Below, one piece after another: positions 1 through 35,186 of a stretch of 35,186 bases of DNA (within the stretch, counting starts at the first letter, position 1; each line of letters opens with the position of its first letter). The position numbers and the translations under genes are program-made. The DNA comes from Sulfuritalea sp. Lineage in GTDB: Bacteria > Pseudomonadota > Gammaproteobacteria > Burkholderiales > Rhodocyclaceae. A model generated the notes under the pieces. That model was not told the DNA's origin. It did no database searches and saw nothing but the letters and a program-made list of their open reading frames with translations. Where the stretch lies: NCBI GenBank assembly GCA_030696505.1, contig JAUYSD010000076.1, positions 1 to 35,186 on the forward strand. The letters run 5' to 3'.

Positions 1-171
1 AAGCAGGTGCGCACCCTGCCGCGCTACAAGTTCATGCCGATCCTGTTCCTCACCACCGAATCGCAGCAGTCGAAGCGGCTGGAGGCGAAGGCCGCCGGCG
101 CCTCGGGCTGGCTGGTCAAGCCGGCCACCGCCGACGAGCTGCTCGGCACCATCAAACTGGTGATCCGCTAG
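1..171 (+). CDS. CheY-like response regulator receiver domain (3' end only)
   Basis: The window opens inside this gene; the last 56 codons are visible and end in TAG. The fragment is the second half of a receiver domain: a hydrophobic strand (PILFLTTES) carrying the conserved Thr, then GASGWLVKP with the conserved Lys, and a final amphipathic helix with no room for an output domain. A single-domain CheY-type protein that passes a phosphorylation signal to the flagellar switch is the likely reading, because fliA follows 20 bases later on the same strand and FliM, the CheY target, is encoded further on. The phosphoacceptor Asp lies outside the window, so which CheY paralog it is cannot be decided. 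Confidence 0.8.
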   Translation, partial: KQVRTLPRYKFMPILFLTTESQQSKRLEAKAAGASGWLVKPATADELLGTIKLVIR

Positions 172-191
172 CCGGTTCAGGCCACGGGATC

Positions 192-956
192 ATGTATACC
201 GCCCAAGGCGTAATAGCCAAACAGCAGCCGGTCGCCGAGTACGCGCCGCTGGTCAAGCGCATCGCCTACCTGCTGATGGCCAGGCTGCCGGCCAGCGTCG
301 ATGTCGATGACCTGATCCAGAACGGCATGATCGGCCTGCTTGACGCCATCGAGCGCTATGACGATGGCCTCGGTGCCCAGTTCGAAACTTATGCCGTGCA
401 GCGGATACGCGGCGCTATGCTCGACGGCCTGCGCGACAACGACTGGGTACCGCGCAGCGTGCGCCGCGAAATGCGCCGGGTCGAGTCGACGATCCATGCC
501 CTGGAACACGAATTCGGTCGGCCACCGGCGGAATCGGAACTGGCGGCGGCCCTCGGCATTTCGCTGGCCGACTACCAGAAACTCCTGCTCGATGCGCGCG
601 GGCATCAGCTCGTCTATATCGAGGACATCAGCGAGGAAGGCGGCGAGAACTATCTGGCCCGGCATGAATCCGGGCCGACGTCCGATCCGCTCGTGCTGCT
701 GGAGGAAGAAGGGACGCGGACCGCTCTGGTGGCCGCGATCAAGGCCTTGCCGGAACGGGAGAAGCTGTTGATGGCCCTGTATTACGAGCAGGACCTGAAT
801 TTGCGCGAGATCGGCGAAGTGATGGGCGTGACCGAGTCGCGAGTTTGCCAATTGCACAGCCAGGCGGTCGCGCGCTTGCGCGCCAGCCTTGCCGTCGAGC
901 GCAGGCCGGCATCCGCGGCGCGGCGCAGGCGCACCTCAACTGGCGGCGGGGGCTGA
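192..956 (+). CDS. fliA: RNA polymerase sigma factor for flagellar operons (sigma-28, FliA)
   Basis: This 254-residue sigma factor directs RNA polymerase to late flagellar and chemotaxis promoters. Region 2 is clear (DDLIQNGMIGLLDAIERYD, about 39-57, then TYAVQRIRGAMLDGLRDNDW). Region 3 follows near 107-130, and region 4 is a helix-turn-helix at about 186-231 (LPEREKLL, LNLREIGEVMGVTESRVCQL). The N-terminus aligns with enteric FliA from the YTA.GV motif, which supports ATG 192. After region 4 there is an extra tail of about 23 residues, rich in Arg and ending in four Gly, that enteric FliA lacks. Its antagonist FlgM and two FliA-type promoters (before flgM and flgK) are in this window. motC starts 5 bases after its stop, so fliA, motC and motD are probably cotranscribed. 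Confidence 0.96.
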   Translation: MYTAQGVIAKQQPVAEYAPLVKRIAYLLMARLPASVDVDDLIQNGMIGLLDAIERYDDGLGAQFETYAVQRIRGAMLDGLRDNDWVPRSVRREMRRVESTIHALEHEFGRPPAESELAAALGISLADYQKLLLDARGHQLVYIEDISEEGGENYLARHESGPTSDPLVLLEEEGTRTALVAAIKALPEREKLLMALYYEQDLNLREIGEVMGVTESRVCQLHSQAVARLRASLAVERRPASAARRRRTSTGGGG

Positions 957-961
957 GCGCG

Positions 962-1702
962 ATGGACATGATCAGCATCGTCGGTCTGCTGCTGGGCCTG
1001 GCCGCCGTTGTCGGCGGGCAGATCCTAGAGGGCGGGCATCTGGATTCACTGGTGCAACCCGCGGCCTTTCTGATCGTCGTCGGCGGCACGCTGGGTGCGG
1101 TGATGCTGCAGAGTCCGCTGCGGGTTTTTCGGGACGGCATAAAGATGGTGTCCTGGGTGTTTTTCCCTCCGGGCACGGACCCGCAGAAGCTGATAGCCGA
1201 GGTTTGTCACTGGAGCCAGATCGCGCGCAAGGAAGGCTTGCTGGCGTTGGAGGGACAGATCGCCACGCTGGACGACCCGTTTGCCGCCAAGGGCTTGCAG
1301 CTGCTGGTCGACGGTGCCGAACCGGAGCGCCTGCGCGAAGTGCTGGAGGTGGACATCAGCGCCCGCGAAAGCAGCCTGAAGGCGGCGGCCAGGGTATGGG
1401 AATCGGCCGGCGGTTACTCGCCGACGATCGGCATTATCGGCGCCGTGATGGGCCTGATCCACGTCATGGAGAATTTGTCGGACCCGTCAAAACTCGGCAG
1501 CGGCATTGCCGTCGCCTTCGTGGCGACCATCTATGGCGTGGGCGCAGCGAACCTGATTTTCCTGCCGATTGCGAAGAAACTCATGGCCAATATCGCGCGC
1601 GTCATCACCATTCGCGAAATGCTGGTCGATGGACTGGTCGGGATCGCCAACGGCGATAATCCGCGTCTGTTGGAGAGCCGGCTGCAGGGCTACTTCGTCT
1701 GA
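962..1702 (+). CDS. motC: Flagellar motor stator protein MotC (MotA family)
   Basis: A 246-residue MotA/TolQ/ExbB-family stator subunit of the inner membrane that forms the ion channel with the MotB-type partner and pushes on FliG. Hydrophobic segments lie near 5-25 and 32-50, a cytoplasmic loop fills the middle, and the last membrane pair carries the family motif SPTIGIIGAVMGLIHVMENL. The 246-residue length and linkage to fliA resemble MotC of the Pseudomonas second stator more than the longer enteric MotA. ATG 962 is chosen because the encoded MDMISIVGLLLG is the usual stator start; an in-frame start further upstream would overlap fliA. The stop codon shares one base with the motD start, implying translational coupling. 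Confidence 0.93.
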   Translation: MDMISIVGLLLGLAAVVGGQILEGGHLDSLVQPAAFLIVVGGTLGAVMLQSPLRVFRDGIKMVSWVFFPPGTDPQKLIAEVCHWSQIARKEGLLALEGQIATLDDPFAAKGLQLLVDGAEPERLREVLEVDISARESSLKAAARVWESAGGYSPTIGIIGAVMGLIHVMENLSDPSKLGSGIAVAFVATIYGVGAANLIFLPIAKKLMANIARVITIREMLVDGLVGIANGDNPRLLESRLQGYFV

Positions 1703-2481
1703 TGGCCCAGTTCAGGCGCCGCCGTCGCCGGCGCGAGACCGACGACCCGGAAAATCACGAGCGCTGGCTGGTGTCGTATGCGGATTTCATCACGCTGCTG
1801 TTTGCCTTCTTCGTCGTGATGTACGGCATTTCCTCGGTCAACGAGGGCAAGTATCGCGTCATGTCGGATTCCATCGTGGTCGCATTTCGCAGCATCTCGG
1901 GCGCGCCGGCCAGGGCCCTGATGCCGGTCAGCATGCCCGAGTCGACGCCGGCGGCCGTTTCGCTGCGGCGCAATCCGGCCCCGCAGTTGGCGAAGAAGGA
2001 GCAGATGCGCAATCTGGCCGTCAGCCTGAACCAGGCGCTGGCGCCATTGATGGCGCAGGGCAAGGTCCGGGTGACCGAGGGCGCCCTCGGCATCACCGTG
2101 GACATCAATGCCAGCGCCCTGTTTGCGCCGGGCGAGGCGCGGCTCGATCTCGGCGCGGTGCGCGCGCTCGATGCGGTTGGCCGGATGCTGGCCACCACCG
2201 ACTTCCCCATCGTGGTCGAGGGGCATACCGACAATATTCCGATCAGTACGCCGCAGTTTCCCACCAACTGGGAGCTTTCCGCCGCCAGGGCCGCCAGCGT
2301 GGTACGGCTGTTCGTCGATACCGAGGTCGATCCCCGCCGCTTGACGGCCTCCGGCTATGCGGATCAGCGACCGGTGGCCGACAATGCGACGCCGGCAGGG
2401 CGCCAGGCCAATCGTCGGGTGGCAATCCGGATCGAGTCGCGCACCCCGGACCATCGGGTCGAGGTGCCGCTGACCCAATAA
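1702..2481 (+). CDS. motD: Flagellar motor stator protein MotD (MotB family)
   Basis: A 259-residue peptidoglycan-anchored stator subunit. After a very basic start (seven Arg in a row, residues 5-11) comes one membrane helix, with WLVSYADFITLLFAFFVVMY around 22-41; Asp28 is the expected ion-binding residue. The C-terminal half is an OmpA-like peptidoglycan-binding domain with VEGHTDNIPI and the SGYADQRPV...NRRVAIRI segment. The gene overlaps motC by one base. The HERWLVSYADFITLLFAFF signature and pairing with the short MotC favour MotD over enteric MotB. Whether the stator uses protons or sodium cannot be told from this reading. It ends 30 bases from the convergent flgN stop. Confidence 0.93.
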   Translation: MAQFRRRRRRRETDDPENHERWLVSYADFITLLFAFFVVMYGISSVNEGKYRVMSDSIVVAFRSISGAPARALMPVSMPESTPAAVSLRRNPAPQLAKKEQMRNLAVSLNQALAPLMAQGKVRVTEGALGITVDINASALFAPGEARLDLGAVRALDAVGRMLATTDFPIVVEGHTDNIPISTPQFPTNWELSAARAASVVRLFVDTEVDPRRLTASGYADQRPVADNATPAGRQANRRVAIRIESRTPDHRVEVPLTQ

Positions 2482-2511
2482 AAATGCCGGTACGCAGTGC
2501 CGCGGGGTGAT

Positions 2512-2976
2512 TCAGGCGCTGCCCAGGGGCCGCCGTCCGGATGAGGATTTTTGCTGGCCATCGGCACCGTAGGGCGTGGCATCGGCCGCTTCACCGAGCA
2601 AGGTTGCCAGGGCCTGCTGATTTTGCTGCATGCGCGCCGCAATCAATTTGCCGTTGAGTTCATTCTCGCGTTTGGCGGCGGCGGCCAGTTCGAGGTAGCG
2701 CTGCAGCATGCCCAGCGCCGCCGTCGGCCGGGTATTGGCGCCGACCCAGGCATCGAGTCCGGCACGACCGGCGGCAAAGCCGGCGCTGCGCTGCGCTGCG
2801 TCGCGCTCGGCTTCGAGGTTCGCCAGGCGAACCGCCTGCTGCGACTTTTCACCGGCGATAGTCGGCAATTGGTCGATGTCGCCGGAAACCAGCGCATTCC
2901 GTTCCGCGGCCAGCACGGCCACGAACCCCTGCAATTCGGCGATGGTCTGTTCCAGCAGGATGTCGATTGCGGCCAA
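2512..2976 (-). CDS. flgN: Flagellar export chaperone FlgN
   Basis: A 154-residue, mostly helical, acidic and Ala/Gln-rich protein without membrane segments. It matches the FlgN family in length and in the N-terminal pattern (LLEQTIAELQGFVAVLAAERNAL) followed by an EKSQQAVRLANLEAERD helix. FlgN holds the hook-filament junction proteins FlgK and FlgL, both encoded in this window, for export by the flagellar type III apparatus. It is the last gene of the flgA-flgM-flgN block, 14 bases after flgM, so the sigma-28 promoter before flgM should also drive it. The family is weakly conserved, so the call leans on context as well as sequence. Confidence 0.88.
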   Translation of the reverse strand: MAAIDILLEQTIAELQGFVAVLAAERNALVSGDIDQLPTIAGEKSQQAVRLANLEAERDAAQRSAGFAAGRAGLDAWVGANTRPTAALGMLQRYLELAAAAKRENELNGKLIAARMQQNQQALATLLGEAADATPYGADGQQKSSSGRRPLGSA

Positions 2977-2990
2977 GGCGGGTCCGCTGC

Positions 2991-3305
2991 CTAACCGGCG
3001 CTGCGCTTCTTGCCAAGTTGATCCCGAACGTCTTCGATCAGGCGATCGGCAATCTTTTCGGCATCGATCTGCAATTGTCCCTGCGCGATGGCCTCGCGAA
3101 TTTCCGCTACGCGCTGGCTGTCGAAGGGCGCTGCCGCCGACCTGACGAACGCCGTCGATTGCAGGTTGCTGGCTGCCGCGGCATCGCCGGCTACGGTGGC
3201 GCTTGGCGCTGCGGTTCTGCCGGACCCATTGGCAGCGGCGGCGGTGGCTTGCGCGCGGGCTTTCGGCAGGCTGGCGGGTGAAGGTATCGCGGAGTTGATC
3301 TTCAT
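2991..3305 (-). CDS. flgM: Anti-sigma-28 factor FlgM
   Basis: A 104-residue negative regulator that binds FliA and is exported when the hook is complete, releasing late gene expression. The start MKINSAIPSP and the C-terminal sigma-binding region (DSQRVAEIREAIAQGQLQID, then AEKIADRLIEDV) are typical of FlgM; between them lies an Ala-rich, probably disordered stretch. The reading frame is open for 42 more codons upstream, but the family N-terminus and the position of the promoter, which lies inside that extension, place the start at ATG 3305. A GTG three codons earlier is possible. No good ribosome-binding site is visible for either. Confidence 0.92.
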   Translation of the reverse strand: MKINSAIPSPASLPKARAQATAAAANGSGRTAAPSATVAGDAAAASNLQSTAFVRSAAAPFDSQRVAEIREAIAQGQLQIDAEKIADRLIEDVRDQLGKKRSAG

Positions 3306-3340
3306 GATGTGCACCGGTACGGGTTCTTGGCTTAGGGGAT

Positions 3341-3367
3341 TTAACGGCGCCGAAATCCCCAACTTTA
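3341..3367 (-). promoter_or_regulatory. Sigma-28 (FliA) promoter of flgM-flgN
   Basis: Read on the minus strand, the -35 element TAAAGTTG (3367-3360) is separated by exactly 11 bases from the -10 element GCCGTTAA (3348-3341). Each differs by one base from the enteric FliA consensus TAAAGTTT-N11-GCCGATAA. The predicted transcript would start about 28 bases before the flgM ATG. The rest of the 234-base flgM-flgA gap (up to 3539) shows no open frame with coding character. Confidence 0.88.
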
Positions 3368-3539
3368 GGGTTGGATCAGGCGTTGCCGACAATTTACCCT
3401 TTGATCGGCGGCATCCGCCAAGGCGACGCATTGCGCCGGCGACCGACCCTGTCGCTGAGAATGGCCGAGTGTACCGCTTCCTTTCTTGTTCGTGGGCGTC
3501 GCGCCGCGCCGGTCCGCCGCGACCCGCACTTGCGCCACC

Positions 3540-4232
3540 TCACTGGGCGAGGCTGACCCTGCCGTCGCTTTGCGCCGTGCCGCTGACGACCTGGCCGGAG
3601 GCCGTGCGGACCTGCACTAACTGCCCGGCAGCGGCGCTGTTCAGCGCGCGGCCTTCGCTGGCGACCTGGAAGCCCGCTCCACCGGAGACGATGCGGACGT
3701 TTTGTCCCTGCTTCACCACCACGGGCGGACGAAACATTTCCGTGCGCAACGGGCGGCCGGCCGGCACGGCATTACCGGAAGCCTGCCCGAGCACGCGCTG
3801 CGGATCATTCAATACTCCGTTCGGCAACTCCGCCAGATCACCCTGACGGCGTTCGATGTCGGCTTCTTCGACGATCTGGCCGGCCCGCAGGGAACGTGCG
3901 CTGACCAGGTAGTCCACCGTGACATGAATCTGCACGGGCACATACAGGCTCCATGTCGCACCTTCGGTGCAACGAACATTGACATGGGTTCGCCCCCACG
4001 GCCGGGCTCCTGCGTCCATGGCAGCAGCGAGCTTGCGGCAATCGGGCGACAGGCGGCCGGCGTTGATGGTGCCGATGCTGTAGCGAACCGGCCCGGGCAG
4101 ATCCTTGCCGTGGGCATCGAGAAACTCCGTGACGGCGCGGCGTATCGGTTCCGCGTCCGCGGCCCATAGCGGGTTTGCGGAGAGCAACAGGATCGCGGCG
4201 AGCGTGGAGAGGAGGGCGGTAGTGGGATGCAT
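3540..4232 (-). CDS. flgA: Flagellar basal body P-ring assembly chaperone FlgA
   Basis: A 230-residue periplasmic chaperone that helps FlgI form the P ring. A Sec signal peptide covers about residues 1-24 (hydrophobic TLAAILLLSANPLWA, cut near AWA-like LWAA). The C-terminal half is the SAF/FlgA domain: VSARSLRAGQIVEEADIERR, then VPAGRPLRTEMFRPPVVVKQGQNV and the closing ASGQVVSGTAQ segment. Size and domain order match the family. It is divergent from flgB across a 243-base regulatory gap and is followed 234 bases later by flgM. A candidate sigma-54 promoter is noted at 4326-4341. Confidence 0.93.
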   Translation of the reverse strand: MHPTTALLSTLAAILLLSANPLWAADAEPIRRAVTEFLDAHGKDLPGPVRYSIGTINAGRLSPDCRKLAAAMDAGARPWGRTHVNVRCTEGATWSLYVPVQIHVTVDYLVSARSLRAGQIVEEADIERRQGDLAELPNGVLNDPQRVLGQASGNAVPAGRPLRTEMFRPPVVVKQGQNVRIVSGGAGFQVASEGRALNSAAAGQLVQVRTASGQVVSGTAQSDGRVSLAQ

Positions 4233-4305
4233 GGTCGAAGATTACCGCAGGAAGCCGTGCTTACGTGTGCGGCCGGCAACATTCACGGCAATCGGCCTTG
4301 CGGCC

Positions 4306-4320
4306 GGCAACTTTTGCCGT
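4306..4320. promoter_or_regulatory. CGGCAA-N3-TTGCCG palindrome, candidate flagellar activator site
   Basis: CGGCAACTTTTGCCG is a perfect 6+6 inverted repeat with a 3-base centre. It lies about 125 bases before the predicted flgB transcription start. A copy identical at 14 of 15 positions lies in the flgK promoter (13391-13405) and a degenerate one upstream of fliK (22968-22982). The location suits an NtrC-type flagellar activator (FlrC, FleR or FlbD class), none of which is encoded in the window. Confidence 0.5.
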
Positions 4321-4325
4321 GTTGC

Positions 4326-4341
4326 CGCGACGCTTTTGCCA
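4326..4341 (-). promoter_or_regulatory. Weak sigma-54-like promoter facing flgA
   Basis: On the minus strand TGGCAAAAGCGTCGCG has GG and GC 10 bases apart, with an intact TGGCA -24 half but a poor -12 half (TCGC instead of TTGC). It would give a leader of about 80 bases before flgA. It overlaps the repeat array, so the match may be a by-product of those repeats. Confidence 0.3.
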
Positions 4342-4414
4342 GCGTTGCCCCGGCTCCGGCTCGAAAGGGCGCGAAAGCGCCAGAAACAGGCATGGCAGAG
4401 GCGATTTCGGGGCA

Positions 4415-4430
4415 TGGCATGGATGATGCG
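4415..4430 (+). promoter_or_regulatory. Sigma-54 promoter of the flgB operon
   Basis: TGGCAT-GGATG-ATGCG has GG and GC separated by the required 10 bases and agrees with the sigma-54 consensus TGGCAC-N5-TTGCA at most positions. The element ends 46 bases before the flgB ATG. The same GGCAT core recurs in the flgE2 and fliK promoters. Confidence 0.7.
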
Positions 4431-4475
4431 TAGACCACGTCACATAGTCCATCAGACACGCCGACAACCTCTACC

Positions 4476-4874
4476 ATGTTCGATCGAATCGACGACCAAC
4501 TCAGGATTCACCGCGCCGCACTCGGCGCGCTGACCTACCGCCAGGAATTGCTTGCATCGAATATCGCCAATGCGGATACGCCGCATTTCAAGGCGCGCGA
4601 TATCGATTTCAAGGGCGCGCTGGAGTCGGCGCTGACAGGACGGCGTACCGGCAGCCTGGCAAGCACCTCGCCGCGGCATCTGCAGTCAGGCGTGGCGACT
4701 TCCTTCGCCGAGGCGGCAAGATTTCGCACCGAATTCCAGCCCAGCATCGACGGCAATACCGTGAATATGGACATCGAGCGCAGCGCCTTCGCCGAGAATG
4801 CCCTGCGCCTCGAAGCCGCGCTGACCTTCATTCGCGGCGAGTTCAAAGACCTGCAGCTGGTGCTGAGCCAGTAA
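4476..4874 (+). CDS. flgB: Flagellar basal body rod protein FlgB
   Basis: A 132-residue proximal rod protein, exported by the flagellar apparatus without a cleaved signal. The N-terminus carries the rod-family motif [20 protein letters not shown] (about 27-46), and the C-terminus ends with the amphipathic helix used for packing ([20 protein letters not shown]). Length matches FlgB (about 130-140). It is the first gene of the flgB-to-flgL cluster, behind a sigma-54 promoter, and flgC begins 5 bases after its stop. Confidence 0.95.
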
Positions 4875-4879
4875 GCGCC

Positions 4880-5281
4880 ATGAGCCTGCTCAACATATTC
4901 TCCATCGCCGGTTCGGCGCTTACCGCTCAGTCGGCGCGCCTCAACACGATTGCCAGCAACCTGGCCAATGCCGACAGCGTGGCCGGCGCCGACGGCCGTC
5001 CCTATCGGGCCAGGCAGGTGGAGTTCAAGGCGACCGCGGTCGAAGGCGGCGGAACCGGTGTGCGCGTCACGCGCGTGGTCGAAAGCCAGGCACCGTTACG
5101 GATGAGCTACGACCCGTCGAGTCCGGCGGCGAACGAACAGGGTTATGTGGCGATGCCCAACGTGAATGTGGTGGACGAGATGGTCAACATGATCTCGGCC
5201 TCGCGTTCCTACCAGAACAATGCCGAAGTAATGAACGCCGCGAAATCGCTGATCCAGAAGACTCTGGCGCTCGGACAATAA
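4880..5281 (+). CDS. flgC: Flagellar basal body rod protein FlgC
   Basis: A 133-residue rod protein. It has the N-terminal motif [19 protein letters not shown] followed by PYRARQVEF, and the C-terminal family signature [24 protein letters not shown] with [15 protein letters not shown] closing the protein. Both terminal helices coil together in the assembled rod. Length equals the usual 130-140 residues. It is five bases from flgB and 23 bases from flgD, consistent with one transcript. Confidence 0.96.
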
Positions 5282-5304
5282 CATCTTTGCAAGGAGAGCA
5301 TGAC

Positions 5305-5988
5305 ATGGCAATCACTTCGGCTTCCGTTCTATCCAGCACCGCGCAGTCTTTGCTGGAGGCGGCCAACGGCACGGGCAGCGCCAAGCCGACCAGCGCCACG
5401 ACCGACGCGCAGAACCGCTTCCTCAGGTTGTTGACCACCCAGCTGAAGAATCAGGATCCGCTGAATCCGATGGACAACGCCCAGATGACCTCGCAACTGG
5501 CGCAGATCAGCACCGTCGATGGCATCGAGAAGCTCAACGCGACCCTGCAGAAGCTGCTTTCCAGCTCTGTCGATAGCGAAGCGATGCAGGCGGCGGCACT
5601 GGTTGGTCATCAGGTGATGGTGGCCGGTAGCGGCCTGACTCTTGGCGACAGCGGGGCGGTGGGTGGGCTTGAATTGAAGTCCGCCGCTGACCAGGTCAGC
5701 GTCACCATCAAGGATTCCAATGGAATTGTCATGAGAACGCTGGATCTCGGCGATCTGGATGCGGGAATGCACAACTTCGTCTGGGATGGCAAGACCGACA
5801 GCGGAGCCCAGGCGGTCAATGGCAGTTACGGCATTTCGATTCTGGCCAAGCGCGGATCGGAAAAGCTTGAAGTCTCCCCGCTCGAACTGGCCGGGGTGAC
5901 CAGCATCAATCGCAGCAGTCAAGGTGTAACTCTGGATCTCGGACAACTCGGCCTGGCCAAGCTGTCCGACGTTAAACAAATTTTCTGA
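5305..5988 (+). CDS. flgD: Flagellar hook assembly scaffold protein FlgD
   Basis: A 227-residue hook cap that guides FlgE polymerisation and is shed when the hook is finished. The conserved N-terminal block is intact: FLRLLTTQLKNQDPLNPMDN followed by TSQLAQISTVDGIEKLN (about 38-77). The C-terminal half is the beta-sandwich/FlgD-Tudor part, including HNFVWDGKTDSGAQAVNGSY. ATG 5305 is preceded by AAGGAG with an 8-base spacer; a TTG six codons upstream is less likely. flgE starts 13 bases after the stop. Confidence 0.95.
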   Translation: MAITSASVLSSTAQSLLEAANGTGSAKPTSATTDAQNRFLRLLTTQLKNQDPLNPMDNAQMTSQLAQISTVDGIEKLNATLQKLLSSSVDSEAMQAAALVGHQVMVAGSGLTLGDSGAVGGLELKSAADQVSVTIKDSNGIVMRTLDLGDLDAGMHNFVWDGKTDSGAQAVNGSYGISILAKRGSEKLEVSPLELAGVTSINRSSQGVTLDLGQLGLAKLSDVKQIF

Positions 5989-6001
5989 GCGGGAGCGGAT
6001 C

Positions 6002-7291
6002 ATGGGATTTCAACAAGGTTTGGCTGGACTCAATGCATCGTCGAAGGCGCTCGATACCATCGGCAACAACATTTCCAATGCCAGCACGGTCGGTTTCAAG
6101 ACCGGGCAAACGCAGTTCGCCGACGTCTTCGCGGCATCTCTTTCCGGTGCCGGCGCGGCACCGGTGGGCCTCGGCACCAAGGTTGCCGCCGTGGTTCAGC
6201 AATTTACCCAGGGCAGCATCGGTGTCACCAACAATCCGCTCGATATTGCGATCAACGGCGGCGGTTTCTTCCAGATGGACGACGGCAACGGCGCCACTGT
6301 GTATACCCGCAACGGACAGTTCCAACTCGACCAGTCCGGCTACATCGTCAATGCCAACGGTTTGCAGCTGAAGGGCATCATGGCCACCCGCGGCGTGATT
6401 GCCCCGGGATCGCCTTCGGTGCCGCTGCGTCTGTTCGATCCGTCGCAGAGCCTGGCCGGCCCGCCGCAGCAAACCGGCGGCAGCCCAGGCAACCTGGGCC
6501 TGCAGGTCAACGTCAATCTCGATGCCCGCGTGGCGCCGCCAGCCGATCCGACCTTCGACTACAACAATCCGCGCACCTACAATCAGTCCACGGCGGTCAC
6601 CATCTACGACAGCCTGGGCAACCCCCACACTTATTCGATGTATTTCGTCAAGGGCGTCGCGGCCAGCAGCTGGGACGTCTATGCCGCGGTGAGCAATCCG
6701 CCGGGTGCCGTGCCGACCGTCACGGACCTGTCCGCCGGCGGTCCGCTGGGAACCCTGAGCTTCGACTCTACTGGCACGCTGACCTCGGCGCCCTTCACCG
6801 CCGTCGTGACCGATGCCGACCTGGGCTACACCGGAGCCGTGAATTCCCTGTCCTTCCCGGTGGTCTTCGATGGGACTACGCAGTTCGGCTCGGACTTCTC
6901 GGTCAATGCGATGATTCAGGACGGCTATGGTTCGGGAACCCTGGCCGGATTCAACATCGGCAAGGACGGCATCATTCTCGGCCGCTACACCAACGGCCAA
7001 TCGACCGAAGTCGGCCAGGTCATTCTCGCCTCCTTCCGCAATCCGCAAGGCATGCAACCGCTCGGCGACAACGTCTGGGCGCAGTCCTCGACCAGCGGTG
7101 ACCGCATCGTCGGCACTCCCGGATCGACGGGTCAGTACGGCGTGCTGCAGTCCGCCGCGCTCGAAGAGTCGAATGTCGATCTGACCGCCGAGCTGGTGAC
7201 CATGATCACCATGCAAAGGTCGTATCAGGCCAACGCGCAGACGATCAAGACGCAGGACAGCATTCTGCAGACCCTGGTCAACCTGCGCTGA
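6002..7291 (+). CDS. flgE: Flagellar hook protein FlgE
   Basis: A 429-residue hook subunit. The N-terminal region has the family pattern GLAGLNASSKALDTIGNNIS, then VGFKTGQTQFADVF and a D0/D1 segment (GVTNNPLDIAINGGGFFQM). The D2 region (about 130-330) is the variable outer part. The C-terminus carries ALEESNVDLTAELVTMITM and RSYQANAQTIKTQD, which form the inner D0 helix. Length is slightly above enteric FlgE (about 400). Its place right after its cap gene flgD marks it as the main hook gene; a paralog follows flgF. Confidence 0.96.
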   Translation: MGFQQGLAGLNASSKALDTIGNNISNASTVGFKTGQTQFADVFAASLSGAGAAPVGLGTKVAAVVQQFTQGSIGVTNNPLDIAINGGGFFQMDDGNGATVYTRNGQFQLDQSGYIVNANGLQLKGIMATRGVIAPGSPSVPLRLFDPSQSLAGPPQQTGGSPGNLGLQVNVNLDARVAPPADPTFDYNNPRTYNQSTAVTIYDSLGNPHTYSMYFVKGVAASSWDVYAAVSNPPGAVPTVTDLSAGGPLGTLSFDSTGTLTSAPFTAVVTDADLGYTGAVNSLSFPVVFDGTTQFGSDFSVNAMIQDGYGSGTLAGFNIGKDGIILGRYTNGQSTEVGQVILASFRNPQGMQPLGDNVWAQSSTSGDRIVGTPGSTGQYGVLQSAALEESNVDLTAELVTMITMQRSYQANAQTIKTQDSILQTLVNLR

Positions 7292-7328
7292 TAGTTGCCG
7301 CTGACGACACGGCGAGAGGGACGGGACG

Positions 7329-8081
7329 ATGGACAGGATGATCTACACGGCGATGAGCGGTGCCAGCCAGACCATGAGCCGGCAGGCCGCCGTGGGCCAC
7401 AACCTGGCCAACGCCAACACCACCGGCTACCGCGCCGAAGAGCACCGCCTGCGGGCGGTGCCGGTGCTGTCCCATGCCACGCAGAAGGGTTTGCCGACCC
7501 GCGCCTTCGCCATGGATGCCAGCACCCATACCGACTTCACCCCGGGGCCGATGGTGCATACCGCGCGACCGCTGGATCTGGCGGTGCAGGGGCCCGGCTG
7601 GATTGCGCTGCAGATGCCGGACGGCAGCGAGGCGTATACCCGTAACGGCAGTTTCGAACTCAACGTGAATGGCATCGTGCAGACGCGCAGCGGCATTCCG
7701 GTGATGGGCGACGGCGGTCCGATCTCCATTCCCCCCGACGTGAAGCTCAGCATCGGCGGCGACGGCACGATCTCCGCGCTGCCCGAGTCGGGCGCCCAGA
7801 ACACGGTCAGCGTGATCAGCCGTTTCAAGCTGGTGAATCCGCCCCAGGCCGACCTGGTGCGTGGCGACGACGGCTATTTTCGCCTGCGCGACGGCGAACC
7901 GGCGCCCGCCGACGAGAAGGTGATGGTGCTTGGCGGGAGCCTTGAGGGCAGCAACGTGAATCCGGCAGAACAGATGGTGAACATGATTTCCCTGGCGCGA
8001 CAGTTCGAGATGCAGATGAAACTGGTGTCGGCAGCCGATGCCAACGACCGCGCCGCAACCCAGATTCTGGCGACCCGCTGA
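7329..8081 (+). CDS. flgF: Flagellar basal body rod protein FlgF
   Basis: A 250-residue proximal rod protein. It starts MDRMIYTAMSGASQTMSRQ, as FlgF proteins do, followed by HNLANANTTGYRAEEHRL. The D1 part includes MVHTARPLDLAVQGPGWIAL and YTRNGSFELNVNGIVQT, and the C-terminal signature is GGSLEGSNVNPAEQMVNMI with ARQFEMQMKLV. Length matches the family (about 250). It begins 37 bases after flgE. Its 3' end is followed by a sigma-54 promoter serving the second hook-type gene. Confidence 0.95.
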   Translation: MDRMIYTAMSGASQTMSRQAAVGHNLANANTTGYRAEEHRLRAVPVLSHATQKGLPTRAFAMDASTHTDFTPGPMVHTARPLDLAVQGPGWIALQMPDGSEAYTRNGSFELNVNGIVQTRSGIPVMGDGGPISIPPDVKLSIGGDGTISALPESGAQNTVSVISRFKLVNPPQADLVRGDDGYFRLRDGEPAPADEKVMVLGGSLEGSNVNPAEQMVNMISLARQFEMQMKLVSAADANDRAATQILATR

Positions 8082-8085
8082 TTCC

Positions 8086-8101
8086 GGGCATGGGGCTTGC
8101 A
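8086..8101 (+). promoter_or_regulatory. Sigma-54 promoter before the second flgE-type gene
   Basis: GGGCAT-GGGGC-TTGCA has the GG-N10-GC spacing and a perfect TTGCA -12 element; it departs from the consensus TGGCAC-N5-TTGCA only at the first and sixth positions. It begins 4 bases after the flgF stop and ends 56 bases before the ATG at 8158. A transcript from here could run on into flgG and beyond. Confidence 0.68.
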
Positions 8102-8157
8102 TAGTTGCAGGCACGGACGCCCGAGCTTGGTGCGAGACGAACAGGAAGGAATGAGAC

Positions 8158-9522
8158 ATGGCCTTAGCAAACAGCCTTAGCGGATTGATCGCCGCGGCGA
8201 AAGCCCTCGACGTGGTCGGCAACAACATCGCGAATTCGCAGACCATCGGCTTCAAGTCGTCGATTGCGCGCTTCACCAACGTGTCCGCCGCCGGCAAGTC
8301 GAGCGGACCGTCCGACACCGGATCGAGCGCCGGCGTCAGCGCCGACAACATCTTCCAGCAGTTCGGGCAGGGCCAGGTCGAGCTCAGCGACAAGCCGCTC
8401 GACATGGCGATCAACGGGCTGGGCTTCTTCCGCCTCTACAACCCGGAGACCAACCGGGTTTCATATACGCGCGACGGCCAGTTCGGGCTCGCCTTCGAAG
8501 GCGACGGCTTTGCCAAGCTGGTGACGCGCACCGGACTGTGTCTGACCGGGAATGTGCCCAGCTTCGGCAGCGATCCCTTCGGCACCATCGCCGCGACGCC
8601 TACGCCGGTGCCGCTGGTCATCGATCCTTTCTTCCCGCCGCGGGCGACCGCGGTGGTCAATGCCAGCCTCAACCTCGATGTCCGCGTCGCGGCGCCGATG
8701 GCACCCTTCGATGCCGCCGATCCCTTGACCTACAACGGGTCCGCCTCATCCACCGTATTCGATGCCGCCGGCGCGGCGCACGACCTGCGGGTTTATTTTG
8801 TCAAGCCCGGTCCGGCCAGTGTCTGGCAGGTCTATTCGACGCTGGACTACAACGCCAATGCGGTACCGGCCCAGGTGCCGACGGTCAGCGGGCCGATCGA
8901 CCTGACCTTCGACCTGCGCGGTGCCGTCAGTCCGCCGACGCCTTCGCCGGTCCAGAGCTACACCCTGCCCGATGGCAGCGCCGTCGCCATCAGCTTCGAC
9001 TTTACCGGTACCACCCAGAACGTCGACTACAGCAGCACCACCCAGTTCGGCACCGCGTTCAGCGTCAATGCGCTGGCTCAGGATGGCTATACCGCGGGCA
9101 GAATCCAGGACCCCAACGAATTCAACGTGCAGGCCGACGGTCGCATCATCGCGCGCTATTCCAATGGGCAGCAGCGCACCGTGGCGCAACTCGTGCTCGC
9201 CAATTTCGCCAATCCGAATGCCCTGATCAATACCGGGGACAACCAGTGGGTGGCGAACGAAGATCCGCTGCGCGGCACCGGCGCGGTGAGTCTCGGTTTC
9301 CCCAAGTTTTCCACCGAGAAACTCAGCGGCTTTGCCGGCGACAGCGATCCGGCCGAAGGCATGGGATCGATCCAGGGCCGTGCCCGGGAAATGTCCAATG
9401 TCGACCTGGCGACCGAACTGGTGTCGCTGATCGAGCAGCAGCGCAACTACCAGGCCAGCGCCCAGACATTCAAGATCCTCGACCAGGTGCTGCAGAACCT
9501 GGCGAACATGCGCTCGAATTGA
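8158..9522 (+). CDS. Second flagellar hook-type protein (FlgE paralog)
   Basis: A 454-residue protein of the FlgE/FlgF/FlgG family, closest in plan to FlgE. Its N-terminus reads SLSGLIAAAKALDVVGNNIA then TIGFKSSIARFTNVS, followed by ELSDKPLDMAINGLGFFRL. The middle shares FlgE-type landmarks with the first copy (TTQFGTAFSVNALAQDGYTAG; RIIARYSNGQQRTVAQLVLA). The C-terminus is EMSNVDLATELVSLIEQQRN with YQASAQTFKILDQVL. It is 25 residues longer than the first FlgE, with extra sequence in the outer domain and before the C-terminal helix. Translation is backed by GGAAGGA before ATG 8158. No frameshift or loss of a terminal motif is seen, so it should be functional. Whether it is an alternative hook subunit, a minor hook component or a rod-hook adaptor is open; a second flgE between flgF and flgG is unusual. 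Confidence 0.9.
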   Translation: MALANSLSGLIAAAKALDVVGNNIANSQTIGFKSSIARFTNVSAAGKSSGPSDTGSSAGVSADNIFQQFGQGQVELSDKPLDMAINGLGFFRLYNPETNRVSYTRDGQFGLAFEGDGFAKLVTRTGLCLTGNVPSFGSDPFGTIAATPTPVPLVIDPFFPPRATAVVNASLNLDVRVAAPMAPFDAADPLTYNGSASSTVFDAAGAAHDLRVYFVKPGPASVWQVYSTLDYNANAVPAQVPTVSGPIDLTFDLRGAVSPPTPSPVQSYTLPDGSAVAISFDFTGTTQNVDYSSTTQFGTAFSVNALAQDGYTAGRIQDPNEFNVQADGRIIARYSNGQQRTVAQLVLANFANPNALINTGDNQWVANEDPLRGTGAVSLGFPKFSTEKLSGFAGDSDPAEGMGSIQGRAREMSNVDLATELVSLIEQQRNYQASAQTFKILDQVLQNLANMRSN

Positions 9523-9616
9523 TCCCCGGCGCCCGCAACACCATGAGCATTTCAAATTCCACTGACCGCCTTGCGCGGCCGCTTCCACCCCTTACGATTG
9601 CCAGGAGCAGACAGCA

Positions 9617-10399
9617 ATGATGCGTTCCCTCTGGATTGCCAAGACCGGTCTGGATGCCCATCAGACTTCGATGGACGTCATCACCAGCAACCTGGCCAAC
9701 GTCAGTACCACCGGCTTCAAGCGTTCGCGTCCGGTGTTCGAGGATCTGCTCTACCAGACCCTGCGCCAGCCGGGAACCTCCTCGTCGCAGGCGACCACCA
9801 TTCCATCCGGCCTGACCTTGGGCACCGGCGTCCGCGTGGTCGCCACCGAGCACATCTTTACCCAGGGCACGGTACAGAAGACCGACAATCCGCTCGACCT
9901 GGCGATCCAGGGCAACGGCTTTTTCCAGATCCAGATGCCCGACGGTTCCGTCGCCTATACGCGGGACGGTTCCTTCACCAAGGATGCCAACGGCCTGATC
10001 GTCACCGCCAACGGCTACCCGGTGACGCCGCCGATCACGATTCCCGCAAACGCCCTTAGCGTGACCATCTCGCCCGACGGCATAGTCACTTACTCCCAGC
10101 CGGGCAGCAACGCGCCGCAACCGGCGGGCAACCTGCAACTGGTCGCCTTCGTCAATAACGGCGGCCTGCAGAGCACCGGGCAGAATCTCTTCGTCGAAAC
10201 CGCTTCCTCGGGAACCGGCACCCCGACCACGCCCGGCAGCAATGGTACCGGCCTGATCAACCAGGGCTATATCGAGACCTCCAACGTCAACGTGGCCGAG
10301 GAACTGGTCAACATGATCGTGGCACAGCGCGGCTACGAAATGAACTCGAAGGCCGTCACCACCTGCGACCAGATGCTGTCGCGCCTGACTCAACTCTAA
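9617..10399 (+). CDS. flgG: Flagellar distal rod protein FlgG
   Basis: A 260-residue distal rod subunit, the usual FlgG length. It starts [20 protein letters not shown] and continues with [20 protein letters not shown], the FlgG signature. The segment following [14 protein letters not shown] is the FlgG-specific stretch that stiffens the rod relative to the hook. [20 protein letters not shown] and the C-terminal [20 protein letters not shown] with [10 protein letters not shown] complete the family pattern. It begins 94 bases after the second flgE-type gene; that gap has no promoter I can support. AGGAG precedes the start. Confidence 0.96.
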
Positions 10400-10414
10400 G
10401 CAGCGAGCAAAACC

Positions 10415-11128
10415 ATGAAACCCAATAGTCCGTGCCGGCCAGCGTCGCATAGAGCGGCGTCGATCAAGGTTCTGGTTCAGATCGTGATGCTGGCGGCAGC
10501 CGTGTCGGGATGCGTGACCACCGCGCCGACCACCGCGATCCACCAGCCCATGAGCATCCGCCCGGAAGCGCGTAACTATGCGCCGCCGACCAACGGCGCG
10601 ATTTTCAACGTGGCCTCGGTACGGCCGCTGTTCGAAGACAGGCGCGCCCGCTTTGTCGGCGACATCATCACCATCAACATCGCCGAGAAAGTCCAGGCCT
10701 CGAAGAAGTCGGAGAACAAGACCACGCGCAGCCAGAACATCGACGTCACCGTGCCGACCGTTATCGGCCTGCCGTTCAAGGGCGTGCAGGGAACGGCACT
10801 GGCCGCCAGCGACACCAACAATTTTGCCGGCAAGGGCGAGAACACCTCGTCCAATGATTTCACCGGAACCATCACCGTCACGGTGATCGAGGTCTATCCC
10901 AACGGCAACCTGCTGGTATCGGGCGAAAAACAGATCGGCTTGAAGGAGGGCGAGGAATTCGTGCGTTTCTCGGGGGTGGTCAATCCCAATACCATCACCT
11001 CCGCCAATACGGTCACGTCCACCCAGGTAGCCGATGCACGCATCGAGTACAAGGCCAACGGTTTCATCGATACGGCCCAGGTCATGGGCTGGCTCGGACG
11101 CTTTTTCCTGACCTTCCTGCCCTTCTGA
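10415..11128 (+). CDS. flgH: Flagellar L-ring lipoprotein FlgH
   Basis: A 237-residue outer-membrane lipoprotein that forms the L ring around the rod. The signal peptide has a polar 16-residue start, a hydrophobic core (VLVQIVMLAAAV) and the lipobox VSGC, with Cys at about 33. The conserved FlgH block follows: RPLFEDRRARFVGDIITINI, then ENTSSNDFTGTITVTVIEVY and PNGNLLVSGEKQI, ending in NTVTSTQVADARIEYKANG and WLGRFFLTFLPF. The long polar stretch before the hydrophobic core is somewhat unusual. It lies 15 bases after flgG and 10 bases before flgI. Confidence 0.96.
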   Translation: MKPNSPCRPASHRAASIKVLVQIVMLAAAVSGCVTTAPTTAIHQPMSIRPEARNYAPPTNGAIFNVASVRPLFEDRRARFVGDIITINIAEKVQASKKSENKTTRSQNIDVTVPTVIGLPFKGVQGTALAASDTNNFAGKGENTSSNDFTGTITVTVIEVYPNGNLLVSGEKQIGLKEGEEFVRFSGVVNPNTITSANTVTSTQVADARIEYKANGFIDTAQVMGWLGRFFLTFLPF

Positions 11129-11138
11129 GGAAACTGAC

Positions 11139-12251
11139 ATGACGCGGATCGAAAAAAGCCTCTTCGCAATTTTCTGCGCCGCTGCGCTGACGATCGCGAT
11201 GGGTAGCGCGCGCGCCGAGCGCATCAAGGATCTGGCGTCGATTGCCGGCGTGCGGACCAATCAGCTGGTCGGCTACGGCATCGTCGTCGGCCTCGACGGC
11301 AGCGGCGACCAGACCACGCAAACGCCGTTCACGGTGCAGAGCATGATCAGCATGCTTTCGGCGATGGGGGTCAATATGCCGCCCGGGCAGTCGCTGCAAT
11401 TGAAGAACGTCGCCGCCGTGATGGTGACCGCCAGCCTGCCGCCCTTCGCCCGCGCCGGTCAGCCGATCGATGTCACCGTATCGTCGATCGGCAACGCCAA
11501 GAGCCTGAAGGGCGGCACGCTGATCCTGACGCCGATGAAGGGCGCCGACGGACAAATCTACGCCATGGCGCAGGGCAACGTCGCCGTGGTCGGTGCCGGG
11601 GCCAGCGGCGCCGGGTCGAAGGTCACGGTGAACCATCTGTCGGTGGGCCGCATTGCCGCCGGCGCGACGGTCGAGCGCGAAGTTCCGATGCCGCTCGGGC
11701 AGGGCGACTATGTGCACCTGGAACTGAATGCCACCGATTTCGGTACGGCGCAGCGCATGGTCGAGGCGATCAACGCAGTGATGCCGGGTGCAGCCGCCGC
11801 CGCCGACGGACGGCAAATCCGGGTACGCGCGCCGTCCATACCCGATGAGCGGGTGAGCTTTATCGGCAGGCTCGAAAGCATCGACGTCACGCCGGTGCGC
11901 CAGGCCGCCAAGGTTATCGTGAATAGTCGCACCGGCTCGGTGGTGATGAACCAGTCCGTGCTGATCGAGACCTGCGCGGTCGCGCACGGCAGCCTGTCGG
12001 TTTCGGTCAGTACCGAGAATGTCGTGAGCCAGCCCGGAGCCCTCTCGGCGGGACAGACCGCGCGAGTTGCCAATGCCCAGATCGAGATAAAGCAGGAAGG
12101 CGGCGCCCTGATGAACGTCAAGGGTGGCGCCAACCTCGCCGACGTGGTCAAGGCCCTGAATTCCCTGGGCGCGAACCCGCAGGACCTGATCGCGATCCTG
12201 CAGGCCATGAAGTCCGCGGGTGCCTTGCGTGCCGAGCTGGAAATCATCTGA
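11139..12251 (+). CDS. flgI: Flagellar P-ring protein FlgI
   Basis: A 370-residue periplasmic ring protein around the rod. A Sec signal peptide (FAIFCAAALTIAMGSARA, cut before ERIKD) is followed at once by the family start ERIKDLASIAGVRTNQLVGY and GIVVGLDGSGDQT. Further conserved segments are NVAAVMVTASLPPFARAGQP, DVTVSSIGNAKSLKGGTL and, near the end, GGANLADVVKALNSLGANPQ with DLIAILQAMKSAGAL. Length matches the family (about 365-370). GAGGA lies 8 bases before the ATG. Its chaperone FlgA is encoded at 3540-4232. Confidence 0.97.
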   Translation: MTRIEKSLFAIFCAAALTIAMGSARAERIKDLASIAGVRTNQLVGYGIVVGLDGSGDQTTQTPFTVQSMISMLSAMGVNMPPGQSLQLKNVAAVMVTASLPPFARAGQPIDVTVSSIGNAKSLKGGTLILTPMKGADGQIYAMAQGNVAVVGAGASGAGSKVTVNHLSVGRIAAGATVEREVPMPLGQGDYVHLELNATDFGTAQRMVEAINAVMPGAAAAADGRQIRVRAPSIPDERVSFIGRLESIDVTPVRQAAKVIVNSRTGSVVMNQSVLIETCAVAHGSLSVSVSTENVVSQPGALSAGQTARVANAQIEIKQEGGALMNVKGGANLADVVKALNSLGANPQDLIAILQAMKSAGALRAELEII

Positions 12252-12314
12252 CGCCGTGGGTAAGCGCGGTTTTTCGGCATCTGCCCCGGCGAACGGTTTC
12301 GAGCGTGCCATGTC

Positions 12315-13316
12315 ATGCTGCGTCCCGCCATGAATGTCCCTAACGACCATTCCAGCCTGTCCGCGACTTCGAACATTCTCGACGTCGGCAGTCTGGGCAA
12401 CCTCAAGCGCCAGGCGCGCAGCGGCGATCCCGAGGCCAACAAGGCCGTCGCCAGGGAGTTCGAGGCGATGTTCCTGCAGATGGTGCTGAAGTCGATGCGC
12501 GATGCAACGCCGCGCGAAGGTTTGTTCGACAGCGACCAGTCCCGGCTGTATCAATCGCTGCTGGATCAGCAACTGAGTCAGACGCTGGGTTCCAGCACGC
12601 GTGGCTTCGGCCTGGCGGCGATGATCGAGACGCAGTTGTCACGGCGCAACGAAGCGCCGCTGCCGGCGGAAGGCCCGCTGGAACTTGCACCCAAGGCGCG
12701 GGCTTTCCCGCTGCAGCCGGAACTCAAGGCACTGCCCCTGCGGCAGCCCGCGGAGTCGGGTTTCAAGCTGCCGCAGTCGACTATTCCTTCACCAACCCCG
12801 GCGCCTGCCGTGACGGCGCCGGCCGGGCCGGTGCCGGCGATTTCTGCCGTACAACGTTCCTTTGTCGATCGCATGCTGCCTGCCGCGCTTGCCGCGCAGG
12901 GCGCTTCCGGCATTCCGGCACGGTACATGGTGGCCCAGGCGGCGCTGGAAACCGGTTGGGGCAGGTCGGAACCCAAGGCCGCCGACGGCACCACCAGCTT
13001 CAATATTTTCGGCATCAAGGCGGGCGCCAGCTGGCGCGGCCCGACGGTGGAATCGCGGACCACCGAAGTCATCATGGGCGTGGCGCAAACCCGTGTCGAG
13101 CGTTTCCGCGCCTACGGTTCGCACGAAGAGGCTTTTTCCGACTACGCCAAGCTCATGATGCGCAGCCCGCGCTATGCGGCAGTGCGCGAGGCGCGCGATC
13201 CCGCCGGCTTTGCGCGCGGTCTGCAGTTGGCGGGTTATGCCACGGATCCGAAGTACGCGGCAAAGCTCGAACGCATCATCGGCGGGGCGGCCCTGAGGCA
13301 GACCATGATCGGCTGA
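12315..13316 (+). CDS. flgJ: Peptidoglycan hydrolase and rod cap FlgJ
   Basis: A 333-residue two-domain protein. The N-terminal rod-capping domain (about 30-105) has AVAREFEAMFLQMVLKSMRD and YQSLLDQQLSQTLG. A Pro-rich linker (about 110-175) leads to a C-terminal glucosaminidase-type domain that opens a hole in the peptidoglycan for the rod. Its catalytic Glu sits in MVAQAALETGWGRSEP (about residue 213), followed by SFNIFGIKAGASWRGP and FRAYGSHEEAFSDYAKLM. This bifunctional form is known from beta- and gammaproteobacteria. The start is uncertain: ATG 12315 or ATG 12330, neither with a clear ribosome-binding site. Confidence 0.95.
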   Translation: MLRPAMNVPNDHSSLSATSNILDVGSLGNLKRQARSGDPEANKAVAREFEAMFLQMVLKSMRDATPREGLFDSDQSRLYQSLLDQQLSQTLGSSTRGFGLAAMIETQLSRRNEAPLPAEGPLELAPKARAFPLQPELKALPLRQPAESGFKLPQSTIPSPTPAPAVTAPAGPVPAISAVQRSFVDRMLPAALAAQGASGIPARYMVAQAALETGWGRSEPKAADGTTSFNIFGIKAGASWRGPTVESRTTEVIMGVAQTRVERFRAYGSHEEAFSDYAKLMMRSPRYAAVREARDPAGFARGLQLAGYATDPKYAAKLERIIGGAALRQTMIG

Positions 13317-13382
13317 ACGCCGCGTTCGCGGCGAGTCCGCGTCCGATGCTGGCACGCAGGTTGCTCTATCTCTGCTGAATCC

Positions 13383-13409
13383 TCAACTTGCGGCAAGTTT
13401 TGCCGTTAT
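13383..13409 (+). promoter_or_regulatory. Sigma-28 (FliA) promoter of flgK-flgL
   Basis: The -35 element TCAACTTG (13383-13390) and the -10 element GCCGTTAT (13402-13409) are exactly 11 bases apart. The -10 matches the FliA consensus GCCGATAA at 6 of 8 positions. It ends 23 bases before the flgK ATG, and a GGAG ribosome-binding site lies between. The spacer and the first half of the -10 form the palindrome at 13391-13405. Confidence 0.78.
13391..13405. promoter_or_regulatory. CGGCAA-N3-TTGCCG palindrome inside the flgK promoter
   Basis: CGGCAAGTTTTGCCG differs by one central base from the palindrome upstream of flgB (4306-4320). It spans the spacer and the GCCG of the -10 element, so a bound protein would compete with, or overlap, sigma-28 polymerase. 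Confidence 0.45.
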
Positions 13410-13432
13410 AGGGGTTCCATAGCGGAGACATC

Positions 13433-15361
13433 ATGGGCATTTCCAGTATTGGCTTCAGCGGACTCAATGCGGCACAGGCTGGCCTGCTGACCACCGGCCA
13501 CAACATCTCCAATGCATCGACGCCCGGCTATCATCGCCAGGAGATCGTGCAAAGCGCCAACGGCTCGCTGTTTACGGGGGCCGGTTTCATCGGCCAAGGC
13601 ACGCATGTGCAGACCGTCAAGCGCGTCTACGACGAATTCCTCGGCCGCCAGGTACTCAATGCCGAGGCCGGCGCGACCGAGATGGAAACCTATCGCACGC
13701 AGATCAGCCAGATCGACAATCTGCTGGCCGATCCGAGCGCCGGCCTGTCTCCCGCGCTGTCGGCTTTCTTCAAGGGCCTGCAGGACGTTGCGGCCAACCC
13801 GGCTTCGGTTGCCGGCCGGCAATCCATGCTGTCCGCCGCCGAGGCCCTGGTGGCACGGTTTCAAGGGCTGGATCAGCGATTCTCGGAAATCCGCGAAGGC
13901 ACCAACCAGCAGATCTCGGCACAGATCGGCCAGATCAATGTCTTCAGCACGCAACTGGCCGACATCAACCAGCGCATCATCATGGCGCAGGCGTCGGGCA
14001 CCAATCAGCAGCCGAATGACCTGCTCGATCAGCGCGACACGATGCTGAGGGATTTGAACAAGCTGGTACGGGTCAGCACGGTGACCCAGAGCGATGGCAG
14101 CTTCAATGTTTTCATCGGCCAGGGACAGCCGCTGGTGGTCGGCACCCGGTCTTCCAGCCTGCAGGCCGTTGCCGCGGCGGACGATCCGCAGCGCAAGACC
14201 GTGGCAATAGTTGGCGCTGGCGGTACGGCGCAGGTTCTGTCGGAGTCGCAGATCAATGGCGGCAGCCTCGGCGGCTTGCTGAGTTTCCGCAACGAGAGCC
14301 TCGATGCGGCGCAAAACGCCCTGGGCCGGATTGCCGTGACGCTGGCGCAGAATTTCAATGACCAGCACCGCCTCGGGCAGGATCTGACCGGTGCCATGGG
14401 CCAGAATCTGTTCACCGTGGCAGCCCCGGTCGTGCGAGTGAACAGCGGCAATGGCGGCAGTGGGACGCCTGCCATCGGCATCGATGCGGCGACTGTTTCC
14501 GAACTGACCGGCAGCGATTACCGGCTGAGTTTCGTCGGCGGCAATTACCAGCTGGTGCGCCTTGCCGACAACCAGACGCGGACCTTCGCCAGCCTGCCGC
14601 AGACCGTGGACGGAATCACGATCGACGCGGCCACCTGGCTGCCCGCCGCCAACGACAGCGTCCTGATCCAGCCGACTCGTGCCGGCGCCAGGGAAATCGG
14701 CCTGGCCTTGTCCGACGTGCGCCAGATTGCCGCGGCGGCGCCGATACGCAGCACGGCCAGCCTGGCCAATACCGGCACCGGAAAAGTCACCGCCGGAACG
14801 GTCGACGCGCCACCGCCGCCCAATCCGGATTTGCAGCACAGGGTAACGATAAGCTTTACCAGCGCGACGAGCTTCGATGTGTTCGATGTCACCACATCCA
14901 CCACGCTGGCCAGCGGCGTGGCCTACGCCAGCGGCAGCGACATCGCCTACAACGGGTGGACCGTGCGGATCTCCGGGAACCCGGCCAGCGGCGACGCATT
15001 CAGCGTCGAAGCCAATGCCAATGGCGTTGCCGACAACCGCAACATCGTGCTGCTCGGCGGCTTGCAGACGCGCAACACCATAGGCGCCGAGGCCGGATCG
15101 GCGCCGACCGCGACCTATCAGGGCGCCTATGCCCAGATCGTCAGCGCGGTCGGCAGCAAGACCAACGAAGTCGAGGCCATCGGGGCCGCCCAGCAAGGCC
15201 TGGTGGACCATGCCGCGCAGGCCCTGGAGTCGCTCGCCGGCGTCAATCTGGACGAAGAGGCGGCCAAGCTGTTGCGCTACCAGCAGGCCTATCAGGCGTC
15301 CGCCAAAGTGCTCGAAATCGCCACCAGAATATTCGATGAAATTCTCGCCCTCGGCCGTTAA
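13433..15361 (+). CDS. flgK: Flagellar hook-filament junction protein FlgK
   Basis: A 642-residue hook-associated protein (HAP1) that caps the hook and joins it to FlgL and the filament; its chaperone is FlgN. The N-terminus is typical (GFSGLNAAQAGLLTTGHNIS, NASTPGYHRQEIVQS), followed by a long helical D1 region (TEMETYRTQISQIDNLLADP; ISAQIGQINVFSTQLADINQ). The C-terminus ends with EEAAKLLRYQQAYQASAKVL and EIATRIFDEILAL. It is about 95 residues longer than enteric FlgK; the extra part includes a beta-rich domain at about 470-530 that resembles one in the adjacent FlgL. It has its own sigma-28 promoter, and flgL follows after 26 bases. Confidence 0.96.
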   Translation: MGISSIGFSGLNAAQAGLLTTGHNISNASTPGYHRQEIVQSANGSLFTGAGFIGQGTHVQTVKRVYDEFLGRQVLNAEAGATEMETYRTQISQIDNLLADPSAGLSPALSAFFKGLQDVAANPASVAGRQSMLSAAEALVARFQGLDQRFSEIREGTNQQISAQIGQINVFSTQLADINQRIIMAQASGTNQQPNDLLDQRDTMLRDLNKLVRVSTVTQSDGSFNVFIGQGQPLVVGTRSSSLQAVAAADDPQRKTVAIVGAGGTAQVLSESQINGGSLGGLLSFRNESLDAAQNALGRIAVTLAQNFNDQHRLGQDLTGAMGQNLFTVAAPVVRVNSGNGGSGTPAIGIDAATVSELTGSDYRLSFVGGNYQLVRLADNQTRTFASLPQTVDGITIDAATWLPAANDSVLIQPTRAGAREIGLALSDVRQIAAAAPIRSTASLANTGTGKVTAGTVDAPPPPNPDLQHRVTISFTSATSFDVFDVTTSTTLASGVAYASGSDIAYNGWTVRISGNPASGDAFSVEANANGVADNRNIVLLGGLQTRNTIGAEAGSAPTATYQGAYAQIVSAVGSKTNEVEAIGAAQQGLVDHAAQALESLAGVNLDEEAAKLLRYQQAYQASAKVLEIATRIFDEILALGR

Positions 15362-15387
15362 GCCGGCCATCACCGCAGGAGAATCCG

Positions 15388-16683
15388 ATGCGCGTCAGTA
15401 GCGGCATGATCTTCGATGCTGGCATTGCCAGCATCAACCGGCAAACAGCGTCCCTGCTCAAGGTCCAGCAGCAGATCGCCAGCGGCCGCCGGATCCTTAC
15501 GCCCAGCGACGACCCGGTCGCCGCCGCGCGTGCTCTGGAGGTGACCCAGGCCAGCGACATCGTTGCCCAGTTCAAGGAGAACCAGAACTATGCCGTATCC
15601 GCCCTCGGCATAGAGGAGGTGCAGCTCGGCGCAGCCACCGACGTCATCGGCCGGGTGCACGAACTGGCGGTTCAAGGCACCAATTCGGCGCTGACGGACA
15701 GCGCACGTGCCGGCATCGCCACCGAGTTGCGCGCACGCTTCGACGAACTGCTCGGCATCGCCAATTCCGGCGATGGCACCGGCAATTATCTGTTTGCCGG
15801 TTTCATGAGTTCGACCACGCCGTTTGCCGGCACGGTGGACGGCATTCTTGCCGGCAGCGACGTCGTTTATCAGGGCGACGACGGCCAGCGCAAGCTGCAA
15901 GTCTCGCCGACCCGGGTGATCGAGGTGAGCGACGCCGGCAGCGACTTGTTCCGGCGCATCGCCAGCGGCAACGGCTATTTCGCCACCGACTATGCGGCCG
16001 GCAACAGCGGCACCGGAGTCATCAACTCCGGCACGGTCAGCAATCCCGCCGCCTGGAATTCATCGGCGTCGCAGCAGGTCGCGATCAACTTCACGGTGAG
16101 CGGGGGCGTCACCAGCTATGACCTGGTCGACACCGTGAGCGGCAACTCGCTGCTGACCGGCGCTGCCGCGCCGGCGGCACCGGGCGCCCAACGCGTGTTC
16201 CAGGCCGGACAGCCGATCGTGCTCAGCGCACAGGGCGCTGAAGCACCGTTCGATCTCGGCGCCAGCGTCACGATCACCGGTGCGGCGGCCGACGGCGACA
16301 GCTTCACGCTGGCACCGGGCGGCTCGCAGAGCGTATTCACCACGGTGGCAAGATTGATCGGCGCGCTGGAGGCGCCGGCCGCAACGCCGGCGGCCAAAGC
16401 CCAATTGGCGTCGGAAGTCGGGTTCGCCGTGACCAACCTTTCCCATGCCGCCAACAGGATTTCGGAGACGCGCTCCCTGGTGGGTTCGCGCATGAACGAG
16501 CTTGACTCGCTGGGCAGTTTGAACGAAGACCTCGACCTGCAATACCAGCAGACCTTGTCCACCCTGCAGGACGTCGATTACGCCAAGGCGGTATCCGACC
16601 TCACGCGCAAGCAATTCGAACTGGAAGCGGCCCAGCAATCCTTTTTCAAGATTTCACAACTTTCACTGTTCAATTTCCTGTGA
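15388..16683 (+). CDS. flgL: Flagellar hook-filament junction protein FlgL
   Basis: A 431-residue HAP3 protein joining FlgK to the flagellin filament. The N-terminal flagellin-like helix is clear (INRQTASLLKVQQQIASGRR, ILTPSDDPVAAARALEV), followed by VIGRVHELAVQGTNSALTDS. The C-terminal helix has SLNEDLDLQYQQTLSTLQDV, DYAKAVSDLTRKQFELEAAQ and QSFFKISQLSLFNFL. It is over 100 residues longer than enteric FlgL (317); the surplus is a beta-rich insert at about 220-315 resembling one in FlgK. GGAG precedes the ATG. The stop overlaps the start of the following lipoprotein gene by one base. Confidence 0.95.
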   Translation: MRVSSGMIFDAGIASINRQTASLLKVQQQIASGRRILTPSDDPVAAARALEVTQASDIVAQFKENQNYAVSALGIEEVQLGAATDVIGRVHELAVQGTNSALTDSARAGIATELRARFDELLGIANSGDGTGNYLFAGFMSSTTPFAGTVDGILAGSDVVYQGDDGQRKLQVSPTRVIEVSDAGSDLFRRIASGNGYFATDYAAGNSGTGVINSGTVSNPAAWNSSASQQVAINFTVSGGVTSYDLVDTVSGNSLLTGAAAPAAPGAQRVFQAGQPIVLSAQGAEAPFDLGASVTITGAAADGDSFTLAPGGSQSVFTTVARLIGALEAPAATPAAKAQLASEVGFAVTNLSHAANRISETRSLVGSRMNELDSLGSLNEDLDLQYQQTLSTLQDVDYAKAVSDLTRKQFELEAAQQSFFKISQLSLFNFL

Positions 16684-17153
16684 TGCCACCGAACCGCCAG
16701 CGCCAACTCCTTCCCGCCGCCGCCATCGCCATCGCGCTGGCCGGCTGCGGTTCGCTCAACTCGCTGGACGGAAATTTCCCGGCGCAGGGGCCGATCATTC
16801 CGGACACCTCGCTGAACCTGACGAGGTCGCTGCAGATACCGCTGGACAAGGTCGTCGCCTGGGGCTTGTATGCCGGCGCCGCCTGGCTGATTCTCGATCC
16901 CCTGGCGCCCAACTGGGAGATCGAGCAGGCAAGCTTTCCGGATCGCCATTACCATCTGTCCCTGAAAATGAAGCGGCTTTATTCCGGCGGTGCGGGCGAA
17001 GCGCGGGTCGTGTTCCACCAGCGGGCGAAGGAACTGATGCGCCAGAACGGCTACGATACCTATGCCGTCGTCGAATACACGGAAGGTCTCGAATCATCGC
17101 TGCTCGGGTCGCAGCGCGTGGCGCAAGGGGTGATTCAGCTCGCGCGCCGCTGA
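16683..17153 (+). CDS. Small lipoprotein of unknown function, coupled to flgL
   Basis: A 156-residue predicted lipoprotein: a basic start (MPPNRQRQ), a hydrophobic core and the lipobox LAGC with Cys at about 21. The mature part has a weakly hydrophobic segment near 58-72 (VVAWGLYAGAAWLILDPLAP) that could be buried or interfacial, then a strand-rich region (WEIEQASFPDRHYHLSLKMK) and a helix with AKELMRQNGYDTYAVVEYTE. I recognise no named family. Its start overlaps the flgL stop (TGATG), so it is translated with flgL and probably under FliA control, which hints at an envelope role linked to the flagellum. A GTG one codon earlier is also possible. It ends 12 bases from the convergent fliR stop. 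Confidence 0.85.
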   Translation: MPPNRQRQLLPAAAIAIALAGCGSLNSLDGNFPAQGPIIPDTSLNLTRSLQIPLDKVVAWGLYAGAAWLILDPLAPNWEIEQASFPDRHYHLSLKMKRLYSGGAGEARVVFHQRAKELMRQNGYDTYAVVEYTEGLESSLLGSQRVAQGVIQLARR

Positions 17154-17165
17154 GCGCCTGGCGGG

Positions 17166-17951
17166 CTATCCGGCCGCCGCGCGCAGCAGCATTCCCAGCG
17201 CCTCGAAGCCGCGATTGAACACGCCTTCCATGGCCGCCCCCAGATAGGGCAGCGACAGCATCAGGACGAAGAAGCCCAGCGCCAGGGTCACCGGAAAACC
17301 CACAGCAAACAGGTTCAGTGTCGGCGCGACGCGGGCCAGCACTCCCAGCGCAATATTGGTCACCAGCAGCGCCGTGATCAGCGGCAATGCCAGCAGCACG
17401 CCGAGGCTGAACATCATCGCCGCCGAGTTCAGCAGCGAGGACAGCGCCGCCGCGTGGAACGGCGTCAGACTGACCGGCAGCAGGATGAAGCTTTCGGCGA
17501 GCACGCTGAGCAGCAGCAGATGGCCGTTCATGGCGAGAAAGATCATGGCCGTCAGGAAGCCGAGAAACTGGGTCATCACCGGCGTCAGGCCGCTGCTGCT
17601 CGGATCGAAAAACGTGGCGAAGGAAAGACCCATCTGCAGGCCGATCAGCTCGCCGGTGACGTCCAGGGCCGCCATGGCGATGCGCAGGGCGAAGCCCATC
17701 ATGACGCCGATCAGCAATTGTTCGGCGATCACCAGCAAGCCCAGCCACGATCCGGGGGCCAGCGGCGGAGGCGGCGGCAGTGCCGGCGACAGGGCCAGGG
17801 TGACGACCAGGCCCATGACCAGGCGCACGCGCATCGGCAGTGCCGCATTGTTGAACACCGGCGCGGCGGCCAGCAGGCCGAGTATCCGCGTCAGGGGAAA
17901 GACGAACAAGCTGAGCCAGGCATCGAGTTGTGCCGAGCTGAGGGTAATCAC
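17166..17951 (-). CDS. fliR: Flagellar export apparatus membrane protein FliR
   Basis: A 261-residue inner-membrane protein that, with FliP and FliQ, forms the helical export gate of the flagellar type III secretion system. It is strongly hydrophobic, with segments such as LFVFPLTRILGLLAAAPVF near the start, IAEQLLIGVMMGFALRIAM in the middle and FPVTLALGFFVLMLSLPYLG near the end. The frame is open 23 codons further upstream, but that part reads through fliQ. GTG 17951, which shares one base with the fliQ TAG stop, gives the usual FliR N-terminus (ITLSSAQLDAWLSLFVFP). It is the last gene of the fliK-to-fliR run. Confidence 0.94.
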   Translation of the reverse strand: MITLSSAQLDAWLSLFVFPLTRILGLLAAAPVFNNAALPMRVRLVMGLVVTLALSPALPPPPPLAPGSWLGLLVIAEQLLIGVMMGFALRIAMAALDVTGELIGLQMGLSFATFFDPSSSGLTPVMTQFLGFLTAMIFLAMNGHLLLLSVLAESFILLPVSLTPFHAAALSSLLNSAAMMFSLGVLLALPLITALLVTNIALGVLARVAPTLNLFAVGFPVTLALGFFVLMLSLPYLGAAMEGVFNRGFEALGMLLRAAAG

Positions 17952-18220
17952 TAGCCAATTAACCCCGGAATCGATTCGTAGAGGCGGCGCATGTAGTCGG
18001 TCAGCATGGTCAGCATCCACGGTCCGGCCAGGATCAGCGTGACAAAGATGGCCAGCAGTTTCGGCACGAAGGAGAGCGTGGCTTCGTTGATCTGGGTGGC
18101 CGCCTGGAAAATGCTGATGATGAGTCCGGTCACCAGGGCGGCCGCGAACAGGGGTGCCGAAATCAGCAACGTCAGCTCGACTGCGCTGCGTCCTATTTCG
18201 ATGACGGTGGTCGGAGTCAT
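17951..18220 (-). CDS. fliQ: Flagellar export apparatus protein FliQ
   Basis: An 89-residue protein with two membrane helices ([20 protein letters not shown] and [20 protein letters not shown]). It carries the family motif [20 protein letters not shown] between them. Length is exactly typical for FliQ. The ATG overlaps the fliP stop by four bases and the stop touches the fliR start, so all three gate genes are translationally coupled. Confidence 0.97.
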
Positions 18221-18954
18221 GCGCCGAAACTCAGGACCAGCGAACCGATCAGCAGGTTCCAGCCGTCGACCAGCACGAACAGCATGACCTTGAAGGGCAG
18301 GGCGACGATCACCGGCGACATCATCATCATGCCCATGGACATCAGCACCGAGGCCACGATCATGTCGATGATCAGGAAGGGAATGAATATGATGAAGCCG
18401 ATCTGGAAGGCAGTCTTGAGTTCCGAGGTGACGAAGGCGGGAATCAGCACGCGCATCGGGATGTCGTCGGCGCTTGCCGGCACCGGCTGTTTCGCGATCT
18501 TGGTGAAGGTGGCGAGATCGGCATCGCGCACCTGCTTCATCATGAAGGCGCGCAGCGGTACCGCGCCTTTTTCGAGGGCCTGCTGAAAGCTGATCCGGTT
18601 TTCCGACAGCGGCAGATAAGCCTCGGCGTAAATGCGATCACCGACCGGCGCCATGATGAAAAACGTCAGGAACAGCGCAAGCCCGACCATCACCTGGTTG
18701 GGCGGCGAGGTCTGGGTTCCCATCGCATGGCGCAGCAGGGAAAAGACGATGATGATGCGGGTGAAGCTGGTCATCATGAGCACCAGCGCCGGCAGGAAGC
18801 TGAGGCTGGTGAGCAGCAGCAGGGTCTGGATCGACAGCGACCACTGGACGCCGCCACCCGCCGCCGGCGTGCTGGTGACCGCCGGCATGGCCTGGGCCAG
18901 GGCCAGTGCCGGCGACAGCAGCGCAGCGGCGAGAAGGAGCAGGCGGCTGTACAT
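18217..18954 (-). CDS. fliP: Flagellar export apparatus protein FliP
   Basis: A 245-residue core gate protein, made with a cleaved signal peptide ([20 protein letters not shown]). The family blocks are complete: [40 protein letters not shown] and [18 protein letters not shown]. They are followed by a periplasmic segment and the C-terminal membrane part ([40 protein letters not shown]). The frame stays open far upstream through fliO, but ATG 18954, two bases after the fliO stop, gives the signal peptide and normal length. It overlaps fliQ by four bases. Confidence 0.97.
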
Positions 18955-18956
18955 GG

Positions 18957-19361
18957 TCAGGGCTTGCGCATCAGGCCTTGCAGCCAGCCCGGCATCGCCT
19001 CGGCTGCGGCGGGCGGTGTGGCGAGCGGCTGGCGGGGAATTTCCGCGAGGGCGGTGACGCGACCCGGAGCCACACCGAGCACCAGCCAGGTGCTGCCCAC
19101 TTCGACGATCACCACACGCTCGCGTCCGCCCACCGCCGTGGCGGCGACCACCCGCATCAGGCCGGCCGCCGATCCACGTTGCAGCGTCAGCTTCTTCAGC
19201 AGCCAGAGGCTGCCGATCAGCAGTGCCAGGATACCTGCCACACCGAGCAGCATCTGCAGCAGGCCGCCACCGCTTACCGACGGCAGTGGCGGTGCCGCCT
19301 GCGCCAGGGCTTCGGCGGCGGTCAGGCACAGCGTGATGGTGGAAACGACAAGTTTGCGCAT
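18957..19361 (-). CDS. fliO: Flagellar export apparatus assembly protein FliO
   Basis: A 134-residue protein (136 if ATG 19367, two codons earlier, is used). It has an N-terminal signal-like segment ([19 protein letters not shown]), one membrane helix ([20 protein letters not shown]) and a cytoplasmic FliO domain ([38 protein letters not shown]). FliO is a chaperone for FliP assembly. Sequence identity in this family is low, but position directly before fliP and the G.RERVV.VEVG...LVLGV pattern are diagnostic. About 110 bases separate it from fliN, with no promoter I can support. Confidence 0.92.
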
Positions 19362-19471
19362 GCACATCCGGAAACGCGAGGCCGCATCGTGGCGCGGCGA
19401 GGAGTGGATGCGAGGATAAGCCGGTGCTTCCCCGAAGAAGGCGGAAAGGAAAGGGACGAAGCGCCGACTTA

Positions 19472-19900
19472 TCAGCGGTTCAGCTTGCGGATGCGTTCCT
19501 GCGGCGTGATGATGTCGGTCAGGCGGATGCCGAACTTGTCATTGACCACGACAACCTCGCCCTGGGCGATCAGTGTGCCGTTGATCAGCACGTCCATCGG
19601 TTCTCCGGCCAGACCCTCGAGTTCGACCACCGAGCCATGGGCCAATTGCAGCAGATTGCGGATCGATATCTTGGTACGCCCCAGTTCCACGGTGAGCGCC
19701 ACCGGAATGTCCATGATCATGTCGAAGCCCCGCGGTGCCTGGGGGCTGCCGCCGGTTTCGGAAAACTGCTCGAAAATCTGCGCCGGCTGGATGGTCGGGG
19801 CAGGCTGGGCGCCGGCGGCGCCCTGCTCGTTCATGGCGCTGGCCCAGTCGTCGTCCGATATCTGCGGTTCGGCGCCGGGCGACGCGGTAGTTTGGTTCAT
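19472..19900 (-). CDS. fliN: Flagellar motor switch protein FliN
   Basis: A 142-residue C-ring protein. A variable N-terminal third, rich in Ala, Gln and Pro, precedes the SpoA/FliN domain: [20 protein letters not shown], then [20 protein letters not shown] and [20 protein letters not shown]. The switch complex sets rotation direction and docks FliH for export. ATG 19900 is preceded by AGGAG with a 6-base spacer, which decides against an in-frame start 11 codons upstream. fliM ends 48 bases before it. Confidence 0.96.
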
Positions 19901-19948
19901 TTCAGGCTCCTGATGTCGTCGCGGCAATGACAATGCCGAGCATGATAA

Positions 19949-20926
19949 TCATGTTTGCTCTTCCGCGAGGAAACGTCCGACTTTCAGGGCGTACTGACCG
20001 TTCTGGATGCCATAGCGGGATTCGATCAAAGGCACGCCATCGACCGTGGCCCGGATCGTATCGTCGATCGTCAGCGGAATCACGTCGCCGACTTTCATGT
20101 GGATGATTTGGCCGAGTTTGACGGTCGTGTGCCCGAGATTGGCCACCAGTTCGACTTCGGCTGCCTGCAATTGCCGGGTGAGCATGCTGGTCCAGCGATT
20201 GTCCGACGAAGTCTGCTCGCTATGCATCGTGCTGTGGAGCACATCGCGGATCGGTTCGACCATCGAATAGGGCAGGCAGATGTGCAGTTCCGAGCTGTTT
20301 CCCGCAAATTCGAGATTGAAGGTGATGGAGATCACGACTTCCGACGGCGTCGCGATGTTGGCGAACTGGGTGTTCATTTCCGAGCGCACAAACTCGAAGG
20401 TCAAGGGAAACACCGGTTGCCAGGCCTTCTGGTATTCGGCGAATACCACGCCGAGCAAGCCCTGGATGATGCGTTGCTCGGTCGGCGTGAAATCGCGCCC
20501 CTCGATGCGGGTGTGGAAGCGTCCGTCGCCGCCGAACATGTTGTCCACGACGAGAAATACCAGGTTCGGATCGAGCACGATCAGGCCGGTGCCGCGCAAG
20601 GGCTTGGCCTGGATCAGGTTGAGGTTGGTCGGCACCACCAGGTTGCGGATGAACTCGCTGTACTTCTGCACCTTGATCGGGGCCACGGATACCTCGACGC
20701 CCTTGTGCATGTAGTTGAACAGGCCGATGCGCAGATAGCGGGCGAAGCGCTCGTTGATGAGCTCCATCGTCGGCATGCGGCCGCGCACGATGCGCTCCTG
20801 GCGTCCCAGGTCGTAAGGGCGGACGCCGCCGACTTCTTCTATTTCGGCGGGTGCGTCGTCTGTTTCGCCGGCCACTCCCTTGAGCAGGGCGTCAACTTCT
20901 TCCTGGGAAAGAAAATCCTGGGCCAT
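19949..20926 (-). CDS. fliM: Flagellar motor switch protein FliM
   Basis: A 325-residue C-ring protein that binds phosphorylated CheY through its N-terminal peptide (FLSQEEVDALLKGV, residues 5-18), present and well conserved. The CheC-like middle domain starts with YDLGRQERIVRGRMPTMELI and includes LDPNLVFLVVDNMFGGDGRF. The C-terminal SpoA domain, which pairs with FliN, has ELVANLGHTTVKLGQIIHMK and PLIESRYGIQNGQYALKVGR. Length is normal (about 320-335). It lies 29 bases after fliL. A CheY-like gene ends at the left edge of this window. Confidence 0.97.
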   Translation of the reverse strand: MAQDFLSQEEVDALLKGVAGETDDAPAEIEEVGGVRPYDLGRQERIVRGRMPTMELINERFARYLRIGLFNYMHKGVEVSVAPIKVQKYSEFIRNLVVPTNLNLIQAKPLRGTGLIVLDPNLVFLVVDNMFGGDGRFHTRIEGRDFTPTEQRIIQGLLGVVFAEYQKAWQPVFPLTFEFVRSEMNTQFANIATPSEVVISITFNLEFAGNSSELHICLPYSMVEPIRDVLHSTMHSEQTSSDNRWTSMLTRQLQAAEVELVANLGHTTVKLGQIIHMKVGDVIPLTIDDTIRATVDGVPLIESRYGIQNGQYALKVGRFLAEEQT

Positions 20927-20955
20927 GGGCTTCAGCGTCCCGCAAGGACGAGGAA

Positions 20956-21540
20956 TTACTGGATGATGAAGCTTGAGAATAGCACGGATTGCACCGGGGC
21001 ACTGGGGTCTGCGGCCTCTGCGGGCGCCGCGTCGGCGCCGGGTTTTGGCGTCGTTTCCGGAGGGCCGACGATCACCAGATTCGCGACGTCCCGCAACTCG
21101 TTGGCCAGGCGTTGCACACCCGCCGAGGTATTGAGCTCGGAGGCTTTCTTGCTCATCAAGGTCAGGGTGATGCGATGCTTAAGTTCGGGCTCGTACTGTT
21201 TCATCAATTCCTGCCCCTGCTGATCGTTCAGCTTCATTTGCACCTCGGCCTGTACGTAGGCGTCCTGCAACTCGGTTTGCAGCTTGACGGTGAATGCCTT
21301 GTCGAATTTGTAGAAGACGGGTGGGGTATTGTCGGTCTTCTTCTTTGGCACTTCGCGTTTTGCGACCTCGCTGCCGTTCTCGCTTTCCGCCGGGGCCGGC
21401 TTCTTCAGCAGAAAGAACGCGGTGCCGCCTCCCAGTGCCAGGCACACCACGCCGATGAGGCCGAACAACAGCCATTTGCCCCGATTCTTTTTGGGTGGGG
21501 CTTCGGCGGCGTCGGCTTCAGGCTTTTTTGCATCTGGCAT
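20956..21540 (-). CDS. fliL: Flagellar basal body-associated protein FliL
   Basis: A 194-residue single-pass inner-membrane protein that associates with the stator around the MS ring. A basic cytoplasmic start (KKNRGKW) precedes one membrane helix (LLFGLIGVVCLALGGGTAFF, about 25-45). A charged linker and the periplasmic FliL domain follow (YKFDKAFTVKLQTELQDAYV, QVEMKLNDQQGQELMKQYEP, LTLMSKKASELNTSAGVQRL). The C-terminus carries an extra Ala/Pro-rich stretch of about 25 residues before a final VLFSSFIIQ. GGAG lies about 8 bases before the ATG. The 124-base gap to fliK shows no promoter or open frame. Confidence 0.95.
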   Translation of the reverse strand: MPDAKKPEADAAEAPPKKNRGKWLLFGLIGVVCLALGGGTAFFLLKKPAPAESENGSEVAKREVPKKKTDNTPPVFYKFDKAFTVKLQTELQDAYVQAEVQMKLNDQQGQELMKQYEPELKHRITLTLMSKKASELNTSAGVQRLANELRDVANLVIVGPPETTPKPGADAAPAEAADPSAPVQSVLFSSFIIQ

Positions 21541-21664
21541 TTATGTTCTCCACGGTTTTTCTTTGGTCTTTCGCCATGCGTCGGGCGCATCGGTCGCAGG
21601 CGTCATTCTACGGTGGACTTCGCATCATGCCGGTACGCGCACGACGCCCAGGCCCGTTTCCGGT

Positions 21665-22891
21665 CTAGGCGAACAGGTCCACCATGCCGCGGCCGCTACG
21701 CCACGTCGGGGCGATTTCCATTTCAGCGCCGGGCAGGGTGGCAAGCTGCGCATCGCCGCGATCCGCCGGCCGATCTTGATGTCCCGGATGCATGAACTTG
21801 GAATCGTGACGGGATTCGGCGCCGACATGGGTATGCGCCAGCGTGATGCCGGCATCGGCGAGTACCTCGCGCAAGCGCACCATCGAGTTCTCCAGGGACT
21901 CGCGCACGGCGGCATGGGGCGAGGCGAAACTGGCGCTGAGCTGGTCGCCCTCGAAGCGCATGGTGACTTCGATGCGGCCGAGCTGGGGCGGGTTCAGCAC
22001 CAGATCCGCCTGCTGGCGGTTGGTGCCGGCCATCCAGGTCAGCTTCTGGCCCACCTCGTCCTGCCAGCCGGCGCGACCAAGATGGGTCGCCACCGGCAGA
22101 TCCGGAATGCGCGCGGTCGATGTCCGGGCTTCGCTGGCCTGAACGCCGAACGCAGCGGGATTGCTGGCGACGCGTTCGATCACGGCGCGGAAGTCGCCCG
22201 GCTCTTGGTCAAGGCTGGCCGTATGGGTGCCGGTCCGACCTGGCTCGGCAGTAATTGCCGCATCGACGGCAAGCTTGTCCGGGCGGCGCGCGTTGTCCGC
22301 GGCAGGTATGGCCGCGCTGCGGCCCGCCTGCGGCTGCTGCTGTCCCTTGCGGGAATCGCGTGCGTCGGCGACGACGGGCAGGCCGGGTGTCGACAAAGTT
22401 GGCGCTGACGGCACGGCGCGGGCCGCCTCGCCTGAAATCACCGGTGCGGCCGGTAGCACGCTGGCGGTGACGACGAGCGGCAGCGCCGCGGGCTCAGGCT
22501 GCGGGGTGGGCAGCAGCGCCGGCTCGGCTTCGGGATCGACTTCGGCGCCGACATCGGCCAACGCGGCAACTGTCGCTGCCAGCGCGGGTTCCGCGGCGAC
22601 GACCGGCAGGGCATCCGGCGCCAGCAGCGGAAACAGGCTGGCTGGCGCGGCCGCGTGGTCTGCGGTCGTTGATGCGGCTGCCGTGTCCGGCAAAGGCAAT
22701 TGCTCGGCCAGCGTCTTGCCGGTGCGAGCCATCGTCTTGCTACCCAGCGACTTCAGCACGTCGGCAAACGTGACGGGAGTTCCCGCCGGGTTTTCCGCGC
22801 TGTTGAATTCCCCGGCGCGCGATCCGTCGCCGCGCCCCACAGCCTGGGTCGATGGGGTAGGCGAGGGGATCGCCTTGAGTATGTCAGCCAT
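21665..22891 (-). CDS. fliK: Flagellar hook-length control protein FliK
   Basis: A 408-residue secreted molecular ruler that also switches export from hook to filament substrates. The N-terminal two thirds are Ala/Pro-rich and of low complexity, as expected of a ruler. The conserved C-terminal switch domain (about 300-385) has LNPPQLGRIEVTMRFEGDQL, SASFASPHAAVRESLENSMV and RLREVLADAGITLAHTHVG. Two ATGs lie six bases apart; GGAAGGA sits one base from the first and seven from the second, so ATG 22891 is chosen. A sigma-54 promoter lies immediately upstream, so fliK heads its own fliK-to-fliR transcript. Confidence 0.9.
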   Translation of the reverse strand: MADILKAIPSPTPSTQAVGRGDGSRAGEFNSAENPAGTPVTFADVLKSLGSKTMARTGKTLAEQLPLPDTAAASTTADHAAAPASLFPLLAPDALPVVAAEPALAATVAALADVGAEVDPEAEPALLPTPQPEPAALPLVVTASVLPAAPVISGEAARAVPSAPTLSTPGLPVVADARDSRKGQQQPQAGRSAAIPAADNARRPDKLAVDAAITAEPGRTGTHTASLDQEPGDFRAVIERVASNPAAFGVQASEARTSTARIPDLPVATHLGRAGWQDEVGQKLTWMAGTNRQQADLVLNPPQLGRIEVTMRFEGDQLSASFASPHAAVRESLENSMVRLREVLADAGITLAHTHVGAESRHDSKFMHPGHQDRPADRGDAQLATLPGAEMEIAPTWRSGRGMVDLFA

Positions 22892-22930
22892 ATGCATTTC
22901 CTTCCGGACTGGAGCGTCACGCAGTGGTTA

Positions 22931-22946
22931 TGCAAGGCCTATGCCA
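22931..22946 (-). promoter_or_regulatory. Sigma-54 promoter of fliK
   Basis: On the minus strand TGGCAT-AGGCC-TTGCA matches the sigma-54 consensus TGGCAC-N5-TTGCA at all defined positions but one and has exact GG-N10-GC spacing. It sits in the 71-base fliJ-fliK gap, with a predicted start about 28 bases before the fliK ATG. The 15-mer CGGCTGGAATTGCCG at 22968-22982, a degenerate copy of the palindrome upstream of flgB, lies just upstream. Confidence 0.8.
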
Positions 22947-22962
22947 TAGGCCGGCGACGAGT

Positions 22963-23451
22963 CTAGACGGCTGGAATTGCCGTGGAAAACAGCTGGAAAA
23001 GATTCTGTCCCGTGCCGTTGTCGGCATAGCGGCGGGCGCCGTGTTCGTCGCTGGTTTTTTGTTCGCCGCGCGCCTCCTCGCCGGCGGCGCGGGCGCGATG
23101 CCGGTCGGCAAGCGTGTTGAAAGCACGGACTTTTCCATGCTTGCCCATCCAGTCCTGTTGTCCGGCCAGGGTCCGTTGCCGGGTTGCCTCCACCGACTGG
23201 GCCGCGGGGACGATCGCGTCGTCGATGCGTGCCAGGAAGCGGCTGTAATTGCTCCATTCGCTCTGACCGATGCCGCTTGCGGCGGCGGCCACGAAGCGCG
23301 CGTGATACTCCTCGCGGTATTGCAGAAGCAGCGCCAGGCGTTTGGTCGCTTCCTGTTCGCCGGCAATCAGTTCGCCCAGTTCGCGCGCGGCCTGGTCAAG
23401 ACGCATTTGCGAAAGATCGAGGAGAGGCTGTAGGGGGAAGACGGGAGACAT
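22963..23451 (-). CDS. fliJ: Flagellar export chaperone FliJ
   Basis: A 162-residue, largely alpha-helical, coiled-coil protein. The N-terminal pattern FPLQPLLDLSQMRLDQAARE with LGELIAGEQEATKRLALLLQ is characteristic of FliJ, which inserts like a central stalk into the FliI ATPase hexamer and recycles export chaperones. The frame remains open upstream through the antisense of other genes; ATG 23451, 41 bases after the fliI stop, gives the family length (about 150). No strong ribosome-binding site is seen. Confidence 0.93.
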   Translation of the reverse strand: MSPVFPLQPLLDLSQMRLDQAARELGELIAGEQEATKRLALLLQYREEYHARFVAAAASGIGQSEWSNYSRFLARIDDAIVPAAQSVEATRQRTLAGQQDWMGKHGKVRAFNTLADRHRARAAGEEARGEQKTSDEHGARRYADNGTGQNLFQLFSTAIPAV

Positions 23452-23492
23452 GATGGTGGTCGCTCGGCGAAATGGTGGCGGGATTGATGGAT

Positions 23493-24884
23493 TCAGGAGG
23501 CAAACAGTTCGGCCAGCCGCAGCCGCGAACCCTGGCTGTCGGCGCGTTCGTTGATGGATTGCTGAAGAAAGGCTTCCAGCCGCGGATACAGCGCGATCGC
23601 CCGGTCCAGCAGGGCGTCCGAGCCGGGCGCGTAGGCGCCGACGGCAATCAGGTCGCGGCCGCGCTGGTAGCGCGAATACAGCTGCTTGAACTGGCGCGCG
23701 AGTTCGATCTGTTCCGGCGCGATGATCTGGTTCATCACGCGCGAAATCGATTGTTCGATGTCGATTGCCGGATAGTGCCCGGCATCGGCCAGTTGGCGGC
23801 TGAGCACGATGTGCCCGTCGAGAATGGCCCGTGCCGAGTCGGCAATCGGATCCTGCGGATCGTCGCCTTCGGTGAGCACGGTATAGAAGGCCGTGATCGA
23901 GCCGCCGCCGACCGGACCGTTGCCGGCGCGTTCGACCAGCTGCGGCAGGCGGGCGAAGACAGACGGCGGGTAGCCGCGCGTGACCGGCGGCTCGCCGACG
24001 GCCAGGGCGATTTCGCGCTGGGCCATGGCATAGCGCGTCAATGAATCCATGATCAGCAAGACGTGGCGGCCTTCGTCGCGGAAGCTCTCGGCAATCGCCG
24101 TCGCGTAGGCGGCACCCTGCAGCCGCAGGAGCGGGCTGACGTCGGCCGGCGCGGCGACCACGACGGAGCGCGCGCGGCCATCCTGGCCGAGGTTCTGTTC
24201 GAGAAATTCCTGTACTTCGCGGCCGCGTTCGCCGATCAGACCGACCACGATGCGATCGGCTTCGGTGTAGCGCGCCATCATGCCCAGCAGCACGCTCTTG
24301 CCGACGCCGGAACCGGAGAACAGGCCGAGACGCTGGCCGCGACCGACGGTCAGCAGGCCGTTGATGGCGCGGATGCCGACGTCCATGCTGTGGCGGATGG
24401 GTTCGCGCTGCAGCGGATTGAGCGGCCGGCTGGCCAGCGAGTGGCGCCGGGCAGTAACCAGCGGTCCGAGATCGTCCAGCGGTCGGCCGTTGCCATCGAC
24501 CACCCGTCCCAGCAGCTCGTCGCCGACCGGCAGGTGTTTGGTGCGATCCTGCACGCGACGCATCGCCAGGGGCCGCTGGCCGAGCACCGGTGCCGCGCTG
24601 GGCGGTTCCTGGGGCAGCACCAGGGCTCCCGGTGCCAGTCCGTAGACATCTTCGGCCGGCATCATGAACAGGCGATCGCCGGCAAATCCGACGACTTCGG
24701 CCTCGACCGTGCCTGCGTTCGGCATCTCGATGCGCACCACGGCGCCCAGGGGCAGTTTCAATCCCGTGGCTTCCATCACCAGGCCGTTGATGCGGGTCAG
24801 CCTGCCGCCGATCTGGTGGGCCTGAGCGCCGGCGACCTGCACCCGGCATTGATCGAGATATTGCGTCAGGCCTTGCGTGTTCAT
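23493..24884 (-). CDS. fliI: Flagellum-specific export ATPase FliI
   Basis: A 463-residue ATPase related to the F1 beta subunit that energises the flagellar type III exporter. Walker A is at about 189-198 ([15 protein letters not shown]) and Walker B at about 275-280 (VLLIMDS), followed by the type III ATPase signature [20 protein letters not shown]. The [13 protein letters not shown] motif is also intact. The N-terminal domain begins directly at ATG 24884, overlapping the fliH stop by four bases. Length is typical (about 440-470). Confidence 0.97.
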
Positions 24885-25651
24885 GCTTGCTCCGTGTCGT
24901 CTGCGACGAGCCAGGGCGTGTGCTGGTCGAGTGAGCCAATCACCCGCTGCCAGCGCGTGGCGATGCGGGCATCGAGGTGTGTGCCCCCCGTTTCAATAAC
25001 GACGTCGCCGCGGCCAAGTTGAGGGTCTTCCTGGATGCGGTGTCCGGCGCGTCCCAACTGCTCGCCGGCCTGGCTGCGTACCAGCGCTGCGTCTTCGGCA
25101 TTGAGGTGTATCGTTCCGTGCTGTGCGGGCAGATGGGTCAAGGCTTCGCGAATCGCCTCGAGCACGACTTGGGGCCGCACTTCGATGGTCTGATGGATCA
25201 CGCGGCGGGACACTTCGATGGCCAGCGCCAGGATTTCGTTGGCGGTGGCGCGCTCGAGGTCGGCGATGCCTTCGTCGAAGCGGGAAATCGCCCGCGCCAG
25301 CTGCATGGCCAGGATGCGTCCGTCGGCTTCGGCGGTTTCGCGGCCGGCTTTGAGGCCGTCGATGCGGCCCGAGTCGAAACCGGACTGGTAGCCTTCCTGT
25401 CGCGCGGCTTCGCGCAGGGCGGCGGTTTCCTGGTGGCCGCAAGCCTGTCCGCCGGCGGCGGCCTGGGCCGCCTTGGCGGAACTCCTGGCGCTGCTTCCGT
25501 TACTGCCGACGGCATCGCTGAAGTTGGTCAGCGCCAGCGGCTTCCAGGTCGGCTCGGGCGCTTTTTTGATTGGCGGAGAGAAAATTTTATTTTGTCCCGG
25601 AACGTTGCAGATGGTCGGCGCTATCCGTCTTGCTGCGATGGATAATCTCAA
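24881..25651 (-). CDS. fliH: Flagellar export ATPase regulator FliH, start uncertain
   Basis: FliH is a dimeric negative regulator that brings FliI to the C ring. The middle shows the expected coiled-coil with spaced glycines ([32 protein letters not shown]). The C-terminal domain has [40 protein letters not shown] and [20 protein letters not shown]. The 5' end is odd. The frame is open from the stop at 25679-25681, yet no ATG or GTG lies near the expected N-terminus. Candidates are TTG 25651 (256 residues, no ribosome-binding site) and ATT 25585 (234 residues, GGGA nine bases upstream), which would start near the W of [10 protein letters not shown] at the usual distance. The normal upstream neighbours fliE, fliF and fliG are absent. 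Confidence 0.85.
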
Positions 25652-25929
25652 AAAGGCCGCCGCGTGTTTATCCGTGAATTACGCGGCAAACTGCGGTATC
25701 TACGTAGGCGTTTAGTAATAGATCGGGGCTCGGATTCCCGAGCGCGGGGAAATGCGTCGCGCGTAGTGGGACGCCGGCTGCGCGGCGGGACCCGAGCACA
25801 CGGACCTGCGGCCCCGCAAGGGAGCGGCCAGACGGGTTTCTTCAGGGTGCGGGAGGCCGGGCGCAGGGCTGTCGGCAAGCTCTGCAGGGCTTGGCTGGGA
25901 AGTCGCCGGCGACCTGACGGGTCGTGCGG
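25652..25929. other. 278-base gene-free stretch at the fliH synteny break
   Basis: No frame here looks coding: the short frames are Arg/Pro-rich translations of structured G+C-rich DNA without ribosome-binding sites. It holds several inverted repeats: CTACGTAG near 25710, GCTCGG-ATTC-CCGAGC at 25728-25743, CGCCG-N6-CGGCG shortly after, and GTCGCCGGCGAC at 25902-25913. None is followed by a T run, so they are not convincing terminators. The part next to fliH (about 25664-25725) is richer in A+T and could hold the fliH promoter, but no sigma-54 or sigma-28 element passes inspection. No terminal repeats or transposase remnant were found. Confidence 0.5.
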
Positions 25930-26826
25930 CTAGAGAGTCAGTTCCATTCCTTCGCGGGCCAGCAATATTTCCAGGCCGCCGGCAGCGGGCGAGGCGTGGC
26001 CCGTATGTTCGAGCGCCGCCGCGAACGCCTGCTCCAGCGCGTCGTCGCTGCGCGTCGGTTCGTGGTGGGTGCACACCAGGGTCTTCACGCCTATGCGCGA
26101 GGCCCAGGCGATGCTGCCTTCGAGCGTGCCGTGGCCCCAGCCGATCCGGGTCGGATACTCGGCCGCGGTGTAGGAGCAATCGGCGATCATGATGTCCAGA
26201 CCCGCCAGGGCCTGGTCGAGCTGCGCCTGCTGCTGGTCGATCATCTGCTGGAACTCGGCGTAGCCCTCGTCGGCAGGATCGTAGATGTTGGGCCAGGGTT
26301 CATGGTCGCCGGTGAAGAACACCGACTTGCCGTTGCAGTCGACCCGATAGCCGAAATTCACCACCGGATGATTGAGCAGCAGCGGCGTCACACTGGCGTC
26401 GCCGACGTGCACGGTTTCCCCGACCCGCAGGGTGCGGTATTCGATGCCGGCCTTCATCTCCGCTTCGCGTACCGGGAAGTAGCTGTACTGCAGTTGCACT
26501 TCCATGACCTGCTCGATGCCGCGTCCGGCAACCACGTCGTAGCCGCCGTGGATGCGGATCGAGTTGCCGGGAATGTACAGCGGCGTGAAAAACGGCAAGC
26601 CCTGGATGTGGTCCCAGTGCGTATGCGTCATGTAAATGCTGGCCTGCACCGGCATCTGCTTCAGGAGTTCCTGGGCCAGCGGGAAGATTCCGGTGCCGGC
26701 GTCGAAAATCAGCAGCGCGCCATCGTCGCTGCGTACTTCGATGCAGGTCGTGTTGCCGCCATAGCGGATGGTATGCGGGCCGGGCGCCGGAATCGAACCG
26801 CGCACACCCCAGAAGCGGACTTTCAC
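25930..26826 (-). CDS. Metallo-beta-lactamase-fold hydrolase
   Basis: A 298-residue cytoplasmic enzyme of the metallo-beta-lactamase superfamily. The start KVRFWGVRGSIPAPGP and IRYGGNTTCIEVRS is that of a widespread subfamily of predicted metal-dependent hydrolases. The metal site is complete: HTHWDH at 68-73, then LLLNHPVVNFGYRV, VFFTGDHEPW and VCTHHEPT. GTG 26826 is preferred because it begins the family motif, has AAGG upstream and lies 10 bases after the HDOD gene stop; a TTG further up is less likely. The substrate is unknown; cyclic nucleotide or phosphodiester hydrolysis is known for relatives but not shown here. Pairing with an HDOD gene suggests signalling. Confidence 0.85.
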   Translation of the reverse strand: MKVRFWGVRGSIPAPGPHTIRYGGNTTCIEVRSDDGALLIFDAGTGIFPLAQELLKQMPVQASIYMTHTHWDHIQGLPFFTPLYIPGNSIRIHGGYDVVAGRGIEQVMEVQLQYSYFPVREAEMKAGIEYRTLRVGETVHVGDASVTPLLLNHPVVNFGYRVDCNGKSVFFTGDHEPWPNIYDPADEGYAEFQQMIDQQQAQLDQALAGLDIMIADCSYTAAEYPTRIGWGHGTLEGSIAWASRIGVKTLVCTHHEPTRSDDALEQAFAAALEHTGHASPAAGGLEILLAREGMELTL

Positions 26827-26836
26827 GACGGCGCCT

Positions 26837-27739
26837 TCAACGCTCGCCGGCCAGTTGGGCAAACATCATGGCTTCCGCGACGATCTTTTCCAGGGAACCC
26901 GGCGCCAGCCGCGCCAGGAGATCCTCCGGGTCGTTGCCAAAACGCGCTGCGGCTGCCGGGGCTTCCGCCTCGCGCCAAGGATTGCCGCTGTCGCCGATTT
27001 CGCGAAAGCGCACCAGTTGGTCCGCCGTCCGCACGCAATCGAGCATGGCGGACGGCGCGGCCGCGGGCTGGTGGTGGTCGCGGATGCAGTCGATCAGGTG
27101 CGCGGGAAAGGTCCAGCGCTTCGCCAGGCGGGCGCCGACCACGCCGTGATCGACGCCGATCACCTTTCGTTCGGCTTCGTGCAGGGGCAGCGAGTGTTCC
27201 TTGGCGTAAGCCAGCGCGTCGTGGAACTCCGCCGACAGGAACTGCACGAACACCACCTTGCCGAAATCGTGCAGCAGCCCGGCGATATAGCAGTCGCCCG
27301 GGTCCGCTTCGTCGTCGGCGAACTGGATTGCCAGCTGCCGGGCGACACCGGCGACCACCAGCGAGTGCAGCAGGTAGCGCTGGATGTCGAAGCCGGCGGC
27401 ATTCATGCGCGGCAGTATGCCGGCAGCGGCAAAACCCAGTGCCAGGTTCTTGATCGTGTTGATGCCGAGATAGACCACGGACTGGCCGATCGAGGTGATC
27501 TTGGTCGGCAGGCTGTAGTAGGCGGAATTGATGACCTTGAAGATCTTCATGGTCATCACCGGATCCTTTTCGATCACCGCGACAATTTCCTTGGGCAGGC
27601 AATTGATGTTGCGCGTGAGTTCGAGGATGCGCTGCACGCTGCGCGGAAATGCCGGCATGCGCTCGACAGCCGTGTCCAGTTTGCGTTCGAGTTCGGGTGT
27701 CAGTGCGCTCAAGTTTGGCAGCCTCGGTGGAGCCGGCAT
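26837..27739 (-). CDS. HDOD domain signalling protein
   Basis: A 300-residue protein made almost wholly of one HDOD domain, without receiver, GGDEF or EAL domains. Typical landmarks are PAFPRSVQRILELTRNINCL, VIEKDPVMTMKIFKVINSAY and SLPTKITSIGQSVVYLGINT, then IAGLLHDFGKVVFVQFLSAE with His-Asp at 157-158, and VDHGVVGARLAKRW. HDOD proteins act in output control of chemotaxis, motility and second-messenger signalling, but a catalytic activity is not established for most. The frame is open well upstream; ATG 27739 gives a normal N-terminus. The metallo-hydrolase gene follows after 10 bases, so the two are probably cotranscribed. chrA is divergent across 171 bases. Confidence 0.88.
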   Translation of the reverse strand: MPAPPRLPNLSALTPELERKLDTAVERMPAFPRSVQRILELTRNINCLPKEIVAVIEKDPVMTMKIFKVINSAYYSLPTKITSIGQSVVYLGINTIKNLALGFAAAGILPRMNAAGFDIQRYLLHSLVVAGVARQLAIQFADDEADPGDCYIAGLLHDFGKVVFVQFLSAEFHDALAYAKEHSLPLHEAERKVIGVDHGVVGARLAKRWTFPAHLIDCIRDHHQPAAAPSAMLDCVRTADQLVRFREIGDSGNPWREAEAPAAAARFGNDPEDLLARLAPGSLEKIVAEAMMFAQLAGER

Positions 27740-27910
27740 TATAGCCACCGATCCCGGGCGATACGGCAAGCGCCAGGGCCGATTGCGGCGTGGCTGCGAT
27801 TCGGTCCGACTTCGGCGCGCAGGCATTGTATTGTGCACATGACGACGAGTTGGCGACCGAGGTCGGTTGCTCTTGGACAAGCTTCGCAAACGCACCCGCA
27901 GGAGATATAC

Positions 27911-29260
27911 ATGACCGACGGCATCGATCAGGGCGCGCGCGCCGTCCCGCCAACGCCAACTCTTGGCGAGACCTTCAAGTACTGGCTCAAGCTCGGCTTC
28001 ATCAGCTTCGGCGGGCCTGCCGGGCAGATTGCGATGATGCATCAGGAGCTGGTGGAGCGCCGGCGCTGGATTTCCGAACACCGCTATCTGCACGCGCTCA
28101 ACTACTGCATGCTGCTGCCCGGGCCGGAGGCGACCCAGCTCGCGATCTACATCAGCTGGCTGCTGCATGGCGTGAAGGGCGGGGTGATGGCCGGCGTGCT
28201 GTTCTTCCTGCCGGCCTTCGTGCTGCTTTCACTGCTGGCCGGCATTTATCTTTCCTGGGGCGATATGCCGCTGGTGCAGGGCATCTTCTACGGCATCAAG
28301 CCGGCGGTGGTCGCGGTGGTGCTGTTCGCCGCCTGGCGCATCGGTTCGCGCTCGATCAGGAATGCCTACCTGTTCGGCATCGCGCTGCTGGCCTTCGTCG
28401 GCATCTTCTTCTTCAGGATCGATTTTCCCTGGATCGTGCTGGCGGCCGGAATTCTCGGTGCCGTCGGCGGCAAGCTGTTGCCGGAAAAGTTCCGCGGCGG
28501 CGGCGCGCACGGCGTTGCGCACCAGGCCTACGGTCCGGCCATCATCGACGACGCAACGCCGCCGCCGGCGCATGCGCGGTTCTCCTGGGCCAGGCTCGGC
28601 CTGACGACCCTGGCCTTCGTCGCGATCTGGGCCGTGACTATGCTGGGGCTGGGGGCGGCGCCCGAACTCGTCAACATGGGCGAGTTCTTCACCAAGGCGG
28701 CCTTCCTCACCATCGGCGGCGCCTATGCGGTGCTGCCCTATGTGTATCAGGGCGCCGTCGAGCATTTCGGCTGGCTCAGCGGTCCGCAGATGATGGACGG
28801 CCTGGCGCTCGGTGAAACCACGCCGGGGCCGCTGATCATGGTCGTGACCTGGGTCGGTTACCTCGGCGGCGTGGCCAAGTCGGTATTCGCCGATCCCGTT
28901 GCCGCCGGTGTCGCCGGCGCGGCGGTGGCGACCTTCTACACCTTCCTGCCGAGTTTCTTTTTCATCCTCGCCGGCGCGCCGCTGGTCGAGGCCACGCGCG
29001 GCGAACTCAAATTCACGGCGCCCCTGACCGCGATCACCGCCGCCGTCGTCGGCGTGATCATGAACCTGGCGGTCTTCTTCGCCTGGCATACCTTCTGGCC
29101 CAAGGCGACCGATGCCGCGCCCTTTGCTGGACCCTTCGACGTGTTCCCGCTCATCGTTGCCATCGCGGCGTTTGTCGCGTTGTGGAAATACAAGGCCGAC
29201 ATCATGAAGGTGATCGGCGTTTGCGCGGCACTCGGACTGCTGTCGGCCTTCATTCGCTGA
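27911..29260 (+). CDS. chrA: ChrA-type chromate efflux transporter
   Basis: A 449-residue, strongly hydrophobic long-chain CHR transporter that would export chromate from the cytoplasm. It has two homologous halves. The first has LGFISFGGPAGQIAMMHQEL and YCMLLPGPEATQLAIYISWL; the second has FFTKAAFLTIGGAYAVLPYV, DGLALGETTPGPLIMVVTWV and GYLGGVAKSV. The paired FGGPA/GPEA and GGAYAVLP/TPGPL motifs are the CHR signature. The joining region (about 195-225) is polar. AGGAGATATAC precedes ATG 27911. No chrB regulator is adjacent. The upstream gap (27740-27910) shows a TGTGCACA palindrome at 27832-27839 but no promoter I can support. Confidence 0.93.
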   Translation: MTDGIDQGARAVPPTPTLGETFKYWLKLGFISFGGPAGQIAMMHQELVERRRWISEHRYLHALNYCMLLPGPEATQLAIYISWLLHGVKGGVMAGVLFFLPAFVLLSLLAGIYLSWGDMPLVQGIFYGIKPAVVAVVLFAAWRIGSRSIRNAYLFGIALLAFVGIFFFRIDFPWIVLAAGILGAVGGKLLPEKFRGGGAHGVAHQAYGPAIIDDATPPPAHARFSWARLGLTTLAFVAIWAVTMLGLGAAPELVNMGEFFTKAAFLTIGGAYAVLPYVYQGAVEHFGWLSGPQMMDGLALGETTPGPLIMVVTWVGYLGGVAKSVFADPVAAGVAGAAVATFYTFLPSFFFILAGAPLVEATRGELKFTAPLTAITAAVVGVIMNLAVFFAWHTFWPKATDAAPFAGPFDVFPLIVAIAAFVALWKYKADIMKVIGVCAALGLLSAFIR

Positions 29261-29333
29261 CATTCCAGCAAGCAGGGAAGATTGTGGTTAGCCAGCTGGA
29301 AAGCAGGTAACCGATTGAGATACTTTAGATTGA

Positions 29334-29346
29334 AATCAAATCTTTG
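29334..29346 (+). promoter_or_regulatory. IHF site of the hydrogenase promoter
   Basis: AATCAAATCTTTG fits the integration host factor consensus WATCAA-N4-TTR exactly. It lies in an A+T-rich segment about 43 bases upstream of the -24 element, where IHF bending normally brings a distant activator to sigma-54 polymerase. Confidence 0.65.
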
Positions 29347-29388
29347 CAAGACGTTGAATCGTAAATACCCTTTTGACCGTATGGATTC

Positions 29389-29404
29389 TGGCGCGCGAAT
29401 TGCA
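29389..29404 (+). promoter_or_regulatory. Sigma-54 promoter of the hydrogenase operon
   Basis: TGGCGC-GCGAA-TTGCA matches the consensus TGGCAC-N5-TTGCA at all defined positions but one, with exact spacing. Transcription would begin near 29415, about 47 bases before the hybO ATG. Sigma-54 control through HoxA/HupR-type activators is known for uptake hydrogenases of other proteobacteria; the activator is not in the window. Confidence 0.85.
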
Positions 29405-29461
29405 TAACCTCTGTCGATATCAGGCCCGAACGCGGCCTGGCTCTTGGAGGGGGACAGCAGA

Positions 29462-30682
29462 ATGGGTGAGATCAACGAAATCTTTGAAACCAGCCGCAAG
29501 ACGCTGGAGGAGATCGAGCAGCGCCTGGAAATGCCGCGGCGCGAGTTCCTGCAGTTCTGCGCGACGCTGGCGGTGACCATGGGTCTGCCCAGCGGCGCCG
29601 AGGCCGCGGTGGCCAGGGCGATCGAATCGGCCAAGCGGCCTTCGGTGATCTGGCTGCACTTCCAGGAATGCACGGGCTGTTCCGAATCGCTGCTGCGGGC
29701 CGAGCATCCGACCCTGGAAAAGCTGATCCTCGATGTGATTTCCCTCGATTACCACGAGACCCTGATGGCCGCCGCCGGCCACCAGGCCGAAGCCGCCCGT
29801 CGCGACGCGATGAAGGCGAACAAGGGCAAGTACGTGCTGGTGGTCGAAGGCGCCATCCCGACCAAGAACAATGGCATCTACTGCAAGATCGGCGGCCAGA
29901 CCGCGATCGACATGCTCAAGGAATGCGCGGCCGACGCCGCGGCGGTGATCGCCATCGGTTCCTGTGCTTCCTGGGGCGGCATGCCTTCGACGATTTCGCC
30001 CCTGGCCGATTCCAGCCCGACGGGTTCCGCGGGCGTCGCCGAGATCCTCGGCAAGCCGGTGGTGACGATTCCCGGCTGCCCGCCCAACCCTTACAACTTC
30101 CTCGCCACCGTGGTGCATTTCCTGACCTTCGGCAAGCTGCCCGAAGTCGACAAGCTGGGCCGTCCCAAGTTTGCCTATTCGCGCCTGATTCACGAAAACT
30201 GCGAGCGCCGCGCCCACTTCGACGCCGGCCGCTTTGCGATGCAGTTCGGCGACCCCGGCCACCGCCAGGGCTATTGTCTCTACAAGCTGGGCTGCAAGGG
30301 TCCCGAGACCTACGCCAACTGCTCGACGCTGGGCTTCGGCGATGCCGGCGAGAACAACTGGCCGGTCGGCTGCGGCCATCCCTGCATCGGCTGCACCGAG
30401 AAGGGCGTCGGCTTCCAGAAGCCTATCCACCAGGTCGCCAAGATGCTCAACGTGACGCCGCCGCTGCAGTATCCGCGCATCGTCGAAGAGCAGGGCAAGG
30501 CGGCTTCCTTCGCCTCTGCCGCTGCCGTGGCGGCAGTTGCCGGCGCAGCGGCCGGCGCCGCGATCATGCTGACGCGCAACCTGGGCCTGTCGCACGCTGC
30601 CGAGGAAGCCGAGCGCGCCAAGGACGCCGGCGGGGCTGGCGATTCTGGCAAACGCGCCACCGCTGCCAAGGCTGGAGAATGA
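29462..30682 (+). CDS. hybO: [NiFe] hydrogenase small subunit (HybO type)
   Basis: A 406-residue iron-sulfur subunit that passes electrons from the NiFe site, exported by the Tat pathway. The twin-arginine motif RREFLQ (26-31) precedes a hydrophobic core. The proximal cluster ligands begin with ECTGCSES (Cys70, Cys73), then IGSCASWGG and IPGCPPNPY. The medial and distal ligands lie in LIHENCERRAHFDAGRF, GYCLYKLGCKGPETYANCS and CGHPCIGCTEKGVGF. Gly between the first two Cys marks the ordinary 4-Cys proximal cluster, not the 6-Cys oxygen-tolerant type. An Ala-rich C-terminal membrane anchor (about 348-370) is followed by a polar tail of about 35 residues. GGAGGGG precedes ATG 29462. A sigma-54 promoter lies upstream. 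Confidence 0.96.
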   Translation: MGEINEIFETSRKTLEEIEQRLEMPRREFLQFCATLAVTMGLPSGAEAAVARAIESAKRPSVIWLHFQECTGCSESLLRAEHPTLEKLILDVISLDYHETLMAAAGHQAEAARRDAMKANKGKYVLVVEGAIPTKNNGIYCKIGGQTAIDMLKECAADAAAVIAIGSCASWGGMPSTISPLADSSPTGSAGVAEILGKPVVTIPGCPPNPYNFLATVVHFLTFGKLPEVDKLGRPKFAYSRLIHENCERRAHFDAGRFAMQFGDPGHRQGYCLYKLGCKGPETYANCSTLGFGDAGENNWPVGCGHPCIGCTEKGVGFQKPIHQVAKMLNVTPPLQYPRIVEEQGKAASFASAAAVAAVAGAAAGAAIMLTRNLGLSHAAEEAERAKDAGGAGDSGKRATAAKAGE

Positions 30683-30684
30683 TC

Positions 30685-31740
30685 ATGGGCACCCGGCGAG
30701 ACTTTCTCAAGGGTGTCATAGCAGGCGGAGCGGCGGCCACGGCCGGCGCCGTGGCGCTTCCGGCGGCAGCCCGCGAAACCAGGTCGCGGCCACCCGAAGC
30801 GCTCGGACTGCTCTACGACGGCACGCTCTGCGTCGGCTGCAAGGCCTGCGTCGCGGCCTGCAAGGAGGCCAACAACAACCCGGCGGAATTTTCCACGGTC
30901 GATCACCTGTGGGACACGCCGCTCGACACCTCCGGCTACACCTTCAACCTGATCAAGATGTACCGCAACGGCACCATGGATGCGAAGGACCAGGAGACGA
31001 ACGGCTACGCCTTCATGAAAACCTCCTGCATGCATTGCGCCGACCCGTCCTGCGTCTCGGCCTGTCCGGTCTCGGCGATGACCAAGGACCCGGAAACCGG
31101 CGTGGTCGGCTACAACCCCGACAAGTGCATCGGCTGCCGCTACTGCGTCGCCGCCTGTCCCTTCGGCATTCCGAAGTACCAGTACGACTCGCCGACGGGC
31201 CGCATCGGCAAGTGCGAGCTCTGCCGCCATCGCCACAAGGACGGCCACTATTCGGCCTGCGCCGAGGTCTGCCCGACCGGCGCCACGCTGTTCGGTCGCA
31301 CGGAAGACCTGCTGGCCGAGGCCAAGCGTCGCATCGCGATGAAGCCCGGCGAACTCAACCGCTTCCCGCGCGGCCGCCTGCGTCCGGCGCAGGAAAAGAT
31401 GTTGCAGGGCCAGCCGGACGGCAAAGGAGAGCGCAAGCGCAAAGGCTGGCGCCATGAGCCCGACCAGAGCTACGAGACACCCGCCGGCAAATACCTGCAG
31501 CATGTCTATGGCGAGAAGGAGTACGGCGGCACCCAGGTGCTCAAGCTCTCCGGGGTCAATTTCGAGAAGCTCGGCATGCCCAACCTGCCGCCGGATGCAG
31601 CTGCGGCGCTGTCGGAGACCATCCAGCACAACCTCTACGGCAATCTGATCATGCCTTTCGCCGTGCTGGGAGCGATGACCTGGGTGGCCAAGCGCAACGT
31701 CAAGCCCGAGGATGAATCGTCCGACAAGGAGGGGAGCTGA
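30685..31740 (+). CDS. hybA: Hydrogenase ferredoxin-type electron transfer subunit HybA
   Basis: A 351-residue periplasmic protein carrying four [4Fe-4S] cluster motifs that links the small subunit to HybB. The Tat motif RRDFLK is at residues 4-9. The Cys groups are CVGCKACVAACKEANN, CMHCADPSCVSACP, CIGCRYCVAACPFGIPK and CELCRHRHKDGHYSACAEVCP, in the order expected for HybA. A C-terminal hydrophobic anchor (LIMPFAVLGAMTWVAKR, about 323-340) matches E. coli HybA. ATG 30685 is chosen because GGAG lies seven bases upstream; an ATG two codons earlier sits too close to it. It starts 2 bases after the hybO stop. Confidence 0.95.
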   Translation: MGTRRDFLKGVIAGGAAATAGAVALPAAARETRSRPPEALGLLYDGTLCVGCKACVAACKEANNNPAEFSTVDHLWDTPLDTSGYTFNLIKMYRNGTMDAKDQETNGYAFMKTSCMHCADPSCVSACPVSAMTKDPETGVVGYNPDKCIGCRYCVAACPFGIPKYQYDSPTGRIGKCELCRHRHKDGHYSACAEVCPTGATLFGRTEDLLAEAKRRIAMKPGELNRFPRGRLRPAQEKMLQGQPDGKGERKRKGWRHEPDQSYETPAGKYLQHVYGEKEYGGTQVLKLSGVNFEKLGMPNLPPDAAAALSETIQHNLYGNLIMPFAVLGAMTWVAKRNVKPEDESSDKEGS

Positions 31741-31742
31741 TC

Positions 31743-32897
31743 ATGGCCAACCATCAACATGCGGCTCCCGCGCCGGTAGGCGGCAGCCTGGTCAATATCG
31801 TGACCCTCAGTTGCGGCGTACTCATCGCGCTGATGGCGGCGATCCTCGTGGTGCGCTTCCTGTTCGGACTAGGCGCCGTGACCGCACTCAACGACGGCTA
31901 TCCCTGGGGCATCTGGATCGCGGTCGATGTGGTGATCGGCTCGGCCTTCGCCTGCGGCGGCTTTTCGGTGGCGATGCTGGTGTATATCTTCAACAAGGGC
32001 GAATACCATCCGCTGGTGCGGCCGGCGCTGCTGGCCAGCCTCTTCGGCTACACCCTGGCCGGTGCCGGCGTCATGTTCGACCTCGGCCGCTGGTGGAACG
32101 TCTGGAACATGTTCTGGCCCGGGTCGATCAACCCGAACTCGGTGATGTTCGAGGTCGCGGTCTGCATCTCACTGTACATCGTGGTGATGTGGATCGAGTT
32201 TTCGCCGGTCGTCCTGGAGCAGTTCGGCAAGCGCGACATGAAGAAGAAGGTCAGCAAGGCGATGTTCTTCATCATCGCGCTGGGCACTGTGCTGCCGATG
32301 ATGCATCAGTCTTCGCTGGGTACCCTGCTGGTGGTCATGGGCGGTCAGGTGCACCCGTTGTGGCAGACGCCGGCCTTGCCGCTGCTCTACCTGCTGTCGG
32401 CCATCTTCATGGGCTACGCGGTGGTGCTGTTCGAATCCTGCCTGACCTCGACGGCCTACCGGCGCAAGCTCGAAACGCCGATGCTGACGCCGATGGCGAA
32501 GATCATGCTGGGCATACTCGCGGTATTCATCGTGGTTCGCCTCGGCGACGTGATCGTGCGCGGCGCCTTGCCCAAGGCCTTCGCGCCATCGGTCGAGGCG
32601 CTGATGTTCTGGCTGGAAATGGTCTGCTTCATCGCACCGCTGATCCTGATCGGGGCCGAGGCCAACCGGCGCAATCCGGCCAAGCTGTTCCTCGCCGGCG
32701 TACTGCTGATGCTGGGCGGCGCGCTGATGCGCCTCTCCGGCTTCCTGATCGGCTACGAAACCGGCGGCGACTTCAACTACTTCCCGACCCTGGCCGAAGT
32801 GCTGGTCACGGCCGGCATGTTCGCCGCCGAAGTTCTCGGTTACATCATCATCACCCGTCGCTTCCCGGTGCTGCCCCGGGAAGAAGCTATCCACTGA
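31743..32897 (+). CDS. hybB: Hydrogenase membrane subunit HybB (NrfD family)
   Basis: A 384-residue integral membrane protein that moves electrons from HybA to the quinone pool. Many hydrophobic helices are visible, beginning with VTLSCGVLIALMAAILVVRF. Family landmarks include NDGYPWGIWIAVDVVIGSAF, LGRWWNVWNMFWPGSINPNS, VMWIEFSPVVLEQF and LPMMHQSSLGTLLVVMGGQ. The size fits E. coli HybB (392). Unlike hydrogenase-1-type operons there is no cytochrome b subunit, so this is a HybA/HybB-type complex. It lies 2 bases after hybA, with GGAGGGG upstream; hybC follows after 15 bases. Confidence 0.95.
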   Translation: MANHQHAAPAPVGGSLVNIVTLSCGVLIALMAAILVVRFLFGLGAVTALNDGYPWGIWIAVDVVIGSAFACGGFSVAMLVYIFNKGEYHPLVRPALLASLFGYTLAGAGVMFDLGRWWNVWNMFWPGSINPNSVMFEVAVCISLYIVVMWIEFSPVVLEQFGKRDMKKKVSKAMFFIIALGTVLPMMHQSSLGTLLVVMGGQVHPLWQTPALPLLYLLSAIFMGYAVVLFESCLTSTAYRRKLETPMLTPMAKIMLGILAVFIVVRLGDVIVRGALPKAFAPSVEALMFWLEMVCFIAPLILIGAEANRRNPAKLFLAGVLLMLGGALMRLSGFLIGYETGGDFNYFPTLAEVLVTAGMFAAEVLGYIIITRRFPVLPREEAIH

Positions 32898-32912
32898 AGC
32901 ACGGAGACAAAA

Positions 32913-34619
32913 ATGTCCAAGCGCATAACAATTGATCCGATCACCCGTATCGAAGGCCACCTGCGTATCGACGTCGATGTCGACGGCGGCCGCGTCAAGA
33001 AAGCCTGGTCGTCCGGCCAGATGTGGCGCGGCGTCGAGCTGATCCTGCTCGGCCGCGATCCGCGCGACGCCTGGGCCATCACCCAGCGCATCTGCGGCGT
33101 GTGCACCACCGTGCATGCCATCACCTCGGTGCGGGCGGTGGAAAACGCCTTGAAGATGGAAATCCCGCTGAATGCCCAGTACATCCGCAACCTGATCATC
33201 CTGGCGCATTCGGTGCATGACTTCATCGTGCATTTCTATCATCTCTCGGCGCTCGACTGGGTCGATGTGACCTCCGCCCTGAAGGCCGATCCGGACAAGA
33301 CGGCGATCCTCGGCGAGAGCCTGTCGTCCTGGCACCTCAACAACAAGCACGAGATGAAGCGCGTGCATGAGCGGCTCAAGCATTTCGTCAATGGCGGCCA
33401 GCTCGGCATTTTCACCAACGGCTACTGGGGCCACCCGGCGATGAAGCTCTCGCCCGAAGTGAACCTGCTCGCCGTGGCGCACTACCTGCAGGCGCTGGAA
33501 GTGCAGCGCAAGGCGAACAAGATCGTGTCGATTCTCGGCGCCAAGACGCCGCACATCCAGAACGTGGCCGTCGGCGGCGTCGCCAATCCGCTGGCCACCG
33601 ATTCGCAGGCAGTGCTGACGGTCGAACGCCTGATGGCGATCAAGGGCTTCATCGACGAGCTGTCGGACTTCGTCAAGAACGTGTACCTGGTCGACGTCGC
33701 CGCGGTGGGCGCCTTCTACGCCGACTGGACCAAGGTCGGCCGCGGCGTCACCAACTACCTCTCGGTGCCCGACATTCCGCTCGACACCAAGGGTACGCAG
33801 TTCGGCTTCCCCGGCGGCTTCGTCGAGGCCGGCGACCTGGGCAAGCAGAAGCAGATCAAGAGCTTCAACGACGAGTACTGGATCAAGGGCGTCGAGGAAT
33901 CGGTCAAGCATTCCTGGTACGACTACGACAAGAGCGGTCCCTTGCATCCCTACAAGGGCGAAACCAAGCCGAACTACACCGATTTCAAGGACGACGCCAA
34001 GTATTCCTGGCTCAAGTCGCCGACCTTCTATGGCAAGGTGGCCCAGGTCGGTCCGCTGGCGCGGGTCATCAACGGCCTCGCGGCCGGTCACGCGCCGACC
34101 ACCAAGTACGCCACGGCGGCGCTCGATACCGTCTCGGCGCTGGCCAAGACCAAGGTCGGGCTCGACGCCATGCACTCGACCATCGGCCGCCACGCCGCGC
34201 GCGCGATTTCCTGTTGCGTCAATGTCGACATGCTGGCCGATCAATGGACGGCCCTGCTCGGCAACATGGGCAAGGGCGACCTGACCACCTTCAACCCGCC
34301 GGTGTTCCCCAAGGACGAGGTGATGGGCGTCGGCTTCCACGAAGCGCCGCGCGGTGCGCTGTCGCACTGGGTGGTGATCGACAACGGCAAGATCAAGAAC
34401 TACCAGTGCGTGGTGCCTTCGACCTGGAATGCCTGCCCGCGCAACGACAAGGACGAGCCGGGGCCCTACGAGGCATCGTTGGTCGACACGCCGATCGCCG
34501 ACGCCGAAAAGCCGCTGGAAGTGCTGCGCACCATCCACTCCTTCGATCCCTGCATCGCCTGCGCGATCCACTTGACCGACAAGGAAAGCAACACGGCGAT
34601 CTCGGTCAAGGCCGTCTAA
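32913..34619 (+). CDS. hybC: [NiFe] hydrogenase large subunit (HybC type)
   Basis: A 568-residue subunit holding the NiFe(CN)2CO site where H2 is split. The start ITIDPITRIEGHLRIDVDVD is diagnostic. The L1 motif RICGVCTTVHA has Cys61 and Cys64; the L2 motif DPCIACAIH has Cys547 and Cys550, giving all four metal ligands. A 15-residue tail after His553 (LTDKESNTAISVKAV) is the peptide removed by the maturation protease after nickel insertion. It has no signal peptide and would travel with HybO through Tat. GGAG precedes the ATG. The TAA stop overlaps the start of the protease gene by one base. Confidence 0.97.
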   Translation: MSKRITIDPITRIEGHLRIDVDVDGGRVKKAWSSGQMWRGVELILLGRDPRDAWAITQRICGVCTTVHAITSVRAVENALKMEIPLNAQYIRNLIILAHSVHDFIVHFYHLSALDWVDVTSALKADPDKTAILGESLSSWHLNNKHEMKRVHERLKHFVNGGQLGIFTNGYWGHPAMKLSPEVNLLAVAHYLQALEVQRKANKIVSILGAKTPHIQNVAVGGVANPLATDSQAVLTVERLMAIKGFIDELSDFVKNVYLVDVAAVGAFYADWTKVGRGVTNYLSVPDIPLDTKGTQFGFPGGFVEAGDLGKQKQIKSFNDEYWIKGVEESVKHSWYDYDKSGPLHPYKGETKPNYTDFKDDAKYSWLKSPTFYGKVAQVGPLARVINGLAAGHAPTTKYATAALDTVSALAKTKVGLDAMHSTIGRHAARAISCCVNVDMLADQWTALLGNMGKGDLTTFNPPVFPKDEVMGVGFHEAPRGALSHWVVIDNGKIKNYQCVVPSTWNACPRNDKDEPGPYEASLVDTPIADAEKPLEVLRTIHSFDPCIACAIHLTDKESNTAISVKAV

Positions 34620-35161
34620 TGATCGCTCCTGCCGCCGCTGCGGTCTGCGTCGGGCCGGCTTCGGCCGGCCAACCCCGCCGTGCCGTCGTCCTCGGCATCG
34701 GCAACACCATCCTCACGGACGAGGCCGCCGGCGTGCGCGCGGTCGAAGCGCTGGAGCGCGGCTGGAATCTGCCGGAAAACGTGCTGGCGATCGACGGCGG
34801 CACCTCGGGCATGGAAATGATCGAGGACTTGTCGAACCTGGATTTCCTGATCGTCCTCGACGTGGTCAAGACCGGCGCGGCGCCGGGCACCGTGGTCAAA
34901 ATTGCCGGTGACGAGATCCCGGTGTTCTTCCGCAGCAAGCTCTCGCCGCACCAGATCGCGTTGCCCGACGTGCTGGCCAGCCTGGAACTGCTCGACACCA
35001 TGCCCAAGGAAATAGTGGTGCTCGGTGTCGAACTCATCTCGTTGGAACTCGGCATGGAAATGACGCCGACGATCGCCGCGAAGGTGCCGGTGCTGGCCGC
35101 CATGGCCGCAGAAGAACTTGCTGCGCGCGGCTACCGGCTCGAAGCATTGGCGGCGGCCTGA
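34619..35161 (+). CDS. hybD: Hydrogenase maturation protease HybD
   Basis: A 180-residue endopeptidase that trims the HybC C-terminus after nickel insertion. The core starts at about residue 22 with AVVLGIGNTILTDEAAGVRA. The three nickel-sensing ligands expected from E. coli HybD are present: Glu in LTDE, Asp in LIVLDVVKTG and His in LSPHQIALPDVL. The usual DEGVG loop reads DEAAG here. The first 20 residues are an extra Ala/Val-rich stretch; an internal start cannot be excluded, but ATG 34619 overlaps the hybC stop (TAATG), suggesting coupling. hybE and hybF, next in E. coli, are not here; a hypC-like gene starts one base after the stop. Confidence 0.94.
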   Translation: MIAPAAAAVCVGPASAGQPRRAVVLGIGNTILTDEAAGVRAVEALERGWNLPENVLAIDGGTSGMEMIEDLSNLDFLIVLDVVKTGAAPGTVVKIAGDEIPVFFRSKLSPHQIALPDVLASLELLDTMPKEIVVLGVELISLELGMEMTPTIAAKVPVLAAMAAEELAARGYRLEALAAA

Positions 35162-35162
35162 C

Positions 35163-35186
35163 ATGTGTCTCGCCGCGCCTTCCCTC
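35163..35186 (+). CDS. Hydrogenase chaperone HypC/HybG, first eight codons
   Basis: The window ends inside this gene. The visible codons read MCLAAPSL after a start ATG one base beyond the hybD stop. HypC/HybG chaperones begin Met-Cys, and the processed Cys2 binds the Fe(CN)2CO moiety and the HybC precursor. Only eight residues can be seen, so the call rests on them and on the operon position. Confidence 0.65.

Follow-up and report, generated by a model that had tools for sequence, protein, structure and literature searches.

Second FlgE-like proteins are already known from flagella, one example being the protein named FlgE2 of Helicobacter pylori (5npy), which is reportedly the subject of a FEBS J 2017 paper. 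In the locus analysed here, from the freshwater genus Sulfuritalea, a second FlgE-family gene, for which we use the name flgE2, is present alongside canonical flgE and lies between flgF and flgG. Its product matches the H. pylori protein weakly by structure and by sequence, the only two respects in which we likened them, and is distant from it, with 14% identity in the structural match. The best match by both measures is FlgE (Salmonella 6jzt and 7cbm), with which it shares its domains and fold. With FlgG, the product of the neighbouring gene, it has the FlgE/F/G superfamily in common and covaries, but it differs from FlgG in having a D2 domain and in falling outside FlgG in the tree. Rigid rod and flexible hook consist of closely related proteins and are joined without an adaptor in the model flagellum; according to PMC5288503, the rod and hook of Salmonella are joined without a junction protein, and the hook-filament junction proteins FlgK and FlgL form a thin layer that adapts one axial tube to the next. 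The latter two serve here as an analogy of function, as FlgE2 belongs to another family. In the open-access literature, with subscription papers mostly outside the scope, we did not find flgE2 of Sulfuritalea, its operon place or its link to FlgG described.

The window, i.e. the whole stretch of 35,186 nucleotides that was analysed, carries on its plus strand flgB, flgC, flgD, flgE, flgF, flgE2, flgG, flgH, flgI, flgJ, flgK and flgL in this order, with the following features in and around the second hook-type gene:

6002..7291, plus strand: flgE, canonical hook protein gene, 429 aa (open reading frame, FlgE model match, tree).
7329..8081, plus strand: flgF, proximal rod protein gene (profile match).
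8086..8101, plus strand: sigma-54-like promoter site (2 mismatches to the consensus, within chance in the window; position kept in 8 of 18 genomes).
8143..8149, plus strand: AGGAAGG, likely ribosome-binding site of flgE2 (read off the sequence).
8158..9522, plus strand: flgE2, second FlgE-family gene, 454 aa (open reading frame, family domains, single clade inside FlgE, constant operon place in the genus).
9617..10399, plus strand: flgG, distal rod protein gene, here in its flgE2-associated form (profile match, 14 group-fixed differences, FlgG tree).
10319..10333, plus strand: FlgG codons 235-239, VAQRG here and QTQRA in 9 of 10 flgE2-less rows (coordinates computed from the gene start).

The two intact FlgE-family genes that an earlier note had reported for this cluster were recovered as open reading frames at the same positions, and the second is, as claimed, 25 residues longer than the first. 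When the genome from which the window comes was searched with FlgE2, five matches were obtained, all of them within the flagellar cluster. The Pfam rod N-terminal, D1, FlgE_D2 and C-terminal domains all scored above the gathering score in both FlgE and FlgE2. For both copies, the best model was NF004238 (FlgE), with 478 bits for FlgE and 331 bits for FlgE2, and both exceeded the cut-off of the broader subfamily model TIGR03506. By these profiles, FlgE2 is classified as a member of the FlgE family, but it stays under the 400-bit equivalog cut-off of NF004238. In a tree of 71 FlgE, FlgE2, FlgF and FlgG rows, which had been set beforehand as the check on a hook-type paralog, the 16 FlgE2 rows formed one clade (100/100) with a long stem inside FlgE and outside FlgF and FlgG. 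The earlier assignment as a hook-type copy is thus borne out, and a duplicate of flgF or flgG is ruled out. The best matches of an AlphaFold model of FlgE2 among solved structures were the hook proteins 7cbm and 6jzt, the mean pLDDT of the model being 65, with poorly predicted D0 end helices.

The frame of flgE2 was free of internal stops in all 17 genomes in which a contig end leaves the gene uncut. When the protein was compared region by region, with borders set by us, conservation was highest in the D0 end helices, the parts that form the axial tube, and FlgE2 evolved faster than FlgE in 7/7 regions. The dN/dS values relative to the two nearest genomes were about 0.08 and 0.12 for FlgE2 and 0.03 for FlgE, indicating purifying selection on FlgE2 that is looser than on FlgE.

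Among 31 Sulfuritalea genomes, 21 had an FlgE or FlgE2 match at E<=1e-20 and 20 an FlgG match at E<=1e-60. The gene flgE2 was found in 19 of the 31, a majority of the flagellated members, namely in 18 genomes (one copy cut; the contig of G016 ends inside flgE2) and in G021, where the C-terminal part lies directly before flgG. The place of the gene between flgF and flgG is conserved in the genus. Two congeners, G012 and G026, are devoid of flgE2 and have the end of flgE, flgF and flgG consecutively on one contig. Neither an FlgE nor an FlgG match was found in 10 of the 31 genomes; several of these ten are incomplete assemblies, and several are 97-99% complete. Flagella seem to have been lost repeatedly in Sulfuritalea, judging from these gene contents.

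Outside the genus, no FlgE2 orthologue was found at E<=1e-76 in 395 sampled genomes of the family, Sulfuritalea ones included. At E<=1e-72, and apart from the window's own, matches to FlgE2 were obtained in 10 of 399 genomes of the order (best 4e-80) and in 1 of 369 genomes of the class, the latter being one of the former ten, and all of them were single flgE genes. We inspected 37 outside-genus loci (27 from the family, 10 from the order), and in each of them the match immediately precedes flgF, so that flgE is its best interpretation. The flgG start follows at less than 200 bases from flgF in 33 of the 37; the gap is about 290 bases in L046, and L037 and L044 end. On a contig represented by two loci (G092:C1; L036, L158), flgB to flgF are present and the next 6 kb hold no flgG, no hook gene and none of the remaining flg genes used as queries. 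A widespread flgE2 arrangement is ruled out within the sampled genomes and at these thresholds (E<=1e-76 for the family, E<=1e-72 for order and class), where the samples are parts of larger groups and second hook genes that are more distant, or lie in other genomes, could escape.

With regard to ancestry, the tree tests speak against FlgE2 having been copied recently from the FlgE of Sulfuritalea: a clade confined to these two was rejected (p=4e-5). A clade of FlgE2, Sulfuritalea FlgE and one sister-genus FlgE was not rejected (p=0.33). The duplication may predate the genus, or the gene may stem from an unsampled lineage, with long-branch attraction between stems as a possible influence on the placement.

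The main new result is that the type of FlgG covaries with the presence of flgE2. We compared the 11 proteins FlgB to FlgL between 16 flgE2-bearing genomes, the 2 flgE2-less congeners and 8 genomes of other genera; for some proteins the number of rows was smaller. For 10 of the 11, the flgE2-less pair was nearer to its own genus than to the other genera. The sign was reversed for FlgG alone, for which the pair was nearer to the other genera (-0.079; bootstrap range -0.117 to -0.046), and the flgE2-bearing FlgG rows formed a 100/100 clade. A second measure, the extra distance of the flgE2-bearing rows from other genera compared to the pair, was also largest for FlgG (0.081) and slightly above zero for FlgC, FlgI, FlgK and FlgL (0.016 to 0.035). 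Group-fixed differences, defined by a majority of at least 80% on both sides, occupied 14 of 260 columns in FlgG compared to 20 of 3103 in the ten other flg proteins (Fisher p=7e-8, with kinship and column dependence ignored). Six of the 14 positions (15, 19, 23, 235, 236 and 239) lie in the two end helices of FlgG, and the segment 235-239 reads VAQRG in 16/16 flgE2-bearing rows and QTQRA in 9/10 of the others. Salmonella FlgG has M19 and QVQRA in the alignment, so that L19M is nothing special by itself. The low numbers of group-fixed differences in FlgD (1/224), FlgE (3/407), FlgF (3) and FlgK (6/633) indicate that the change is centred on FlgG.

The history of the flgE2-less pair was read differently by different genes. 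Trees with the pair outside the flgE2-bearing genomes were rejected by FlgE (p=0.001), FlgJ (p=6e-5) and rpoB DNA (p=4e-4), while FlgG rejected two nested placements of the pair (p=6e-6 and 2e-8) and the FlgF tree leaned to the pair outside (91). No decision was obtained on this placement from FlgB, FlgC, FlgD, FlgH, FlgI, FlgK and FlgL or from rpoB protein (p=0.107). A concatenation of FlgB, FlgC, FlgD, FlgH and FlgI united the flgE2-bearing genomes weakly (56/13), and the pair was nested when FlgF and FlgJ were added (98/98 and 100/99). For rpoB, there was no match in G017, G021, G028 and G029 and a partial one in G012 and G016, and G007 was left out of the later tests for its aberrant long branch. 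This rpoB copy (L152), with its very long branch in the rpoB tree, may come from a foreign contig in the assembly. By these trees, the pair would either have lost flgE2 and regained an ordinary FlgG, or both features would have arisen after the pair had split. Under loss and under later gain alike, flgE2 and the FlgG type would go together.

A role for FlgE2 has to account for an intact, selected gene of the FlgE clade with a fixed operon place that is confined to flagellated Sulfuritalea among the sampled genomes and covaries with FlgG. A position at the junction of proximal and distal rod cannot be derived from the gene order, on which the earlier note had leaned: FlgD and FlgE act after the rod and yet their genes precede flgF, so that gene order cannot place FlgE2. 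Our preferred, albeit tentative, reading is that FlgE2 is a working axial protein stacked on FlgG as a segment of the hook base or of the rod-hook junction. The flgE2 product would be exported and would polymerise in the manner of FlgE, as a further axial protein of the FlgE family in the same flagellum. A short stretch of it would sit immediately on top of the distal rod formed by FlgG, as rod-hook junction or bottom of the hook, and ordinary FlgE would build the remaining hook on it. That FlgE2 is built into the axis, touches FlgG and lies below FlgE is what we infer, and a contact between FlgE2 and FlgG would best explain why FlgG changed with far smaller changes in FlgD, FlgE, FlgF and FlgK. 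A stricter version, in which FlgE2 is a dedicated junction protein between FlgG and FlgE and the end helices of FlgG are altered to receive it, is possible but doubtful.

An adaptor between rod and hook was one of the options listed in the earlier note, and the covariation of FlgG and FlgE2 lends it independent support that falls short of proof. The fixed place of the gene, its open frames, its well-kept D0 helices, the standing of FlgG as the sole protein of 11 with reversed distance, its share of fixed differences and the single FliK gene seen in the window are all consistent with a junction. Other points weigh against it. The covariation is marked with FlgG and not with FlgE, which would be the upper neighbour of FlgE2 in such a junction, and it is based on one or two evolutionary events. 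As flgE2 and flgG are adjacent, a single recombination event could carry the two together even if they are not functionally coupled. Moreover, FlgC, FlgI, FlgK and FlgL share the tendency of FlgG, though far more weakly, the trees conflict over a loss of flgE2 in the pair, and the D0 helices are the poorly predicted part of the model.

FlgE2 could instead be an alternative or co-polymerising hook subunit that is mixed with FlgE or replaces it conditionally, with separate regulation by sigma-54 in some members of the genus. The presence of every hook domain including D2, the hook proteins as top structural matches and the promoter-like site in 8 of 18 genomes fit this. A full replacement, however, should also meet FlgK and FlgD, where few differences are fixed, and we regard this explanation as rather unlikely. 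We give still less credit to flgE2 and flgG being a neighbour cassette moved or lost by recombination, with the change in FlgG as a passenger and FlgE2 as a minor flagellar protein with no special bond to FlgG. The genes do adjoin, and FlgG disagrees with FlgE, FlgJ and rpoB DNA over the placement of the flgE2-less pair. Against this, the search for a donor whose FlgG is closer found none: FlgG gave 3 outside-genus matches in 399 genomes of the order at E<=1e-118, with 72-73% identity and from the same family. In addition, FlgG has a long stem in spite of its otherwise slow evolution. A decaying or useless duplicate, to which the fast evolution of FlgE2 and the two congeners without it might point, is very improbable in view of the uninterrupted frames, the low dN/dS, the single clade and the retained D0 helices.

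If FlgE2 were a dedicated rod-hook junction protein stacked on FlgG, it would add another type of axial joint to those of flagella, and the two congeners, by losing flgE2 and returning to an ordinary FlgG, would present a natural reversal. A third protein of the family and an FlgG that differs in step with it would offer a direct handle on what specifies the switch from rod to hook, with the two flgE2-less congeners as a natural control.

The note had further proposed that flgE2 has its own sigma-54 promoter. The site, GGGCATGGGGCTTGCA at 8086-8101, is located as claimed, four bases past the flgF stop and with the GG-N10-GC spacing. The sigma-54 consensus used for the scan was TGGCACGNNNNTTGCW, with the boxes TGGCAC and TTGCA-like. 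With up to 2 mismatches allowed, 6 sites were found in the window compared to a mean of 8.1 in shuffles, which is not above chance. The entire gap between flgF and flgE2 is available in 18 genomes; 8 of them have a match in the corresponding position, five with 1 mismatch and varied spacer letters, and 10 lack it. RpoN and FlhD were each found in 5/5 genomes searched. A separate sigma-54 promoter of flgE2 is weakly supported by these data. Such control is credible for one subclade, given that the genus has RpoN and carries a perfect sigma-54 site ahead of flgK, and would be no defining part of the arrangement.

The same gap holds a short leader frame of 10-25 codons in 12 of the 18 genomes, with its ATG 8-9 bases after the flgF stop and its end no more than 12 bases away from where flgE2 starts. 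Two further loci (L010 and L021, one with GTG) also fit the pattern once a shorter flgF match is allowed for. Counted without a chance control, the leader frame is present in 10/10 genomes without the promoter site and in 4/8 with it (leader-frame loci include L008, L010 and L015-L022). That the site of the latter eight is merely the start of a small frame was dropped as an explanation, as two genomes shift the ATG yet keep the boxes. In 8/8 outside-genus loci, flgG starts 9-15 bases past the flgF stop, and the leader frame is perhaps a relic of an old flgG start, left when flgE2 entered.

A perfect sigma-54 consensus is present at 13350-13365 in the window, 83 bases before flgK. Perfect sites were found in the window and 16 further loci of the genus, i.e. 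in every locus searched apart from L071, whose sequence stops short of flgK; the distance, where worked out (window, L117, L128), was 83 bases. In loci of other genera reaching flgK, 4/5 have a perfect site, at 83 bases in three and at about 87 in one. The flgK site, in genomes that also have FlhD, suggests RpoN control within a cascade of the FlhDC type.

Canonical FlgE, about 430 aa in the window, is enlarged to 559 aa in L069 (G003) and to 513 aa in L071 (G028). The sequence TGGCATGGATGATGCG is located at 4415-4430 just before flgB, with 1-mismatch versions in a like place in L069, L074 and L117, and is a possible sigma-54 promoter of the flgB operon. A one-mismatch sigma-54-like site at 29389-29404 lies about 280 bases before a gene cluster for iron-sulfur and NiFe-hydrogenase proteins (29668 onward).
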